Shown piece after piece: positions 1 through 64,000 of a stretch of 64,000 bases of DNA. The DNA is taken from IMG/VR virus record IMGVR_UViG_3300033571_009404, positions 246,115-310,114 of that record. One strand, given 5' to 3'. The position numbers were made by a program, and so were the translations under genes. This DNA comes from a virus. The notes under the pieces are model-generated. The model saw only the letters and a program-made list of their open reading frames with translations. It did no database searches and was not told where the DNA came from. The first letter of the stretch is position 1, and every line of letters starts with the position of its first letter.

Positions 1-1
1 C

Positions 2-973
2 GAATCGACTCAAGATCAGTCCAATGGTCAAGAAGATAAAGCACAAGGCCAAGAGCAAGCTAAAGAAGTTGTTCAAGCAAGCCAAGCGCCTGTGGAAGGT
101 CAGGAACAAAAAGATCAAAAGCCGCCTGTCGAAGGTAACGTGAAAGATGGTGAAGTCCCTCAAGTCCCTCCTGCTTCCGAAGCCGCTATCGCTGCCCAAG
201 GTGACAAGTCTGCCAACGAAGCTGTCCCGACTTCCGGATCCATCTCCAGTGATGTCCCGCCCACTCCTGAAAAGCCAATCGTCGATGAAGCGTTGGCAGC
301 TGCGATCAACGCTCAAGCCAACGGTCCTAAAACCGTAGCTCCAGCTGAAGTCGTGAACCAGGGTACCAAGGACTCGTCTTCGCAGATCCAGACCCCGGTG
401 GCGACTCCCGTGCCTCCTGCTGTTCCGACTCCTCCGATGCCTGCCATGAAGCTGGCTGACAAAGTGGAAGTCAAGCAAGTTCCGGTGGCTCAAGATTCGA
501 CCGCTACTCCGGGTGTCGTCAGTGAAATGCAAGCCGTGCTGGATTCGGAAAAGATCCCCACTGGTGTGAAGATGGCACTGCATGCGATCCAGAGCTACGA
601 AGAAACCATGAAGGTCGGTCGTCCAGTCAAGACTGAAGTGGGTGCTGCTCAACAACGCGGCCTGTACCTGTCGGTCAAGGCCATCATCGAACAGACCCCG
701 GTGGGCGACTTCAAGCAAGTCTTCCGCTCCCTGCTGAAGACGGTCGAAGCCAACCGCACTGGCTGCTTCGCACCGCACGCTATCTTCCGTTTCCTGAAGG
801 ATGGCAAGCTGAACTCGGAAGAGATCAACATGTTCCGTCAATCGATGGACATGCTGGTGCGTCTGGCCCCGGTGGCTGGTCGTACTGAAACCCTGCGTCA
901 AACCGACATCCGTAAAGCACTGGCTGGTTACAACCCGGCTGCTGTGGATCGTGTCGTTGCTTACTTCGAGTAA
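2..973 (+). CDS. Acidic low-complexity virion protein, inner-head candidate (5' partial)
   Basis: The reading frame is open to the left edge, so the start lies outside the window; an internal GTG at 92 is not a convincing start. The visible 323 residues begin with a Q/E/K-rich stretch, followed by about 150 residues rich in P, A, V and E, and then a compact, probably helical C-terminal domain of about 150 residues. The layout (disordered acidic N-terminus, helical C-terminus) matches the inner-head-like proteins encoded downstream, which is the basis for the suggested role. Codon use is strongly biased (CTG, GGT, CGT, AAG), as expected for an abundant virion protein. No enzymatic motif is visible. 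A strong hairpin follows the stop codon. Confidence 0.6.
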   Translation, partial: ESTQDQSNGQEDKAQGQEQAKEVVQASQAPVEGQEQKDQKPPVEGNVKDGEVPQVPPASEAAIAAQGDKSANEAVPTSGSISSDVPPTPEKPIVDEALAAAINAQANGPKTVAPAEVVNQGTKDSSSQIQTPVATPVPPAVPTPPMPAMKLADKVEVKQVPVAQDSTATPGVVSEMQAVLDSEKIPTGVKMALHAIQSYEETMKVGRPVKTEVGAAQQRGLYLSVKAIIEQTPVGDFKQVFRSLLKTVEANRTGCFAPHAIFRFLKDGKLNSEEINMFRQSMDMLVRLAPVAGRTETLRQTDIRKALAGYNPAAVDRVVAYFE

Positions 974-991
974 GACCTGCGCCGATAGAGA

Positions 992-1038
992 GCCAATTCC
1001 TATGGAGAGCCTTAATGGTTATCTCCATGGGGATTGGC
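992..1038 (+). terminator. Intergenic hairpin after the first gene
   Basis: Arms at 992-1008 and 1022-1038 pair over about 17 bp with G:T wobbles and a 13-nt loop. There is no T-run after it, so it may be a processing or protective hairpin rather than a classical intrinsic terminator. It sits between the stop codon at 973 and the endolysin SD. Confidence 0.55.
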
Positions 1039-1061
1039 CCCTATTACGTTAGGAGAAAAAG

Positions 1062-2024
1062 ATGAGTCTGGATCCAGCTAAGATGGATACGAACCACATC
1101 AAGAATGTACAGAAAGTACTTAACGATAAGTTGGGGAGTAACCTTGAGATTACGGGTAAGTTTGATATTTTAACCCGTGTCGCACTCGCTAGGTTTCAGC
1201 GTAAGATGCAAATACCAGAGACATGCAACTACGATGAAGCTACACAGCTGTTGATTGAACCATCGATTAAAGGAGTTAGCATGTCTGACAACGGATTAGT
1301 AATTACTCAAGACCAGTTCCGTCAAATGGTCGGCACTGATGCAGCGACTGCAGCTGCTTGGTATGAACCCATGACTGCCGCGATGGTGGAGTGCGGTATT
1401 GTCACCAAACTGGATGCCTGTGCATTCTTGGCTCAAATCGGTCATGAGACCAATGGCTTAAAAGTTCTGTCCGAGAACCTGAACTACAGCGCCGATGGTC
1501 TGGCTAATACTTGGCCCAACCGCTACGCTGAAGTTGTGAACGGTCAGTACGTCAAAGTACCAGCACCTACTCCAGCAGGTCGTCCTACTGTTGGTACCCC
1601 CGTCATGCGTTATAAACCCAATGCACTGGCATTGAAGTTAAACCGCAATCCTCAAGCGATCGCTAACAACGTCTATGCTAATCGCTTAGGTAATGGCGAT
1701 GAAGCTTCTGGTGATGGTTGGAACCATCGTGGCATGGGTCCTATCCAGTTAACGGGTAAAGACAACCAAGCTACCATGGGTAAGAAGTTGGGTGTAGATC
1801 TGGTAGCTAACCCTGAACTCCTGATGCAGCCTGTTATCGGTAGTCGTGCTTCGGCACACTTCTGGTTAGACAATGGCGTTTCTGCATTCGCTAACAAGGG
1901 TGACTTTGATGGCGTATCGGACAAAGTCAATCTGGGTCGTAAGACTGAGAAGATTGGCGATGCGATTGGCTATGCTGATCGTCTGTCCCGTTTCAATGCT
2001 AACCGCAAGCTGCTGAATGTGTAA
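1062..2024 (+). CDS. Endolysin: N-terminal peptidoglycan-binding domain plus GH19-like lysozyme/chitinase domain
   Basis: A 320-residue protein with two modules. Residues 10-65 look like a PG_binding_1 domain (the V-Q-x-x-L-N, I-T-G-x-F-D and A-L-x-x-F-Q spacing). Residues 85-320 resemble GH19-type phage lysozymes: FLAQIGHETNG carries the likely catalytic Glu at 129 after His128, followed by the asparagine/tyrosine-rich NLNYSADGL stretch and RGMGPIQLTGKDN. Enzymes of this fold cut the glycan strand of peptidoglycan. No signal peptide is seen, so release would need a holin, or the protein could be virion-borne given the inner-head genes around it. The start is set by AGGAG at 1050-1054. The gene faces the polymerase gene tail to tail across a hairpin. 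Confidence 0.85.
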   Translation: MSLDPAKMDTNHIKNVQKVLNDKLGSNLEITGKFDILTRVALARFQRKMQIPETCNYDEATQLLIEPSIKGVSMSDNGLVITQDQFRQMVGTDAATAAAWYEPMTAAMVECGIVTKLDACAFLAQIGHETNGLKVLSENLNYSADGLANTWPNRYAEVVNGQYVKVPAPTPAGRPTVGTPVMRYKPNALALKLNRNPQAIANNVYANRLGNGDEASGDGWNHRGMGPIQLTGKDNQATMGKKLGVDLVANPELLMQPVIGSRASAHFWLDNGVSAFANKGDFDGVSDKVNLGRKTEKIGDAIGYADRLSRFNANRKLLNV

Positions 2025-2029
2025 CTGAC

Positions 2030-2079
2030 GGCATATGTCCCCGACACCTCCTTGTGAGAAGTGTCGGGGACTGTATGAC
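2030..2079. terminator. Bidirectional terminator hairpin between convergent genes
   Basis: GTCCCCGACAC (2037-2047) pairs perfectly with 2061-2071 around a 13-nt loop. Weaker outer arms GGCATAT and TGTATGAC extend the stem. It separates the endolysin from the convergent polymerase gene, so it could stop transcription from both sides. Confidence 0.75.
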
Positions 2080-2089
2080 CGCAGATCCT

Positions 2090-3901
2090 CTATACGGTCA
2101 TGACCTCCATGCTAGTGAGGTTAGGGGGCACTAAGATTTGATTGGTTTCAGGTGGAGGTAATGCAGGCGTTTCAGCAGCTAAGTCTTTAGCTAACTGAGC
2201 TTCCCATGCGGTCAGTTCAGCACAATTGAACAAACCAACAGCGACTTCAATAGCATTGACTGGACCCCCTGAGAGGTTGATCCCCTGACGTCGACGTTCA
2301 AGTTCAGACACGCCTTCGATAGAGCACAGTTCACGCCATGTAGTACGCTTACAAATGTTAAACACAGAACCACCATTCGGATAAGATGCTGACACGTCTA
2401 AGTCAGCCACCTGAATACGAATGTTTGTTCGTAACGTTGGATCTTCCTCAATGATGCATAGACCATTGTCAGCTACCAAGTGTGCTGGTAGGGTAATGAT
2501 CCATTCAGAGTTGGCAATCGTTAAATCATCTAGCGGTGTCTTAAGACTATCGCCAGCAGTACCGATGACCTTGTTCTTCTCCAACAAGAAGTAATGTAGT
2601 TCCGACACTAAGCGTGTAGGTTGAGACTTAAACTTAGCAAAGTCAGCGCAACCTGCCATAGACGGCACTTGCAGTGACAAGTCAAGCGTAGTCTCATCGA
2701 GTTCTTCCATCGAGATGCAGTCAAATACGTTGTAGATGACATATTCAAGAGGATAGTTCGATTGCATGAACATGTGCCATTCTGCTTTATGCAGATGGTC
2801 AGCTTCTTTGAACTTCAGTTTACGAATACCTAACTTTTTATCCAGAATCGCATCGAGGGCATAAGACGGTTCTTCACCATCAGCAATACGGATAAGCTTG
2901 TAAGCACACATGCCGTCGATCCAATAGAACGAGGACGGGCAGTGCACGGTATTCCAACGCTCATGGTTCTTCAGCGGTTTGACTTTACCGGAGGCTGAGA
3001 CAAACTGAGTAGGACCAGGGGCGTACTTGAAGAACTTGAAGTTACGAGGTACGGATGGATCGCAGAAGATATCAGCTGGATCTACACCTTTCTTCTCCAA
3101 CGCATGCAGCATCAACGGCATGTCGAAGTCGATGTTCCACACAGTCATGAAGTCAGGTTTCCATTCGTGTGCTTTTTGCATACAACGACGAATGACGTCT
3201 ACTTCGCTATCGACGATCTCCACTTCCCACTGCAAGCCGCGCTTCTTAATAAAGTCAACGGACTCACCGTTGGAGTTAGTGAAGTCGCCTAGGTAGTACT
3301 TAAACTTCTCTTGCAGTCGATTAATCACATCAGCATGACCCTCAACAAAGAAACGCTGCACCGCAGTGTAGACACGTCCTTTGTAAGAAACCGTTGCCAT
3401 GTTGATTTCATCAGTACCATGCACCATGTCTTTTTCAGTATCGAATGCTGCCACTGAATACTGAGTGTTCAGATCAGGGAAGTTATTTTGATACTTACGT
3501 TTGATGACAGATACCGATGGAATGTCAGCGCCATAAAGGAACGGACTATTCGACAGTTGTTTGTAACTCCCACGGAAACCAGGATTACCTAATGCCCGTG
3601 CGATGTTGCGGTTCAGTTGAGACTGCGTGCTCTTAAACTCAAGAAGCTTACTGACATCTTCTTCTTCTTTTTTATCCTTGTGATCACGAAACCCAGGTTT
3701 GGTGATCCAGAAGGGTCGTTCAAAGTCCCGTAGATAACGCAAATGCGGAACGGTGGTTCCATCCTTTAAGTGGATGTTTTCTTTTACCATGTGTAAATCA
3801 TGGTCACTACCAAACTGATCGCGGCAAAACACAGCAAAACGGCATTCGATGCCAGCGATGTCTTCACGTGCTAACTTTACTTGCTGTCCTTGTTGTGACA
3901 T
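2090..3901 (-). CDS. B-family DNA polymerase, 3'-5' exonuclease and motif A part only
   Basis: A 603-residue protein with the proofreading motifs of family B polymerases in order: Exo I FDTE (Asp154, Glu156), Exo II NIDFD (Asn256 to Asp260) and Exo III YNVFD (Tyr390 to Asp394). A palm motif A-like DVSASYPN follows at 502-509. I cannot find motif B (KxxxNxxYG) or motif C (DTDS), and the protein ends about 95 residues after motif A. The rest of the palm, fingers and thumb are therefore missing here and may be encoded by another gene. The start is the ATG at 3901 preceded by AAGGAAG; an upstream in-frame GTG at 3919 overlaps that SD and is less likely. It is the only minus-strand replication gene in the window, and its promoter must lie in the divergent gap 3902-4037. 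Confidence 0.8.
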   Translation of the reverse strand: MSQQGQQVKLAREDIAGIECRFAVFCRDQFGSDHDLHMVKENIHLKDGTTVPHLRYLRDFERPFWITKPGFRDHKDKKEEEDVSKLLEFKSTQSQLNRNIARALGNPGFRGSYKQLSNSPFLYGADIPSVSVIKRKYQNNFPDLNTQYSVAAFDTEKDMVHGTDEINMATVSYKGRVYTAVQRFFVEGHADVINRLQEKFKYYLGDFTNSNGESVDFIKKRGLQWEVEIVDSEVDVIRRCMQKAHEWKPDFMTVWNIDFDMPLMLHALEKKGVDPADIFCDPSVPRNFKFFKYAPGPTQFVSASGKVKPLKNHERWNTVHCPSSFYWIDGMCAYKLIRIADGEEPSYALDAILDKKLGIRKLKFKEADHLHKAEWHMFMQSNYPLEYVIYNVFDCISMEELDETTLDLSLQVPSMAGCADFAKFKSQPTRLVSELHYFLLEKNKVIGTAGDSLKTPLDDLTIANSEWIITLPAHLVADNGLCIIEEDPTLRTNIRIQVADLDVSASYPNGGSVFNICKRTTWRELCSIEGVSELERRRQGINLSGGPVNAIEVAVGLFNCAELTAWEAQLAKDLAAETPALPPPETNQILVPPNLTSMEVMTV

Positions 3902-4037
3902 AGAGACTTCCTTAATCACTATGAGTGTAAGACTGATTTAAGTCCGTACGACTCGTTATTTTGACCTTACAAAGTATATAGTCTTGCGATTTATTTCTAC
4001 TTCGTTTACAAATAGACAATCTCCTCGGAGTGGCCAA

Positions 4038-5369
4038 ATGACCATGAAAAAACGAGGTCACGACTTTCAGGTAGCACTGGAGTCGATCGACTTTCAAAAC
4101 AACTCATTCTTCGTTGAGTTGACAAACCTTATCAAGGAAGCCCGCGAGGAGCTAAAGGGTAAGTCTGATGATCAGATGCGGTTGTTAGCACCTGACTACA
4201 CTGATCGCTTTACTGCCATTGTGCACAAGTATACGAAATCAGCCATTCGTGCTGAGATCAATGACCAAGCCAGTACGAACTGGATGGGTCCTTATGCACT
4301 GGCACCGTCTCTGAACAAGAATCACCCGTTAATCAATGACTTCCGTCGTCGTCATTTTGATAACGCTGATTTAAAGAAACTGACTCGCGATGTTGCTACC
4401 ATCTCGGGTTCTGTTGATCTGCGTACTGGTTACGTGTCGGGTGGTTTCGCTCGCATTGAAGCGACTCTTGTGATTCCGGTTCGCTGGATTCGTCACGACT
4501 ACTTAACCGAGGAAGAAGTCGCGGCTGTGTGTTTGCATGAAGTGGGTCACATCCTAACATACTTCGAGTACATTGCTCGTAGTGTGAGTACCAATCAGGT
4601 TCTAGCATTCATCAGTAAGACCTACACTGGTCAGACTTATGTTGAACGTGAGAAGATCTTGGTTGCTGCTAAGGAAGTTCTCAACCTGAAGAATCTGAAG
4701 CCAGAAGAATTGGCTAAGATGGATGATGCTGAGAATGTGAACGTCGTCATCGTAACCGAAGCCGTTCAACAGTCTCGTTCTGAACTGGGTTCGAACATTT
4801 ACGACTACACCAGCTTCGAGCAGTTAGCCGATGACTACGCTGCTCGCATGGGTGCGGCTCGTGCTATGGTCACAGGCTTAGAGAAGCTGCATAAGGGTGA
4901 CTTCCTCGTTCGCAATCGTGCATCGTACTTCATCTTAGAAGCAAATAAGCTGCTGATGTTGGTTGGTGGTATTGGCAGTGCGTTATTGGGTGGTGTTGGT
5001 ATCATCTTTGGCGTCGTGGCGCTACTCATGTACGCTGGTCGAGTTAGTATGGATTCTAACAAGGACGCTAGCCCCGCTTACGATACACCGCGTGATCGCT
5101 TCCAACGACTGCGTAATCAGTTAGTAGCAGCGATGAAAGACAAGAAGCTACCTGCCGAGATGGCCAAGCAATACGCCGAAGACATCAAGGTAATCGACGA
5201 AATCCTGGATCGTATTCCCGGCAACCGCCAACTGTACGACGTCATTCGTGAGTATATCAATCCGTTCACTCGTAAGGCACGCAATCAGATGATGCTGCAA
5301 CGCGAGTTGGAAGACTTAGCTCACAATGACTTGTTCCTTGTGGCACAAGACATCAAGAATCAATCTTAA
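4038..5369 (+). CDS. Membrane-anchored HEVGH zinc metallopeptidase-like virion protein
   Basis: A 443-residue protein starting at the ATG that follows CGGAG; an upstream in-frame start at 3984 has no SD. HEVGH at 167-171 is a canonical HExxH zinc site, and FEQLADDYAARMG, with Glu261, is placed like the third-ligand ExxAD helix of M48-type gluzincins. A hydrophobic glycine-rich segment at about 305-334 is a membrane anchor, followed by a charged, helical C-terminus. Residues 11-15 (VALES) resemble the [AS]-x-E site of phage prohead maturation proteases, so the protein may be trimmed and packaged. A metallopeptidase role is inferred from the motifs only; cell-envelope or in-capsid proteolysis are both possible. 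It starts the run of four co-directional virion-type genes. Confidence 0.65.
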   Translation: MTMKKRGHDFQVALESIDFQNNSFFVELTNLIKEAREELKGKSDDQMRLLAPDYTDRFTAIVHKYTKSAIRAEINDQASTNWMGPYALAPSLNKNHPLINDFRRRHFDNADLKKLTRDVATISGSVDLRTGYVSGGFARIEATLVIPVRWIRHDYLTEEEVAAVCLHEVGHILTYFEYIARSVSTNQVLAFISKTYTGQTYVEREKILVAAKEVLNLKNLKPEELAKMDDAENVNVVIVTEAVQQSRSELGSNIYDYTSFEQLADDYAARMGAARAMVTGLEKLHKGDFLVRNRASYFILEANKLLMLVGGIGSALLGGVGIIFGVVALLMYAGRVSMDSNKDASPAYDTPRDRFQRLRNQLVAAMKDKKLPAEMAKQYAEDIKVIDEILDRIPGNRQLYDVIREYINPFTRKARNQMMLQRELEDLAHNDLFLVAQDIKNQS

Positions 5370-5380
5370 CTGGAAACATC

Positions 5381-6997
5381 ATGGCCAACAAATTTGCATT
5401 TCTCGAAGACGTAGCATCGAAGCTGTCTCTGGATCCTTTCAACCGTGCCAAGATCATCGCTTCTGCTGTGGCCTTAGTCGCAGTCTACAAAGCTCCGATC
5501 CCGACGACTGAAGTGGGTAGTTCGCAAAACCACTATCGCAATCAAGTCGCCACTGTGGTGAATGATCTGCTGTCCCAAATCGGCGAAGGCGCCGTGATGG
5601 ACTTCAAGTTCGCCAAGGAACTGGCTCAGGCTCTGTGGCTGGTTCGCTACAATTCCGTCTACAGCCCGGCATTCCCGTTTGGTTGCACGGAAGAAGGTTT
5701 CTTCGACCAAGTGTTCGGTGTTTCCCGCTACGTGGCTAAGGACGCCCATTGCTTCTTGAACGAGAACAAGGCATGCATCTTCGCACTGGCATTGCCGCTG
5801 TACAACAACATCAAGAATCTGGAAGCTGCTCAGAATTCTGCTGATCTTTCTGCTTCTGGTAATTCGATATTGATGGTTTCTCCTGTGCCGTCGCCTGCGA
5901 TGATCTCGGCTGAAGATGAATCATCGACTTCCCTACCATCCGGTCAAGAAGCTGTTAAGGAAGCCGATGGTACCATCCCCTCGACTGAACAGACCGCCAA
6001 AACCGTGGATGAGTTCGATACTGCATCCCCTGAAATGGTTTCCATCTCGCAAGAAGGTTTTGCCGGTGGCTTGGTCGGTTTCCTCGTGGGTTCAACTGGT
6101 TGGGTTCCGTTCGTGGGTCCTGCAATTCAAGCAGCAGCTAAGACCAAGCGTCTGAAGTTACGTGAAGATATTCAGACCATCGCCAAGCGTATCGCTCAAG
6201 TTCGCAATGGTCAAATCGAAGAAGCTAAGAAGAATGGTACTAAACTTCCGAAGATTCTGAAAAATATCGATTACATTGAGATCATTAAATCGGCCATTCT
6301 TGGTCAGGTATTCGGTGGTTTCTATGGCGCTTGGCAAGGTTCTGACTTACAGAACCTGAACAACCAACTGCAATCCAAACTGAAAGAACTGGAAGCCGAA
6401 CTGGAACGTGCCGGTATTTCCACTGAAGCATTTTGGGAATCGGTGCCGAGTGCATTGAAGCCTTCTCTGGAAGACAGCGACTATTCTGACCCGATCGATT
6501 CCAATGGTCCTTCCCTGAAGGAAACTTTCGAGAAGGTGGTGGATGCTTACGTCGAGAACGCACCTGACGAAGCTGAAGGTCTTAAGAATGCTTCTGGCAT
6601 TACTGAAGATGAAGTCAAGGAACTGGAAACTGAAGGTGGTCGTCCGGTGCCTGAGTCGGTCAGTGAAATCCTGTCGATCTCTAACGGTCCGGCTGGTGAC
6701 TATGGTTTCTTCGGTGACCATGACCTCATGAAGTCCGATGACATCGCCGCTTCCCTGAAAGAAGAAGTCAAAGTAACCTCGACCGATGATCGTGTGGATG
6801 CTGACAGTACCGATCAATGGTATCCGTTCGCAGCCAACGAAAACGGTGACAAACTCTTTGTGGATGAAAGCAAAGACGGTCAAGTTGTGGAAGTCAATGG
6901 TGAATCCGGTGAAGCTACGTATGTCGCTCCTTCCATGGAAGCGTTCTACGATCAGGTCTCCGGTCTGACCCTGAAGTCCCTGAAGAAACGTAAGTAA
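5381..6997 (+). CDS. Inner-head-like virion protein with glycine-rich membrane segment
   Basis: A 538-residue protein of unknown family. The N-terminal 150 residues are globular. A disordered S/T/E-rich linker follows, then SQEG at 223-226 and a glycine-rich hydrophobic segment at 226-248 that could insert into a membrane. Next come a basic helical stretch, a coiled coil (about 325-350) and a very acidic C-terminal third. A second SMEAF site sits near the C-terminus. These [AS/Q]-x-E sites recur in the neighbouring genes and suggest maturation cleavage. The 11-nt gap from the metallopeptidase gene and the 13-nt gap to the next gene indicate one operon. Confidence 0.6.
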   Translation: MANKFAFLEDVASKLSLDPFNRAKIIASAVALVAVYKAPIPTTEVGSSQNHYRNQVATVVNDLLSQIGEGAVMDFKFAKELAQALWLVRYNSVYSPAFPFGCTEEGFFDQVFGVSRYVAKDAHCFLNENKACIFALALPLYNNIKNLEAAQNSADLSASGNSILMVSPVPSPAMISAEDESSTSLPSGQEAVKEADGTIPSTEQTAKTVDEFDTASPEMVSISQEGFAGGLVGFLVGSTGWVPFVGPAIQAAAKTKRLKLREDIQTIAKRIAQVRNGQIEEAKKNGTKLPKILKNIDYIEIIKSAILGQVFGGFYGAWQGSDLQNLNNQLQSKLKELEAELERAGISTEAFWESVPSALKPSLEDSDYSDPIDSNGPSLKETFEKVVDAYVENAPDEAEGLKNASGITEDEVKELETEGGRPVPESVSEILSISNGPAGDYGFFGDHDLMKSDDIAASLKEEVKVTSTDDRVDADSTDQWYPFAANENGDKLFVDESKDGQVVEVNGESGEATYVAPSMEAFYDQVSGLTLKSLKKRK

Positions 6998-7010
6998 GAA
7001 GGAGAACCTG

Positions 7011-8552
7011 ATGAGTCGTCGTAACCAAGTCAGTGTCGAGGATTTCAATCAGGTTCTCGGCGTTCAACAACAGCCTGTCCCAGCACAAGACATCAGTACC
7101 CAGCAAAACATGACTGGTGACCCGTTCTTGGATGGTGCTGTTGACTTCGATAGCATCGGTGAAGAACCCCGTCCGATGGCGGGGGATCTTTTCGAAGATG
7201 TGACTCCGGGTACTTTCCCGGAGATGAAAGAAGAAGTCAACCTGACCGCTGAGATCCAATCCTCGCTGGAAAACTTACAAACCGTCCTGGAAGATATCAA
7301 GCGTGCTGGTGGTATGTCTCATGCCATCGCTCTGGAATGCCATAGCGTCGTGCCTGGCTTTGATATCCCGGTCAATCGCTTTACCAAGCATCCGACCAAG
7401 ACTCAGTACAGTGCGTCGCTGGAGTCGATTGCTGATTCGATCATCTCGGCCTGCGTGCGGGCTTTCAAGTATATCCGTCAGGCTATTCTGAAAGTGCTGT
7501 ACTGGATGGTGGGTAAGGAATACAAACCTGAAAACCCCCATACCTCGGAGCAGTCGACTTTGGACGAGATTCAACCTCTGCCACAAGAAGTCACATCTGC
7601 TGTTCTGGAGAAGTTGAAAGAATCGTCTCAAGACATCGCAGAAGCCAAGGGCGTGCTGTCTGACATCCATTACCAAGTGCAGAACTTTGAACAGATTGCA
7701 GCAACTTCTGGCATCGAGTACAAAGACGCTGCTGGTAACATGGAGTGGTACAAAGATCCTGAGAAGTACATCAAGGACATGAACTACGCCAATGGCAATG
7801 AAACCGAACAGAAGGTGTTTGAGTTCATGACCAAGGGTGATCGTGTCCATTCGGATCTGGCAACCAACGGTCAGTTCGTTCAACTGTTTACGGAAGTTGA
7901 GCGACTGATGGATGAAGCTGCACAGCACAACCAGCAAGTGTTGCAAACGTATCAGACCGAACGTTCTATCGAACCTTTGCAGCCTTTGCTGACTAAGGGC
8001 GAGCAGATCATCGAGAAGGCAAAGTCGATCGAAGAAGAAGCCATGAATCGTGACTTCAGTAAGTCTTCGGTTGGTACGCGCCGTCTTGCTGAACTGATGA
8101 AGCCGTTTGATCGCGTGCAACCGCTGACGGCTGATGGTGTTGGTAAGTGCGCAAGCTTAGTTCAAAGTCTCAGTTCGTTTAATGAGATTGCTAAGACTGG
8201 TCAAGAACTCGCTACCAAGTATAGCCAAAGTAACGGCATTACTGCTGACGGTACTGAAGACCTGCGTGCACAGATTCAAGCCACCAATGCGGTTATCCGT
8301 GATTCGATGTCGATCGTCAAGGTAATTGGTGCATTCTTCCGTGTTACCAATGAGACTGCACGCTCTGCTCGTAACTACAGTAATGTTCTGTCGTTCCTGG
8401 TGAATAACATCGCCAACAAGAGCATCCCTGGTAAGGACGAGCGTAGCCTGGATAACTTAAAGCGCATGCAAGAAGCGGCTAAGGTTATCCGTCAGGACCT
8501 GACTAAGTATTCGATCATCATGGGTAAAGTGATGAACGCTCGTGCTGTATAA
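7011..8552 (+). CDS. Inner-head-like virion protein, paralogue 1
   Basis: A 513-residue, largely helical protein with a strong SD (AAGGAG). The acidic N-terminal 130 residues look like a propeptide. SASLE at 134-138 then leads into an amphipathic, aromatic helix of about 30 residues ending VLYWMVGKEYK. The same element (SVEG, then VFYWILGKEYK) occurs in the next gene, so the two are paralogues. The remainder is alpha-helical with no catalytic motif. By analogy with phiKZ-type inner-body proteins it would be cleaved at the Glu, packed in the head and perhaps ejected with the DNA; that role is inferred. Confidence 0.6.
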   Translation: MSRRNQVSVEDFNQVLGVQQQPVPAQDISTQQNMTGDPFLDGAVDFDSIGEEPRPMAGDLFEDVTPGTFPEMKEEVNLTAEIQSSLENLQTVLEDIKRAGGMSHAIALECHSVVPGFDIPVNRFTKHPTKTQYSASLESIADSIISACVRAFKYIRQAILKVLYWMVGKEYKPENPHTSEQSTLDEIQPLPQEVTSAVLEKLKESSQDIAEAKGVLSDIHYQVQNFEQIAATSGIEYKDAAGNMEWYKDPEKYIKDMNYANGNETEQKVFEFMTKGDRVHSDLATNGQFVQLFTEVERLMDEAAQHNQQVLQTYQTERSIEPLQPLLTKGEQIIEKAKSIEEEAMNRDFSKSSVGTRRLAELMKPFDRVQPLTADGVGKCASLVQSLSSFNEIAKTGQELATKYSQSNGITADGTEDLRAQIQATNAVIRDSMSIVKVIGAFFRVTNETARSARNYSNVLSFLVNNIANKSIPGKDERSLDNLKRMQEAAKVIRQDLTKYSIIMGKVMNARAV

Positions 8553-8565
8553 CTGAAAGACCAAC

Positions 8566-10026
8566 ATGTCCCGTCGCTACCATTATTCGATGGAAGACTT
8601 CGCGGCCGATGTCAACGTGATCGCGTCTCATGGACCTCTGGGTCCGGGACCCGATCACGAAGAGATCGAACCCGCTGAACCTGAAATCGATACCAACAAT
8701 GAACTGTTGGAACAATTCGAAGAAGTTGATGAATTCAACGAAACTGTCAGTGAGATTGAAGCAGGTCAAGCTGAGATCAGTGAACTGAGTGCTTCTTTGG
8801 AATCTGCTCAAACTTTGCGTCAGCAGATCAAAACACTCGGCATGTCTATGAGTGCAGCTACTGAAGCACGTAAGTTAGATCCATCTTTCAAGGTTGATAT
8901 GACTCGGGTGACCAGTAAGCGTAGTTCTTCTCAACAAACCGTTTCGGTGGAAGGTTTGGGGCAAGCTATCTGGAATATCACTGTACGTTTGTTTAAAGCG
9001 ATTCGTCGCCAGATCATGCGAGTATTTTATTGGATCCTCGGTAAGGAATACAAGGAACCAGTAGATCGTGACATCAATATCATCTCGGCTAAACAAGCTT
9101 TTGAAGTGATTCATGCAACCGCATTGAATAAAGATATCATGCGTGAAGCATTGTCAAAACTTCAAAAGCGTAGTGCATCTGCAAGTTCAGCTACAACTGC
9201 ATTGATTCTTCTTAACAGGAAGATGACAAAGTTAGCCGACTTTATGAAGACATACACCTATGTGGGTACGTCTGGTTCTACCACATGGAGTGGACTGAAG
9301 GATTTCTTCGGTGATGACTCCGCTATTGTTCCAGTGTTACTTGGCACGGATGGTTTCAATCAGGCATTGAATGATAGTGGTCAGTTTAGTGTGTCGCGCT
9401 TCTTTGACATAGTCAAGGCCACGGGTAAGATAGGTGTTCAAGAAGTCAGCCACTTGAAGTCGATTCAGGCGTCTTTATTCAATACCATACTTCATGAGGA
9501 CGCCGTGATTGACGATCGAGAGATCGAAAACGTGATCCATAAATTGGAGGGTGTGCTCGGTCTGTCGACCCTAGAAGACATGATCGATCACTGGCGGAAT
9601 ACGGAAGGAAAATCCAATTTGGATGATGTTCACGTATTTGCAAATATGTTTGATGGTTATATCGATGCGTTCAGTGATGTCAGTGAATCGTCGAATGCAA
9701 TTGTCAAACTGATCTCAGAAGTAGTCGATTTCGATTATGCCCCTGAGAAGTATGCAGATATCCTGAAGAATGTGGATGAAGCTCGCTATAGTTACGTGTT
9801 GGAAAACAACAACCGTATCATCTCTGCACTGAATCTCTTAACGAGGTTCATCACTATCAATCAGATGGCGAATATCGAACTGGATAGTCGTGCCAAGGGA
9901 CGTGTCATGGCAGTCAATGCTGCTATGGTGATGCTCGGTAGCCGTAGTGAAAAGAAAGATGCGATATTTGCAGATGTCCGTAAGGAATGCGATTCTGTTT
10001 TTGATGCATTGAAAAAGCTTGATTAA
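8566..10026 (+). CDS. Inner-head-like virion protein, paralogue 2
   Basis: A 486-residue helical protein, 13 nt after its paralogue. The N-terminal 125 residues are acidic and probably disordered or a propeptide. SVEG at 127-130 precedes an amphipathic basic/aromatic helix ending FYWILGKEYK, shared with the preceding gene. The rest is helical and unrecognised. Synonymous-site composition becomes more AT-rich than in the preceding genes, suggesting lower expression or a different history. It is the last gene of the operon and ends at a strong bidirectional hairpin. Confidence 0.6.
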   Translation: MSRRYHYSMEDFAADVNVIASHGPLGPGPDHEEIEPAEPEIDTNNELLEQFEEVDEFNETVSEIEAGQAEISELSASLESAQTLRQQIKTLGMSMSAATEARKLDPSFKVDMTRVTSKRSSSQQTVSVEGLGQAIWNITVRLFKAIRRQIMRVFYWILGKEYKEPVDRDINIISAKQAFEVIHATALNKDIMREALSKLQKRSASASSATTALILLNRKMTKLADFMKTYTYVGTSGSTTWSGLKDFFGDDSAIVPVLLGTDGFNQALNDSGQFSVSRFFDIVKATGKIGVQEVSHLKSIQASLFNTILHEDAVIDDREIENVIHKLEGVLGLSTLEDMIDHWRNTEGKSNLDDVHVFANMFDGYIDAFSDVSESSNAIVKLISEVVDFDYAPEKYADILKNVDEARYSYVLENNNRIISALNLLTRFITINQMANIELDSRAKGRVMAVNAAMVMLGSRSEKKDAIFADVRKECDSVFDALKKLD

Positions 10027-10032
10027 ATCGAC

Positions 10033-10069
10033 GTCATAGACCCCACCCGAAAGGGTGGGGCTTTATGAC
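10033..10069. terminator. Bidirectional terminator, GAAA tetraloop
   Basis: CCCCACCC (10041-10048) and GGGTGGGG (10053-10060) close a GAAA tetraloop; outer arms GTCATA and TATGAC also pair. It lies between convergent genes ending at 10026 (+) and 10087 (-). Confidence 0.85.
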
Positions 10070-10086
10070 CTTACTTTTCTTTTTGC

Positions 10087-13002
10087 TTACGAATCGACTT
10101 GTTGACGCTTGAAGACAATCGTGACGTCTTCTTGAACAATCAGCGTTTCATCAGCTTGTGGCGTCAGGCGCTTCTTGATCGATAGACGCTTAGAGTCGTC
10201 GATAATGGACATTGCACTGATGGATTGTGCAGAGCCAAAACCAGACATCTCAAAGCCTAAGACATCATCACCATACGCAGTCTTCAATCCAGCAATGAAG
10301 TTAGACACTGCCAAGACGTCTTGATCTAACAAGGTGTTGATCGTCTTCGTCGTGGTGTTACTGAGTGTCGCCTTCAGAGACTCGTTCTCAAAGACAGCCT
10401 TGGAGACGTACAGAGTCACTGCAAATGGTTGGTTAGCAGGAACAGTAGTCTTTAAGCCATCGTCGATAATCACATCCAAGTCACCCATCGTCACCTTCGG
10501 GTAGAAGTAGATCTTAGTGCGTTCCAGTACCTTCTTCTGAAGCGCTTCTAAGTCCGTGGTAATCCAAGTCACCACTGTGTCGATCAGTTCTTGCAAGTAA
10601 GCAGTCGAGATGCTATCGGTTGCGAACTTGTACGCACCATCAATCATCATCAGGTCCAACTGACGCAGCATGGCACGAGTGTCTTCAGGAATAGGATCCC
10701 CGTTGGCATCGAGCATGACGTCACCAGCCTTGTGTTCATAGACCTGATTACCGTCTACGTCCAGAATCGGATCACCAGCATGATGAGTGATGTTGTACGT
10801 CACCTGACCATCAACGATTTGTGTCTTGCTACCGTCCGGGAACAAGCCATAGACGTCTTCGGTGTAGTACGCCGGGACATCCATCGCCCACTTCTTATAC
10901 GTCAGAGACGACGACATGGAACGACTACGCGCCCACAGCGTGTCTAAGGCATAGCCAAAGCGAACACGGATCTTCTCATGCGTAATACCCTTAGCGGTAT
11001 CGGTCAGCAAGAAGGTACCCAAGACATCATCGACTTCTGCACGCGTCCAAGCAGGAGACACAGTAGCATTGGTGCCGTAGATGATGTCAAACTCAGTAAA
11101 GAGCGAAGTACCAATCACCTTAGGATCTGTGTTGTACATCATGAACTTGGTCATCTGAATGTTGTCATTCAAATCCACATTCATGTTGGACGACAGATCG
11201 AAGTCGTAGATGCGTTCATTAGTCGAATCATCCCGGCCAGCTAAAGTACCCATCAAATAGGCACGATTAGTTTCACCCGGTGGAATGAATGCTAACTGCA
11301 CAAAGACATCTTCTTCCTTCAATGCTTTCCACGCATCATCACTCTTGGTCACCACACGCAGGGTGTAGCCATTATCCGTCAACGCCACCGTATACAAGTC
11401 AGTAACTACTTGCATCATGGTCGTGTCGTTCTCAGAGACAAAGAGTTTAGTCTCAGCTTCTGGGTTAGACAGATAGTAAGGACGCAGATCGAAGTTACTC
11501 GAATCACTTGCATCTAACACGTAGTAGAACGGCGTGAAGAGGTAGTTATTCTGAGAAATCCGAAGGGCACGTTGATCGATGGTCAATGCCATCAATGCAT
11601 CGATCTCAGCCTGCGGCACAATCGTCATCACACCGTTATCCAGTCGATAGACCAGTTCAGGTGTCAGAGTAATGGAGCTACCATTATCCATGACGTGTTC
11701 GTGCAGTGCCGTCACACTCATCTTCAGTGCGATGGTCTGGATAGATGCAGCAGCAGCGGTGATCAGTTTAGCACTGGTTGGTGTGGGCATTGGCTTAGTA
11801 GCTAAGAAGACACGATTAGTGATGTAATCGATATTCTTAACCAGTTGATAACCACTGTCTTCCAGAGCGTTGGTGATCTGGTCAGGCGTAATCGGACGAT
11901 CCACCGAACCCACCGAGTTATTGATGACTTGCTGACGTAAGGTTTCAAACGACAGTGCATCACGACCACCGTTGACCGTGCTATTGGAAAACACATCCAC
12001 AGCAATGGTCTTCAGAGGAGCAGAGTAAACAGTCGAATCACGGACCTTGTCAGTAGCAAACCAAACTGCACCGTAGTCAGAGACAGGATACAGGTTTAAC
12101 TGCATCACAACGTTACCCTTGGTCTGATACAAGTCAATGCGAATAGCATTGGCTACTTGACCACTGTAGACGTAGACGTAAGGAATGGTAACAGTGACGT
12201 CTTTATCCAGAACCTTAATCAATGCAGTCGGCTTAGTCACATCGTAAGTCAGCACGGTATGCGACGTCTGCATTTCAGTCCAAGTACCGTCCGAGTTCTG
12301 ACTATAGACCCGAGCGTACATGAAGTTGTCATCTAACGTAGTGCTGTAGGTGAATTCACGTACCTCATCAATCGACCGGGTAACCGTATCGATATTGAAT
12401 TGTCGAACATTAGCACGCACTACCAGAAGTGGAGTACCGTCAGCAGCTGTTGCTTCATTCCAATCCAGTTGATTAGTGGTCAGGTCTTGTAGCGGAGAAC
12501 TGATGGTGGTGTCATAGACAATCGACAAGCCACCATGCACTAACTGTCGAATTTCGATGGGGTATTGAATACTCCAATCAGTACCACCCACAGTAAAGTA
12601 GCTGTTACGAGGAATGACCACCTTCTTAATACCGGTATCAGGATCTGTCACCATCTTCAACAAAACGTCAGTCTTGTTGAATACCATGGTAAAGACAGCA
12701 TCAGCTGCATCTGCAAACCGTCCCACGAAGTCCTTGTCGGACATATGGGGATAGATATCCTCAAACGTTAATGCACTACGAGGATACTGCAGTCGGGTGT
12801 TGGTTTCTACTTTCGTGCATGCAGCTGCTGTATGAACCGATGAAACTTGCAGAGCCTGTACGAAAGGGTTCGTCGGATTTAAGATAGCAATCGTGCCATC
12901 CATAGTGTCCGTCACCATCTGTAGTGAGATGGATTGGATTCGTGCCGGATCGTACTGGTAATCCAATACGTTATTAATCAGCGTATCGATGGATGTTGTC
13001 AT
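10087..13002 (-). CDS. Large virion structural protein, baseplate candidate
   Basis: A 971-residue protein with mostly beta-rich, asparagine/threonine/aspartate-rich sequence and no signal peptide, membrane segment or enzymatic motif that I can see. Its size, its overlap with a second structural-type gene and its position between head and tail genes suggest a baseplate wedge or other large tail component. Its start overlaps the stop of the upstream minus-strand gene (ATGA), so the two are translationally coupled. The specific role is inference from context. Confidence 0.5.
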   Translation of the reverse strand: MTTSIDTLINNVLDYQYDPARIQSISLQMVTDTMDGTIAILNPTNPFVQALQVSSVHTAAACTKVETNTRLQYPRSALTFEDIYPHMSDKDFVGRFADAADAVFTMVFNKTDVLLKMVTDPDTGIKKVVIPRNSYFTVGGTDWSIQYPIEIRQLVHGGLSIVYDTTISSPLQDLTTNQLDWNEATAADGTPLLVVRANVRQFNIDTVTRSIDEVREFTYSTTLDDNFMYARVYSQNSDGTWTEMQTSHTVLTYDVTKPTALIKVLDKDVTVTIPYVYVYSGQVANAIRIDLYQTKGNVVMQLNLYPVSDYGAVWFATDKVRDSTVYSAPLKTIAVDVFSNSTVNGGRDALSFETLRQQVINNSVGSVDRPITPDQITNALEDSGYQLVKNIDYITNRVFLATKPMPTPTSAKLITAAAASIQTIALKMSVTALHEHVMDNGSSITLTPELVYRLDNGVMTIVPQAEIDALMALTIDQRALRISQNNYLFTPFYYVLDASDSSNFDLRPYYLSNPEAETKLFVSENDTTMMQVVTDLYTVALTDNGYTLRVVTKSDDAWKALKEEDVFVQLAFIPPGETNRAYLMGTLAGRDDSTNERIYDFDLSSNMNVDLNDNIQMTKFMMYNTDPKVIGTSLFTEFDIIYGTNATVSPAWTRAEVDDVLGTFLLTDTAKGITHEKIRVRFGYALDTLWARSRSMSSSLTYKKWAMDVPAYYTEDVYGLFPDGSKTQIVDGQVTYNITHHAGDPILDVDGNQVYEHKAGDVMLDANGDPIPEDTRAMLRQLDLMMIDGAYKFATDSISTAYLQELIDTVVTWITTDLEALQKKVLERTKIYFYPKVTMGDLDVIIDDGLKTTVPANQPFAVTLYVSKAVFENESLKATLSNTTTKTINTLLDQDVLAVSNFIAGLKTAYGDDVLGFEMSGFGSAQSISAMSIIDDSKRLSIKKRLTPQADETLIVQEDVTIVFKRQQVDS

Positions 13003-14105
13003 GGGGTCGTTACCTTACCAGGGACGGTGGAATTAAACGCACTGATCTGACCAGCCTGTTGGTTAAACATGGTGGTGTCGATGTACCATTCCAATTCCAT
13101 GGTCTTGGGGTTGATGAAGGGATAGCCACGATTATTAAACACGGGTAACAGATCAATGGGGATCTTCGTCATCCGAGCAGCACGAACCGTGGCGTTTAAC
13201 ATTTTCGGATTGAACATTGCAACTGTACGGTTAAACTGATACAGTAACAAGGGATCTTCATAGATTGCACCGGTCGTAGTAAAAGTGATCGAGACCTGGT
13301 CGTTATTGGGGTTGACGGGATGGTCAGCCTCAAAGTCAAACATCGTACCGAAGGGAATGTTCACAGGGAACGATGCACCTGTCGCAGCTAAGGACTTCAC
13401 CCGCGTTTTGGATTCATCCAAAATCAATCGATAGATGCGCGTGGTATAGCACATTTCACAATTGAGAATGTCATCCGGATAAGGAATTAACTTCCCTTCA
13501 AACGCCAGAGTCATCCACCTGATCCAGTATAAGAACAGGAGCATGATGGGATTGCCCTGATGGTTTCTGAAGTTAGCTGTTATATCGTATGTTGAATAAA
13601 TATCGGAGATACCGTCGACGACGGACATCGCCTCCTTATATACACCTTCTTGATACTGGTGAACTGGTGCACGAATATCAGGCCATCCAGACATCGAGAT
13701 CAAATTGTTCGTCAGAGCCGGAATAAAGGCACTGTAGTTATCCACCAGAGGAGCCGTCAGGTTTTCCGTCGTCTCTAATTCTGGATCCAGATAACAACGA
13801 ATGATCCGTTGTAAGGAGTGTTGGTCGGTGGTAGCCAGATTAAACATCTGACGAGCCATTCCCAGATTATCGGTCGTCATGTTCAGTCGAGGACGGGTAA
13901 AGAAAGTCATCCCGTAGTAATCCTTCTTGACTGAAATAGACGGCGGAGTCTGCCTGTGGTTAATACCGTAGAAGTTATTGCCCATCGCTTTTTGGATGGA
14001 GCCAATCCCGGTATTAATCAGGATATTATCGATATTGTCTGAGACGCTACCCTTCCCATTGTTAGCCAGTATCTCCGATACTGAGGGATAGCTTTTGATT
14101 CCCAT
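12999..14105 (-). CDS. Virion structural protein, tail/baseplate candidate
   Basis: A 368-residue protein, first gene of a two-gene minus-strand operon, with an AGGA SD just upstream of the ATG. The middle contains a hydrophobic stretch (LLFLYWIRWMTLAFEGKL) and a following CEMCYTTRIYRL segment; the two cysteines are only three apart but no second pair is obvious. No catalytic motif is seen. The 33-bp gap to the divergent gene at 14139 must contain or overlap the leaders for both directions. Confidence 0.45.
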   Translation of the reverse strand: MGIKSYPSVSEILANNGKGSVSDNIDNILINTGIGSIQKAMGNNFYGINHRQTPPSISVKKDYYGMTFFTRPRLNMTTDNLGMARQMFNLATTDQHSLQRIIRCYLDPELETTENLTAPLVDNYSAFIPALTNNLISMSGWPDIRAPVHQYQEGVYKEAMSVVDGISDIYSTYDITANFRNHQGNPIMLLFLYWIRWMTLAFEGKLIPYPDDILNCEMCYTTRIYRLILDESKTRVKSLAATGASFPVNIPFGTMFDFEADHPVNPNNDQVSITFTTTGAIYEDPLLLYQFNRTVAMFNPKMLNATVRAARMTKIPIDLLPVFNNRGYPFINPKTMELEWYIDTTMFNQQAGQISAFNSTVPGKVTTP

Positions 14106-14138
14106 AGGAAGTCCTCATTTAGCATAAAAGGAAATAAC

Positions 14139-15347
14139 ATGTCCGTTCTCGAAACCGGCATGTCGGCATTCATGAATGTCGGCAGTGCAATCAATGCTGG
14201 CCTTCAAGGTGCAAACTCTTCGTTGATCGAGTTCACCAAACCGACCCAAGTCGAACCCATCGTCGTGGTCGACAACAGTGTGGTGTACAACGACGTACTG
14301 CCTGATGTGATGCAATCGCTGCTGTCGCAATTCGCCGGTTACTACCTGCAAGCTGCTGCACTGTTGACTAACATCGATCGGGTAACGGTACTGCGTCAAC
14401 TGGAACGTCTGAACCCAGATCGTAAGGGTGATGCACTGGGTCGTATTTGGTCGAATGAGTCGATCTCGATCGAAGACTACAAGACCCGTCTGCCACGCTA
14501 TAACCCGATCGCATCACTGGAAGCTTTTGCACCACCTGCTGTTGTTAATACAGCATCCACCAATACGAAACTGGATAGCGACGAATATCGCGTAACCGGT
14601 ATCGGTAAGGATTCGATCACACAATTGCGCAATCTGGAGAATTTATCCGTTGGCAAGATGATCATGGTCACTGTTACGGCTCCTGATAAAGTATCCATTG
14701 AGAAAACCACCAAGGGTACTGGCACCAATGCCAAAACTACAGAGAAGACCTCTCGTAGTCCTGGCGTGTCTGTGGACATCCCTGTCAACATCCGTCTGCA
14801 AGCTGCTCAGCTGGACTCGCACCAGATCGTTCACATGCTCTCGCAAGGCAATCAAGACCTGTCTTCGGGTGAACGTAAAGATGGCTTCCTGTCGGGTCGT
14901 CTGAAGTTCTGGAAAGACATCGTCTTCTGCATGGACCTGATCTCCTCGCACCGTCGTGCCCTGATGAAGGACAAAGATGGCGTGATGACCGAGATTGCCA
15001 AGCGTGCTCGTAACAACACCGTGGCTTCTGCTGTGACTAACCAACCTTCGCTGGCAACTGCCTCGAACATGGTGATCATGTCGGACTCCACCGCAGCACA
15101 ACTGGAAAACAACATCAAGGGTCGTCTGCGTGACTATCGTGTCCGCCAGAAGATTTTCGATGTGACCTCGCTCATGATCCTCGTGGTGATCGATCCCAAC
15201 CTGAACCGCATCAAGTTCTACTATCGTGGTATTGAGCTGGGTTCTGAATTCAGCCCCCGCGATCTGAAGGGTTCGAACAAGGGCAATGGTCCGGATATTC
15301 TGGACATCATGAAAGCCTACCAGATGTCGGCTGTGCCTTCGCTGTAA
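14139..15347 (+). CDS. Virion structural protein with strong codon bias
   Basis: A 402-residue protein of unknown family. It has a helical, alanine-rich N-terminus, a central low-complexity K/T/G-rich linker (about 185-205) and a C-terminal domain with an IFDVTSLMILVVID hydrophobic strand pair. Codon use is highly selected (CTG, GTC, AAG, GGT), as in other abundant virion genes here. A SLEAF site near residue 130 resembles the maturation sites of the inner-head proteins but may be chance. The divergent placement relative to the minus-strand pair means it needs its own promoter in 14106-14138 or within the neighbouring coding sequence. Confidence 0.45.
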   Translation: MSVLETGMSAFMNVGSAINAGLQGANSSLIEFTKPTQVEPIVVVDNSVVYNDVLPDVMQSLLSQFAGYYLQAAALLTNIDRVTVLRQLERLNPDRKGDALGRIWSNESISIEDYKTRLPRYNPIASLEAFAPPAVVNTASTNTKLDSDEYRVTGIGKDSITQLRNLENLSVGKMIMVTVTAPDKVSIEKTTKGTGTNAKTTEKTSRSPGVSVDIPVNIRLQAAQLDSHQIVHMLSQGNQDLSSGERKDGFLSGRLKFWKDIVFCMDLISSHRRALMKDKDGVMTEIAKRARNNTVASAVTNQPSLATASNMVIMSDSTAAQLENNIKGRLRDYRVRQKIFDVTSLMILVVIDPNLNRIKFYYRGIELGSEFSPRDLKGSNKGNGPDILDIMKAYQMSAVPSL

Positions 15348-15365
15348 TCTTCATCACTATCCCAC

Positions 15366-15387
15366 CCCCTACCCTAACCGGTAGGGG
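15366..15387. terminator. Intergenic hairpin
   Basis: CCCCTACC (15366-15373) pairs with GGTAGGGG (15380-15387) across a 6-nt loop. There is no T-run. It lies between two co-directional structural genes. Confidence 0.6.
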
Positions 15388-15410
15388 AGTACATCTGAGG
15401 TCACTCGAAC

Positions 15411-16313
15411 ATGAAACTCGATAAATACGTAGAAACTCTGGCACCGACCCTCGCGAAAGAGGATCTGCTGGAGGACAACCGTGTCACTCTGAAAGAGTTG
15501 GAGACGGTGACGGCACCGCTGTATAAATCGGCATCTGAATTCTTCAAGTCTGGCTCTTTCAAGAGCGACGTGGTTTCGGCCTATGACCGTGAATTCAAGA
15601 AAGCCGTCAAGGGTAATAAGAACATCGTCCTGCAAATCGCTGACGCTATCCCCACTGTGGAAAAGAACGTCAAGGCTATCTCTGGCATGCTGGAGAAGAA
15701 CTTCAGTGATGTGGTCGCAGCTGGTGGTCTGTCGTACTCTCAAGCCAACCTGATGCAATTCAGTGAATACTGCGCCTTCTGGTCGCGGTATGCCATTCGT
15801 CTGCTGAACTTCCTGTGCGTGCATGAGACTTCTGAATATGAAGACTCTGGCGTGACCAAGGGTCAGCTGAAAGATTCGCTGTCTCCTGCTGAAGTTGCCT
15901 GGGTTGGTAACGAACTGCAAAACTTCCTGGCTGTCTGGCCGGTGGTGACTGCTGGCGAAGACAAGGTGACCAAGCAACTGGAATCCATTCCGGATGTGAC
16001 TATCACCGAAGACAACTACAAGACCCTGTCGGCTACTCTGGGTGAGAACAAACTCGACCCGATGGCTACCAAGTACATCAGCGCTAAGCGCAACATCTTC
16101 CTGTACCTGGGCAAGTGGTTCGTCGAAGGTCAAGTCAAGCGCTACAACGCCGCTAAGGCTGAGAAAGAAGCAGTTGAACTGCGTCTGATCAACCTGAAGG
16201 CACTGGAGAAGGGTAATCCCTCGGCTTCGACTCAAAAGCAGATTCAGTACTACGAAAGCAAAGTACAGAAGCTGGAAGCAGACATCGCTCAAATGGAGAA
16301 GGACTATGCGTAA
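15411..16313 (+). CDS. Coiled-coil structural or scaffold-like protein
   Basis: A 300-residue, highly helical protein with charged residues throughout and a C-terminal coiled coil (about 240-300, rich in K, E, L and Q). No enzymatic motif, membrane segment or signal peptide is visible. Strong codon bias suggests abundance. It lies between two other structural-type genes, and its last 8 nt overlap the start of the next gene, so translation is probably coupled. An assembly or head role is possible; I cannot name the family. Confidence 0.45.
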   Translation: MKLDKYVETLAPTLAKEDLLEDNRVTLKELETVTAPLYKSASEFFKSGSFKSDVVSAYDREFKKAVKGNKNIVLQIADAIPTVEKNVKAISGMLEKNFSDVVAAGGLSYSQANLMQFSEYCAFWSRYAIRLLNFLCVHETSEYEDSGVTKGQLKDSLSPAEVAWVGNELQNFLAVWPVVTAGEDKVTKQLESIPDVTITEDNYKTLSATLGENKLDPMATKYISAKRNIFLYLGKWFVEGQVKRYNAAKAEKEAVELRLINLKALEKGNPSASTQKQIQYYESKVQKLEADIAQMEKDYA

Positions 16314-16920
16314 TTTAGATCTCGGTCGATTCCGGATCTATCCTCGCGGTTTTGCTGGTGCTATTGTTGGCATGCGTGTTCAACGTAGCCCCACTAACTC
16401 CGAGGCGCGCTTTCGCACTCTGTCGATGACGATGAGTCTGTTCAAACCGAGTGCGGCAAGCATCGATCCGAATCCAGCAGTCAAGGACATGTACCAACAG
16501 TACATCTCCGGTCGTAACGTGACTTCCTCCTTTGAATTCAAAAAGCGAGTCTATCTGATCGCATTGCATGCTTTTGGCACGCAGAACTTCATGGAGTGGA
16601 TTCAAGAGCAATATAAGAGTCCCATGGTGGGTGCTAACCACCGTGAGTTCTTAGATGATACCTTGTGTTTCATCAAGGATGGCCGACCGCGTCGTCTGCG
16701 TTTAGAGACTTGGGACTCCATGCTCCAAGTGGAAGATCGTGGCGTAGGTTCGCCTGCACTGTCTCAATGCGCAATTGATTTCTTCAACTTGCGTCGGGAA
16801 AATGGAAACGAACTGACGAACGTCGGTCTGGTTCCTGTGCTCCAGAAGTGGCTGTCCCAACCGGGTGGTCTGTACGATTTGATCGGTACTTTGCATCTGC
16901 TGTTCGGTGCAACGCCCTAA
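16306..16920 (+). CDS. Small virion/assembly protein, function unknown
   Basis: A 204-residue basic protein whose ATG overlaps the upstream stop region by 8 nt. It contains a proline/glycine-rich N-terminus (residues 1-20) and several aromatic helices ending LYDLIGTLHLLFG. No recognised motif. Codon bias is weaker than in the flanking genes. Coupling with the coiled-coil protein suggests the two act together. Confidence 0.45.
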   Translation: MRNLDLGRFRIYPRGFAGAIVGMRVQRSPTNSEARFRTLSMTMSLFKPSAASIDPNPAVKDMYQQYISGRNVTSSFEFKKRVYLIALHAFGTQNFMEWIQEQYKSPMVGANHREFLDDTLCFIKDGRPRRLRLETWDSMLQVEDRGVGSPALSQCAIDFFNLRRENGNELTNVGLVPVLQKWLSQPGGLYDLIGTLHLLFGATP

Positions 16921-16997
16921 AGGGTACCCCACGAATACTATGTGACCTCAATCTCATAGTTCACTAACACATATCCCAATTGCATTAGGAGTTAACA

Positions 16998-19076
16998 ATG
17001 CGTACTTTGAAACGTTTTCAGGTAAAGCTTTCGCTGGAGAGTGCTGACGAAGCAGAAGCAGCACAAAAGGAAGCCGAAGATAAACAATCTGAAGCTGAGA
17101 AGCAAAAGAAAGAAGCCGAAGAGGCAGCTACCAAGGCCGAAAAAGAAGGCAAAGAAGCTGCTGAAGCTGGCGCTGAAGCTGGTGAAGAACAAGCTGAGGC
17201 CGCTGAAGCAGGTGCAGAAGCAGAACAAGCCGCCGCTGAAGCGAGTGAAGCTGCAGCTGAAGCTACTGGCGAAACGACTCCTGAGGCAGGTACTGAAGCA
17301 GAAACTGCTGGTGAAACCACCGGTACTGAACCTGAAGCAGCTACTGGTACCGAAACCGATCCTCTGCCTGAACCCGAAGTCGAAGCTACTCCGGAAGCTG
17401 GTGCTGAAACCACTGGCGCTGAAGTGACCGATGCCGAAACCACGGCTGGTGAAACCGGTGCTGAAACTACCGGTGAGGCTGGTGCCGAAACTGCAGGTGA
17501 AGTAACCCCTGAAGCAACTGGTGAGGTTACTCCTGAAGCCACCGGAGAACCTGCTGGTGAACTGCCTCCGGATATCGCTCCTGAAGCTGAAGCTGGTATG
17601 GATGCTGGTGCCGCTGCAGGCGCTGAAGCAGCTGACGCTGCTGGCGCTGCTCTGGATGCCGCAGCTGCCGCTGGTGATGCAGATGCTGCCGCTGCAGCTG
17701 ATGCTGCTGCTCAAGCCGCTGGTACTGAAGTCACCGGTGAAGCTCCGCTGGAAAGCGAAGAAGCTGCACCCCAGACCGAGACCCAAGCACAGATCGAAGC
17801 ACTGAAACAGCAAGTCGCTGATATCGGCTCCAACATCGACTCGATCGAAACTGGTCTGATCGAACTGGAAAAGACTGCTGCTGAAGGCGACGTCGAACTG
17901 GACATCATCAATGAGCGTGAAGCTGCTCTGGATGAACTGGGTCAGTATAAGGAGATCGTGGAAGATTCCATCGAAGAAGGTGGTCTGACTCCTGGTGTGG
18001 CACAAGCCATCGAGATCGCTGTCGAAAGCCGTATGGAAGCTCTGGGCATGCCCAAGGCTATTCGTAAGCCGACGCCTTCCATGGAGCAGTTCACCACCCA
18101 CAGCGCACGTCTTCGCAATACCAAGGTGTCGCTGGAAGCGCTGAACATCAACATGGAATCGATCAAGAAGTCGCTGGTCGAAGCCTTCAAGCGTCTGCGT
18201 GAATGGGCTATCAAGTTCTTCCAACAGATCTTCGATGTCACCGACAAGATGGTTGCTCGTGCTGAGAAGCTGGCTTCGCTGGCTGCATCGACCAAGGGCG
18301 ATCCCAAAGAAGTGGCAATTACCGACGATCGTCTGTTCAAGGCTCTGGCTGTGGGTCAAGCAGTGCCGACCAATCTGCTGGGTGCTCTGCAACAACTGGG
18401 TTCGGTGGCTCAACCGATCATGACCGGTCAGGACGATCTGCTGGAACTGGCTCAAGTTGCAGTCAAGACGGTTTCCGGTGGTAACTTCGCTGGTCTGTCC
18501 AAGAACCTGCCGCTGCCTGCTCTGTCGGCTCCTGGTACCACTGCTGAACAAGGTTCGGATGAAGGTGATTGCCATACTCTGGTGACTCCGACTCTGATCG
18601 GTAACTTCCTGGTGTACCGCACTGGTCCCAAGACTTCGCTGCAAGGTGAAGCCGCTGTGGAAGCAATGAGCCAACTGGATGCTGGTGTGCGTGACCTGCC
18701 CAACGACATCGAAGGTGGTCAAGTCAAGCTGCTGACTCCGTCTCAAGCTGCTGAAGCTGCCAAGACGATCAGCCAACTGCTGCAAACCGTCAAGGCATAC
18801 AAGCCGGTTCAAGACAAGCTGAATGGTGTCAAGAGCCAAATGGCTAACGTGGCTTCCCGCATCAATCCGGAAGGCATGGAAGAAGCTGACGTGTCGGCCG
18901 CTAAGGCTGTTCTGGGTGGTCTGCAGAAGATCCTGGACCAACCTGCTGCTGCCGTGTCCAAGCGCGTTCTGACCGTATCCAAGGCTGTTCTGGATCTGGT
19001 GGAAGAATCGCTGAAGTCCGCTGGTGCTGGTGCTACTTCGGCAGCTCCGGCTGCTGGTGAAGCCAAGCCTGCGTAA
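16998..19076 (+). CDS. Hyperacidic inner-head-like virion protein
   Basis: A 692-residue protein. LSLES at 11-15 may be a maturation cleavage site. Residues 16-265 are almost wholly A, E, G, T, P and D, with imperfect GAET and TPEATGE repeats, and carry a large negative charge. A coiled coil and acidic linker follow. VSLEA at 377-381 then introduces an amphipathic helix (IKKSLVEAFKRLREWAIKFF) like that of the paralogues at 7011 and 8566, and a helical, strongly codon-biased C-terminal domain completes the protein. The C-terminal half places it with the inner-head proteins; the acidic half could be a removable propeptide, a DNA-mimic or a counter-charge segment in the head. A long antisense open frame covers it but is a by-product of the GC-skewed repeats. 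Confidence 0.65.
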   Translation: MRTLKRFQVKLSLESADEAEAAQKEAEDKQSEAEKQKKEAEEAATKAEKEGKEAAEAGAEAGEEQAEAAEAGAEAEQAAAEASEAAAEATGETTPEAGTEAETAGETTGTEPEAATGTETDPLPEPEVEATPEAGAETTGAEVTDAETTAGETGAETTGEAGAETAGEVTPEATGEVTPEATGEPAGELPPDIAPEAEAGMDAGAAAGAEAADAAGAALDAAAAAGDADAAAAADAAAQAAGTEVTGEAPLESEEAAPQTETQAQIEALKQQVADIGSNIDSIETGLIELEKTAAEGDVELDIINEREAALDELGQYKEIVEDSIEEGGLTPGVAQAIEIAVESRMEALGMPKAIRKPTPSMEQFTTHSARLRNTKVSLEALNINMESIKKSLVEAFKRLREWAIKFFQQIFDVTDKMVARAEKLASLAASTKGDPKEVAITDDRLFKALAVGQAVPTNLLGALQQLGSVAQPIMTGQDDLLELAQVAVKTVSGGNFAGLSKNLPLPALSAPGTTAEQGSDEGDCHTLVTPTLIGNFLVYRTGPKTSLQGEAAVEAMSQLDAGVRDLPNDIEGGQVKLLTPSQAAEAAKTISQLLQTVKAYKPVQDKLNGVKSQMANVASRINPEGMEEADVSAAKAVLGGLQKILDQPAAAVSKRVLTVSKAVLDLVEESLKSAGAGATSAAPAAGEAKPA

Positions 19077-19082
19077 TAGGTA

Positions 19083-19116
19083 ATGCGACTGGAGGGAGCG
19101 ATCTCTCCAGTCGTAT
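19083..19116. terminator. Hairpin upstream of the next structural gene
   Basis: GCGACTGGAG (19085-19094) pairs with CTCCAGTCGT (19105-19114) around a 10-nt loop. TATGCC follows on the 3' arm, as in several other hairpins here. Confidence 0.65.
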
Positions 19117-19141
19117 GCCGCTTGACTTCAAGGAGAACATC

Positions 19142-20446
19142 ATGCAGTTGAGTTTAGAAGAGGAAGATCTTCTAATTGAAGAAGCCCATGAAGCTTCTAA
19201 CCGCGTTGACGTGATGTTAAATGAAGCTGAACGCGCCGCTGCAATTGGTAATGCCATGGGTGAAACTGCAATCATCATTGATTCAGTAGAGCCCCTGACT
19301 CCTCGTGATATTGTCTTAGTTGACAAGATTGCACAAACTGCAGTAGGTGACAGTAGCAGTGAAACCATTCTTCCATCCATGGAAGCGTACGTAGGCAAAC
19401 CTGGCTACATCTCCTGTGAAGGACTGTATCAAACAGCGCATCGTGTTTTAGAGATTATTCTCGAAGCCATGCGTCGTGCTTGGGAAGCCGTTCGTGAATT
19501 CATTGTTAAGTTCGCTGGTCAAACCGCACGCCATCGTCGCCAAGTCTCTAAAGCTAAGAACCGCTTAGCTGCAGCTAAAGACGCCGACATGACTCATGGT
19601 ACTGTTTCTTTTGATGTGTTGCGAAGTGTTTACCAACGTGAAGGTAAAGCACCTAACAACGCAGCTGAACTGATCAGTGCCTATGAAGATGTTTACAAGG
19701 TTACCGATTACATGACTCACTTTGCACCGCTGGCTATTGGTCAGTTAAGTGTGAAGATCAAAGAAGCCTTTAGCCGTGCCGATAGCGCCTTGTCCAACAG
19801 TAACATGGATAAGGATGCAGGTCAGGCTGTAATCGATGCAGCATCCCAAACCGTAGTTAGAGAAGCGATCCAAACGTTTGATACCTTGAAGAGTCGCATG
19901 ACTTCTCAATTCCATGGGTCAAGCTTAGGTACGGATCCCACTGCGGGTTATACTGAAGTCCAATCCAATGCACTGCTGGATAATGCCAGCCTGTATGGAT
20001 TCTTCCCCATTGCAGAAGCAGGCCATGATGTCGATGTTGATCGTCTGAAGAATGCTGAAGTGATGGTTTCTTTCTCGTCTAAGTCTTACCCACCACCTAT
20101 TCGCATCAAGCCGTTTACGACGCCGACGTTGTCGGAAACTCGTAGACTCTTGGATATTGCCGATAAGTTGGTAGGTTTGATGGAAGATGATTCTGAATTG
20201 AAGAAGCTTGACAGTATGGCTAGTCAGTTAGCTTTGATCTCTGAATCGTTGACGAAGAAAGTAGAAGCACGTTTTGGTATCGCAGGACGTGGCGACTTAT
20301 CGCAGTTCCGTAGTCTCGTTTCTCTTAACGCGTCTCTTGCCCAATGGAGTGCTAAACCCTCTCTGTCGGCTAAGCGTTATGCTTCCCGTATTACCACCGC
20401 AATCATGATCGTGGTGGACGATACACTGAAGGCTTACGAAGTTTGA
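19142..20446 (+). CDS. Inner-head-like virion protein, paralogue 4
   Basis: A 434-residue helical protein. The ATG at 19142 has an ideal AAGGAG seven bases before it; an in-frame ATG at 19115 lies in the hairpin arm and is rejected. Acidic residues 1-75 are followed by PSMEAY (Glu81) and SCEGLY (Glu93), then an amphipathic helix rich in R, E and W (EAMRRAWEAVREFIVKF). This is the same acidic propeptide, [SC]-x-E and amphipathic-helix layout as at 7011, 8566 and 16998. The rest is helical and unrecognised. A hairpin terminates the gene. Confidence 0.6.
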   Translation: MQLSLEEEDLLIEEAHEASNRVDVMLNEAERAAAIGNAMGETAIIIDSVEPLTPRDIVLVDKIAQTAVGDSSSETILPSMEAYVGKPGYISCEGLYQTAHRVLEIILEAMRRAWEAVREFIVKFAGQTARHRRQVSKAKNRLAAAKDADMTHGTVSFDVLRSVYQREGKAPNNAAELISAYEDVYKVTDYMTHFAPLAIGQLSVKIKEAFSRADSALSNSNMDKDAGQAVIDAASQTVVREAIQTFDTLKSRMTSQFHGSSLGTDPTAGYTEVQSNALLDNASLYGFFPIAEAGHDVDVDRLKNAEVMVSFSSKSYPPPIRIKPFTTPTLSETRRLLDIADKLVGLMEDDSELKKLDSMASQLALISESLTKKVEARFGIAGRGDLSQFRSLVSLNASLAQWSAKPSLSAKRYASRITTAIMIVVDDTLKAYEV

Positions 20447-20448
20447 TG

Positions 20449-20490
20449 TCATAAGGCCCAGGGAGAAATCCCTGGGCTTCTATGCCGTAA
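20449..20490. terminator. Strong hairpin terminator
   Basis: CCCAGGGA and TCCCTGGG close a GAAA loop, with outer CATAAGG and CTTCTATG arms. TATGCCGT follows on the 3' side. Confidence 0.8.
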
Positions 20491-20553
20491 ATATTACCTA
20501 GGACGATTGATCCTATGATCAGACTTTAATCCCCTTTCATATAGGGTAACACT

Positions 20554-22119
20554 ATGCCTAAAGTATTTAAGACTCTGCCTGAGAAATACGAGTCGATCAC
20601 ACGCCCTATGGTCATCGGTATGGTCAAGGAAGTGATGAAGCGTACAGGCATTGATGCTTACACTGGCTTTCAGTTTTTAGGAACCGCCACTGAAGCAGCA
20701 CAAGCAGGTTCAATCTTAAATAACGACGATACGATCCAGACTCAGCAACGAGATCGTGTGTTCGTTAATATCCAAGAAGATTACTTCTCGGACCGCATGA
20801 GTTCTCAGGTACTGCATCGTCCTGAGAATGCATTCATCTTCTTAGATAGCGCATTAGAGACGTACATTAAGCCGGTGTACTCTTCGACCCATGTGCAAGT
20901 CACCATGACGTATCGGGCTCAAGACAAGCCTTCAGCTGAACGTTGGCGTGACAATCTGAAAACGAAGATGACAGACATGTGTGATACTAACCTTTACGAA
21001 GGTACGTATCACTACCCACTACCTTTAGAACTCATGGTCATCTTGGAAGAGATCTATGACCTGAGAGAAAAGCAAGGCGGTTATGGTGATAAGTTAGACG
21101 AGTACTTCATGAATCACGTGGATCCTCGTATGCGTATCGTTACTAACCAGGGCGGTAAGAACCCCTTAGTCGTTATGGCTGAGACCCAAGGTGAGATCGT
21201 GGGTCTTTGGGATTTCGATCGTACTCCACGTCAAATTGAAAAGACTGGTGATGGTGAAACCTTCTCTATTGAAGTTGGTTTTACTTTCAACTATGAACAA
21301 CCAGTGGGTTGCGACATGTCGTATCCCCTGATGATCCATAACCAGTTAATTCAATACCGTCCGACTTACGAAGAACGTCCATCTCGCGATATCGACAAGA
21401 AGAAGTCGTTTACATCGTCGGGTGAGTACTTCCGTGAATTCGAGTACGGGAAAGAACGTTACGTTCCATTGAAAGACCATGGGATTTTGATTCCACCATT
21501 TGATGAATTCATTCCAAATCAAGTGGTGAGTAATACCATGCGGTTGTTCAGTGTCCTCGTAGCCATCTCTCCAAGCAATAAGCGCGATTTAATGAATCTG
21601 AGGGACCTTCTCCCTCAGTATGAATTTAAACCGCGTATAGAGGCTCTATTGCGGTCTGAGGCACCTTGGATCCACATGCCGTACCGTTCCATCTTTAATA
21701 TCTCCCTTTATCGTTCAACTGAACTGCAATACTGGGATCAAGTAGAGATGGATGCGGACTTAAACATCCGCGCCACCAGTGACTTAGATATCCGTCAGTA
21801 CTATCATATTCGCTTGTCGATTATGTATGACCTGACTGCACTGAAGAAGGAAGACCGCGATCGTCTGAAGATTCATGGATGTGCATTAGCTGACATCATG
21901 GAAGAGTTGATGCCGTGGCGTCCCCGTCTTAAGACGATTGGTAACTGCTACGCACCCGCTACTGAGATCGATAGCGCAGCGCAAGATATCGACAAGCACG
22001 TCCGTGGCGTTTCAATCAATGGTGGTTGGCAATTCAACACTGTACAGACGCTCTACATTGAAGCAAACAAGGAGAAGGACAAAAATGCCAATCGTGAATC
22101 CAACCGACCAAGCACCTAA
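20554..22119 (+). CDS. Tail/neck structural protein
   Basis: A 521-residue protein, the first of six overlapping or abutting genes up to 25785. No catalytic motif, signal peptide or membrane segment is seen; the sequence is a mixed alpha/beta globular type rich in charged and aromatic residues. The C-terminal 12 codons overlap the start of the next gene. Such a tight block just before fibre genes is typical of baseplate or tail-completion genes in large myoviruses, which is the only basis for the assignment. Confidence 0.5.
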   Translation: MPKVFKTLPEKYESITRPMVIGMVKEVMKRTGIDAYTGFQFLGTATEAAQAGSILNNDDTIQTQQRDRVFVNIQEDYFSDRMSSQVLHRPENAFIFLDSALETYIKPVYSSTHVQVTMTYRAQDKPSAERWRDNLKTKMTDMCDTNLYEGTYHYPLPLELMVILEEIYDLREKQGGYGDKLDEYFMNHVDPRMRIVTNQGGKNPLVVMAETQGEIVGLWDFDRTPRQIEKTGDGETFSIEVGFTFNYEQPVGCDMSYPLMIHNQLIQYRPTYEERPSRDIDKKKSFTSSGEYFREFEYGKERYVPLKDHGILIPPFDEFIPNQVVSNTMRLFSVLVAISPSNKRDLMNLRDLLPQYEFKPRIEALLRSEAPWIHMPYRSIFNISLYRSTELQYWDQVEMDADLNIRATSDLDIRQYYHIRLSIMYDLTALKKEDRDRLKIHGCALADIMEELMPWRPRLKTIGNCYAPATEIDSAAQDIDKHVRGVSINGGWQFNTVQTLYIEANKEKDKNANRESNRPST

Positions 22120-23467
22120 GAAAGAAATTGAGGTGCCTGTTCAGATTGCGCCTGCAGAGTACAAAGGCGTAACTGTGGACACAGCTGTAGTGCCGATTCA
22201 CTCCTTGATCACTCACGTAGAAGGTCAACCGTGGACGGTAGACTACTATCAGAAAGTCAAGGATCAAGATACCGAGACGTCAGGACAGAACGTAACTCGT
22301 GAAGGTGCTTACGAGCAATACATCCGTATCAAGCATTTAGAGTTACGGGTGTCGCAAGCACTAGAGTCTCGTCAAGAAGCAGAATCCAAGCAGTGGGAGA
22401 TCGTCGGGGCAGCCAATAGCTATCCTGGTATCATTCCTTCGCAAGGTGATATGCTGATTGCTGATGTGGGCGATGGTCGTGAAGGGGTGTTTAAAGTTAA
22501 GACATCGCAACGGATGTCGATTCTGAAAGCACCAACTTACCAGATCACCTACGAGATGTCGGGTTTCTCTGACGACCACATCTTAGGAGAAGACTCCTAC
22601 ACACGTATCGAGGATCTGAACAGCAAAGTCATCAAGACCGTCTTCTTTGTGAAGGACTACATCCAACGTGGATTGAATCCCATCATTGAAGAAGAAGACT
22701 ACTACAACGTGGCGAAGTTAGCCCGTGCGTATGAAGACATGGTTAAGGACTACTACCGTAGTTTCTACAGCCCTCGTTACAGTACGCTACTGCCACCTGG
22801 TCAAGATGTCCCGATCTACGATGCATTCATGTTGCAAGCATTGCGTCAGATGTTTGAAACACGTGAAGCAGCTGAGATCATGAAGATCAAGAACTTGAAC
22901 ACTATGGGTGATCAAGTCATGCAAACGCAAACCATCTGGGATGCGTTATTGCAACGTGAAGGTCGCATCATCGACTATTGCGCGCAGCGCTTTGGTTTGA
23001 ACACTCTGTCGTCGTTCCGCAGTCAAGGGATGTTTGAAGGGATCTACTACTCCGGTATCGTCTATGTGGTGTATCCGCGTAATCCGGAGTTATCCATTGA
23101 TGATGCAATGGATAGGAAGAATGTGATTCTCTTAGACAAGAAGTTACAACGTAGCGCATCGAGAGCACTTACCATGCGTAACGGTATTCCTCTACCTGTT
23201 CTGGATGGCCTGCCTAGTGTGGATCCGATCCTGTTTAAGCCGGTGGATGACGACTACTACATCTTCAGTAAAGCGTTCTATGAACGCGACAAGGGTAACT
23301 ATTCTGCACTAGAAGCGATGGTGTGGAGTTATCTGGAAGGTAAAGCACTGTCGGTGAAGTGGTTGATTGAACTCTACGAGAACTATCGCGGTATGGGTGG
23401 TCTCGAACGGTTCTACTACACGCCGATCATCCTGTTCCTGATGAAAGCTTGTTTACGGAGTATCTAA
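22085..23467 (+). CDS. Tail/baseplate structural protein
   Basis: A 460-residue protein. The start is the ATG at 22085, preceded by AAGGAGAAGG; it lies 35 nt inside the previous gene in another frame, and the frame's upstream extension has no SD. The N-terminus is proline/glutamate-rich; the middle is charged and tyrosine-rich (for example EEEDYYNVAKLARAYEDMV). I do not recognise the family. Overlap on one side and a 1-nt gap on the other indicate coupled translation of a complex. Confidence 0.5.
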   Translation: MPIVNPTDQAPKKEIEVPVQIAPAEYKGVTVDTAVVPIHSLITHVEGQPWTVDYYQKVKDQDTETSGQNVTREGAYEQYIRIKHLELRVSQALESRQEAESKQWEIVGAANSYPGIIPSQGDMLIADVGDGREGVFKVKTSQRMSILKAPTYQITYEMSGFSDDHILGEDSYTRIEDLNSKVIKTVFFVKDYIQRGLNPIIEEEDYYNVAKLARAYEDMVKDYYRSFYSPRYSTLLPPGQDVPIYDAFMLQALRQMFETREAAEIMKIKNLNTMGDQVMQTQTIWDALLQREGRIIDYCAQRFGLNTLSSFRSQGMFEGIYYSGIVYVVYPRNPELSIDDAMDRKNVILLDKKLQRSASRALTMRNGIPLPVLDGLPSVDPILFKPVDDDYYIFSKAFYERDKGNYSALEAMVWSYLEGKALSVKWLIELYENYRGMGGLERFYYTPIILFLMKACLRSI

Positions 23468-23468
23468 C

Positions 23469-24071
23469 ATGTTTAACCAACGCGTCGATAGAATCGAAGA
23501 CACTGCGACGTGGAAGATCTGGAATAAGCGCTGGCAATGTAATGTGAAGCGTATCGACTTGATCCCTGAACAAGAACTCAGGACTCGCGGTACCTTCACT
23601 TACGGGAACCCTATGCAAGACCGAGATATGATCAATGAATGGGTCTTGACATACCAGTCAATTAATGAAATGGTTGAACTCTACCGTCGTGGTGTGGTCA
23701 TCCGTTTTCCTAAGCGCAAGGAAGCAATTACGATTTATGAGTTAGTCAACGAACACTTACTCCTTTGGATCGACTACTTGAAGTGGAGTGGTATGTACAA
23801 TGCCCCCTACAATGATTTGGTCGAGATGGACGAGTTCGCTTGTGACTTACACGCTCAGGTGAAGTTCGATCTGAAGAACTCCATTGATAAGTCTATCTTC
23901 CAAGAACGCATCAGCGCCATTACGGAGTTTAGCCGTAATCGCTTAATAGCTCGTTCCAGAACCAACCAAGGTCGTGTCCTCACCGATGAGGAATTAGAGC
24001 AGATCTATCCTAAGCGGGATAGTCTCGCATTTTTGATCAGGAAACTACAGGCTGAAGGAGGCATGTACTGA
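23469..24071 (+). CDS. Tail/baseplate-associated protein
   Basis: A 200-residue basic protein, one base after the previous stop and overlapping the next start (TGATGA). Helical, with several Trp/Tyr residues and an arginine-rich C-terminal third. No recognised motif. Its size and position suggest a small connector or baseplate component. Confidence 0.45.
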   Translation: MFNQRVDRIEDTATWKIWNKRWQCNVKRIDLIPEQELRTRGTFTYGNPMQDRDMINEWVLTYQSINEMVELYRRGVVIRFPKRKEAITIYELVNEHLLLWIDYLKWSGMYNAPYNDLVEMDEFACDLHAQVKFDLKNSIDKSIFQERISAITEFSRNRLIARSRTNQGRVLTDEELEQIYPKRDSLAFLIRKLQAEGGMY

Positions 24072-25423
24072 TGAATATCATGGATACCTCGTTAGGTCTC
24101 ACGATCCAACGTGTGATGAAGAATCCAACACGTTCTAGCTTCACCTGGTCAGCCATCGTCCATGCAGGTGGTCGTGACATTCCAGCGATCAAAGTGATGA
24201 ACCACGATGATAACTGTGACTACTTCGCTAACGTGGCTGATGAGACCATGTTGACGTTAACGTTGCAACCATCGTTATTCTTCAAGTACATCTACCCCAA
24301 TCAAGAAGCCATTGAAGTCACCGTGGTGAAAACACCATTGGGTGAACGTGGTTTGATTGATCCAACAGGTACGCACCAGTCTGAACGCTATGTAGCTACT
24401 TACATCGACCGGGGTAATCCGATTGTGCAAGGCACTACAGCAAATGATCCTGGTGACGCTGCAACTGACTTGGGTGACTTCGTTGAGATTGAGTTCCAGT
24501 TAATTAACTTAGCTGTCGCTCGCATGCGTCTGTTACCAACAGGTGGTGTTTATCGCAAGATGACGCCGGGTGATGCATTACGTGCACTGCTGGATACTTA
24601 CTCCAAACAAATCAAAGTAGACAAACTCCGCTTACCGCAAGGTGTAGAGATGTCTCCTCCCAATAACACCAAAGTGCGTGAGCAAATGGTGATACCTCAT
24701 GGGACGATGCTCTTGGATGTGCCGCGTATTTTCCAAGAGCAGTTTGGTATCTATTCAGCTGGGTTCAGTTATTACTACTGCAAAGATCGCTGGTATGTCT
24801 GGCCCTGCTATGATGTCAAGCGTGAAAACATCCAGACCATGAAAGGTTTGGTGATTGCAATTCCACCCAATCGGTTCCCTGAAGCTGATCGTACCTTCCA
24901 AGCAAGTGGTAGTCTCTTAACCATTTTAGCAACAGGAGACAAAGACTTCAGTGATGACAGTAACACCTTACGGGCAAACCAAGGTAACGGTGTACGCTTT
25001 GCATCAGCAGCTAACGTCATGGATGGATCCATGGTGCAGTCCAATGATAACAAGGCTTACTTATCACGTGGACTGAACAACACAGAAACCATTTCCACAC
25101 GCAACGACAGCGATTATGACAATGTTTTAGTCTCTCCAACTCGGGTGACGTCTAACCCGTATTTGGAGTTATCAAAGATGGCGGGTCGTGAAGGTTCTAC
25201 GATGTCGTTTGTCTGGGATAATTCTGATCCGTCGTATTTGTATCCGGGTATGCCATTCACCTGTTACTATCTGGATAAAGGTAACATCAAGTCATTGCAA
25301 GGTATTCTTGTGAAACATCAAAGCGCAACGCGTCTTAACGGTTTGGGTATGACGGAATTGCGTTACAAGACCGCTACTGTAGTGACGTTGTATGTCAACC
25401 GTAATCTGGAGAGTACATCATGA
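24071..25423 (+). CDS. Tail structural protein, possible baseplate hub
   Basis: A 450-residue, beta-rich protein starting within the stop of the previous gene. It opens with a hydrophobic/charged strand pattern, has a proline-rich centre (VEMSPPNNTKVREQMV) and a C-terminal part rich in small and polar residues (SFVWDNSDPSYLYPGMPFTCYYL). The pattern is reminiscent of hub proteins made of several small beta barrels, but I see no diagnostic motif, so this is a weak inference. Its 3' end overlaps the next start by ATGA. Confidence 0.45.
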   Translation: MNIMDTSLGLTIQRVMKNPTRSSFTWSAIVHAGGRDIPAIKVMNHDDNCDYFANVADETMLTLTLQPSLFFKYIYPNQEAIEVTVVKTPLGERGLIDPTGTHQSERYVATYIDRGNPIVQGTTANDPGDAATDLGDFVEIEFQLINLAVARMRLLPTGGVYRKMTPGDALRALLDTYSKQIKVDKLRLPQGVEMSPPNNTKVREQMVIPHGTMLLDVPRIFQEQFGIYSAGFSYYYCKDRWYVWPCYDVKRENIQTMKGLVIAIPPNRFPEADRTFQASGSLLTILATGDKDFSDDSNTLRANQGNGVRFASAANVMDGSMVQSNDNKAYLSRGLNNTETISTRNDSDYDNVLVSPTRVTSNPYLELSKMAGREGSTMSFVWDNSDPSYLYPGMPFTCYYLDKGNIKSLQGILVKHQSATRLNGLGMTELRYKTATVVTLYVNRNLESTS

Positions 25424-25785
25424 ATCGTGAACTGATATTGGATCTGATGCAGCAACGGAAGAATTTCAACGAGAAGATGGATAAGCAGTTGTTGGATGCG
25501 ATGGGGATTCCTACCAATCCAGCTGTGCGTATTGGCTTGTCGTTTGATGCTGAGGGTATGGGTAAGGATGAACAATTCTCGCACATCCCTTCAACAGAAC
25601 CGTTACCAACTCCTGGTATTTATTGCTTGAATGGGGAGGCAGGTCCTTACACGTTTCAAGTAGAAGTGATGGAAGTTCAAGGTTCAGAGATCATGTGTAT
25701 TTACGACATCATGGGTGAGTCTGTGCCGTTTCGTTTGCCAGTGAAAGTCTTCAATAAACTCTTTGTGAGTTTCGATGATTTTTAG
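25420..25785 (+). CDS. Small tail-operon protein
   Basis: A 121-residue protein, coupled by an ATGA overlap to the previous gene and last in the block. The N-terminal 30 residues form a charged helix; the rest looks like a small beta barrel (PTPGIYCLNGEAGPYTFQVE onward). This could be a short spike- or hub-associated module. A strong hairpin follows. Confidence 0.45.
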   Translation: MNRELILDLMQQRKNFNEKMDKQLLDAMGIPTNPAVRIGLSFDAEGMGKDEQFSHIPSTEPLPTPGIYCLNGEAGPYTFQVEVMEVQGSEIMCIYDIMGESVPFRLPVKVFNKLFVSFDDF

Positions 25786-25795
25786 TAGTAAACCC

Positions 25796-25824
25796 AAGGG
25801 GAGAGAGCGATCTCTCCCTTTATG
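25796..25824. terminator. Strong hairpin terminator ending the tail operon
   Basis: AAGGGGAGAGA (25796-25806) pairs with TCTCTCCCTTT (25811-25821) around GCGA; TATGCCGT follows. It marks the boundary between the tail operon and the fibre-paralogue region. Confidence 0.8.
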
Positions 25825-25911
25825 CCGTTACTAATATTTCCTGAAAGAAATAGTAATAATTATTGGAAATACTATGTTGTATTCCCCGCGTACGTTCATA
25901 GAGAGCTTTTC

Positions 25912-26448
25912 ATGGATATTGAAAAACCGTACGGAGGACTCAGTAACGATCGACTTACCGCTCTCATCAACAGAGATAATCAGAAGACTTTAGTCGAAGG
26001 TGTTGACTTTACATTTGGTACTCCAAGTGACTATTCTGATAGTCAAGGACGTAACACCCAAGTCACAATCACACCTGTGCCCGGTAAGAAATACAAGGGT
26101 CCTGCAGATCTTCACTATAAGCGATTACCTCTGTTGGTACTTGATGATTTGTCCTCTGGCTATATTGTCAAAGTACAAATACCTGGACTTCCCTTTTCCA
26201 TCCATGGAATGTTAAGCGCTATTAATACGGCGTTGGGACTTAACCTCATCGAAGACGAGGTCCAGGATGTAGAGTACACTGAGAAGTTAGCTGAGTACCC
26301 CTTAAGAATTAATCAAGGAATCTCCCTTGCATGGGTAGATTCCGAGTACCAATTTAAAGTGCATCACATTGGAGACGATGTTTTACTCTCTGATGCGATT
26401 GTCTTTAATGTTCTGGACGGGTTGGAATTTGTCCAGTTATCTGAGTAA
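25912..26448 (+). CDS. Tail-fibre paralogue family A, single-domain member
   Basis: A 178-residue protein with one copy of the family A domain: an LTALIN helix near the start, NTQVTITPVPGKKYKGPADL with the conserved Y-x-G/R-L turn, a GMLSAINTALGLNL helix and the terminal LDGL. The upstream in-frame ATG at 25822 falls inside the terminator arm, so the ATG at 25912 is preferred, although its SD (GAGAG) is modest. Codon use is AT-richer than in the next member. Family A is defined by comparison within this window; a fibre or baseplate-decoration role is inferred from the neighbouring fibre genes. Confidence 0.6.
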   Translation: MDIEKPYGGLSNDRLTALINRDNQKTLVEGVDFTFGTPSDYSDSQGRNTQVTITPVPGKKYKGPADLHYKRLPLLVLDDLSSGYIVKVQIPGLPFSIHGMLSAINTALGLNLIEDEVQDVEYTEKLAEYPLRINQGISLAWVDSEYQFKVHHIGDDVLLSDAIVFNVLDGLEFVQLSE

Positions 26449-26516
26449 GTAATTACTCAATTTTATGCAGTACTGCATGTAGTCCACTCAACCTGTCATC
26501 TCCTATAGGAAGCATC

Positions 26517-27041
26517 ATGGCAACTGATTTCACCAAAGCCCCCAAACAGATTATCCTTGATCTGATCAATGAGAAGAACCCGTCGCTGGGCCTGACCGAA
26601 GAACTGGTCACGTTTGGCGCGCCTGCCGTCTATTCGGGCGCCGAGAACCGCAACACCAAGCTGACCCTGGCTGCTGTTGAGCCGTCGTCCGGCTACTCCG
26701 GTTCGCGCGACATCTTCTACAACCGCGTCGACATCTCCGTCGTTCCCGGTACCCGTTCGAAGGTGTTTTCGCTGGGCAATGCCGTCAACATCAGCGACCT
26801 GATCCCCGAGATCAACGCTCGTTACGGCATCAACCTGACCGCCGACGACTACACCGACGCTGCTCTGCCGACCTTCACTGATCAAGTGCCTGGCGAAGAA
26901 AAAGACTTCACCATCACCATCACTGCTGGCTCGCTGGTGTGGACCAACTCGGTCACCCTGCAACTGCAACGCAACGACATCCCGCTGGAAGACGCTATCG
27001 CCGAGAACATCCTCGACGGTCTGGTCTGGACCCCGGTCTAA
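26517..27041 (+). CDS. Tail-fibre paralogue family A, highly codon-biased single-domain member
   Basis: A 174-residue single-domain member (LILDLINEKNPSLGL, then NTKLTLAAVEPSSGYSGSRD, then LIPEINARYGINLTADDYTD and ENILDGLVW). Codon use is markedly more GC-rich and selected than in most of its paralogues, pointing to very high expression, and it has its own SD (AGGAAG) and the best T-run terminator in the window. It is probably an abundant structural subunit rather than a low-copy fibre tip. Confidence 0.65.
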   Translation: MATDFTKAPKQIILDLINEKNPSLGLTEELVTFGAPAVYSGAENRNTKLTLAAVEPSSGYSGSRDIFYNRVDISVVPGTRSKVFSLGNAVNISDLIPEINARYGINLTADDYTDAALPTFTDQVPGEEKDFTITITAGSLVWTNSVTLQLQRNDIPLEDAIAENILDGLVWTPV

Positions 27042-27081
27042 TCTGGGATTTGCCCAGCAATGGGCATCTAATGACCCCGAG

Positions 27082-27116
27082 AAAGGAGGAGGCGGAAACG
27101 CTTCCTCCTTTTTTAT
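27082..27116 (+). terminator. Intrinsic terminator with T-run
   Basis: AAAGGAGGA-GGCG pairs with CGCTTCCTCCTTT around a GAAA loop and runs into TTTTTT. It is the most canonical rho-independent terminator of the window and follows a highly codon-biased gene. Confidence 0.9.
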
Positions 27117-27136
27117 TTCATAATTGAGGTTTTAGA

Positions 27137-27940
27137 ATGTCCCTACTCTCGATGGTGGCTCGTGAGAAGTTGTTCTCACTGATTAATAGCGTGAACCCAA
27201 CTCTCCCCGAACCCTTGACGGAAGAGAGTTTGTATTTCGGTAAACCTAAGTTGGACCTGAGTGGTAAAACCCTGCTCCCATGTGTAGCTGTCTTAGGCAG
27301 CGGCTATGAAGGGTACGTCACGTTCGACTATCAACGCATCAACCTGTCTACTGCTTACGGTGATATCGTACCGGAAGTCGCTATGGTGGGCGCAACCACC
27401 CTGCACGACATGCTGCCTTTAGTCAATCAAATCTTCGGTCTGGATTTGACTAAAGAAGACGTACAAGACGTCGACATCACAGCTGTGTCTGCTGGCAGTC
27501 AAGTATTCATTCGTGTGGCTGCTACTGCTGTATCGCCAGGCTATACTGGCTATTTCACATTTAAGTTCACCCGCTTGCGTCCGCAGTTCTCTGTGGTGAT
27601 CGCAGCTGTTGGACTGAACACTTTAAAGCATTACAAAGATCCCGCCGATGGATTGAAGTCGTTAGAAATGCAAATGTACGATTTTGATTTTACACCGTAC
27701 AAACCATACTTAGCGACCAACTATGGACAATGGCGCAACATTGCTGGCTTACGTGACGTCCTGCAAAGCTATGGCTTCTCCTCTTGGCCTCAAGCAGTGT
27801 TGTTCACATTAACCGGTGGGTCGACCAAGAACTATCCTTACGCAAATCAGAAGTACGATAACGTCATTGTGCAAACCAATGTGACGATTGATGGCTTCAA
27901 GGGTATTGGGTTGTTCCATTTCAATAACGTCTTAGCTTAG
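27137..27940 (+). CDS. Tail-fibre paralogue family A, two-domain member
   Basis: A 267-residue protein. Residues 1-155 carry the family A domain (LFSLINSVNPTLPEPL, SGYEGYVTFDYQRINL, LPLVNQIFGLDLTKEDVQD). Residues 156-267 carry the second domain found in the longer members, with a YDFDFTPYKPYLATN stretch, an aromatic SWPQAVLFTL strand and a C-terminal G-x-G-L-F-H-F-N. It is separated by 8 nt from the next paralogue, and all following members are co-directional with similar spacings, so a single long transcript is likely. Confidence 0.6.
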   Translation: MSLLSMVAREKLFSLINSVNPTLPEPLTEESLYFGKPKLDLSGKTLLPCVAVLGSGYEGYVTFDYQRINLSTAYGDIVPEVAMVGATTLHDMLPLVNQIFGLDLTKEDVQDVDITAVSAGSQVFIRVAATAVSPGYTGYFTFKFTRLRPQFSVVIAAVGLNTLKHYKDPADGLKSLEMQMYDFDFTPYKPYLATNYGQWRNIAGLRDVLQSYGFSSWPQAVLFTLTGGSTKNYPYANQKYDNVIVQTNVTIDGFKGIGLFHFNNVLA

Positions 27941-27948
27941 GATTTGCA

Positions 27949-28782
27949 ATGGCTCTCTATAAAGACCCCAAGCAGGCCATTCTTGATGCGATGTCGGCTC
28001 AGAATGGCGTATCGTTGGTGGCGAACCAGTACACGTTTGGTGTCCCTGCTGAGCTGTCGCCTGCTGAAGGACTCCTGAACACCACGATCGAAGTGACTGC
28101 AGTCTATCCGAATAGTCCATACGACGGTTCGGTGACAGTCAAGTATCATCGACTGCCGTTGTCTGATCTGAATGTTCTGATTCCACTGACGATCAAAGTC
28201 AATGGCGTAACGACTATCGCTGATCTGATCCCAGTACTGAATGCTGCGCACGGTTTCAACTTCACCTCTGATGATCTGGAAGATGGTAATCTGGATCTTC
28301 AAGACGGACAAGGTACTGCTACTCTGGTTGCCAAATCCACCAGTTTAGGTTGGGTTGGTAGCGTAGTCTTAAATATTGCTCCTGGTGATATTGACATCAA
28401 GACTTATGTATCTGTAACGTCTTTGCCTGGTCTTCTGTACCCGGCTCAGGACAACAGTAAACCATTCGGGTTGATGTATTCTTACTGGCGTGATTTCTCT
28501 GCACAGTACGATGCCATATCAGTAATTCCAACTGGTACTGATGGCTTAGCTGCATTGAAAGATGTGCTGGCTGCTATTACCGGCGATAACTGGATTACTG
28601 ATGCGATCGGTCGCTACAGTCTGTTGGGCGCGACTGTTGCGTATAACGGTTCAATCAATGGCAGTCCTGATTACAACTCGAATTATGAGAGTGTGTTGGT
28701 GGTACAGTTGCATCCTACCAATTGTCAAGGTCTGTCGGGTAAATTGGTCTGCCACTATACTCAGCCTAATTTCAACGCTTAA
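27949..28782 (+). CDS. Tail-fibre paralogue family A, two-domain member
   Basis: A 277-residue protein with the N-terminal family domain (AILDAMSAQNGVSLV, NTTIEVTAVYPNSPYDGSV, LIPVLNAAHGFNFTSDDLED) and the C-terminal domain ending SGKLVCHY. Its closest visible match is the next gene downstream. No catalytic motif. Confidence 0.6.
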   Translation: MALYKDPKQAILDAMSAQNGVSLVANQYTFGVPAELSPAEGLLNTTIEVTAVYPNSPYDGSVTVKYHRLPLSDLNVLIPLTIKVNGVTTIADLIPVLNAAHGFNFTSDDLEDGNLDLQDGQGTATLVAKSTSLGWVGSVVLNIAPGDIDIKTYVSVTSLPGLLYPAQDNSKPFGLMYSYWRDFSAQYDAISVIPTGTDGLAALKDVLAAITGDNWITDAIGRYSLLGATVAYNGSINGSPDYNSNYESVLVVQLHPTNCQGLSGKLVCHYTQPNFNA

Positions 28783-28793
28783 GGGGGTAGATC

Positions 28794-29582
28794 ATGTCAA
28801 GTGCTGATCGGCTGATTATCATCTTAAACGATGAGCAGCAACCTCCGAAAGAGTTCACCAGTCGTAACCTGTTATTCGATGTCCCTGTTGTAGACACTCC
28901 ACCAGAAGAACAAACTGGTAAGTGGAATACGAAGTTGACATTAGAAGGTGTACCAGGTCGTGGTTATTATGGTCCGGCTGATATTTACTATCGTCGTGTT
29001 CCCATGAGTGATCTAGGGGCAGTGGAAATTCGTTCGACCAGTGGCTTCACTGATGAACAAATCGTCAGCATGATCAACAACATGTTGGGTGCTTCGATTG
29101 ATCCATCTGAACTTGAACCGATTGACATCCCCGATATTGCTTTGGACGAATCCAAAGTGATCACGATCACAGCCAAACCTGAATCTTTAGGTTGGTATGG
29201 TTCGACAACGATGACCCTGACCTATGGTCGTCCTTACTTCAACTCGATCATTGCAGATCGTCTGTTAAGCGTATTGACCCACGGTATTGCCAACGTCAAT
29301 GGTTTACCCTACGCTAAAGATCTGTCCTATGAATTCGACTTCACTTCCATGCGTGACGCATTCGCTAAGAATCCTTCTGGGTTCATGACCGATCCTGCGA
29401 CCTTGATTGCGAAGACCATTGAATTAGGATTCCCAGGTTGGAATGCTGGACGTGTACGAGATTACCCAACATCTCAAATCACTGATGCGAACAAGAACTT
29501 TGACCGGGTTGCGATTGTTGACCTTAACAGTGGTGGGATGATCGGTCCGATCTATCTCCACTACAAACTTTTCGATGAGTGA
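28794..29582 (+). CDS. Tail-fibre paralogue family A, two-domain member
   Basis: A 262-residue protein; the start follows GGGGG and is 11 nt after the previous stop. The N-terminal domain keeps NTKLTLEGVPGRGYYGPADI and the DP-SELEPID segment; the C-terminal domain contains YEFDFTSMRDAF and ends GPIYLHYKLF. The N-terminal helix is shorter than in the paralogues (SADRLIIILNDEQQP), lacking the usual LIN-x-x-NP. Confidence 0.6.
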   Translation: MSSADRLIIILNDEQQPPKEFTSRNLLFDVPVVDTPPEEQTGKWNTKLTLEGVPGRGYYGPADIYYRRVPMSDLGAVEIRSTSGFTDEQIVSMINNMLGASIDPSELEPIDIPDIALDESKVITITAKPESLGWYGSTTMTLTYGRPYFNSIIADRLLSVLTHGIANVNGLPYAKDLSYEFDFTSMRDAFAKNPSGFMTDPATLIAKTIELGFPGWNAGRVRDYPTSQITDANKNFDRVAIVDLNSGGMIGPIYLHYKLFDE

Positions 29583-29587
29583 TAGAA

Positions 29588-30508
29588 ATGCCTCTTTATT
29601 CGAAACCATCTGAACAACTGGTCTACGACCTGATCAATCACGATAATCCGGGATTGGGTCAGCCAGTTTCGGCAAGCAATACATTACTGGGTGCGCCTAC
29701 TGCATATTCTCCTGGTAGTGGTATTGCCAATACTCAAATCCGACTGTCAGCATTGGCTAACAGTTTTTACATCGGTAGTAAGGTTCTGTCTTATCGCCGT
29801 ATCGTCATCTCTGACCTGTTTAAAGGTCGCAGCATTGAGATCAAGAAATACTCAGCAGCTGCATCGAACGTTTCTCCGTACTCGCTGTATCAGTTGATTG
29901 GTGATATCAATATTCAGACTGGTTTGACACTGACCACTGATGATTTCAACGATGCCAACTTCCCAGCTGCTACCGACAACGTCTATCCTGAACGTACTTG
30001 CAAAGCAACACTGACATTCAAATCGACGTGTAAGGCTTTCCAAGGATCGATTGACATTCGTTGGCGTTACGATGAACCGTATCTGTCTAACATCGCTCCC
30101 AACGGTGATGTGGATGGTCGTCTATATCCAGGTGGTAATGACTTCAGCAACGGTACTAAGTATCGTGTCGGTTCTGAATCCTTCGGTGGTGACTTCAGCG
30201 CTCAAGCTGCTAACCTGAACAGTGCGGCATTTGCAGGTAGCGTGGCAATTGGTAACGCCAGTTATACGGCGCAACAACAAGCCGTTGTTGATCTGTTAAA
30301 TCAGATCACTGGTAAGACTTACACGATCAATTCGGCCAATCAGAATCAACCCTACGGTTTGTATGGTGCTATTTGCACTCGCTACAGCATCCCGAATGCT
30401 GCGGTTCCTGAAGCCAACAGTGATTACTTCAACACCGTCGTGTTGATCACCCTTCCGGATACCAATACCTGGGGTGTGGGTAAACTGATGCTGCACTACA
30501 ACACCTAA
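29588..30508 (+). CDS. Tail-fibre paralogue family A, LYPGGNDF subgroup
   Basis: A 306-residue member. The ATG at 29588 is used; an in-frame GTG at 29579 lies inside the previous stop region. N-terminal family domain (LVYDLINHDNPGLGQPV, YQLIGDINIQTGLTLTTDD), then a longer C-terminal domain with DGRLYPGGNDFSNG, an ITGKTYTINSANQNQPYGLY segment and a terminal GKLMLHYN. The LYPGGN signature is shared with the next gene and with the gene at 32393, defining a subgroup. Confidence 0.6.
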   Translation: MPLYSKPSEQLVYDLINHDNPGLGQPVSASNTLLGAPTAYSPGSGIANTQIRLSALANSFYIGSKVLSYRRIVISDLFKGRSIEIKKYSAAASNVSPYSLYQLIGDINIQTGLTLTTDDFNDANFPAATDNVYPERTCKATLTFKSTCKAFQGSIDIRWRYDEPYLSNIAPNGDVDGRLYPGGNDFSNGTKYRVGSESFGGDFSAQAANLNSAAFAGSVAIGNASYTAQQQAVVDLLNQITGKTYTINSANQNQPYGLYGAICTRYSIPNAAVPEANSDYFNTVVLITLPDTNTWGVGKLMLHYNT

Positions 30509-30518
30509 GGATTGAACG

Positions 30519-31460
30519 ATGCCTATCTACTCGAAAGATTCCAAGGGCCTGCTCCTTGATCTGGTACGCCAGAGCAACCAGAGCTTGCCCGCAGAGCTTT
30601 CGGCAGACGAGTTCAATCTTTCCGCACCGGTCTTAACATCGACATCGTCATTTGCTAAGACTAATACGGAAATCTGGCTCTTTCCGAAAGCAACGGGAAG
30701 ATTCAAAGGAAACATCAAGGTCGCTTATTTCCGACTGAAGTTAGATACGTTGTTTCGTTCGAACACTCCAGTTATCTGGAAGTATACGGATAAAGCTGCG
30801 AATCAGTCGCCGTTTACGATCTATCAGTTGTTGCCGTACTTGAATGAAATCTACGGTACGAACTTAACTACTGATGATGTTTACGATGCATCTCTTCCCG
30901 TAGGTGACACAACAACTACGGGTTACATCGGTATTCGCACCAGCGCAGTCATAGTCCGTGCAAAGGAGAGTTCGGTTGGTTATACCGGTACTTTCACTTT
31001 GCGCTGGGCATACACTAAGTTGACGCTTAACGATGTGGCTCCTCTTGCTGAAACGGATGGGCGTGTGTATCCTGGTGGTAATGATTTTGCAAACAATCAT
31101 GCCTACGTATTGAACTCGGTATCCCGTGGTATCCCGTTCGATAGCATGTCATCGCATTTGTTGAAGGCCGGTGCTTTCGACGGTACGACGACCCTAGGTA
31201 CTCCTGCTCAACTTGCTGAACAGCAGCCTGTGATTGACTATCTGAATAGCATTGCAGGTACAGCATTCACCATTGATCAAGCTGATGCTGATACACCGTT
31301 TAGTTTGTATGGAGCAACCACTCAGCTGCTGACGTTGCCTGCTGCGGCATACCCGCAAGCGGACTCGGAGTACTTTACCAATGCAGTGGTGATCACTCCA
31401 AGTGCATCGCATCCTCTTGCCAACGTGGTTGGTGAGATGATCCTCCACTTCAATACCTGA
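30519..31460 (+). CDS. Tail-fibre paralogue family A, LYPGGNDF subgroup
   Basis: A 313-residue member closely similar in layout to its upstream neighbour: LLLDLVRQSNQSLPAEL, IYQLLPYLNEIYGTNLTTDD, DGRVYPGGNDFANN, SIAGTAFTIDQADADTPFSLY and the terminal GEMILHFN. The two are the clearest recent tandem duplicates of the region at the protein level, yet their DNA differs enough that no long exact repeat is visible, so the duplication is old. Confidence 0.6.
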   Translation: MPIYSKDSKGLLLDLVRQSNQSLPAELSADEFNLSAPVLTSTSSFAKTNTEIWLFPKATGRFKGNIKVAYFRLKLDTLFRSNTPVIWKYTDKAANQSPFTIYQLLPYLNEIYGTNLTTDDVYDASLPVGDTTTTGYIGIRTSAVIVRAKESSVGYTGTFTLRWAYTKLTLNDVAPLAETDGRVYPGGNDFANNHAYVLNSVSRGIPFDSMSSHLLKAGAFDGTTTLGTPAQLAEQQPVIDYLNSIAGTAFTIDQADADTPFSLYGATTQLLTLPAAAYPQADSEYFTNAVVITPSASHPLANVVGEMILHFNT

Positions 31461-31467
31461 GGTCGAT

Positions 31468-32343
31468 ATGTATCAACTCCAAAGCATCGATAGCCTGATG
31501 CAATACATCAACGCCAAGAATCCTTCGGCGAATTTGGTGAAAGGCGATCTGACATTTTCCAATCCCAAAGTGGTAGCGGGGACTTGGATGGAAGGCACGA
31601 CTTCCAAGAACACAGCTATCCAATTGACTGCTAAACCATCGGCAGTCTACCAAGGTTCGAAGGTCTTCATGTACGACCGTTTGAATCTGGCTTCACTGGC
31701 ATCCATTGCTGGTGTTCAGATCAAGGCTAACAACCCGACATCTACGTACAGCATTCTGAAACAGTTGCGTTATTTCAGTGGTGTTGATCTGACCACAGAT
31801 GACGTGGAAGACCTGCCAATCCAGAACGACGGTAACGGTAACTTGACTGTTGTCATTTCGGCTAAAACCACTTCAGTTGGCTGGGTCGGTAGTGTTTCTC
31901 TGCCAGTGACGGCGGGTGGTTCTTTCATTGACCAAGATCTGACCAATCCTGATCTGCAAGGTCTGAACTATCCGACCAATAATCCTGGTACCGACATCAT
32001 GTCGTCGGTCTACCTGTACGGCTATGATTTCACGACCTATGTGGCTGATCTGATTGATCTGCAACCTGGTGTGATTTCTGATACCGTTGCTGGTAAACTG
32101 GTGACTGCATTGCAGACTCTGGATGTCTCGTCTGGTAAAGCTCTGTGGAATGCTTCGTCGTCTTCTACTACTTGGTCTCTCCAAGGTGCAACAGTCGTAT
32201 CCAATGGTCTGAACAGCTCGTCGCTGCCGACTAACCAGTCGTACAAGTATGTTCTGGCGTTGGATCTGCGTAATGGCGTGACTACCCCTGTGGGTCGTCT
32301 GTATTTCCACTACAACGATCCGTTCAATCCGAACGACTTCTAA
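31468..32343 (+). CDS. Tail-fibre paralogue family A, two-domain member
   Basis: A 291-residue member: LMQYINAKNPSANLVKG, NTAIQLTAKPSAVYQGSKV, LKQLRYFSGVDLTTDDVED, then a C-terminal domain with YGYDFTTYVADLIDL and a terminal GRLYFHYND. It ends 10 nt before a perfect palindromic hairpin that splits the paralogue array. Confidence 0.6.
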   Translation: MYQLQSIDSLMQYINAKNPSANLVKGDLTFSNPKVVAGTWMEGTTSKNTAIQLTAKPSAVYQGSKVFMYDRLNLASLASIAGVQIKANNPTSTYSILKQLRYFSGVDLTTDDVEDLPIQNDGNGNLTVVISAKTTSVGWVGSVSLPVTAGGSFIDQDLTNPDLQGLNYPTNNPGTDIMSSVYLYGYDFTTYVADLIDLQPGVISDTVAGKLVTALQTLDVSSGKALWNASSSSTTWSLQGATVVSNGLNSSSLPTNQSYKYVLALDLRNGVTTPVGRLYFHYNDPFNPNDF

Positions 32344-32352
32344 GACGTCATA

Positions 32353-32376
32353 GAGCCAGGGGACGTCCCCTGGCTC
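32353..32376. terminator. Perfect palindromic hairpin
   Basis: A 24-bp perfect inverted repeat, GAGCCAGGGGAC followed by its complement, with GTCATA and GCATAAC outer arms. No T-run. The loop is minimal, so it may also form a cruciform or a protein site. Confidence 0.75.
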
Positions 32377-32392
32377 GCATAACGAGGTGTGT

Positions 32393-33247
32393 ATGTTTCC
32401 GTATCCGTACAGAAAACCACAGTTAGATATCTTTTATCAATTGGTAAGAGATGCTAACCCTGGTATCCAACTGGATCTACCGTCGAATACGACAATCGGT
32501 GTTCCTGTATCACAGTCGGTACCTTCTACTGGTTTTCCGGCTAATACGAACGTCGTTATCAACGGCAAAGGTCAGTACGCAGCAAACAAAAGAGTAACGT
32601 ATCGTCGTATTGAAATGGCTAAGATGTTCCTTGGCCAGACTTTCACGATTACACCGTACAGCGCAGCATCTACGTTGCCGATTGCCGATGTAGTAGAAGC
32701 ACTGAACGCCACTTATGGCTTCTCCTTTGTTACTTCAGACTTCTCGGTATCCCAGATTAATCTGGGTGCCAACAACCTTACCTTTGCATCGGGTTCTTTG
32801 AACTACACCGGTTCATTTAGCTTGACATGGACTAAGGGTAAGCGTCAGATCAGTAGTGTAGTAGCCAACAAGAGTAATCTGGCCGGTCGACTGTACCCAG
32901 GTGGGAATACGTTTGATGGTACTCGTAAGAAACAAGGTCAGTACTTCTCTTACGATCAGTCGTTCTCGCTGCTGTCAGCCACGTTCTCTGGATTGACCAC
33001 GGGCACTCTGGACTACACGGTAGCTGCACATAAGCAAATCATCGATTACTTGACTGCTAACATCTCATCGCGTATCAATGGTACCGATCACACCAACGAT
33101 GGCGGCTTACAAGGTTTGACTTTTGCGAAGTATGCATTGCCGTCAGCCAACGTTCCAGAAGCCAACTCCTTGAAGTACTCGAACGTCTTTGCCATCTTTG
33201 CGCAATCGACGTCGTGGTTCCAAGGAACAATCCTGTTGCATTACTAA
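32393..33247 (+). CDS. Tail-fibre paralogue family A, LYPGGNDF subgroup
   Basis: A 284-residue member; the ATG at 32393 follows ACGAGG and an in-frame GTG at 32387 is less likely. The signature reads AGRLYPGGNTFDGT, and the C-terminal half contains YALPSANVPEANSLKYSNVF, matching the PEANSDYF region of the gene at 29588. The N-terminal domain is more diverged than in the others. Confidence 0.6.
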   Translation: MFPYPYRKPQLDIFYQLVRDANPGIQLDLPSNTTIGVPVSQSVPSTGFPANTNVVINGKGQYAANKRVTYRRIEMAKMFLGQTFTITPYSAASTLPIADVVEALNATYGFSFVTSDFSVSQINLGANNLTFASGSLNYTGSFSLTWTKGKRQISSVVANKSNLAGRLYPGGNTFDGTRKKQGQYFSYDQSFSLLSATFSGLTTGTLDYTVAAHKQIIDYLTANISSRINGTDHTNDGGLQGLTFAKYALPSANVPEANSLKYSNVFAIFAQSTSWFQGTILLHY

Positions 33248-33261
33248 TCTGAGGTATAACA

Positions 33262-33762
33262 ATGTCGATCTATGTAAAGTCATTGGATGACATTGCTGCG
33301 ATGTTGGTGGCTGCCGGTGCAACCGGTGTCGTAAGTAATGATATCAAAGTCATTGCTTTGAAACCAACGCCGTCTGGTGAATCTGTATACAACACCAAGG
33401 CTGTGATTCAGATGCAGCCCAGCAATGTGTCATTCACAGGCACGACGATTGTATACTTCGATCGTCTTGACCTGTCCAAATTGGCTAATCTTGGCCCATT
33501 GGACAAAACAAAGTATCTTACCTTTAGCGACGTTGATGTTAGCATTTACACGATGCTTGACTCTATCCGTGATGCTGTTGGTATTCAGTTCACTACTGAT
33601 GATCTGGTAGAAACGCAAACCGTAGCTGCTGATGACGGTACTGATGTAACACTGACAGCCAAGTCTACCAGTTTAGGTTGGACGGGTACAGTGACATTAC
33701 GTTTCTCTGGTTTACCCAACATCATCAATGCATTTAACGGTCGTGCATTGACAGGCTTCTAA
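33262..33762 (+). CDS. Family A N-terminal domain encoded alone (split member)
   Basis: A 166-residue protein with only the first family domain: NTKAVIQMQPSNVSFTGTTI, YTMLDSIRDAVGIQFTTDD, then AKSTSLGWTGTVTLRF and a short LTGF end. The second domain expected to follow is encoded by the next gene, 13 nt later, with its own SD and start. Together they equal one two-domain paralogue. Confidence 0.6.
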   Translation: MSIYVKSLDDIAAMLVAAGATGVVSNDIKVIALKPTPSGESVYNTKAVIQMQPSNVSFTGTTIVYFDRLDLSKLANLGPLDKTKYLTFSDVDVSIYTMLDSIRDAVGIQFTTDDLVETQTVAADDGTDVTLTAKSTSLGWTGTVTLRFSGLPNIINAFNGRALTGF

Positions 33763-33775
33763 ACAAGGAATCAAC

Positions 33776-34141
33776 ATGAACAACTGGCGTGAGTATTTCT
33801 ATCACCAGGATTTAGGTGCAGCTAAAGAAGAACTGTTGCGCCTTCCCGTGGGTCCTTTGAATGAGCATTTTGCCCAACTCTTAGCTAGTGGTCTGGCTAA
33901 TGCTGATGTGGGTGAATGCAAATCCAAATGGAACTTCGGTAGGCTTGCTCCCACGTGTGGTGTGGACGATGGTGTGGTTGTATATAACGGTAAGAATATC
34001 AGTTCGTTACCGACTAAATACAAGTGCTCCAATGTAGTGATTCTGGAGTATCCTGAATCCGATGTTACGCTGTCAGGTCGTATCTACCTGTGCTTTAATG
34101 CACCGGAAGAAGTCATCACACCTGACGAAACTTCTAACTAA
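33776..34141 (+). CDS. Family A C-terminal domain encoded alone (split member)
   Basis: A 121-residue protein that matches only the second domain of the longer paralogues: CGVDDGVVVYNGKNISS, then KYKCSNVVILEY and GRIYLCFNAPEE, where others have G-x-L-Y-L-H-Y-N. The N-terminal 30 residues (a helical segment) replace the linker. The start has AAGGAATC upstream, so it is independently translated. Confidence 0.55.
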   Translation: MNNWREYFYHQDLGAAKEELLRLPVGPLNEHFAQLLASGLANADVGECKSKWNFGRLAPTCGVDDGVVVYNGKNISSLPTKYKCSNVVILEYPESDVTLSGRIYLCFNAPEEVITPDETSN

Positions 34142-34150
34142 GGGGATGAC

Positions 34151-35227
34151 ATGGCAATTCGTCAAGCAATGGGGTTTAATCACCTCCCCAAAGGAACGTG
34201 GTATGGCGGTGCATCGACGGGTTATGGATTGGGCTTGAATGGTTATGGTATCGTTGGACAAGCCAATGCAGCTAACGGTACTGGATCGTCAGGTCAAGTT
34301 GGGACGATTGGTCTGACAACCGACGGTATTTTGATGATTGCTAGAATGCCAGGCAATCACGTTGCTAACGTCGCGAACTCTTACTTTGGTATTACCCTGA
34401 CTGCCAAACATACTGACGGTGTTTCCCGCAAGAGTATTCTGGCATTCCGCTGCATTCCCAACAATAGTCGAAATGACCGTCAAATACTTCAGCTATGCGG
34501 TATCACATTAACGAACGCAGAGTGTGGTTTGACCGATACCGGTAATGTGAACTATTGTGAAGTAGTGATTGACCGTACCACCAACACGGTATCTACCTAT
34601 AACACAGCGGGTCAGTTGGTTACGACTAAAGCGGCTACTACATCTCTGTATTCAGCGGGTAATGTGGTTACCTTCGGTATTGCCATGTCTGGTACTGCGT
34701 ACACGGGTACATTGCTGCAAAATGAGATCTCACGTATCACCATGATTGACGATACACAGGACGATACCCCATGTGATCGAATGGGTCCTGTTGACTTGAT
34801 TCCTATCACGGTGGGTAGCGTCAACGGTTCTGACTACGTGACGTCAGATGGTTCTTCCCTGACTGATTGCTTGAATTCAGCGTTTGTTTCGACAGCGTCC
34901 ATGATTGCTCCATATGCACAATCTCCGTCGTCGTTACAACCATTGGGTATTGGTTTGTCAGCTTCTGGTGATCCATATGGTGTTATTAAGGGTCTAGCTG
35001 TGATGGTGAGTGCCAAGAAGGATTCCGGTACTGATTGTCAATTCAAGGTATCGTTATCGCAAGATGGTAACACTGTACAGGGTGATACTATTGGTTTTAA
35101 TGACAGTAGCTTCACTTATTACAACAACTTCGCAGTGCAAAACAAAGCACCCGATGGCGGCTTGTTTACTTGGGCTAAAATCAACGCATTGACGTTGAAT
35201 ATCACTCCGGTTCCAGCCACGCCGTAA
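34151..35227 (+). CDS. Tail-fibre paralogue family B member 1
   Basis: A 358-residue, first of five tandem genes of about 340-358 residues that begin with a short basic strand and a GFNHLPKGT-type motif. It continues with long beta-rich sequence having the layout of a lectin-like (jelly-roll) fibre domain: an F-R-C-I-P-N-N strand, an N-Y-C-E-V-V-I-D-R strand and a C-terminal part with MVSAKKDSGTDCQFKVSLSQ. Function inferred: receptor-binding or fibre surface module. No enzymatic motif is visible. Confidence 0.55.
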   Translation: MAIRQAMGFNHLPKGTWYGGASTGYGLGLNGYGIVGQANAANGTGSSGQVGTIGLTTDGILMIARMPGNHVANVANSYFGITLTAKHTDGVSRKSILAFRCIPNNSRNDRQILQLCGITLTNAECGLTDTGNVNYCEVVIDRTTNTVSTYNTAGQLVTTKAATTSLYSAGNVVTFGIAMSGTAYTGTLLQNEISRITMIDDTQDDTPCDRMGPVDLIPITVGSVNGSDYVTSDGSSLTDCLNSAFVSTASMIAPYAQSPSSLQPLGIGLSASGDPYGVIKGLAVMVSAKKDSGTDCQFKVSLSQDGNTVQGDTIGFNDSSFTYYNNFAVQNKAPDGGLFTWAKINALTLNITPVPATP

Positions 35228-35230
35228 TGG

Positions 35231-35260
35231 ACGGAGAGGGTAATTACCCTCTCCGTATCT
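35231..35260. terminator. Palindromic hairpin between family B members 1 and 2
   Basis: ACGGAGAGGGTAA pairs perfectly with the next 13 bases (35244-35256) and runs into ATCTTTT. It probably attenuates transcription within the fibre block. Confidence 0.75.
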
Positions 35261-35280
35261 TTTAGGTTTGGAGTTAGATT

Positions 35281-36327
35281 ATGCCTATTCGTAAATACGT
35301 AAATTTCGATCATCTGCCAGATGGAGTTATTCCGTGGCAGACGAACAACACTTCAGGTTTACCTTACATCTACGGCGCTAACACCTCAGGGTCAGTTAAC
35401 GCAGCCATCTTCAGTAATCAGCTGGATGAATGTAAGTGGTTGGGTAGCGATGCAGGTGCGGTCTACACAGCAATCGATTTGCGACAGCTGTTCCTAGATA
35501 CGACTAAGAAGTCGATCTTCGGATTCCGTGGATATTGCACGACGCTGGCTCAATACCGCGTTGCTGGTTTCTATTCACCAACGTCAGGTGGTGTTGATCT
35601 GGCAGCCTCGACCGTCAATACTGGTACGTTGGGTGGTCCCAATATCGTGGCCGGTGTTGAGCAGTATATTGAAGTGGTGATGGACTGGGTGAATTATACT
35701 CAGACTGTCTACGTCAATGGTCAGGCCAAATATTCGCGTTCGTTCACGCAAGCGAACATGGCTCTGTTCATGTCCAGTTACTACACACTCGTTGTGGGTG
35801 CGGAATCGTCAGCAGCTGGCTGGCGGACAAAAGATTGGTACTTTGCTGATCAAGTGGGTAGCGAGAATCTACAACCTATGGGCGGCATCATTGTTCGTCC
35901 TGGTCAAATACTAGGTGCATCTGCTCCCTCGTACGCACCTCAGGGTGGTCTGACTCTCGCTCAACAATTGGGTTCCAAGATGACTGACTTACGTGACATG
36001 TATTGGCCAAATGCTCAATCCACAAATGGTGCGGCATCTGGCGATATTGCAATCAATGGCGTGGGTGTGGACTTTCAGGGATCGCAAGCTATCATCGGTG
36101 CCGAGCTGTGGGCCTCCGGTCGTAACCAATCTGCGACTGCGCGCAACTTGACAGCCAAAGCTGTATTGGGTGGGCAGAGCACCGTAGGTACTGCTAAAGC
36201 ACTTCCTACGGGTAACGCCAGTATCCTCTTCGGCGGCTTTAACCTGAATATGTCCGTGGCCCCGGACGGCGCTGCATGGACCCCAACTAAATTGGCTAAT
36301 GCGACTTTCGCACAAACCGCGAGCTAA
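35281..36327 (+). CDS. Tail-fibre paralogue family B member 2
   Basis: A 348-residue protein. The start motif reads VNFDHLPDGVIPW, shared with the next member (WGFDHIPDGPLPW). The middle holds a YIEVVMDWVNYTQTVYVNGQ strand pair typical of concanavalin-like fibre domains, where a central stretch reads E-x-x-x-D-W/F-x-x. The C-terminus contains GAELWASGRNQSATARNLTA and ends in a W-T-P-T-K-L-A-N-A pattern found in its paralogues. Confidence 0.55.
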   Translation: MPIRKYVNFDHLPDGVIPWQTNNTSGLPYIYGANTSGSVNAAIFSNQLDECKWLGSDAGAVYTAIDLRQLFLDTTKKSIFGFRGYCTTLAQYRVAGFYSPTSGGVDLAASTVNTGTLGGPNIVAGVEQYIEVVMDWVNYTQTVYVNGQAKYSRSFTQANMALFMSSYYTLVVGAESSAAGWRTKDWYFADQVGSENLQPMGGIIVRPGQILGASAPSYAPQGGLTLAQQLGSKMTDLRDMYWPNAQSTNGAASGDIAINGVGVDFQGSQAIIGAELWASGRNQSATARNLTAKAVLGGQSTVGTAKALPTGNASILFGGFNLNMSVAPDGAAWTPTKLANATFAQTAS

Positions 36328-36338
36328 CAGGATAAGCC

Positions 36339-37355
36339 ATGAAGGAAATCAAAGCAGTTTGGGGATTTGACCATATCCCCGATGGCCCCCTGCCATGGAA
36401 CTATGGTTTGTCAGCAGGTGGTGTGGCTTTCGTACCAGCGGCTTCTCCACTTACTCAGAACCTGCAAGTTATAACTTATCAAGGTCGCAAGTGGGCGGGT
36501 CAGAACTTTAACACCAACAACGTCTATTTCAGCTGGGACATTCGTCCGATGTTGGACCTGACCAAGAAAGTGGTGATGGGGATGCGCTGCATGACGACGC
36601 ATCCTCAATATTTCGCACCGTTCTTGTGGTTAAGTGCAGCAGGTTCTGCACTGGCTGGTAACGTCCTAGGTACGACTTTGAACATGTCTGCTGGTACGGA
36701 ATACTACGTCGAAATGGAGCAAGACTTCATCACTGGTGTCAATAATTGGTACGTTGATGGTGTTTTGCGTTTTTCACGTACGTATACAGCGGCTCAAGTA
36801 GCTACCATCTCCACGACCTATTTCATTATGTATATTGGCGGTGGTTTCGGTGCTGCCCCGTACTGGTTCGTTCGTGATATGTACTTCGGTCATTGCAACG
36901 GTGCAGATACAATTGACCGACTCGGTCCCATTGATTTAACTCCATTGGAATTCTCATCGGTAACACCTCCAGCGGGTTCCGTCAAGCCCTATGGCATGTC
37001 TGACCTTGATGCATTGATCAACCCACCGACAGATAAGTTGAAGTCATTGTTCTATCCGCGACAAGAACTGCCTGGTACCGGTGAATTAGTTGCTCGCATG
37101 CGAGTACCATCTTCAGTGCAAGGTGCTCTGAAAGGTGTTTATCTCCTGTCATCGACTCAGGATCGTGCGGACACCCCGCGTACATTGTCGGCCGCGTTAC
37201 GTAAAGATGGTGTGACACTCCCAATGGGTAACGTTCCCATGGCTAATACATGGAAGTATGGTTACGGACATGGCGTGGCAATGAATGCACCTGATGGTAG
37301 TGCGTGGGATGCTACTAAGTTCAACTCGACTGATGTCGTACTCACAGCAGCTTGA
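36339..37355 (+). CDS. Tail-fibre paralogue family B member 3
   Basis: A 338-residue protein starting KEIKAVWGFDHIPDGPLPW and sharing the YYVEMEQDFITGVNNWYVDG strand with the other members. The C-terminal GSAWDATKFNSTDVVLT matches the equivalent ends of members 2 and 4. Eleven nucleotides separate it from the upstream paralogue. Confidence 0.55.
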   Translation: MKEIKAVWGFDHIPDGPLPWNYGLSAGGVAFVPAASPLTQNLQVITYQGRKWAGQNFNTNNVYFSWDIRPMLDLTKKVVMGMRCMTTHPQYFAPFLWLSAAGSALAGNVLGTTLNMSAGTEYYVEMEQDFITGVNNWYVDGVLRFSRTYTAAQVATISTTYFIMYIGGGFGAAPYWFVRDMYFGHCNGADTIDRLGPIDLTPLEFSSVTPPAGSVKPYGMSDLDALINPPTDKLKSLFYPRQELPGTGELVARMRVPSSVQGALKGVYLLSSTQDRADTPRTLSAALRKDGVTLPMGNVPMANTWKYGYGHGVAMNAPDGSAWDATKFNSTDVVLTAA

Positions 37356-37445
37356 TAGGATGGAAAGAGTAGTGATCCATTCCTGACATTATTCTTTCCT
37401 CTAATCACCATACCTGGTGTAGGTACTATTAACATCGGAGCTAAA

Positions 37446-38492
37446 ATGCAAGTCAAGAAACTTTTCCCCACGGAAGATATCCCGATCGACACGGCTGGCG
37501 TGCACACGATCTATGGCACCGGCTTTTACGGTCAGGGTATCACGTGGTGCGGTGGTCCGTCGACCAAAGTCACCATGTTGCAAGGTCGGAAATGGTGGAG
37601 TGGTCTTCAGAACGTGAGCGTGCTTCTGATCCCGTTCATGGATTTCGTGTCCGCATCTCCGAACATTGTCGTAATCAGCTGGAGAGCGATTTCCCAGAAC
37701 CCAGGTCAGATGCGCACTGGTAGTCTTTTCAGTCGTGCGCAAAGCGCGTTTTACGAGACACTTGGGGCGGGTACTGGCAGTAATCCAACATTAGTTGTAA
37801 ATCAAGAACACTTCATTGAAGCTGTTTTTGATTTCACCAATCGCCAATACTATCGAGCAGTGGATGGAGTAGTGGTGGCTAACACAATCATTACCACCTG
37901 GACTCAAGCGCAATGGGATGCCATTCGCTCAACCAATAACCTCTTTGCCATCGGCGCATACAACGACGGCAACACCTGGTTGATTCGTGATATCGCAGTT
38001 CGTGAATACGCCACTGGCGAATCGTTCACTCCGAGTGCCAATCTGGACGTCGAGCGTTTAGCCATGTCGGCAGGTACTGGTTCGGATTACTTCACATCGA
38101 ATGGTGGCAATGTCCAGGACGTGCTTAGCACGGATTATAGCGACATTCTGACCGTGCCTAATAGTTCGATGTATGTCCCATTTGTAGAGTCTCCTAAGGG
38201 CGCTACTGCCGGTCAATTGGCCATGGCCATGGGTAATTACAATGGCCCGGAAGGAATCGTGAGGGGTATGGAATTCATCATGACTGCGAAGTCGATGGAT
38301 GCCGCACCTGCTGCACTCACCCCCAGCTTCAGTCAAAACAGCGTTGCTGCTGCGATGTCGAAGCAGGTGTTGACCGGTGCGTTCGGCTATCGTAAGTCGC
38401 TGGGAGCATTGAGCACCATGCCAGATGGATCGACGATGACACGCGCCAAGATTGCGTCCGGTTCTCTCATTCTGACGCCGTCCGCATCGTAA
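37446..38492 (+). CDS. Tail-fibre paralogue family B member 4
   Basis: A 348-residue protein whose N-terminus (VKKLFPTEDIPIDTAGV) is a diverged form of the FDH-[IL]-P-D-G start, shared with member 5 (AKMMPLADYPINIAGI). Shared later strands include HFIEAVFDFTNRQYYRAVDG and the WLIRDIAVREYATGE motif, which in member 5 reads WDIKDIHIREYDPGE. The preceding 90-bp gap holds a weak inverted repeat (GGAAAGA / TCTTTCC). Confidence 0.55.
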   Translation: MQVKKLFPTEDIPIDTAGVHTIYGTGFYGQGITWCGGPSTKVTMLQGRKWWSGLQNVSVLLIPFMDFVSASPNIVVISWRAISQNPGQMRTGSLFSRAQSAFYETLGAGTGSNPTLVVNQEHFIEAVFDFTNRQYYRAVDGVVVANTIITTWTQAQWDAIRSTNNLFAIGAYNDGNTWLIRDIAVREYATGESFTPSANLDVERLAMSAGTGSDYFTSNGGNVQDVLSTDYSDILTVPNSSMYVPFVESPKGATAGQLAMAMGNYNGPEGIVRGMEFIMTAKSMDAAPAALTPSFSQNSVAAAMSKQVLTGAFGYRKSLGALSTMPDGSTMTRAKIASGSLILTPSAS

Positions 38493-38502
38493 AGGAAGAA
38501 TC

Positions 38503-39549
38503 ATGCGTATTGCAAAAATGATGCCACTGGCTGATTACCCGATTAACATCGCTGGTATTCTCGCACTGACGGGTTTTCCTTTGGGAATCGGGAGTAACAA
38601 CAACTCAGCAATTGGCGTACAGATCATCAATGATGACAAGTGGTTGCAAGCACCACAGAACACGTATTCCATGGCGATCCCTTTAGTTGGCATCGGTCTT
38701 AACAATACTGGTGTGACTGTTATCGGTTATCGTGTTTACACTGATATCCCATCCAATTGTCACGCCGGTGTATATGCTACGTCGAACGGTGCTACGCCGA
38801 TCGTAGCGGCTGCTAGTCAACCTACTGCAGCATTAGCCGGTGTTGTGGCGAATACTCCCGCGTATTTGGAAGTCTCCATCAACTGGCAGACTGGCGTTTG
38901 GGCTGTTTGTAAGAATGGTGTTCAGACCTGGTCATTGACACTGACTTCAACTCAGTTGGCGAGCATCTTGTCGACGTACTCCTGGATGTTCATAGGTGGT
39001 CGTGGTAGTGGCGGTGGTACTTGGGATATCAAGGATATCCATATCCGGGAATACGATCCAGGTGAAACATATGTGCCGTGGGTGAGTCCGAAGTTTAATT
39101 ACTTCAACATGAAGAATGTGATAGCTCGCGGTCAACAGCGTATTGCAGTTGCTGTTGATCAATTAAATGGTCCGGAAGTTGCAACATATGCAGTCTCTCA
39201 ACCGATGGTGGATCTATCAACCAGTTTGCAAGTTCCAGCTATTCAAGCTGCTATCGCTACTGATCCTAACCCGATGTCGATGATGCCTGATCTTCAGAAT
39301 AGTTTCCAAGGTACCGTTGTGGGAATGGAAGTATTTGATACCATGAAGTCAAGCGATTCCACATTGCCAGGATTAGGTGCTACATTGGTTCAGAGTGGTA
39401 GTAGTCTCAGAGGAACACTTCAGACGATCACATCCTCGATGAATCGTAAGAACCTTTTCGATGTAGTCGAGAAGAACATCGATGGTAGCGCACTCACTAA
39501 GGCAAGTATCAATGCATCCATTATTCGGATTGGTAACAGATCCAGTTAA
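38503..39549 (+). CDS. Tail-fibre paralogue family B member 5
   Basis: A 348-residue protein, last of family B, 10 nt after member 4 with a GGAAGAATC SD. Contains YLEVSINWQTGVWAVCKNGV and the WDIKDIHIREYDPGE strand. A long central insert after residue 190 is rich in Q, S and P. Codon use is AT-richer than in member 4. It ends with an IRIGNRSS tail. Confidence 0.55.
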   Translation: MRIAKMMPLADYPINIAGILALTGFPLGIGSNNNSAIGVQIINDDKWLQAPQNTYSMAIPLVGIGLNNTGVTVIGYRVYTDIPSNCHAGVYATSNGATPIVAAASQPTAALAGVVANTPAYLEVSINWQTGVWAVCKNGVQTWSLTLTSTQLASILSTYSWMFIGGRGSGGGTWDIKDIHIREYDPGETYVPWVSPKFNYFNMKNVIARGQQRIAVAVDQLNGPEVATYAVSQPMVDLSTSLQVPAIQAAIATDPNPMSMMPDLQNSFQGTVVGMEVFDTMKSSDSTLPGLGATLVQSGSSLRGTLQTITSSMNRKNLFDVVEKNIDGSALTKASINASIIRIGNRSS

Positions 39550-39586
39550 TAGTCCGGGAATTGGTTTTAGAACATAAGGAAGAAAC

Positions 39587-40405
39587 ATGTCATTAACTCA
39601 TCGCCAGATTATCGGTTACACGATGGTCGATGGCTACAACAGTGTGGTGATCCGCTCTGTGACGGGTTTCGTATTGGTGGATCGTGGTAATCCGATAGCG
39701 ATCCGGCAGATGGGTGTGTTTGTAGCCGTACCTGAAACGAAACCAATCCGACTGAAACAGTTGGGTGGCTATGTTATCTCTAAGACCCCAGCCAGAGGTA
39801 AGATACGTAATACCAGTGGTTACGTGATCCAGCGTATTCAACCAACCGGCAGAGTACGTCACATTGATGGTTATGTGATCATGACTGCGGCTAAGGCTGT
39901 GGTTCGTAACAAGACTGGTATGGATGCATTACTGGACTTGATGAATGCTAACGCTAAAGTCACGTTCACATACGACACCATCACCATAGGTGTAGTTACA
40001 TACGACCCTATGGGAACCGTGCAGGGTAAGAACACAAAAGTACGCATTACCGCTAAAGGCAACAGTCTCGGTTATTCTGGATCGAATTACCTTTACTACG
40101 ACCGTATTCCGTTCGAACGTTACCATACCGATCGTACTTGGAAGTTGTCGATTACCTCAGACACCACCTTACGTGCTCTGATCCCACAGATCAATACTCT
40201 GTACGGTGGTAATCTGGTAGCTACTGATGTCGTCGACGGACCCGTTTTAGCAGGTGCTACTGGTGTTAGATTAACTGCCGCCGATCAAAGTTATATGATG
40301 ATCCCAGGGTCATATGTGGCACTCGGTGCGGACCCCGGACCATTCAAGACAGATCTTGCCACGAGTGTTCCGATAAGAAACCTGGACGGTTTCGTCCCGG
40401 CTTAA
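39587..40405 (+). CDS. Chimeric fibre protein: GYV repeats fused to a family A domain
   Basis: A 272-residue protein. Residues 1-105 consist of about six short beta repeats with the pattern G-[YF]-[VT]-[MIVL] every 15-19 residues (GYTMVDG, GFVLVDRG, GVFVAVPE, GGYVISK, SGYVIQR, DGYVIMT). Residues 108-272 are a complete family A domain (LLDLMNANAKVTF, NTKVRITAKGNSLGYSGSNY, LIPQINTLYGGNL and a terminal LDGFVPA). It looks like a repeat stalk grafted onto the family module. Confidence 0.6.
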   Translation: MSLTHRQIIGYTMVDGYNSVVIRSVTGFVLVDRGNPIAIRQMGVFVAVPETKPIRLKQLGGYVISKTPARGKIRNTSGYVIQRIQPTGRVRHIDGYVIMTAAKAVVRNKTGMDALLDLMNANAKVTFTYDTITIGVVTYDPMGTVQGKNTKVRITAKGNSLGYSGSNYLYYDRIPFERYHTDRTWKLSITSDTTLRALIPQINTLYGGNLVATDVVDGPVLAGATGVRLTAADQSYMMIPGSYVALGADPGPFKTDLATSVPIRNLDGFVPA

Positions 40406-40430
40406 TAGTCATTTTTTAATCATCATCTTA

Positions 40431-40460
40431 TGTATCACCACACCACTATTTGGTGATACA
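40431..40460. terminator. Perfect 10-bp inverted repeat upstream of a codon-biased gene
   Basis: TGTATCACCA (40431-40440) and TGGTGATACA (40451-40460) flank a 10-nt loop, followed by TTT. It could be the terminator of the upstream gene or an operator for the highly expressed gene at 40486. Confidence 0.6.
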
Positions 40461-40485
40461 TTTCACCACTCTTCAAGGAAATGTC

Positions 40486-41028
40486 ATGGCAACTAAAATC
40501 AACGTTGCGAAGTCCGCTCTTGCAAACCTGCTGGACCTGATCAACGCAACGAACGTCAGTGCAAACCTGTCGACTTCGAGCGTCGATATCGGCGTGCCTT
40601 CGGCTCGTACCCCCGATGCCAATCCGAACAACACCACCGTCAGTGTCTCGCCCAAGTCGGGCAGTGGCATCCCTGGTGATCCGATCTCGGTCACTTACAT
40701 GCGTCTGGCTCTGTCTACTGGCCTGTCCGGTGGCGCGTCTGGCTCGGCTCTGAACTTCAACGTGGATGGCAATGACTCCACTGCTGAAGCTGCACTGCTG
40801 GCTGCTGCCGCTACTCAGCTGGGCCTGGTGGCTGGCGAGTTCGCAATCGATGCATCCACTCCTCTGTCGGGCGTGGAACAAGGTGCCGCTGCTTCGGGTA
40901 TCCTGCTGACCCCGAACGCCGGTTCCCTGCTGTACACTGGTGGTGTTACCATTCAAGTGACCTGGCCTGCCAGCGATCTGAATACTCTGGTGGCCAACAA
41001 GCAACTGGATGGTTTCGAAGCCGCGTAA
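40486..41028 (+). CDS. Tail-fibre paralogue family A, second highly codon-biased single-domain member
   Basis: A 180-residue protein; the ATG at 40486 with AAGGAAATG upstream is used instead of an in-frame ATG at 40450 that has no SD. Single family domain: LANLLDLINATNVSANL, NTTVSVSPKSGSGIPGDPI, an alanine-rich middle and a terminal LDGFEAA. Like the gene at 26517 it uses a strongly biased, GC-rich codon set and is followed by a very stable hairpin, so these two probably encode the abundant subunits of the family. Confidence 0.65.
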   Translation: MATKINVAKSALANLLDLINATNVSANLSTSSVDIGVPSARTPDANPNNTTVSVSPKSGSGIPGDPISVTYMRLALSTGLSGGASGSALNFNVDGNDSTAEAALLAAAATQLGLVAGEFAIDASTPLSGVEQGAAASGILLTPNAGSLLYTGGVTIQVTWPASDLNTLVANKQLDGFEAA

Positions 41029-41042
41029 TCTAGGCTAGAACA

Positions 41043-41076
41043 ATAAAGGGAGGGTGCTTCGGCGCTCTCCCTTTAT
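41043..41076 (+). terminator. UUCG-tetraloop terminator hairpin
   Basis: ATAAAGGGAG-GGTGC pairs with GCGCTCTCCCTTTAT around TTCG; TATGCCGTC follows. This is an extra-stable tetraloop stem. Confidence 0.85.
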
Positions 41077-41119
41077 GCCGTCTATTTTATGATTACAGCC
41101 TCTAAATAGGGATAGTACC

Positions 41120-41572
41120 ATGAGTATCTCAACATCGATTGACAGCTTAGTTGCGTCTATCACTCAGTATGGACAAACCATCAATACCAAGAAACTAAAT
41201 GCCATCGGTGGAAGAATCGGGGCTTATAGTGAAGTTGTTAAGCACCTGGTAAATACAGGTGCAACCATTGCAGTTGATGCTAGTTTAGCGAACGTCTTTG
41301 ACATTTCTTTGTCAGCTACTGCCAAACTATCATTTACCAAAGTACCTACATCGGATTCTGCTAATAGCATATTCGCTAGCTATTCAGTCACACTTGCCGT
41401 AATCCGTACTGTGGCGAACGCTAAGATTGATTTCTCTGGCTTGAGTATCAATTGGCAAGATGGCGTTGAACCAGATCAAGCTACGGCCGTCAATAAAACT
41501 GACGTCTTCATTTTGACAACGGAAGATGGTGGTGCTACTTGGTATGGTTATGTCGGTGGATCGAATCGATAA
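41120..41572 (+). CDS. Small fibre-region protein
   Basis: A 150-residue protein with a helical N-terminus and a beta-rich C-terminus (SNSIFASYSVTL and ending TTEDGGATWYGYVGG). The end resembles short domains that cap phage fibre or coat repeats, but no family is recognised. It is flanked by two strong hairpins, so it is probably a monocistronic unit. Confidence 0.5.
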   Translation: MSISTSIDSLVASITQYGQTINTKKLNAIGGRIGAYSEVVKHLVNTGATIAVDASLANVFDISLSATAKLSFTKVPTSDSANSIFASYSVTLAVIRTVANAKIDFSGLSINWQDGVEPDQATAVNKTDVFILTTEDGGATWYGYVGGSNR

Positions 41573-41578
41573 TATCAG

Positions 41579-41609
41579 ACGAGTACTCCTGTAAATAAGG
41601 AGTACTCGT
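41579..41609. terminator. Strong hairpin terminator
   Basis: ACGAGTACTCCT (41579-41590) and AGGAGTACTCGT (41598-41609) pair perfectly over 12 bp around a 7-nt loop, followed by TTTATG. Confidence 0.8.
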
Positions 41610-41643
41610 TTATGTTCGTTATCTGAACACATAGAGGAGATCT

Positions 41644-41820
41644 ATGATGGAGTTTAACGAGACTCAGATTTATATACTAATACTCCTGCTACTGGCAGAT
41701 CTAATTAGTTTGGCTTTCTTAATCTGGGTCTACGTAGTCTATTATAGACCTTCATTGAAGAAGAAAGTAAAGGACGATCATGTTCACATCGACTCTCCTG
41801 AAGACGGTTCTTGGTTTTAA
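41644..41820 (+). CDS. 58-residue single-pass membrane protein overlapping the glycine-rich fibre gene
   Basis: A short gene with an excellent SD (GAGGAG) and ATG ATG start. It encodes a negatively charged N-terminus, one long hydrophobic segment (residues about 9-33, ILILLLLADLISLAFLIWVY) and a lysine-rich then acidic tail. Its last 41 nt overlap the start of the next gene in another frame. Topology and size would suit a small holin, antiholin or membrane accessory protein; there is no direct evidence for lysis. Confidence 0.65.
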   Translation: MMEFNETQIYILILLLLADLISLAFLIWVYVVYYRPSLKKKVKDDHVHIDSPEDGSWF

Positions 41821-42874
41821 AACAATCAAGATCAGTACTGAGCGTACAGATGTCAACTTATTCACTCTGGCAGGTTCTCCTACCAGAAAGGGCAAGTTCA
41901 AGTTCATCATCACAGCCGATACCATTATCGGACAAACGACTGCAGCTGCTGCTGCAATTGTAGTTGGTCAGTTTCCTTCTGGTTCTGAAATTCAGATCTG
42001 GAACTATGGATCCATTCAAGGTCGTGGCGGTCAGGGTGGTGTGTTTAACGGTGGACCAGTATCAGGTGGTGCCGGGGGCGATGCTATTTATTCCTCCTAT
42101 GTAGCACAGACTGTTAAGTTGTATAACTATGGTGAAATCCGAGCCGGTGGCGGTGGCGGTGGTTCAGGTGGATATGGTGGTGCTGGTGGTATCGGCGGAT
42201 ATGGGGGCATCTATTACACTTCACCTTGGTACTGGTATCACGATAACGAGAACCACAGTCAATGGGTGTATTACACTACTCCTGGTATTAATGAAGTAGC
42301 TTGGACCAATGATCCTGTCGCTGGTGGCGCTTCTTCTGCGGATCTGAATTACTCCCGTTATGTAGCCGATGGTCAGTTGCTATGGCCCTATGGTCTTTTT
42401 GAACGTGGCGATTATCGCGGCGAATACAATGACAGTCCTTTGTATGGTCACTACTATTCTTACAACGTACGTCTGAACTGGCTTTACGGTCCAGGCGCAC
42501 CTGCTGGTAGAACTGCAGGTGGCAACGGAGGTAACGGTCAAGGATATCGTCAAGCAGCTACAGCTGGTAGCAATGGCGTGCCTAGTCAACCAGGTGCAAA
42601 CGGCACTGGTGGTTCAGGCGCTGGTGGTGCCAGTGGACAAGCAGGTAATGGTGGAGCTGGTGGTGCTTGGGCTACAGTTGGATCTCCTGGGGGTTATGGT
42701 AGTCAAGGCGGTACTGGTGGTGATGGCGTTTACCGTACACTTCCCGAAGTCAATCGTTTCGGTGAGGGTGGTAGTGTATCTGGCAGTGCAGGTCCTGCTG
42801 GTCGTGCAATCATCAAAGGATCGAGTACATTCACAATTATGGCACAAGGCACTATCGTTGGTGCTGTAGTTTAA
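41780..42874 (+). CDS. Glycine-rich tail-fibre adhesin
   Basis: A 364-residue protein. The N-terminal 85 residues form a beta-rich base. Two long glycine-rich stretches follow, about 90-150 (GGGGGGSGGYGGAGGIGGYG) and about 245-330 (GGNGGNGQ, GTGGSGAGGASGQAGNGGAG), separated by a tyrosine/tryptophan-rich insert, and the protein ends in a hydrophobic strand. The pattern resembles phage adhesins whose tips pack polyglycine-type helices. The start has AAAGGAC and lies inside the preceding membrane-protein gene. It is followed at once by the chaperone gene. Confidence 0.65.
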   Translation: MFTSTLLKTVLGFKTIKISTERTDVNLFTLAGSPTRKGKFKFIITADTIIGQTTAAAAAIVVGQFPSGSEIQIWNYGSIQGRGGQGGVFNGGPVSGGAGGDAIYSSYVAQTVKLYNYGEIRAGGGGGGSGGYGGAGGIGGYGGIYYTSPWYWYHDNENHSQWVYYTTPGINEVAWTNDPVAGGASSADLNYSRYVADGQLLWPYGLFERGDYRGEYNDSPLYGHYYSYNVRLNWLYGPGAPAGRTAGGNGGNGQGYRQAATAGSNGVPSQPGANGTGGSGAGGASGQAGNGGAGGAWATVGSPGGYGSQGGTGGDGVYRTLPEVNRFGEGGSVSGSAGPAGRAIIKGSSTFTIMAQGTIVGAVV

Positions 42875-42891
42875 TAGAATAGGAATTAGAG

Positions 42892-43494
42892 ATGGACTTC
42901 ACACAAGCAATTGCCGCTATGATCGAAAAGATCAATGGTTACGGTACTGCCGTTAAAACCATGTTCACAGATCTAGGTCTGAAGAAATCAGCCACGATGG
43001 GGTCCGTTGACGCGACCAATCAAATAGGCGGTTATCAGGGCATTAACATGACGGCTACCAAAGGTATCCTTCGTGACAATGGAACCACCCACAGTTTCTA
43101 TCGTGGTGCTAGTGTTAACGCCGAACTCTGGAGTTGCGATAACGCAGGTAACTTTACTGCTAAGGGTGACGTTGCAAACGCATCTGACTCTCGACTTAAG
43201 AAGGACTGGTCTATCCCTGACTACACGTTAGTCGTCAAAGAACTATCGCAAGTAGCCAGGTATGGTACTTACACTCGTATCGATACCGACCATCAACAAT
43301 TGGGTGTCGCGGCTGATGATTTACTCGATACTACATTGGGTAAAGCTGTTACCATGAGCGAAGGGAATGAAAAGTTCTTAGCTTTGTCTTATGGTCAGGC
43401 TGCTCTGGTAGGTACCATCTCCTTAGCTAAAGCGCACATGGCTTTAGAAGAACGCGTCAGGGAACTGGAAAAGCGTTTAGGCGTTACTTACTAA
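42892..43494 (+). CDS. Fibre protein with Peptidase S74-type intramolecular chaperone domain
   Basis: A 200-residue protein. Residues 1-95 are a short fibre segment with an FYRGASVNAELWSC strand; residues 96-200 are an S74-type domain, with SDSRLKKDW at 98-106, where a Ser is followed by the conserved R-L-K/K, and a C-terminal coiled coil (HMALEERVRELEKRL). In known proteins this domain trimerises fibres and then cleaves itself off at the SD[S/x]R site. It lies 17 nt after the adhesin gene, so it may fold its own short stalk or help the adhesin. The catalytic Ser/Lys assignment is from the motif only. Confidence 0.8.
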   Translation: MDFTQAIAAMIEKINGYGTAVKTMFTDLGLKKSATMGSVDATNQIGGYQGINMTATKGILRDNGTTHSFYRGASVNAELWSCDNAGNFTAKGDVANASDSRLKKDWSIPDYTLVVKELSQVARYGTYTRIDTDHQQLGVAADDLLDTTLGKAVTMSEGNEKFLALSYGQAALVGTISLAKAHMALEERVRELEKRLGVTY

Positions 43495-43504
43495 GGAGGT
43501 CGTG

Positions 43505-44476
43505 ATGACATTACCTTCTTCTGGTAAGATGTCTTTAGCTATGATTGCGGCTGAATTGGGTCTGTCTGGTAAAGTTACGTTGGGTCAGACCCAACTCCGT
43601 AATCTTGTTGGTAAACCTTCCGGTCAGGTTAGACTGTCTGACTTCTATGGTCGTCGTCACCTTCCAGCTGGCACACTCTTGTCCACATTCTGCTCAGGTG
43701 TGAACCTGTACGGTACTTACGCGTCAGGCGATGATATCAATACCTATAACAGTTTGATTGAAGCTAACAGTACGACATGTGGTTATGTACCGTATCCCCC
43801 AGCTGGCCAACTCGTATCTACTTACTGTGATGCGAATGGATCTTACGTGGGACGTTACACCAACGGCAGCGGTGGTACTTACGATTCTGTCATTGAGTAC
43901 AACAGTACGCAGTGTAACGTGAACCCAGGTGGTTCTGTTAACGAACACTCTTGCTTCACAGCTGGTTCTTTAGTCTTGATGGCTGACATGACCGTTAAAC
44001 CTATCTATCAGATTAAGGTAGGTGAGCAGGTCATGACTGTAGATGGACCACAGCCCGTCATTGAAGTGCGTAAACCGCGTCTGGGTAGTCGCTTACTGGT
44101 TTCCTTTGATAACGGTCTTTGCAACACCTCGACTGAACATGCTATCTGGGCACGTGATAGCGATGCTAAGGAATGGTGGGCAACGCGCGATATGGAGCAG
44201 TGGAAGAAAGAAGCTGAAGATGGCACTGGTGCTGACTTTGGTGGACTCTTACCGTTTGATCTGACTGGCAAGTACGACACGTCTTTCGAGTATGCACATT
44301 TGGACGGTTGGGTTTCGCATCGAACCATCGTGCAGCCTGCTCCTGAAGGAACCATCCTGTATCACTTGATCGTAGAAGGTCCGCAGAACTACTTCGTTGA
44401 TGGCTACATCGTATCGTCGCTGGCGTCTCTGAAGAACTTCGACTGGACTACCTTTAAGTGGCAAGGTTTGAAGTAA
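43505..44476 (+). CDS. Cysteine-repeat tail protein with C-terminal Hint (hedgehog/intein) autoprocessing domain
   Basis: A 323-residue protein; the ATG at 43505 is used, preceded by AAGGAGGT. Residues 1-50 carry the phage tail motif ending LVGKPSGQVRLSDFYGR. Residues about 55-145 hold two repeats of the G-x-L-[LV]-S-T-[FY]-C ... Y ... NST-x-C type. Cys150 begins CFTAGSLVLM, the typical first block of a Hint domain, followed by the TSTEHAIW block (His212) and a C-terminal NYFVDGYIVSS block. The usual terminal His-Asn before a C-extein is missing, so cleavage or ester-type release at Cys150 is more plausible than splicing. A hairpin follows. Confidence 0.75.
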   Translation: MTLPSSGKMSLAMIAAELGLSGKVTLGQTQLRNLVGKPSGQVRLSDFYGRRHLPAGTLLSTFCSGVNLYGTYASGDDINTYNSLIEANSTTCGYVPYPPAGQLVSTYCDANGSYVGRYTNGSGGTYDSVIEYNSTQCNVNPGGSVNEHSCFTAGSLVLMADMTVKPIYQIKVGEQVMTVDGPQPVIEVRKPRLGSRLLVSFDNGLCNTSTEHAIWARDSDAKEWWATRDMEQWKKEAEDGTGADFGGLLPFDLTGKYDTSFEYAHLDGWVSHRTIVQPAPEGTILYHLIVEGPQNYFVDGYIVSSLASLKNFDWTTFKWQGLK

Positions 44477-44480
44477 TTGT

Positions 44481-44508
44481 AATCGTGGAGGGGTGACTCT
44501 CCACGATT
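44481..44508. terminator. Hairpin terminator after the Hint gene
   Basis: AATCGTGGAG pairs with the 3' arm CTCTCCACGATT, followed by ATGACC. No T-run. Confidence 0.7.
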
Positions 44509-44525
44509 ATGACCAAGAGGAAATC

Positions 44526-45017
44526 ATGATCGGACTTTACTACGTGACCACCAACGGTATTAACCGGGTCATTCACACGAACAGTGGTACCATGCAGTTG
44601 CTTGACCGCTATACTGAACCTGATGTTAAACGGCTTCTGTATACAGGTGAAGTGCCTACATCGTTTAACTTCAATACTGCACTGCGGTTCGTCTTTGATG
44701 AGATTGGTCAGTTATTGACAGAATCGTTCTTCGACTACAATGCTAATGAGCAGAGCATGCGTTGCTTCATGTTAGCTCAACGCTATGCTGGATTGCAGTA
44801 TTTGAACTGTAACACCAGTCGTCTGCGACATGACAGTAGTGTATCTAGCGAAGTGATTCAGAATGCCATTGACTTCTGGTATCCAACCATCACAACGACT
44901 ACGGATGCTACTCAATTGTCAGACTACCTGAGATACTTGTCTGAAGATGAGTTGAAGGTGTTTGACATTGCTAGGAAAGATGAATATCTTGGCATCGTTG
45001 TAGGACGGAGTATTTGA
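44526..45017 (+). CDS. Unknown protein coupled to the oxygenase gene
   Basis: A 163-residue protein starting at the ATG after AAGAGGAAATC; an in-frame upstream ATG at 44493 lies within the hairpin and is rejected. Helical and tyrosine/threonine-rich, with no recognised motif. Its stop overlaps the start of the next gene by one base (TGATG), so the two are translated together and may act together. Confidence 0.55.
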   Translation: MIGLYYVTTNGINRVIHTNSGTMQLLDRYTEPDVKRLLYTGEVPTSFNFNTALRFVFDEIGQLLTESFFDYNANEQSMRCFMLAQRYAGLQYLNCNTSRLRHDSSVSSEVIQNAIDFWYPTITTTTDATQLSDYLRYLSEDELKVFDIARKDEYLGIVVGRSI

Positions 45018-45688
45018 TGTGGACAATTAAACCAGAAGCCATTGAGAAATACAAGTGTCTACCTGATGAGATTTTCTTTAACTACGATCCAGAGCATCCG
45101 ATTGTAGACATTGACTCAGGTGTTGATAAGAATGAGATCAAGGCATTATGTGATACGCTCTTAAAGACATCTGAGAAGGAACGCCAGTACGCACCCATCT
45201 TTACTGAAGAACAAAAACTTCATGTGAATTTGAGATTACGTACCGTGCACTATCTCTATCAGCAAGAGATGCTGGACAATAGCCCAGTAGTGCAGGCGGT
45301 TGTTAAGAAGATCATCAGCGAGATCAAAAGACATTGGGGTGTCGATGTTGAAGTTCATGATCGACCCTATGCCGCAGGTTACGCTCCTGGATTTTTCATC
45401 ACAGATCATTCAGATAACTGCACAACCAAAGATGGCGTACCGATTGTAAACAACACTAAACGTAGATTCACTGCTTTGTTATATCTCAATAGCAAAGGCA
45501 TCGATTATGACGGTGGTCAATTGGACTTCCCTAGCATTCGTAATGAATCCAATGCATTACTGACTCCCAGTCACAATGCAGGTAGTTTGGTGATCTTTCC
45601 ATCTAACCCATTGTTCTTGCATGGTGTGTCCAAAGTGCAATGGGGTTATCGGGTAGTGTTAGTCTCATTCTTTAGGTTAGTAGAATAG
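45017..45688 (+). CDS. 2-oxoglutarate/Fe(II)-dependent oxygenase (prolyl-hydroxylase-like)
   Basis: A 223-residue protein with the double-stranded beta-helix signature: FFITDHSDNC giving His131-x-Asp133, then the distal His202 in FLHGV and Arg212 in WGYRVVLVSF, the expected 2-oxoglutarate contact. These are the metal and cosubstrate residues of this superfamily, which hydroxylates proteins, nucleic acids or small molecules. The location directly after the glycine/proline-containing adhesin and fibre genes suggests modification of a tail protein or host target, but the substrate is unknown. It is coupled to the preceding unknown gene. Confidence 0.8.
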   Translation: MWTIKPEAIEKYKCLPDEIFFNYDPEHPIVDIDSGVDKNEIKALCDTLLKTSEKERQYAPIFTEEQKLHVNLRLRTVHYLYQQEMLDNSPVVQAVVKKIISEIKRHWGVDVEVHDRPYAAGYAPGFFITDHSDNCTTKDGVPIVNNTKRRFTALLYLNSKGIDYDGGQLDFPSIRNESNALLTPSHNAGSLVIFPSNPLFLHGVSKVQWGYRVVLVSFFRLVE

Positions 45689-45739
45689 TAACATTCTACA
45701 GACATCCTATATCTAGTAGCACTTAAGTAGGAGGTCGCC

Positions 45740-45952
45740 ATGAGACTCTTCCGTGAATACAGCTTTGGCAAAGCCGACGATTACAATCCGTTTCGTCTAC
45801 CTACCGAAGAAGACGTAGTGAACGCTGAATACAATGGCATGGTTAAAGGCGCGCTGTACACCTTAGCCGCAGTCACTGCCATTGCTTCTACCATTACGAT
45901 TGTTCGTAATTTCAAGAGCTTAAAGAAGAAAGCTAAGAAGTTACTGAACTAA
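45740..45952 (+). CDS. Small membrane protein
   Basis: A 70-residue protein after an AGGAGG SD. A charged, proline/tyrosine-containing N-terminal half is followed by one hydrophobic segment (about 34-54, GALYTLAAVTAIASTITIV) and a lysine-rich C-terminus. Unknown role; it ends the fibre block and is followed by a hairpin and the first promoter-like box of the early-type region. Confidence 0.55.
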   Translation: MRLFREYSFGKADDYNPFRLPTEEDVVNAEYNGMVKGALYTLAAVTAIASTITIVRNFKSLKKKAKKLLN

Positions 45953-45961
45953 GGACATATT

Positions 45962-45990
45962 AGCCCAGGGAATAATCCCTGGGCTTTATG
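45962..45990. terminator. Hairpin terminator closing the late structural block
   Basis: AGCCCAGGGA pairs with TCCCTGGGCT around ATAA, followed by TTATGCCGTC. Confidence 0.8.
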
Positions 45991-46007
45991 CCGTCAAATA
46001 CCTCATT

Positions 46008-46032
46008 CTAAATAATTTCAGATCTATATAAC
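46008..46032 (+). promoter_or_regulatory. Repeated AT-rich promoter-like box 1
   Basis: A 25-bp element, CTAAATA followed by CAGATCTATATAAC after a short AT stretch, matching a second copy at 47851-47875 in 22 of 25 positions. It lies 48 bp upstream of the first of the small-membrane-protein genes. The TATATAAC core resembles the AT-rich early promoter core I recall for phiKZ (TATATTAC). The promoter role is inferred. Confidence 0.55.
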
Positions 46033-46079
46033 TGGCATGAATAAGAAAGAATAATCGATCTTAAATATGGAGAATTACC

Positions 46080-46214
46080 ATGAACAAGAAGACCAATCAA
46101 GTCAAGAAAGAATCCAAAATGTCCCTCGCGGGTGTTTTGGTTTTCATCGCAGTCGGCGCACTGCTCTCGCCGATGTTCAAGCGTGAAAAAGCTGCCAAGA
46201 AGCAAGTCAAGTAA
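46080..46214 (+). CDS. 44-residue membrane protein
   Basis: A tiny gene with a TGGAGAATTACC leader. Basic N-terminal 13 residues, a hydrophobic segment (about 14-31, MSLAGVLVFIAVGALLSPM) and a lysine-rich tail. Codon use matches its neighbours and it is followed in the same pattern by the next small membrane gene, so I judge it real. Role unknown. Confidence 0.6.
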   Translation: MNKKTNQVKKESKMSLAGVLVFIAVGALLSPMFKREKAAKKQVK

Positions 46215-46254
46215 AACAACCCACTGAAGTACCTATTCACTAAGGAGAAACACC

Positions 46255-46494
46255 ATGCACAAAACCACCCAACAAATGCACGCCGACATCTTCGCCGCAG
46301 CTGCCACCACCTTCGGTCCCAACAGTCCCATGAATCAGAAGCTGCGTGAAGATCTGGGCAAGGCCGCCAAGGCACATGACGACATCGTCAAGCAGCAACG
46401 CCGTCGCAACCTCATCACCGGCACCGTCGTCGCTGCAGTCGTGACTGCTGTGGCTGGCGCAACGCTGTACAAGAAGTACGCCATCACTCAATAA
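46255..46494 (+). CDS. Small C-tail-anchored membrane protein
   Basis: A 79-residue protein with an AAGGAGAAACACC leader. Helical soluble part (1-50), then one membrane segment near the C-terminus (about 52-72, ITGTVVAAVVTAVAGATLY) containing a GxxxG-like small-residue pattern. Ends with a UUCG-capped hairpin downstream. Function unknown. Confidence 0.6.
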   Translation: MHKTTQQMHADIFAAAATTFGPNSPMNQKLREDLGKAAKAHDDIVKQQRRRNLITGTVVAAVVTAVAGATLYKKYAITQ

Positions 46495-46500
46495 GTGACG

Positions 46501-46534
46501 CTTAGTAGAGGATTCTTCGGAGTCTTCTACTGAG
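46501..46534. terminator. UUCG hairpin
   Basis: CTTAGTAGAGGATTC pairs with GAGTCTTCTACTGAG around TTCG, an extra-stable tetraloop stem in the gap between two small genes. Confidence 0.75.
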
Positions 46535-46588
46535 CTATCATTTTCACACTAAGAACAATACATCATCATTTATTCGAAAGGAACTATC

Positions 46589-46792
46589 ATGAACTATACT
46601 GAATACGAAGCAAGCCGTGAAGCCATCCGTCAAGCTGAAGCAGCTGAACGTCAACGTCGCCTCAATCGCCATTCCGATCAACGCGAGTGGAATGAAATGA
46701 TGGATCGCCAAGCAGCTGAGCGTGATCGTGCTGTGATGTTTGGCGTGGTCGTCGGTATCGCCCTGCTGGTGCTGCTCAAGCGCCGTAAGTAA
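46589..46792 (+). CDS. Arg-rich membrane protein
   Basis: A 67-residue protein with an AAAGGAACTATC leader. Residues 1-46 form a strongly charged amphipathic helix (R, E, Q, A); residues about 48-63 are a membrane segment (VMFGVVVGIALLVLL) with a basic end. Unknown role in the early-type membrane cluster. Confidence 0.55.
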   Translation: MNYTEYEASREAIRQAEAAERQRRLNRHSDQREWNEMMDRQAAERDRAVMFGVVVGIALLVLLKRRK

Positions 46793-46825
46793 TTCCCCTT
46801 AACCTCTCACTTAATGGAGAACATC

Positions 46826-47059
46826 ATGAACGAAGAACAAAAGAAAGATCTGGACATCGAAATCAACCGCATCTCCAAGGAGATCACCGATGAGATGGTC
46901 AAGAAGGCGAACGAGCTGATCGTCCAAGAACGCAAGAAGTTCTTCAAGCGTCAGATGATCGTGCTCGGCACGCTGACGGTCGTTGCCGTCGGCCTGAACA
47001 TCGCTGTGGCTCGTGGCTGGCTTGGTAAGGATGTTGACGTCGAGTCCATCACCCAGTAA
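46826..47059 (+). CDS. Coiled-coil membrane protein
   Basis: A 77-residue protein; the ATG at 46826 follows GGAGAACATC and an in-frame ATG at 46814 overlaps that SD. Charged coiled coil in the first 45 residues, then a hydrophobic segment (IVLGTLTVVAVGLNIAVARG) and a short acidic tail. Function unknown. Confidence 0.55.
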   Translation: MNEEQKKDLDIEINRISKEITDEMVKKANELIVQERKKFFKRQMIVLGTLTVVAVGLNIAVARGWLGKDVDVESITQ

Positions 47060-47067
47060 GATCCAAC

Positions 47068-47089
47068 CCCTAGGTCATGTGACCTAGGG
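47068..47089. terminator. Near-palindromic hairpin
   Basis: CCCTAGGTCA and TGACCTAGGG flank a two-base centre (TG). It may be a terminator or, given the short centre, a protein-binding palindrome. Confidence 0.6.
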
Positions 47090-47128
47090 TACAATAGACT
47101 AAGTACAATAATCGAAAGGGTATTCATC

Positions 47129-47401
47129 ATGAAAAAGACTTACAACACCGCTAAGAAGATCAACAGTGCTGTCCGTACCGCTCGTGCAATGCGTGAACTC
47201 GCCACCTGCGTCGGTACCCTGGCTGGCGCGGCTACCGGTCACTATCTGGCTCGCGACAAGTCCGAAGCCGCCAACCAAGGTTATGCATTGGGTGGTGCAT
47301 TGATTGGCACGATCGTCGGTCGCGTTATCGGTACCCGCATGGCCACCAACAAGCTGAAGAACACCGCAGTCGAGATGTTCGTAAACGAATTCAACTTCTG
47401 A
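47129..47401 (+). CDS. Glycine-zipper membrane protein
   Basis: A 90-residue protein. It contains a glycine-zipper segment, LAGAATGHYLARDKSEAANQ then GYALGGALIGTIVGRVIGTR (about 50-75), of the kind that inserts as a helical hairpin into membranes. No cysteine cluster. Belongs to the tandem series of small membrane proteins in this region. Confidence 0.55.
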   Translation: MKKTYNTAKKINSAVRTARAMRELATCVGTLAGAATGHYLARDKSEAANQGYALGGALIGTIVGRVIGTRMATNKLKNTAVEMFVNEFNF

Positions 47402-47461
47402 ACCGCAGTTGCAGTAAAGACAAATAACAACACTATCACACTTTTGTAAAGGAGAATTACC

Positions 47462-47854
47462 ATGACTCACAAGACCCACCCCGCAGCCTACAATTTCATC
47501 GCCAATGTCGTTCGTAACTCCATCGTCGAGATGGCAGCCAATGGCATGGAGATCACCCCCGAGATCATCGAGGCTGCAGATGCAGAAATGGATCGTCTGA
47601 AAGAAAAGATCGACATCCGCAGCAAGATCATCACCGACTTCACCAAGAAGGTGCAGCTGTTCCGTGAAGTGGCCAGCCATCCGAATGGTCGTAACCTCGA
47701 CCATCTGCAAGTGTTGCGTGATGACATGCGCAACATCGCAGCATGCGCCACTGACGTCGTCTCGAAAGCGACCATGGATGAGATGGTGGCGGACGCGGAT
47801 AAGATGATCCAGGCCATGAAAATCACTTTGTCCTTCCAAGGACGTCGATCCTAA
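47462..47854 (+). CDS. Small helical soluble protein
   Basis: A 130-residue, highly helical, charged protein with an AAGGAGAATTACC leader and no membrane segment, unlike its neighbours. Methionine- and aspartate-rich C-terminus. No recognised motif. Its stop codon lies inside the second promoter-like box. Confidence 0.5.
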   Translation: MTHKTHPAAYNFIANVVRNSIVEMAANGMEITPEIIEAADAEMDRLKEKIDIRSKIITDFTKKVQLFREVASHPNGRNLDHLQVLRDDMRNIAACATDVVSKATMDEMVADADKMIQAMKITLSFQGRRS

Positions 47855-47875
47855 ATATATTCAGATCTATATTAC
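47851..47875 (+). promoter_or_regulatory. Repeated AT-rich promoter-like box 2
   Basis: CTAAATATATTCAG then ATCTATATTAC, matching the box at 46008 in 22 of 25 positions, and containing TATATTAC, the core I recall for phiKZ early promoters. It starts within the stop codon of the preceding gene and opens a 219-bp gap in front of the zinc/glycine-zipper gene at 48074. Confidence 0.6.
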
Positions 47876-47935
47876 TTACTTGAGATATAGTAGTAATAAG
47901 GTCTGAATAACCTTTAATATCCCTTGCGCTGAATA

Positions 47936-47999
47936 CCCCTCTTAACTAAAGAGTGATTTCAGCCCAAGGATGCTGTAGTCACATTTTAGTTTAAGAGGG
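47936..47999. promoter_or_regulatory. Long-arm hairpin in the 219-bp gap before 48074
   Basis: CCCTCTTAACTAAA (47937-47950) pairs with TTTAGTTTAAGAGGG (47985-47999) with one bulge and a 34-nt loop. It ends eight bases before a sigma70-like promoter and could be a terminator, operator or leader structure. Confidence 0.5.
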
Positions 48000-48006
48000 A
48001 AGTCTA

Positions 48007-48037
48007 TTGACTTAACCTGTTTTTCTTTTGTGATAAT
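48007..48037 (+). promoter_or_regulatory. Sigma70-like promoter candidate
   Basis: TTGACT at 48007-48012 and TGATAAT at 48031-48037 with 18 bp between, in a T-rich stretch 37 bp before the start at 48074. Host RNA polymerase could use it, which would be unusual for a phiKZ-like phage with its own polymerases. Confidence 0.4.
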
Positions 48038-48073
48038 CTTCTTAATCGTAGCAAGAATAAAGGAGCAGTAATT

Positions 48074-48526
48074 ATGGAACAGCAAGAACAAGCAGAACAG
48101 CAAGAACAAGCGCAAAAGATCGTTACCTGCACCTGCGGCAAGTGCGGTAAGCTCGAAGCATTCGAGATCGGCTCGGCGAAGTACGTCGCAGCCATGACCG
48201 ACCGTGATGTCCGCCAGAAGATCATCAAGATGACGCCGTTCCTGGGTGTGACCACCGGCGCCATCATCTACGCCATGGGCGGTGTCGTCATCGGCGGCAT
48301 CGGTGACTTCTTCGGTCTGAAGAAAGAAGGTATCTCCCTGGCCAAGCTGGGCATGATGCTGGGTGTCTTCGCTGGCGGTGCACGTGGTCATACTCTGGCC
48401 AAGCGCTCCGTGAAGGAAAACGAAGTCAACTACGATCGTCTGCTCTACGTCTGCGAAGAGTGCGATTATCTGGCCTACCACAACGCCGAGAAGTACAACA
48501 CCTTCGGCATGGGTAGTATCCAGTAA
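48074..48526 (+). CDS. Zinc-cluster glycine-zipper membrane protein 1
   Basis: A 150-residue protein. Residues 3-13 are a Q/E/A repeat, CTCGKCGK (about 18-25) gives three to four cysteines, a central glycine-zipper region (GVTTGAIIYAMGGVVIGGIG and MMLGVFAGGARG) would insert in the membrane, and CEECDYLAYHN supplies a second C-x-x-C. Cysteine pairs at both ends could meet to form one zinc ribbon, which places both termini on the same side. The genes at 49454 and 50314 share this layout. Confidence 0.65.
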   Translation: MEQQEQAEQQEQAQKIVTCTCGKCGKLEAFEIGSAKYVAAMTDRDVRQKIIKMTPFLGVTTGAIIYAMGGVVIGGIGDFFGLKKEGISLAKLGMMLGVFAGGARGHTLAKRSVKENEVNYDRLLYVCEECDYLAYHNAEKYNTFGMGSIQ

Positions 48527-48540
48527 CAGATTCATCCTGA

Positions 48541-48564
48541 CGACTGTCCAGGTAACGACAGTCA
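48541..48564. terminator. Short hairpin
   Basis: GACTGTC (48542-48548) pairs with GACAGTC (48557-48563) around an 8-nt loop in the gap after 48526. Confidence 0.55.
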
Positions 48565-48606
48565 CATTCTCTTTCATCGTTGTACCTATTCATTAAAGGA
48601 AATATC

Positions 48607-48915
48607 ATGTCCAAGACTTCCAACAACCTGCTGCCCGTCAAGTTCGCCGCTTTCAACTCCGCCGTCTCCGGTGCTTCCTTCGTCTCCGGCTACGTCGCCA
48701 CCAAGCTGCTGGCTGACCAGTCCCTCGATCCCAAGGACATCGCTCGCAAGACCGGCATTGCCGCTGGTGTGGGTGCCATCTCCGGCCTGATCATCGGCAC
48801 CGCCCTCTGGTTCGCCACCCGTCACGACGAAGTCAAGGACGCCAAGAAGGCCAAGGCTGACGCGGACTTCCAGGCCGGTATCGAACCGACTGCCGCTGCA
48901 TCGACCGAGCAGTAA
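48607..48915 (+). CDS. Glycine-zipper membrane protein
   Basis: A 102-residue protein; the ATG at 48607 follows AAAGGAAATATC, and an in-frame ATG at 48580 has no SD. Two hydrophobic stretches (about 18-32 and 55-72, GVGAISGLIIGTALWFA) with small residues suggest a helical hairpin in the membrane. Very strong codon bias. The C-terminal 25 residues are acidic and alanine-rich. Confidence 0.55.
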   Translation: MSKTSNNLLPVKFAAFNSAVSGASFVSGYVATKLLADQSLDPKDIARKTGIAAGVGAISGLIIGTALWFATRHDEVKDAKKAKADADFQAGIEPTAAASTEQ

Positions 48916-48923
48916 GCAGTCAG

Positions 48924-48960
48924 ATCAGTCAGCTGGGTATAGGAGCCACAGCTGACTGAT
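48924..48960. terminator. Hairpin with AGGAG in its loop
   Basis: ATCAGTCAGCTG (48924-48935) pairs with CAGCTGACTGAT (48949-48960). The loop contains TATAGGAGCCA; a similar AGGAG-containing loop sits in the hairpin at 54189. Confidence 0.65.
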
Positions 48961-49020
48961 GTAATACCCGTAGTAAACTAGCTAGTTACACAACACTCAT
49001 TACACTGAAAAGGATTTACC

Positions 49021-49344
49021 ATGAAACTGATCACCAAGACCTCCGCCGCCACTACCGTGACCACCGCTGCATCCGCTGCTGCCTACCTGTTCCATCGTCG
49101 CATGGCTGATGAGAACGCCACCGCCCTGGACGTCAAGGAAGGCGCCAAGCTGGCCGGTCTGGCCATGGCCGTCGGTATCGGTGCTGGCGCTGGTGTGCGT
49201 GGCGTGCAAGCCATCATCGGCCTGTTCAAGAAGAAGGAACCGCAAGTCGTGCAAGCCGCAGCCCAGGCCGTCAGCGAGACCGCTGAACAAGTCAAGGACG
49301 CCGCTGACGCCGTGGCACAAGAAGCCAACGACGCTCAGCAGTAA
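49021..49344 (+). CDS. Glycine-zipper membrane protein
   Basis: A 107-residue protein. Serine/threonine/alanine-rich N-terminal segment, then LAMAVGIGAGAGVRGVQAII (about 50-70) as a glycine-zipper membrane segment, then an alanine/glutamate-rich acidic helix. Strong codon bias. Function unknown. Confidence 0.55.
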   Translation: MKLITKTSAATTVTTAASAAAYLFHRRMADENATALDVKEGAKLAGLAMAVGIGAGAGVRGVQAIIGLFKKKEPQVVQAAAQAVSETAEQVKDAADAVAQEANDAQQ

Positions 49345-49355
49345 CCTGTAAGTGG

Positions 49356-49382
49356 AAGATCCCCTATTACTAGGGGGTCTTT
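49356..49382 (+). terminator. Hairpin with short T-run
   Basis: AAGATCCCCTA pairs with TAGGGGGTCTT around a 5-nt loop, ending in TTTCTT. Confidence 0.75.
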
Positions 49383-49453
49383 CTTAGCTTTCCATGATGA
49401 GAGTTAAGAAAGACCAATAACAATATATTCTAATCTTTAATAAAGGAAACATC

Positions 49454-49885
49454 ATGCTGATCAACAACCAAAACGTTACTCAGTTCTACTGCACCTGCTG
49501 CGCTAAGGATGTACCGCAGTCTCAAGTCAAGAAGATGGCTGTGACTGAACACAAGCGCCGTGTCAACGAGATGCATCAAACGGCTGACAGCTGGAGTGGT
49601 AAGATGTTCTGGTTCGGCGTGGAAGCTGGCGCTATCTTCTCGGGTATCTCCATGAAGAAAAGCGAAAGCTTCCAAGGCGCTGGCAAGAAGCTCGTCATGG
49701 GCTTGGGTGCTGGTGGTCTGGTTGGTCTGGTCATGGGTAAGGTGACTGCTCCCATGATCTCCAAGAACATCCACAAGGATGTGAATCGTATCGATGTGAT
49801 CTGCGAAGATTGCTTCGGTAAGGGTCACACTGTCAACGACCTCACCGGTCAACCGCAATACAGCTTTGCTCGTCGTCCGTACTAA
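49454..49885 (+). CDS. Zinc-cluster glycine-zipper membrane protein 2
   Basis: A 143-residue protein with CTCCAKD (about 13-19), a central glycine-rich segment (MGLGAGGLVGLVMGKVTAPM) and a terminal CEDCFGKGH. Same order as in the protein at 48074: an N-terminal cysteine pair, membrane segment, C-terminal C-x-x-C. An AT-rich stretch at 49422-49440 upstream resembles the promoter-like boxes. Confidence 0.65.
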   Translation: MLINNQNVTQFYCTCCAKDVPQSQVKKMAVTEHKRRVNEMHQTADSWSGKMFWFGVEAGAIFSGISMKKSESFQGAGKKLVMGLGAGGLVGLVMGKVTAPMISKNIHKDVNRIDVICEDCFGKGHTVNDLTGQPQYSFARRPY

Positions 49886-49921
49886 TCCCCTGTTGTATCA
49901 ACTCCCTAGAAAGGAACTATC

Positions 49922-50233
49922 ATGTCCGTGAAAGAAATCACCACCAAGATCACCTCCAAGATCTCCCGCGAAGCCAAGACCGGTGCTGCTTATGGCGCCT
50001 GGATCGGTGGTAGCACTGCAGTCAAGCTGCTCGCACTCAAGGTCTCCGGCAAGCTGGAAGAAACCGAGATGGCCGACACCTCCTACGGCAAGGTCGCCAA
50101 GACCGGTGCCATCGTGGCCGTCGGTGCGATCGCCGTCGGCGCTACCACCGGTGCCATCTACGGCGGCATCAAGAAGTTCTTCAAGGCCCGTGCCGAGAAG
50201 AAGGAAGTCAAGTCGGAACAGGCTCCGGCCTGA
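49922..50233 (+). CDS. Glycine-zipper membrane protein
   Basis: A 103-residue protein with two hydrophobic small-residue stretches: GAAYGAWIGGSTAVKLLALK (about 21-40) and GAIVAVGAIAVGATTGAIYG (about 61-80), with lysine-rich ends. Codon bias is very strong. It may sit as a helical hairpin in the host membrane; role unknown. Confidence 0.55.
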   Translation: MSVKEITTKITSKISREAKTGAAYGAWIGGSTAVKLLALKVSGKLEETEMADTSYGKVAKTGAIVAVGAIAVGATTGAIYGGIKKFFKARAEKKEVKSEQAPA

Positions 50234-50255
50234 GCAGTAAGTAACACCCCCGTAA

Positions 50256-50281
50256 ATGTGATGCCCTCACGGGCATCACAT
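50256..50281. terminator. Hairpin with TCAC loop
   Basis: ATGTGATGCCC and GGGCATCACAT close around TCAC, with CCCCTTTT following. Confidence 0.8.
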
Positions 50282-50313
50282 CCCCTTTTGTCTCTTACTT
50301 AATGGAGATTACT

Positions 50314-50682
50314 ATGGTTGAAATGATCACCCAACAAACCTGCACTTGCTGCGGTAAGAAGTTCTCGGCAACCCACTCTGATAAGATCATCGATGCTCAG
50401 CCTCGTGACTACGTCAGTCCGGTGGTTAATGCCGGTGGTCTCGCTGGCGCGCTCGTCGGTGCGACCATGGTCTACAAGACCCGTGATGTCAACAACATCG
50501 GCACTGGTTTCAAGCTGGGTTGTGGCATGCTGGTCGGTGCACTCATCATGAGTTGCGTTGGTGAAGTTGTTGCACGCCCTCTGGGTTGGTTGATGCAGAA
50601 CACTTTGCCTCAGCCCAAGCCGGAACTGCTGTACTGCTGCAAAGATTGCGAAGCGTTCTATCAAACGCACAGCGACGAGTAA
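50314..50682 (+). CDS. Zinc-cluster glycine-zipper membrane protein 3
   Basis: A 122-residue protein; the ATG at 50314 follows GGAGATTACT, and the in-frame ATG at 50302 is rejected. CTCCGKKF (about 10-17), glycine-zipper segments (AGGLAGALVGATMVY and GCGMLVGALIMSCVGEVV) and CCKDCEAFY at the end. Third member of the zinc/glycine-zipper set. The cysteines in the membrane segment are additional. Confidence 0.65.
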   Translation: MVEMITQQTCTCCGKKFSATHSDKIIDAQPRDYVSPVVNAGGLAGALVGATMVYKTRDVNNIGTGFKLGCGMLVGALIMSCVGEVVARPLGWLMQNTLPQPKPELLYCCKDCEAFYQTHSDE

Positions 50683-50740
50683 TACCCCATTCGCCTATAA
50701 GGCGCCTTAGTTAAGTTTCACTTATGTACCCGGAGGATGT

Positions 50741-51010
50741 ATGACTGTTTATGATTTCAAGAATTTCAAGAAGGCCAGCCCGTTCACCAAGCGCGTCAAG
50801 CGTATCAAGGTCACCGCTCAAGGTGGTCTGATGGTCGGTGCAGGCGTTGGTCTGGCTGCAGCATTCAACCAAGCCTACCGTAACAACGGTGGTATGTCGT
50901 TGGGTACTTTGGTCGACACAGCTTACCATGGCATGTTCATGGGTGTGATCGGTGGTGTGATGGGTCATTTCATCGGTGGTGCCATCGAACACGGTCCGAA
51001 GCGTCGTTAA
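50741..51010 (+). CDS. Glycine-zipper membrane protein
   Basis: An 89-residue protein with a basic N-terminal 25 residues and two small-residue hydrophobic stretches, GGLMVGAGVGLAAAFNQA and GMFMGVIGGVMGHFIGGAIE. It ends the membrane-protein cluster and is followed by a strong hairpin. Confidence 0.55.
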   Translation: MTVYDFKNFKKASPFTKRVKRIKVTAQGGLMVGAGVGLAAAFNQAYRNNGGMSLGTLVDTAYHGMFMGVIGGVMGHFIGGAIEHGPKRR

Positions 51011-51021
51011 GAGTGTCTTTT

Positions 51022-51048
51022 TACATGGAGGGTTAAACCCTCCATGTA
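51022..51048. terminator. Palindromic hairpin closing the membrane-protein cluster
   Basis: TACATGGAGGGTT pairs with its complement up to 51048, with a near-zero loop. Confidence 0.75.
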
Positions 51049-51110
51049 GAGATAACATTCTTTTTTAGTCTTTAAATAGTTTCACAAACATATCACTAAA
51101 AGGAGTCATC

Positions 51111-51461
51111 ATGTTTAATCAAACTGAACGCATCAACAACGTTTTCCATGTCATGGAGATGGTGCGAATGGTGGCATCGCGTGACTCGCGCTACGTCCAT
51201 GAGAAACACGTGGTGGAGTTTGATCTCACGTTGTGTACGTCGGCTATGATCCCCGTCATGACCATCTCTTTGCAACACCAGCACCACCCCAAGGTCATGG
51301 TGGCTTTGCAATTGGATTACAGTCGCGAAGACTTTGCGGTTGGTACTCTGGGTGGTTTTGTCTTTCAACAAGACAACGACGTTGGTCGCATTTCGTTGCC
51401 AGATGTACCTCACTACATCCTGGACACTCTTTACAATAAAGTCAAGGAAGGAAACACCTGA
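51111..51461 (+). CDS. Unknown soluble protein
   Basis: A 116-residue protein, AAAGGAGTCATC leader, starting a run of short soluble genes. Histidine/methionine-rich N-terminus and a beta-rich centre (MIPVMTISLQHQHHPKVMV). No motif. It ends on the ATG of the next gene. A TAAATA...TATCAC stretch at 51073-51096 resembles the AT-rich promoter-like boxes. Confidence 0.5.
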   Translation: MFNQTERINNVFHVMEMVRMVASRDSRYVHEKHVVEFDLTLCTSAMIPVMTISLQHQHHPKVMVALQLDYSREDFAVGTLGGFVFQQDNDVGRISLPDVPHYILDTLYNKVKEGNT

Positions 51462-51847
51462 TGGGCATTACACTTCATTCACACGCACTGGATGTGTCTG
51501 ACAGCATCTTGCTGGTCAGCTTGTTCATGCGGGACTTCGATGCACTGCTGTGGGATGACAAGACTATCGTCGCCCACAAGTATCGGACCCGCATTCAGTT
51601 CAACGAGGATCGTGGCCATAAGGTCATCGAATGCCTCTTGTACGAACGTGCCACCAATGAAATCCTGGACCGCGTCTCCTTCAGTCTGCATCCCCGTGAA
51701 GGTAAGGTGCGTTCGACCCAGGTCTCCGACAACAGGCGTGTCGATATCGACATCGTAGATCACACGGTCGCATTCGTGGTCTACAATTCCTTCAAATCCG
51801 CAATCCGTCTGCATGAAGAAAAGCAGACGACTGACTCAGAGGAGTAG
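51461..51847 (+). CDS. Unknown soluble protein
   Basis: A 128-residue acidic protein with an alpha/beta layout, coupled to its neighbours by an overlapping start (TGATG) and a 2-nt gap to the next gene. No recognised motif. Confidence 0.5.
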   Translation: MGITLHSHALDVSDSILLVSLFMRDFDALLWDDKTIVAHKYRTRIQFNEDRGHKVIECLLYERATNEILDRVSFSLHPREGKVRSTQVSDNRRVDIDIVDHTVAFVVYNSFKSAIRLHEEKQTTDSEE

Positions 51848-51849
51848 AC

Positions 51850-52314
51850 ATGCAAATCTACATGCAAGGTTGGATCACGGTGTTTCAGGTGCTGCTGAGT
51901 GAGTTGAAGTATGCGGCGGTGAACTACAACGCCAAGTATCTGAATGATCGACGTCTCTATGTCGATATGGGTAATGTCGATTCCACATCGACTGAACATG
52001 CTGGACTGCACTGGATGAATATCCGCCTGTACGATCGTGATAAGACTGCGATCGTTCAAGTCATCACCGATCATGAAGGTCATTACGTCTCGTTTACCGG
52101 GGTGTCTGATCATCTGGGTGGCGGCTGCTATGACCCTGAAACCATGGAACGTAAGTGGACTATGGGTGAGTTGCCAGAAGTTGCCCGTCGGATTGCTAAG
52201 TTCCTTGAAACTGCAGTCATCGAACACCCCATCGTGCGTAAGTCATTCTACACGGAACTGGATATATTCGGTTCCAAAGCCATTATCAAGGATGGCATGC
52301 CTGACGGTGTCTGA
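51850..52314 (+). CDS. Unknown soluble protein
   Basis: A 154-residue protein, 2 nt after the previous stop. The central part is beta-rich and aspartate/glycine-rich (YVSFTGVSDHLGGGCYDPET). Similar in size and layout to its neighbours, so possibly distant paralogues, but the similarity is too low to assert. Confidence 0.5.
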   Translation: MQIYMQGWITVFQVLLSELKYAAVNYNAKYLNDRRLYVDMGNVDSTSTEHAGLHWMNIRLYDRDKTAIVQVITDHEGHYVSFTGVSDHLGGGCYDPETMERKWTMGELPEVARRIAKFLETAVIEHPIVRKSFYTELDIFGSKAIIKDGMPDGV

Positions 52315-52348
52315 AGTATAACCAACTGATTCACAAACGGAGAACAAA

Positions 52349-52819
52349 ATGCTGAATGGTTCTGTAAATGGTTTTATCGTCGAAGTCAGTCTGGAGGAGT
52401 ATCCGGAATATGGCAAGAAGTATTTGCGTATTCACGATCTTCGTCAGGCAGAAAGCTATTTCGACTTCGACATGGTCGACAATGCTTTCGATGGCATCTC
52501 GACCAATCCGGAAGTCTCTTACAACTTCTGGATGATGGCCCGCAACGTGTACCGTGAGCAAGTAAGTGAGTTGATTGCCAAGGCATTCAACACGTCTCTC
52601 GGCACAGCCCGCCTTCCGATTCGTTTCCGTTTCCTGCGTCTGGCCGGTACCATCGATGACATGAAGGTGATCAAGCTGCGTAGCGCGCTGGCAGATGCGT
52701 TCATATCCAGCGATTCTCGCCCGCTGTCCATCATCATCGAAGAAATCCCCACTAAATTCGATCTGTCGTATCTGATGACAGCTGACATCAACCACACCAA
52801 CTTCCTCGAACTGGACTGA
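52349..52819 (+). CDS. Unknown soluble protein
   Basis: A 156-residue protein after GGAGAACAAA. Helical and charged, with no motif. Placed in the same direction and spacing pattern as the flanking genes. Confidence 0.45.
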   Translation: MLNGSVNGFIVEVSLEEYPEYGKKYLRIHDLRQAESYFDFDMVDNAFDGISTNPEVSYNFWMMARNVYREQVSELIAKAFNTSLGTARLPIRFRFLRLAGTIDDMKVIKLRSALADAFISSDSRPLSIIIEEIPTKFDLSYLMTADINHTNFLELD

Positions 52820-52833
52820 AAAGGAGCACAGAA

Positions 52834-53088
52834 ATGGGTTATGAAACTACCCGAACGGGTATTCGCAACTTTACCCCGGATGATGATGACGATACCATGT
52901 GGATCGAAGCACACTACACGGGAATCGACATCGAGACCATCCTGGTCAAGGCCAAAGCCAAGTGGCCTGATGTCACGCCCGAACAGATCAGTATCCAGGC
53001 TGAACATGTGCATACCTCGTACCTGGGCTACGACCGCTACGATCCGGGCGACCACACGAACTACCTGAGAATCACCCGCATCAAGTGA
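52834..53088 (+). CDS. Small acidic protein
   Basis: An 84-residue protein after AAAGGAGCACAG, with a poly-aspartate stretch (PDDDDDTMW, about 15-23) and a tyrosine-rich C-terminus. Highly acidic overall; DNA mimicry is conceivable but unsupported. Confidence 0.45.
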   Translation: MGYETTRTGIRNFTPDDDDDTMWIEAHYTGIDIETILVKAKAKWPDVTPEQISIQAEHVHTSYLGYDRYDPGDHTNYLRITRIK

Positions 53089-53112
53089 TCAAGAAGTAAA
53101 AAGGAGAGTATC

Positions 53113-54177
53113 ATGAGTGAAAGCAATCCACGCAACAAGGAAAGCTACATCGCGCTGGATGTCACGCCGGACACGCTTTCGGGCAACCTGTGGCGCATCC
53201 TGCCAGACGCTACACCGTTGCAGCATCAAGTCCTGCGCACTTTCATCACAGGCTTTGTCACCTTCTTTAAGCTCTATGTCAACTATTTGGTTGCCGCAGA
53301 CTATCCGGATTCCCCCATCCGGATGAAGGCTAAGCTGTCGACGACTCCCACAGATGGATCGGTCTATCTGGCTGTGGTGGGTCACGACGAGGTGGAGTAC
53401 ATGAAGATCACTGTCACCAAGGATACCATTAACCAACATGGCATCGGTGAAGGTGGTCAGATCAGACTCTACCAGAACCCCAAGAACCGGGATAAGCAGG
53501 TACTGAAAGCTTACTCGGGATTACCAAAAGGCTGGGACGTCACAGGCGTCTATCAGAAGGTGCGTGACATTACCTTCGAGATGATGGCCATCTTCAAAGC
53601 ACAGGGTCTGTATTCGCGTATTAACCGTACCGGAGAAGACCGTGTTCTTTTGGAGGTGTCGTATCGTCAAAAGCCGGTCAATGTCAACTCACTGATGAAA
53701 GGAGAGCAAATGTTGCACACCGACATGAACTCATCCGAACCAGTCAACGAGTTCCATGAGGCTCGCCGTGCCAGTGCTGATTTCCGGCGCTCAGAGTGCT
53801 ACCACAAGCTGTTACCCAAGTCCAGCGTGCGCATTCAGCTGCAACCTACGCTGATTCCCTTGGGTGATGTTCCGGTGAAGGACAAGGCCACGAAGGAAGG
53901 TCGTGATGCCAATATCGATCAGACGATGATGTCAGAAGAAATCATTCGTCGTGCTATCGATAGCGGTGACGAAGTCGTGCAGCCGGTTGTGGAAGAAAGT
54001 ACGGCAGTTGTCGATGATACGAAGGGGTTGGCTTTGGCTATTCTGAAGGGCGTGATGGACATCGTCCAGAACAATACGGCGTTGGGGTTGCCCTCTAACG
54101 TCATGCCTGAAAAGATGAACCTGAAGAACCCTCTGAAAGCCATCGTCAAGTGGGGCTTGAAGTTGAAGTTCGGTTAA
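53113..54177 (+). CDS. Unknown protein, larger member of the soluble series
   Basis: A 354-residue protein after AAAGGAGAGT. The N-terminal half contains a helix rich in aromatic residues (ITGFVTFFKLYVNYL) and a beta-rich section similar in order to the proteins at 60060 and 62697 (helix, then a DYP or DSP segment and a strand). The C-terminal third is charged and ends in a basic amphipathic helix. No catalytic motif. Confidence 0.45.
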   Translation: MSESNPRNKESYIALDVTPDTLSGNLWRILPDATPLQHQVLRTFITGFVTFFKLYVNYLVAADYPDSPIRMKAKLSTTPTDGSVYLAVVGHDEVEYMKITVTKDTINQHGIGEGGQIRLYQNPKNRDKQVLKAYSGLPKGWDVTGVYQKVRDITFEMMAIFKAQGLYSRINRTGEDRVLLEVSYRQKPVNVNSLMKGEQMLHTDMNSSEPVNEFHEARRASADFRRSECYHKLLPKSSVRIQLQPTLIPLGDVPVKDKATKEGRDANIDQTMMSEEIIRRAIDSGDEVVQPVVEESTAVVDDTKGLALAILKGVMDIVQNNTALGLPSNVMPEKMNLKNPLKAIVKWGLKLKFG

Positions 54178-54188
54178 AGCAAGAAGAC

Positions 54189-54216
54189 GGCTGGTGAGCA
54201 TAGGAGCAAACCAGCC
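54189..54216. terminator. Hairpin with AGGAG in its loop
   Basis: GGCTGGT (54189-54195) pairs with ACCAGCC (54210-54216). The loop reads GAGCATAGGAGCAA, resembling the loop at 48936. Confidence 0.6.
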
Positions 54217-54269
54217 AGCGTTACCATAAACCACTTTTAATGTGTAGTACAATCAAAAAGGATGCAATT

Positions 54270-55373
54270 ATGTCGAACGATACCGAAAACAAGATGACCA
54301 TGGAAGACATGGATGATGCCATCGAAGCCGATGATCTGATTCAAGAACAACGCCACATCCCGGACTCTGTCCTGGACGCCACGATGGGCAAGCTGAACAA
54401 GGACATCAAGTCCGCAGCACTGAACCTGAACGTGCAAGAAGCTCGCTTCCTGGTCGACCAGTACTACTCCATGCAGAAGCAGCGTATCGGTAACGGTCAA
54501 CGCGCCCTGGCCCTGTCCAAGACCAACGAACCCAACCTGGTGTTCGATCACCTGGGCAACGGCTTCCAGATGCTGGAAGACCAAGTCAAGAAGACCCTCG
54601 AAATCTTCGCGACTTCGCACTACATCGGCCGTTACATGATGTCGATCCGTGGTATCGGTCCGGTCATCGCCGCTGGTCTCATCGCCTACATCGGCGACAT
54701 CTCCGCATGCCCGACGGTCGGTCACATCTGGGCCTACGGTGGCTATGATCCCAAGCGCAAGTGGATCGGTGCCACTGCGGCTGAGCGTACTTTCAAGGAA
54801 GCTTCGGCTACCACGGAAGATCTGCGTGAAATCGCGGCCATGATCGCTGAAGAAATCGGGACTTCCCGTGAGAACTTCTTCAAGCAGGTCGAGAACGCCG
54901 GTGGTTTCACCAAGGCCAACGTCATCTCGGTCGGCTCGCGCCGTCCGTGGAACGCCAAGCTGAAGGTGTTGTTCTGGAAGATCGGTCAGTCGTTCCTGAA
55001 GCAGCCCGCAGACAAGTGCCTGTATCGTGAAATCTACGATGCGCGCAAAGCCTACGAGCATGCCAAGAACGCCAAGGGCGAGTACGCAGAAGAAGCCGCG
55101 CGCCTGCTGTCCGAGAAGAACTATGGCAAGACCACCGAGGCTTACAAGGCCATGATCCAAGGTCGTCTGTCCGATGGTCACATCCATGCTCGCGCTTGCC
55201 GTTACGCTACCAAGATGTTCCTGTCCCACATCCATCAAGTGTGGTGGGAACACGTGACCAAGACCCCGGCTCCCAAGCCGTTCGCCATCGCTCAACTGGA
55301 ACACGCGCACTTCATCGAGCCGCCTTTCTTCGCCGACGACCCCAAGGACGTCAAGAAGTACGGCAACCGCTAA
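54270..55373 (+). CDS. Helix-hairpin-helix protein resembling the C-terminal half of IS110-type transposases, without the RuvC-like domain
   Basis: A 367-residue protein; the ATG at 54270 follows AAAAAGGATG, and an in-frame ATG at 54240 is rejected. Residues 1-115 are acidic and helical. SIRGIGPVIAAGLIAYIGD (Gly128-Ile-Gly130) is a helix-hairpin-helix turn, followed by WAYGGYDP, the RRPWNAKLK segment and, near the C-terminus, ARACRYATKMFLSHIHQVWW. This is the order seen in the Transposase_20 part of IS110/IS116/IS902 transposases. The N-terminal DEDD RuvC-like catalytic domain is absent, and no insertion-sequence ends are visible, so a DNA-binding role is more likely than transposition. Codon use is strongly biased. 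The gene is directly followed by the periodic array. Confidence 0.6.
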   Translation: MSNDTENKMTMEDMDDAIEADDLIQEQRHIPDSVLDATMGKLNKDIKSAALNLNVQEARFLVDQYYSMQKQRIGNGQRALALSKTNEPNLVFDHLGNGFQMLEDQVKKTLEIFATSHYIGRYMMSIRGIGPVIAAGLIAYIGDISACPTVGHIWAYGGYDPKRKWIGATAAERTFKEASATTEDLREIAAMIAEEIGTSRENFFKQVENAGGFTKANVISVGSRRPWNAKLKVLFWKIGQSFLKQPADKCLYREIYDARKAYEHAKNAKGEYAEEAARLLSEKNYGKTTEAYKAMIQGRLSDGHIHARACRYATKMFLSHIHQVWWEHVTKTPAPKPFAIAQLEHAHFIEPPFFADDPKDVKKYGNR

Positions 55374-55382
55374 TTTAGCGGC

Positions 55383-55412
55383 ATAAGGGGCTAGGGTTTC
55401 CCCTAGCCCTAT
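55383..55412. terminator. Hairpin between the helix-hairpin-helix gene and the periodic array
   Basis: GGGCTAGGG pairs with CCCTAGCCC around TTTC, with outer CATAA and TATGG. The first hexamer of the array begins 20 bp later. Confidence 0.8.
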
Positions 55413-55431
55413 GGTATCCTGCACAATCGAT

Positions 55432-57851
55432 AGTATCATCACCGACGTGTGAGTCAGTCTTACAGTCAGTATCAAAGTTAAAGTACGAATCTACGGAAGA
55501 AACAGTATCGATGAGTGTAAATGAACCTAAATGCCAATCAGTATCATACTAGGTTAGTGAGTCCTGAGTGAGGGACAGTATCAATGTAGTAAAACGATCC
55601 ATCCAAAAGCACAGTATCAGCTAATGTGTGAGAAACATGTTTGATAAGTGTACCACAACTAACGTTTGAATCTAAATATCAAACAGTAACATATCGAATG
55701 TGTGAACCAACACTCGATTGAGTACCATAACGAATGTGTGAACCGATAGACCATACAGTATCAGAACACCCGTTTGAGTCTTTTAGTCCAACAGTAACTT
55801 AACGATAGATCGAATCAAGCTGGATAAAGTACCGTATAGCCGGGATGAATCAAGCCAATGATCAGTATCAATGTTGAGAAATGAACCCAGCCGTCAGTTA
55901 GTATCTAAAGAATTGCGTGAACCTTTATAACAGGGAGTATCAAGATTATGGAGTGAATCCAATCCGGCGATCAGTATCAAAAGAAGTAGGTGAGCCACGC
56001 CTTCAGCTAGTAACAATGTCTTTAGTCGAACCAGAGATTGTAACTGTATCAGAGTCCGAGAGTGAATCTAGGCCCATAACAGTACCATATCGGATATATG
56101 AACCGAAAACCAAATCAGTATCGAGAACAGTGAGTGAAACAGAACAAGTCGGAGTACCAAGGTGAAGTATTGAACCAACATACGCGTAGAGTATCAAGAT
56201 GCCTGTGTGAACCCCGGCCCTTGTGAGTACCTTAAGTGGTAAGTGAATCAGCAACGAAGTCAGTATCATCCCACTTGTGTGAGTCATATGCGCTGTTAGT
56301 ATCAAAATCTCCAACGAGTCATTTTTATAGTCAGTATCTATCTATCTGTGCGAGCCACTATCGCCGTCAGTAACAGCTATGCCGTGCCAATCCCAGTAAC
56401 GGACAGTATCTCATTGTAAGCGTGAACCTTAGAAGTGAGCAGTATCAGGCAAGAGTAGTGAATCGTTTCACAGGACTGTATCAATAAAAGTGTATGAACC
56501 AGTACATGTTGTCAGTACCAAGATGAAATGGTGAGCCATTGAGACGAGTAGTATCGTAGCGTTGAAGTGAAACAATTTTGGTAACAGTACCGTAAAATAC
56601 GGTTGAATCTTTGTGCCAGAGCGTATCAAGCATCCAAGTATGAACCGCTGAAACAGTCAACATCATGAGTGATTTGTGAATCTTGAGATGAGGCAGTATC
56701 AATAAATGTAAATGAACCGATGAATTTGTCAGTATCTTAATCTGAACGTGAAACATTAGAGCGTCAGTACCTTATAATGCATTTGAAACAGGCGGAATAA
56801 CGGTATCTTAGGGAACGTTTGAACCCATGATTTGAATAGTTCCGTTGTTGATCAGTGAATCAATGCGATAGTCTGTATCTTCCAATTTGAATGAACCACG
56901 CTTGACATCAGTACCATCACAAAAGGGTGAATCCAATAGCCCCAGCGTATCGTAGATGCAGCATGAATCATGTGCAAGTAGGAGTGCCATAATGACATAA
57001 TGAAACACGTACCGCAAGAGTACCTCACTATTAGATTGAGTCAGCATTGCGACAGTATCGACAGTCCCGCATGAACCGCCTCATTAGTTAGTATCGTAGA
57101 GCTAGTGTGAGTCATCACGTACATCAGTATCGTCGATTTAATACGAACCTTTTAGAGAGCAGTATCTTAGTGCATCAGTGAACCTCCCGAAGGCGATAGT
57201 ATCATTATAATCGCTTGATCCTCTTAGCCTGTCAGTACCACCACAATGGAGTGAACCAACCATCCTGTCAGTATCGTTAAAGAAGCGTGAATCGTGTTCC
57301 CTGTCAGTGCCATTATTATAGTTTGAACCTCTCTTTTCGTCAGTAACTTATCATGGGTGTGAACCAACTACGTGAACAGTACCATATGGTGAATGTGAAA
57401 CTGGCTAGCTGTCAGTAACATATCAAATGCTTGAATCAGATTTATCGATAGTATCGTTGATTTAGTTTGAACCGCGAAGATTGAAGGTGTCATTATTCAC
57501 AAGTGAACCAGATATTGCATTAGTATCATAAAGTCGAGGTGAAACAAGGTTTTAGTCCGTACCTTATGGATAGTTTGAAACTATGTGCGCGACAGTATCT
57601 TTAAGCTTAATTGAACCACGGATTCTGTCAGTATCTTGAGAAAGAGGTGAAACTTCGCTGGAAACAGTATCGTAATAACAAATTGAAACAGTGTCGGAAA
57701 GAGTACCATTTATCTTGTTTGAACCCCTAGAGCCGTCAGTTTCATTATGTTGACGTGAACCGCGAGCCTAGTTAGTAACATATCAGAGATGTGAACCAGC
57801 CAAGCAGTTAGTATCTTCAATGAAGTGTGAAACATTTTACTTGTCAGTATC
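55432..57851. repeat. Array of 135 degenerate hexamers at 18-bp pitch (36-bp alternating period)
   Basis: Reading along the + strand, hexamers occur every 18 bp without a gap from 55432 to 57851. They alternate strictly between type A (AGTAYC-like; 68 copies, of which 34 are AGTATC, 13 AGTACC, 7 AGTAAC) and type B (TGAAYC-like; 67 copies, of which 25 are TGAACC, 13 TGAATC, 11 TGAAAC). Both fit N-G-W-A-N-C, with the first and third bases exchanged between types (A.T versus T.A). The final C is kept in all 135 copies. The 12-nt segments between them are not repeated. Of 134 intervals 122 are 18 bp, seven are 19 and five are 17. Type B variants drift along the array (TGAGTC and CGA forms early, TGAAAC late). 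No plausible gene lies inside: in the + strand hexamer frame every TGA is a stop, and the +/-1 slips break the other frames. Composition is more AT-rich than in the flanking genes. Counts were made by eye. Confidence 0.95.
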
Positions 57852-57892
57852 TCAATATCAGATTGCAAGAAATTACAACAAGGAGAAGTATT

Positions 57893-58267
57893 ATGAACAT
57901 CATCAAAGCCATCAAGACTGTCGGTGCAGTAGCGATATTCTTTGTAGCAGCGTTCATCGCCCCTCATGAGGCTGATGCACGTACTACGGACGAGTTTACC
58001 ATTCCGGTCATTGGGAAGACCGACGATGGTAAGTACTCTCGCTTCGACCTCGAAGGAGATCTGGAAGACATCAAGTGGTTCACCAACACCACCAACTATG
58101 TCTATACCAGCGGGGATCTCCTGGTGCGTCTTCCCTTCATCAAGAAGGAAGATATCGATAAGGGTACCTACGTATGCAAATTTGTCTGCAAGGACAAAGA
58201 GGGATACATCGTGGGTCAACCTGAATCCAACCGCGTATATCTGAAAATGCGCAATAAAGCACCATAA
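57893..58267 (+). CDS. Small secreted or periplasmic protein
   Basis: A 124-residue protein starting at the ATG after AAGGAGAAGTATT; an in-frame upstream ATG at 57827 lies inside the last array unit. Residues 1-28 are a signal peptide (basic start, VGAVAIFFVAAFIA core, then ADA before RTTDE), so the mature protein is about 96 residues. The mature part looks like a small beta domain with two cysteines (VCKFVCKDKEGY). It is the first gene after the array, so any array-internal promoter would drive it. Function unknown. Confidence 0.65.
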   Translation: MNIIKAIKTVGAVAIFFVAAFIAPHEADARTTDEFTIPVIGKTDDGKYSRFDLEGDLEDIKWFTNTTNYVYTSGDLLVRLPFIKKEDIDKGTYVCKFVCKDKEGYIVGQPESNRVYLKMRNKAP

Positions 58268-58268
58268 G

Positions 58269-58296
58269 CTAAGCAGGACGATAGTTCCTGCACTTA
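58269..58296. terminator. Hairpin after the secreted-protein gene
   Basis: AAGCAGGA pairs with TCCTGCACTT around a 7-nt loop; TTATGCCCT follows on the 3' side. Confidence 0.65.
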
Positions 58297-58327
58297 TGCC
58301 CTCAATTACTGTATCAGGGGAGTAAAC

Positions 58328-58582
58328 ATGCCCATCATCACGTGGCTTGAAAAGGTCATCTTAGCATTGGATGTAAGTCCGATGTGGATGCTGAGTATTT
58401 TCATTTTCGTCATCCAGATGGTAGCAGTCATACTTGCAGGAGCAATCTTCTTCGGATGGTTGTTCCGTGACTGGATTGCAGCTGCCATGGGTGAAACTTA
58501 TAGCGAATACAAACGTCGCTTTAAGTTTGGCTATTTCCGCCACCGACGCCTGACTAAAGGCACTCGTATCAAACAACGTTAA
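58328..58582 (+). CDS. Small membrane protein
   Basis: An 84-residue protein with one long hydrophobic segment (about 20-48, WMLSIFIFVIQMVAVILAGA), followed by a strongly basic C-terminus rich in R, K and Y. It could be membrane-anchored with the basic tail in the cytoplasm. Unknown role. Confidence 0.55.
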   Translation: MPIITWLEKVILALDVSPMWMLSIFIFVIQMVAVILAGAIFFGWLFRDWIAAAMGETYSEYKRRFKFGYFRHRRLTKGTRIKQR

Positions 58583-58604
58583 AATCAGAAAGGCAAATAC
58601 CACT

Positions 58605-58976
58605 ATGACCACCGCCATCGTTCAGAAGGAAGTTAACATGCTGACCCATCAAGCAGAAATCAAGATGCTGAAGGCTGTCTTCAGCTTGCTGTTCAAGATC
58701 AACATGGAACGTTCGGTCGACACGCTGATGGACGATCTGCAGGATCCGCAATACATGGTTCCGGCTCTCGCCACGTTGCGCGACACCACGGAAAACGACT
58801 TCCTGCTCAAGCAGACTGACATCATCCACTGGTCGCTCCAGTACCTGATTCAAGAAGTCGGCAAGCCGTCGGTGGATGCACCGTACATCAGCACGCTGTC
58901 GGGTGACGGCATGGTTGCAGCACAAGCAGCCATCGCACACCTGAACCAGAAGGTCATCAAGACTCTGGCGGCATAA
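58605..58976 (+). CDS. Small helical soluble protein
   Basis: A 123-residue, helical, charged protein. Two starts are possible: the ATG at 58605 with a distant AAAGG, or the ATG at 58638 with a better-placed AAGGA; the longer form is given. No recognised motif. It ends before a 190-bp gap with two long hairpins. Confidence 0.5.
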   Translation: MTTAIVQKEVNMLTHQAEIKMLKAVFSLLFKINMERSVDTLMDDLQDPQYMVPALATLRDTTENDFLLKQTDIIHWSLQYLIQEVGKPSVDAPYISTLSGDGMVAAQAAIAHLNQKVIKTLAA

Positions 58977-58979
58977 TGC

Positions 58980-59032
58980 CAAGTGTAGGTGATGTGTATT
59001 CCAAATAATCGAGAATACATATCACCTACTTG
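58980..59032. terminator. Long hairpin after 58976
   Basis: CAAGTGTAGGTGATGTGTATTC pairs with the interval ending at 59032 with two or three imperfect positions and an 11-nt loop. It is the longest hairpin seen in the window and lacks a T-run. Confidence 0.7.
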
Positions 59033-59074
59033 ATTATAGATAGAAATATCTGTAGCGATGTCCACTTCTCCTCT

Positions 59075-59120
59075 TAATCTAAGAGCAGGGTAGGCTTACG
59101 CTTATCTTGCTCTTAGATTA
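59075..59120. promoter_or_regulatory. Second long hairpin in the same gap
   Basis: TAATCTAAGAGCA (59075-59087) pairs with TGCTCTTAGATTA (59108-59120) around a 20-nt loop. Coming 43 bp after another long hairpin and 46 bp before a start codon, it may be a leader structure of the following small membrane gene rather than a terminator. Confidence 0.55.
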
Positions 59121-59166
59121 GGGGGATATATACCCTATCTTTTCTTTTTGCCCTCAGGAGATAACC

Positions 59167-59313
59167 ATGGACCTCATCTATGACTTCATCAAAGAAAACC
59201 CGGTCTTAGCCGTACTGTCGTACTGGACGATCGCTGGTATCGCGTTTGCGATCTGGGCGATCAAGTGCACACGTCGAGAAGACAACGAAAAGAAGAAACA
59301 CACCGAAGGCTAA
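59167..59313 (+). CDS. 48-residue membrane protein
   Basis: A tiny gene with an AGGAGATAACC leader. One hydrophobic segment (about 13-33, LAVLSYWTIAGIAFAIWAI) and a charged, lysine-rich tail. The short size and good SD make it a credible real gene; role unknown. Confidence 0.6.
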   Translation: MDLIYDFIKENPVLAVLSYWTIAGIAFAIWAIKCTRREDNEKKKHTEG

Positions 59314-59369
59314 AAAGCCTATCTACAATAATTGCAGTATCTATTTATCCTAACTAATGGAGAATCACC

Positions 59370-59726
59370 ATGAAAGCAATCCACAACTTCTACATCTACT
59401 CCACCGTCATTTCCCTGGTGGCAATTCAACTGGCCGGCGTGTACTACAACAGCAAGCTCTACGCTGAAGTGCATGCATTCGTTGCCAAGTGGAACATCTT
59501 GGCTCATCCCTCCCACTACAAGAAGGTCTACACGTCGTACTCCATCGTCGGCTGGACGATCCTCTCGTTCATCCCGTTCATCAACCTCTTAGCAGCACTG
59601 TTTGTACCCTGCTGGTTCTACGTCACCTACAGCACGGAGAAAGACCGGATGTCGGGTATCGAACTCGGTACCGCTCATGACATCCGTCTGTCCGCCCTTC
59701 TCGAAGGACTGGATCAACCCGCCTAA
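59370..59726 (+). CDS. Two-segment membrane protein
   Basis: A 118-residue protein with hydrophobic segments at about 6-25 (IYSTVISLVAIQLAGVYYNS) and 53-85 (IVGWTILSFIPFINLLAAL and FVPCWFYVTY), separated by a charged loop. Leader TGGAGAATCACC. An upstream stretch at 59323-59350 resembles the AT-rich promoter-like boxes, with two 1-nt insertions. Unknown role. Confidence 0.55.
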   Translation: MKAIHNFYIYSTVISLVAIQLAGVYYNSKLYAEVHAFVAKWNILAHPSHYKKVYTSYSIVGWTILSFIPFINLLAALFVPCWFYVTYSTEKDRMSGIELGTAHDIRLSALLEGLDQPA

Positions 59727-59747
59727 ACCATAAGAAAGGATTTACAT

Positions 59748-60044
59748 ATGTTCGATTTCTTATGGACTAGCTTTTTGGGATGCGTCGTTATCGCAGCGTC
59801 CATTGATGCACGGCAGCATCATTTGGTCAATCGCTTCGATGGACGCATCGACAAGAAGTTACTGCGTCAAGCCGATAACCCCATGATTGATTCGATGGAA
59901 TGCAATTGTATTTTCGTGTTGTTCTGTCAATACTTTCCTGTGTGGAATATCATTTACTCGTGGAAGCGTTTGACGCGGGTAAAGCTGAAACTCAAACGCT
60001 ATCAACGCATGTTGGATGATATCGACATGTCTAATCGAAACTAA
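59748..60044 (+). CDS. Small membrane protein
   Basis: A 98-residue protein with two hydrophobic segments (about 2-20 and 52-70, CIFVLFCQYFPVWNIIYSW), and a basic C-terminus rich in K and R. Leader AAAGGATTTACAT. Unknown role. Confidence 0.5.
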   Translation: MFDFLWTSFLGCVVIAASIDARQHHLVNRFDGRIDKKLLRQADNPMIDSMECNCIFVLFCQYFPVWNIIYSWKRLTRVKLKLKRYQRMLDDIDMSNRN

Positions 60045-60059
60045 ATAAGAGGTGTAATT

Positions 60060-60836
60060 ATGTTCCAAGAAGAAACTACCTCGCATCTGGTAGAGACCAT
60101 GATGCGTCTGAACAAGTCGTCGCCCAAGTACGTACAGTTGGCGATGCAAACCATCGTAGCAGCCATCACGACGGTCTTGAACACGACCGGCGTCTATGAG
60201 GTCAAGGTGCGTGAGACCGAGGATGGTGATGAGATTCTGCGCTTGAAGTTTGAGCAGCTCCTCACCACCAGTAATTACGATTACCCGGCACTGGTGTTGA
60301 CGTATGCTGTCGAGGAAAATCGCCCCGGTCAGTCACGTGAAGCAAGGGCATTCCATGGCACTCAGATCTTCCCAGTCTTCATGGTCAAGGAAGCTTGCGC
60401 GACGTTGTTCCACCGCATGCTCTTGGCCGAAGAAGGTTACCATCCTCTGGCCAAGAAGGTGTGCAAGGAATTCAACCAGCACACCGACTACGACGATGAC
60501 AAGGTGATCGATGCCTTGGGGAACTACACCAAAGAGTTCCTGAAGTATAACACCTCGTCCTGGGGTCGTCATCTGGTGCTGTTCAAGAGTCCTGAAGCTT
60601 GGGACCTTCTCTTCAACCGGATCTTCGACGATGAAAGTCTCTTCGGTACACTGCATACCGAGAACAAGAGCGAAGACAGCTACGAGTTCATCGTCGAGTT
60701 CCCCAGCGAGCTGTACTTCAACGTCTACATCAAGCCGTTGCTGGAAAGCAAAGTCCAATGGGACGTCGTCGACCCGCATTTCGCAGATGCGATGGACCAA
60801 GCAGCAGTCGAAGCTCAAAAGGAAGAAGATGCTTGA
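60060..60836 (+). CDS. Unknown soluble protein, possible paralogue of the gene at 62697
   Basis: A 258-residue acidic protein. N-terminal helix, then the segment DYPALVLTYAVEE, which aligns by order with DYPVLSVLRHAYDD in the protein at 62697, and a C-terminal alpha/beta part. No catalytic motif. The similarity supports, but does not prove, common ancestry. Confidence 0.45.
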   Translation: MFQEETTSHLVETMMRLNKSSPKYVQLAMQTIVAAITTVLNTTGVYEVKVRETEDGDEILRLKFEQLLTTSNYDYPALVLTYAVEENRPGQSREARAFHGTQIFPVFMVKEACATLFHRMLLAEEGYHPLAKKVCKEFNQHTDYDDDKVIDALGNYTKEFLKYNTSSWGRHLVLFKSPEAWDLLFNRIFDDESLFGTLHTENKSEDSYEFIVEFPSELYFNVYIKPLLESKVQWDVVDPHFADAMDQAAVEAQKEEDA

Positions 60837-60856
60837 ACCTTCCCCGAAAGACCAAT

Positions 60857-60876
60857 CACACGGCTCAGAACGTGTG
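60857..60876. terminator. Short hairpin in the gap after 60836
   Basis: CACACG pairs with CGTGTG (60871-60876) around an 8-nt loop; the stem may extend by TCA/TGA with a bulge. Confidence 0.45.
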
Positions 60877-60909
60877 CGTGATGACCTCTACAAATAAGGA
60901 GTAACACCT

Positions 60910-61254
60910 ATGGCAAAGCAACGTAGCGGCTGGACAGCTGCACAAAAAGAAGACTTCATCAAGTGGCACAACGACCGTATCGCCGCTCTCGGCTATCCGG
61001 ATGAAGTCGTGAAGGAACTGACGCATGCGCGCAACAAGTGGATGCCCAAGACCGTGGAAGCTACCCCCACGATCGGCGACGTCCCCAAGAAACCCAAGAA
61101 GCAGCAGTACGCAACGCAAGGCGGTGGTCTGGCTGAACGTGACGCGTACGGCGATCTGGTCTTCGTGACCGCGCCGCCGCCTGGCCTCGGTCTGGAAGTG
61201 GGTGACTACGTTCCGGAAGACTGGGACTATCAACCGATCCACAAGTTCAACTAA
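60910..61254 (+). CDS. Small soluble protein
   Basis: A 114-residue protein after AAGGAGTAACACC. Helical N-terminal 50 residues with tryptophans, then a proline/glycine-rich, probably extended second half. No recognised motif. Confidence 0.45.
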   Translation: MAKQRSGWTAAQKEDFIKWHNDRIAALGYPDEVVKELTHARNKWMPKTVEATPTIGDVPKKPKKQQYATQGGGLAERDAYGDLVFVTAPPPGLGLEVGDYVPEDWDYQPIHKFN

Positions 61255-61289
61255 TTCCCATCACTACCTAATGTGAAAGGATGTAAATC

Positions 61290-61808
61290 ATGAGCATCAA
61301 AATCAAACCGGTCAGTCGTGAAAACCTGATCACCAGTCTGAACATCCATGACTTCGGTCTGACTGTGGAGCAGTTGACCATGCTCCACGCACTGATCAAG
61401 ACTAATCTGTTGCGCGATGGCGTCTACACCGCCCAGTTGCAAAACAAAGATCAGCTGATGATCTCGCTCGACGACAGCCACTGGGCTACTGTCGGCACGC
61501 TGAGGACCGTCATCGTGTCCTTCGGCGAATTCATGCCAGCCATGGATGAAGGTGATGAGGACGGCTGGATGGTCAGTGGTACGCGTTACTTCCCAGCTTA
61601 CGACAACGGTCTTGATGACGCCGTCATGGTCTTCATGGGACGTCTCTTCGCCAACCCCAACACTGTCAACCTGCCCTACGCCAACATCGACTCCTGGTCG
61701 CTGGAAGCTATCGAGAAGACCTACAGTGAACGTCCCGATCTGGTGGCTCAAGCTGAAGAAAACTTCAGCTACAAGATCACCGTTCTGGAAGTCGGCATCC
61801 CAGCCTAA
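61290..61808 (+). CDS. Unknown soluble protein
   Basis: A 172-residue acidic protein after AAAGGATGTAAATC. Mixed alpha/beta, with a D/E-rich MDEGDEDGWM stretch. No motif. Co-directional with its neighbours at 27-35 nt spacings. Confidence 0.45.
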   Translation: MSIKIKPVSRENLITSLNIHDFGLTVEQLTMLHALIKTNLLRDGVYTAQLQNKDQLMISLDDSHWATVGTLRTVIVSFGEFMPAMDEGDEDGWMVSGTRYFPAYDNGLDDAVMVFMGRLFANPNTVNLPYANIDSWSLEAIEKTYSERPDLVAQAEENFSYKITVLEVGIPA

Positions 61809-61835
61809 GCAATTCCAACCAATAGAGGATAAATC

Positions 61836-62672
61836 ATGACCAATAACAAAAAAGCAACACCTATTAACTCAGTCGATGAAGTAAAGTCGACGATTGAGCA
61901 ACAAGTCGACAAATACATCGCTGCAAGTATGGAGGGTACGGTCAAAGGTGGCTTCGTCGCGCAGTTCGACGGTGTCTTCTTCGACATTGCTTCACTCGAC
62001 GTCAATGTCGTCCATCTCCTGATCTCTCTGGAGAAGCGCGGCATGTTGAACCGCAACAAGTTGAAGGAACTCGTCAGTCCCGTTGAACCTAACCGTCGTG
62101 GTGAGATTATCAAGGGGACTTACAAGGACCCCTTCGGTAATGTGAGGGACATTCGTGACCTCGACATCACTGCGATGGCATTGCGTGCCAACAGCCCGGT
62201 TCCTAATTCGTTTGACGCCATGTTGGATAACGTCACGGTACATCATCGGGATATGCAGGATACAGCTGATATTCCGATTAAGCTGATACCGTTCGTTTCC
62301 CGTGAACCTCGCTCAGTGATGGCTCGTTGGGCGCAAGACCATGCGTTAGTTAGTCCGGCTGTTGTTGAAGTGATGAAAGAACGAATGGGCAATGACCGTA
62401 TGCTGGCAATACTGCAGCGTGAAATGGAATCGACTCGACCCATGGATCCGGGTAGCTTCGTCTACCGTAATTACCAAGGTATGCGGGGTGGTTTTGCCGA
62501 TCGCCATAACCTGGATCATGATGGGGATAGCATGACATTCCCTATGCGTGGTGGTGGTCTGTCCAAGGGCGAGCGCAAGCGTCGTAAGAAGTTCTACGCA
62601 AAAGAGATCGCTGAGCAAGAAAAGGAAATCCTGCCCAGTCCTCTGCTGCGCAATCTGATCAAGAAGATCTAA
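61836..62672 (+). CDS. Unknown protein with an N-x-D-x-D-G-D-x-M motif
   Basis: A 278-residue protein. Most is unrecognised, but near residue 225 the sequence RHNLDHDGDSMTF matches the pattern of the catalytic loop of RNA polymerase beta-prime subunits (N-A-D-F-D-G-D-Q-M) at N, D, D, G, D and M. The gene is far shorter than any beta-prime subunit, so it is either a chance match, a metal-binding site, or a small fragment of a split polymerase. The C-terminus is lysine-rich and probably helical. Confidence 0.45.
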   Translation: MTNNKKATPINSVDEVKSTIEQQVDKYIAASMEGTVKGGFVAQFDGVFFDIASLDVNVVHLLISLEKRGMLNRNKLKELVSPVEPNRRGEIIKGTYKDPFGNVRDIRDLDITAMALRANSPVPNSFDAMLDNVTVHHRDMQDTADIPIKLIPFVSREPRSVMARWAQDHALVSPAVVEVMKERMGNDRMLAILQREMESTRPMDPGSFVYRNYQGMRGGFADRHNLDHDGDSMTFPMRGGGLSKGERKRRKKFYAKEIAEQEKEILPSPLLRNLIKKI

Positions 62673-62696
62673 TAATCTCAACGAATAGGGGTATTT

Positions 62697-63605
62697 ATGC
62701 ATCCGACTAAACACACCACTGTCAACATCTTCAACGCCCGCAACGAAGCAATCAGCGGGATTTTCACTCATTACGTCAAAGGTATCACGAACAACGTGCT
62801 CAACAGCATGGTTAACATGGTGTCGCAGACCCTCAGCAAGTATGGGGTGTGTGAGAATACCGATCCGGAGTCCAATGACAACTTCGAGATCAAGTACGAA
62901 CTGGTCTCGTTCGGCGAGGGTATCGATCGTCAAGACTATCCGGTGCTGTCTGTGCTGAGGCATGCCTACGATGATTCGAATGAAGTCGAGCATCACGTGA
63001 CGGCATCCAAGTCGATCTTCCCCATCGACGATGAGAAGCGTGCGATCTACCTGTTCCTCAGTCATCTTCTCGGTATCAAGCAGGTTGAAGATCGTCACAT
63101 CGGCCTCTTCTATACATACTCCGGCAAGGAAATCGCTGAACACTACAAAGAGAACCCTCTGGACAAGGTGTGCGTCTCGGTTTCCAGGACGCAAAACTGG
63201 CGCGAGATGATGGGCTTCATCCAACCAGAAGACAATGGCGTCGAGTGCGCTAACATCTACCTGGACGATGGACGTACCAGCATTCTCATCGTCTATCCAT
63301 CCCGCCAACACATGAACATCGCAGCTCGTCGTGTCGGTCGTGACTGGAGTCGTCACGTGAAAGTCATGGATCGCTGGAATTACATCGATCCGTTCAAGCA
63401 GTACAGTGACGACAAGCTCTGCAATGTGAACAACGTGGTGGACGTTATGCGTTCGCAGTACAACATCAACCAACCTGACGTGAGTAAGATCGAAGCAGTC
63501 CTCAAGGAAGCTTACGTCGACAACAACATGCCAGCAGACCCGCTGACAGCCGTCATCACGGTGAAGTATGCCAAGATGATCATGAAGGCACACGGCATCG
63601 AGTAA
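62697..63605 (+). CDS. Unknown soluble protein
   Basis: A 302-residue protein. Start without a strong SD (AATAGGGG upstream). It contains an N-terminal helix, DYPVLSVLRHAYDD (compare the protein at 60060), an acidic middle and a basic C-terminal helix. No catalytic motif recognised. Confidence 0.45.
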   Translation: MHPTKHTTVNIFNARNEAISGIFTHYVKGITNNVLNSMVNMVSQTLSKYGVCENTDPESNDNFEIKYELVSFGEGIDRQDYPVLSVLRHAYDDSNEVEHHVTASKSIFPIDDEKRAIYLFLSHLLGIKQVEDRHIGLFYTYSGKEIAEHYKENPLDKVCVSVSRTQNWREMMGFIQPEDNGVECANIYLDDGRTSILIVYPSRQHMNIAARRVGRDWSRHVKVMDRWNYIDPFKQYSDDKLCNVNNVVDVMRSQYNINQPDVSKIEAVLKEAYVDNNMPADPLTAVITVKYAKMIMKAHGIE

Positions 63606-63610
63606 GAAGA

Positions 63611-63633
63611 GGGGAGGAAACTCTCCTCCCCTT
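63611..63633. terminator. Strong hairpin terminator
   Basis: GGGGAGGA and TCCTCCCC flank a 5-nt loop, followed by TTTAG. Confidence 0.75.
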
Positions 63634-63657
63634 TAGTAACAACATAGGAGAATCAAC

Positions 63658-64000
63658 ATGCAAACTCAAAACAATAACCCGGTGCTGCCGGGTAAATTCA
63701 TCGTCAGCATTGACGGCAAGAACCAAAGCTTCACAAGCGAAGACCTGACCACCAAGCTTCTTCTCAACGACGACCATTCGCGCTACTTGGTTCAACAAGC
63801 CAAGAGTCTGTCGGATGGTTTCTACAAGACCGGCGCGCTTGCTGCTACGGTGGTTGTGGGGGAAGATATCCCTTACCTCTACCTGAAGGATAACGTGACG
63901 GCTGAAGTCTTCCTGCGCGTGTTGCGTGAACGTTACCCGCTGCGCTCGCAGAAGGTGGAGTTCGAAACCGTACTGCGCGTGCTGTCCAACCACAACAGCA
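63658..64000 (+). CDS. Unknown protein (3' partial)
   Basis: A frame open to the right edge, 114 codons visible, with an ATAGGAGAATCAAC leader. Starts MQTQNNNPVLPGKFIVSIDG and is mixed alpha/beta. The full length and role cannot be judged from this window. Confidence 0.6.
   Translation, partial: MQTQNNNPVLPGKFIVSIDGKNQSFTSEDLTTKLLLNDDHSRYLVQQAKSLSDGFYKTGALAATVVVGEDIPYLYLKDNVTAEVFLRVLRERYPLRSQKVEFETVLRVLSNHNS

What the first reader, a model, noticed from the sequence alone, without database searches (positions are those of the whole stretch)
55432..57851. A 2.4-kb array of 135 alternating degenerate hexamers at an 18-bp pitch, with no coding content
Seen directly: AGTAYC-like and TGAAYC-like hexamers alternate without exception for 134 steps, giving 67 36-bp units plus one half unit. 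The hexamers are the only repeated part; the 12-nt spacers are all different. This matches no CRISPR array, iteron set, telomere or tandem satellite I know, since those repeat longer identical units. Inference: selection has kept a regular lattice of short sites, as expected for a protein that binds every 18 bp (1.7 turns) or every 36 bp, for a centromere-like partition site, a replication or packaging site, or a long RNA with regularly spaced protein sites.
Basis: seen in the sequence. Interest (0 to 1): 0.97.

Follow-up and report, generated by a model that had tools for sequence, protein, structure and literature searches.

The report
Giant split-guide RNA (TIGR) array
The strange 2.4-kb lattice in this giant bacterial virus is an unusually long TIGR array, a row of 67 small guide-RNA units beside its partner protein TasA, from an RNA-guided DNA-targeting family first described in 2025 whose natural targets are still unknown.

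Summary
In detail: 135 alternating sites (68 AGTAHC, 67 TGAAYC) at an 18-nt pitch, non-coding, far beyond chance. It is a dual-repeat TIGR array (Tandem Interspaced Guide RNA; Faure et al. [quoted passage not shown] The gene just upstream (54240-55373), which looks like an IS110 transposase, encodes a nuclease-less Nop-domain protein (TasA). Its nearest solved relatives by sequence and fold are TasR and TasH. Independent viral contigs show the same pairing: 48 of 80 relatives of the gene carry this lattice, and 14 of 18 records found by lattice alone encode the protein. Most likely the array is transcribed, cut into about 67 tigRNAs and guides TasA to bind DNA without cutting. New here: largest of 45 tas-adjacent arrays compared (median 17 units); arrays also lie 10-151 kb from tas; near-identical tas genes carry mostly different guides with re-paired halves; no guide targets its own genome; about 74 M. 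smegmatis phages carry TasA-like genes, with stem-loop TIGR units in all ten checked. The identification is firm; TasA's role and natural targets remain open.

The parts
54240..55373 (+). tasA: solo Nop-domain TIGR-associated protein, 377 aa (automatic label: IS110-like transposase)
   Evidence: phrog_4285 and Pfam Transposase_20; profile to PDB: TasR 9mty 9e-29, TasH 3e-15, IS621 6e-6; AF2 pLDDT 79, best folds TasH and TasR; no nuclease domain found
55387..55410 (+). strong hairpin between tasA and the array (10-bp stem, UUUC loop)
   Evidence: RNAfold -24 kcal/mol for 55374-55432; no T-run follows, so not called as a terminator
55432..57851 (+). dual-repeat TIGR array: 68 edge repeats (AGTAHC core) alternating with 67 loop repeats (TGAAYC core), 67 predicted 36-nt tigRNA units
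   Evidence: starts and ends on an edge-type repeat
55432..55467 (+). first tigRNA unit: edge core 55432-55437, spacer A, loop core 55450-55455, spacer B
57846..57851 (+). last, closing edge repeat core
57893..58267 (+). next gene: small protein with a signal-like N-terminus and its own AAGGAG ribosome-binding site; probably unrelated, but would be co-transcribed with the array
   Evidence: sequence; no PHROG or Pfam family at 0.001; no terminator-like site on the + strand between 54100 and 58666

Best explanation
It is a TIGR-TasA locus of a phiKZ-like jumbo phage. The array is transcribed from the + strand together with, or just after, tasA. The repeats act as box D/box C anchors that a symmetric TasA dimer recognises, and the transcript is cut inside the edge repeats into about 67 36-nt tigRNAs. 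Each tigRNA carries two 8-9-nt half-guides: spacer A pairs with one DNA strand and spacer B with the other at an adjacent site, so TasA is led to 16-18-bp targets. Because TasA has no nuclease domain, the complex most likely binds and bends DNA to block or silence competing mobile elements or host genes rather than cutting. Shown here: the array anatomy, the family identity of the protein, the linkage of array and protein in many phages, rapid guide turnover, and absence of self-targets. Inferred from the published family: transcription, processing, two-strand pairing. Inferred only: the biological role.
For: Anatomy equals the published description: two alternating short repeats, about 9-nt spacers, 36-nt unit, beginning and ending with an edge repeat. 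The upstream protein's nearest solved relatives by profile are TasR and TasH, and by fold also TasH and TasR ahead of IS110-type recombinases. 48 of 80 viral relatives of the protein carry a lattice of this type; every detected lattice lies on the tas strand and 45 of the 48 loci have one downstream. Of 18 records reached by the lattice pattern alone, 14 encode the protein. The same lag analysis recovers the published TasH array of Salicola phage CGphi29 as a positive control. Edge and loop repeats share R(-2), G2, A4, non-G5, C6 and A7 preferences, as expected for one symmetric dimer. The first 1000 nt of the array RNA fold less stably than all 20 shuffles (z=+2.65), as expected of guides.
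Against: No RNA data exist here. No rho-independent terminator follows the array, whereas published arrays typically end in one. No natural target was found: own genome 0 exact, 0 one-mismatch and 2 two-mismatch sites, against 0, 0.2 and 2.5 in re-paired controls; three guides scanned exactly against all IMG/VR contigs gave 0-1 hits. Box assignments rest on analogy with the published structure.
Confidence: 0.94

Rival explanations
1. The protein is an ordinary IS110-family transposase and the array is an unusual bridge RNA region.
For: Automatic annotation is IS110 transposase; IS621 and ISCro4 match weakly.
Against: No DEDD/RuvC domain is found: Pfam hits only Transposase_20, the family's conserved region begins in the Nop part and aligns to TasR from residue 122 on, and the window protein's first 60 residues are modelled with low confidence. 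TasR and TasH score far better than IS621. A bridge RNA is a single two-stem unit, not 67 repeats.
Confidence: 0.02
2. The lattice is a DNA element (centromere, packaging or replication site) bound every 18 or 36 bp by a protein.
For: Regular spacing and near-invariant short cores; Faure et al. note ParB-like genes beside some TasA loci.
Against: It keeps one orientation relative to tas in all related loci; spacers turn over while repeats stay; several such arrays can occur per genome at varying places; no ParB family hit in the tested neighbours.
Confidence: 0.03
3. TIGR-TasA is right, but the guides regulate the phage's own genes rather than other DNA.
For: TasA lacks a nuclease, so self-binding would not be lethal (inference).
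Against: 398 guides in 11 genomes give no excess of own-genome matches beyond re-paired controls, apart from one genome (G014) whose excess comes largely from mis-cut 7-nt spacers.
Confidence: 0.1

Closest known systems
TIGR-Tas, dual-repeat type with TasA (Faure et al. 2025, PMC12045711)
   Same: Alternating edge/loop repeats, about 9-nt spacers, 36-nt unit, adjacent solo Nop-domain protein, phage host.
   Different: 67 units against the reported usual 5-15; tolerates 17- and 19-nt pitches; no terminator after the array; lies in a phiKZ-like jumbo phage (jumbo phages are not mentioned in the paper's main text).
Salicola phage CGphi29 TIGR-TasH
   Same: Same 36-nt period and split guides.
   Different: HNH nuclease fused; a much shorter array; different repeat sequences.
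IS110/IS1111 transposases with bridge or seek RNA
   Same: Related RNA-binding domain.
   Different: No DEDD domain here; many short units instead of one structured RNA.
CRISPR arrays
   Same: Many distinct guide spacers between repeats.
   Different: Repeats of about 9 nt, two alternating kinds, degenerate; guides split in two halves; no adaptation genes recognised among the neighbours tested.

Membership tests
TIGR-Tas (dual-repeat) | Two distinct 8-12-nt repeats alternating, interspaced by about 9-nt spacers, 36-nt unit | tested here: met
   9-10-nt conserved blocks every 18 nt, 122 of 134 spacings exactly 18
TIGR-Tas (dual-repeat) | Array encoded next to a Nop-domain Tas protein | tested here: met
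   Gene ends 58 bp before the array; TasR 9e-29 and TasH 3e-15 by profile; top folds TasH and TasR
TIGR-Tas (dual-repeat) | Shared box C / box D motifs in edge and loop repeats | tested here: met
   Both repeats share R-2, G2, A4, H5, C6, A7 preferences; exact box assignment is by analogy
TIGR-Tas (dual-repeat) | Array starts and ends with an edge repeat | tested here: met
   68 A-type against 67 B-type, first and last are A-type; truncation of the outer repeats not clear
TIGR-Tas (dual-repeat) | Rho-independent terminator after the array (described as typical, not defining) | tested here: not met
   None on the + strand between the array and the next gene
TIGR-Tas (dual-repeat) | Processing into 36-nt tigRNAs bound by Tas | not testable with these tools
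   Needs small-RNA sequencing
TIGR-Tas (dual-repeat) | Spacer A and spacer B pair with opposite strands of one target | tested here: inconclusive
   No target found in own genome, 4.9 Mb of phage DNA, or IMG/VR for three guides
TasA subtype | Solo Nop domain, no HNH or RuvC | tested here: met
   Only Transposase_20 in Pfam; the alignment to TasR starts after its RuvC part
IS110 transposase | N-terminal DEDD/RuvC catalytic domain | tested here: not met
   No such Pfam match; residues 1-60 low-confidence in the model
CRISPR array | Long near-identical direct repeats | tested here: not met
   Tandem Repeats Finder does not report it; repeats are about 9 nt and degenerate

The most novel reading that the evidence does not exclude
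Phage TIGR-TasA loci hold a combinatorial, fast-evolving guide repertoire: recombination at edge and loop repeats re-pairs half-guides, several arrays scattered over the genome serve one TasA in trans, and the guides act on other elements rather than the phage itself.
Probability: 0.45. Interest if true: 0.82.

Novelty: new member of a known kind. Interest (0 to 1): 0.62.

Why it matters
TIGR-Tas is a young RNA-guided family; how arrays grow, what they target and what nuclease-less TasA does are named open questions in the founding paper. This locus is an extreme case (67 guides). The comparison bears on how arrays change and where they lie: guides turn over almost completely between phages whose tas genes are 96-97% identical, with half-guides re-paired; and arrays can sit 10-151 kb from tas, outside the 5-kb neighbourhood that the published mining examined. 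The stem-loop TIGR loci in mycobacteriophages that grow on Mycobacterium smegmatis mc2 155 would let the function be tested in an isolated phage with a laboratory host.

Tried and rejected
Rfam at gathering threshold: no hit. Tandem Repeats Finder misses the array. DNA and protein similarity to INPHARED phages with the window's own sequence: none. Self-targeting: 67 guides on 310 kb and 398 guides on 11 genomes, no excess over re-paired controls. Cross-targeting over 4.9 Mb of fetched phage DNA: 69 matches with at most one mismatch against 55 in controls, one of them exact. Three guides against all IMG/VR contigs with a 0-2-nt gap: 0-1 hits. Mycobacteriophage guides: Francis47, Che8 and a piece of Bxb1 gave nothing better than 3 mismatches; a padded BLAST of three guides found nothing but is too weak to count. 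Many pattern hits in viral contigs are open reading frames of 6-aa repeat proteins and were set aside. TasParB neighbour: none seen among the genes tested. IS110 transposon, duplex-DNA lattice and CRISPR readings were considered and rejected (see rivals).

Full report
OBSERVATION. A chain of alternating motifs recovered 135 sites from 55432 to 57851, 68 AGTAHC-like and 67 TGAAYC-like, spaced 18 (122), 19 (7) or 17 (5) nt. Autocorrelation peaks at 36, 72, 108, 18 and 54. One hundred dinucleotide-preserving shuffles reach at most 17.9, against 1155 for the real chain. All six frames are full of stops. The conserved block is about 9-10 nt rather than 6, which leaves 8-9-nt spacers. All 67 A spacers and 67 B spacers are distinct, and G2 and C6 of the core are kept at 133 and 135 of 135 sites. 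The window is the right end of a 310,114-bp viral record with phiKZ-type proteins.

FROM LATTICE TO SYSTEM. Scanning IMG/VR for the spaced pattern gave many loci. Many were open reading frames of proteins with 6-aa repeats and were discarded, but a set of non-coding arrays remained in very different phages. In about half of the well-scoring ones inspected, the array began directly behind a gene of a single family, the family of the window gene 54240-55373, annotated as IS110-like transposase. A literature search then led to TIGR-Tas ([quoted passage not shown]

MEMBERSHIP. A profile of ten relatives matches TasR (9mty) at 9e-29, TasH at 3e-15 and IS621 only at 6e-6. The AlphaFold2 model (mean pLDDT 79) finds TasH and TasR first, then ISCro4 and IS621. 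The alignment starts after TasR's RuvC domain and no nuclease family is found, so this is TasA. From the other side, 48 of the 80 best viral relatives of the protein have this type of lattice; all lattices lie on the tas strand and 45 of the 48 loci have one downstream. Of 18 records reached only through the lattice, 14 encode Tas. The published CGphi29 array shows the same 36-nt period in the same analysis. One typical feature is missing: no terminator follows the array, and the next gene starts about 41 bp downstream with its own ribosome-binding site.

SIZE AND PLACE. With 67 units the window array is the largest of 45 tas-adjacent arrays scored (next 63, median 17); the paper gives 5-15 as usual. 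In whole-contig scans several genomes carry arrays far from tas, all fitting the same repeat profile: 10-17 kb in G001, 16-151 kb in G002, 20-40 kb in G016, 111 kb in G003 (73 sites), 10 and 48 kb in G011 (126 and 10 sites). The published mining looked within 5 kb of tas, so such arrays in trans would have been missed.

GUIDE TURNOVER. L223 and L225 have tas genes 96.7% identical and flanks about 89-90% identical, yet share one of 24-25 units; L264 and L269 have tas 95.9% identical and share no unit. The shared single spacers are mostly joined to a different partner: L223/L225 share 6 A and 5 B spacers, nearly all re-paired. Matches are A-with-A or B-with-B, with two A-B exceptions among related pairs, both involving L241. 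Unrelated array pairs share on average 0.02 spacers. In L220-L222 the units are collinear with internal blocks replaced or inserted, not simply added at one end. This points to recombination at edge and loop repeats as a way to make new guides. The data are metagenomic, so assembly chimeras remain a caveat. Isolated mycobacteriophages do show whole units reassorted between phages.

TARGETS. With the published geometry (target = spacer A + 0-2 nt + reverse complement of spacer B; orientation derived from the reported 8-nt 3' overhangs), no excess of targets appears in the phage's own genome, in 11 TIGR phages' own genomes, or in 4.9 Mb of fetched phage DNA. Three guides scanned exactly through IMG/VR gave 0-1 hits. 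Self-regulation is therefore unlikely; foreign or host targets are neither shown nor excluded.

MECHANISM. The best reading is RNA-guided, non-cutting DNA binding by a TasA dimer carrying one of about 67 tigRNAs. The first 1000 nt of the array RNA are less structured than every shuffle (z +2.65), which fits single-stranded guides. A 10-bp hairpin separates tasA from the array. Transcription, processing and binding are inferred from the published family, not shown here.

A TESTABLE RELATIVE. Seventy-eight INPHARED records match the TasA-like gene region of mycobacteriophage Francis47, 74 of them over at least 80% of it; nearly all are Mycobacterium phages isolated on M. smegmatis. The gene matches TasR (1e-14) and TasH (1e-6) and aligns to the window family by profile. 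In the ten phages aligned, the 340-bp gap before it holds five hairpins with largely constant stems and variable 9-nt spacers between CCA-like and CG-like boxes, the published stem-loop form of TIGR. This offers a laboratory phage-host pair for the question the window cannot answer.

Noticed in passing
L463:2612-2960, L462:2752-3100, L466-L473: Fromanvirus mycobacteriophages (M. smegmatis) carry a TasA-like gene annotated 'transposase' or 'hypothetical' and, in the ten aligned, five stem-loop TIGR units upstream with largely constant stems and variable spacers.
   Followed up: partly
G001, G002, G003, G004, G011, G015, G016: TIGR arrays of the same repeat type lie 6-151 kb from the only tas gene found in the record, sometimes several per genome.
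   Followed up: partly
L223/L225/L226, L264/L269, L220-L222: Phages with nearly identical tas genes carry largely different guides; single half-guides recur with new partners.
   Followed up: yes
L464:3600-3860: Microcystis phage Mvi-JY20 has a dual-repeat TIGR array (ACGAAACCC / ATGCGAGCC, 36-nt period) behind an unannotated Tas-like gene.
   Followed up: no
L197:3805-5739: A Tas gene of 644 codons that appears to be interrupted by an intein-like (Hint) insertion before the GIGPVL motif.
   Followed up: no
window 55685-57810, A spacers: Eight A spacers lie within one mismatch of another A spacer (for example ATATCGAAT/ATAACGAAT) but no B spacer does, hinting at half-guide duplication inside this array.
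   Followed up: no
window 43502-44476: A protein with a weak Hint-domain match, below Pfam's cut-off.
   Followed up: no
window 16998-19076: phiKZ-like internal head protein with low-complexity Ala/Glu-rich tandem repeats.
   Followed up: no
L021, L083, L059, L095 and others: Very long open reading frames with an 18-nt period (hundreds of 6-aa repeats) match the same spaced pattern; they appear to be repeat proteins, not TIGR arrays.
   Followed up: no
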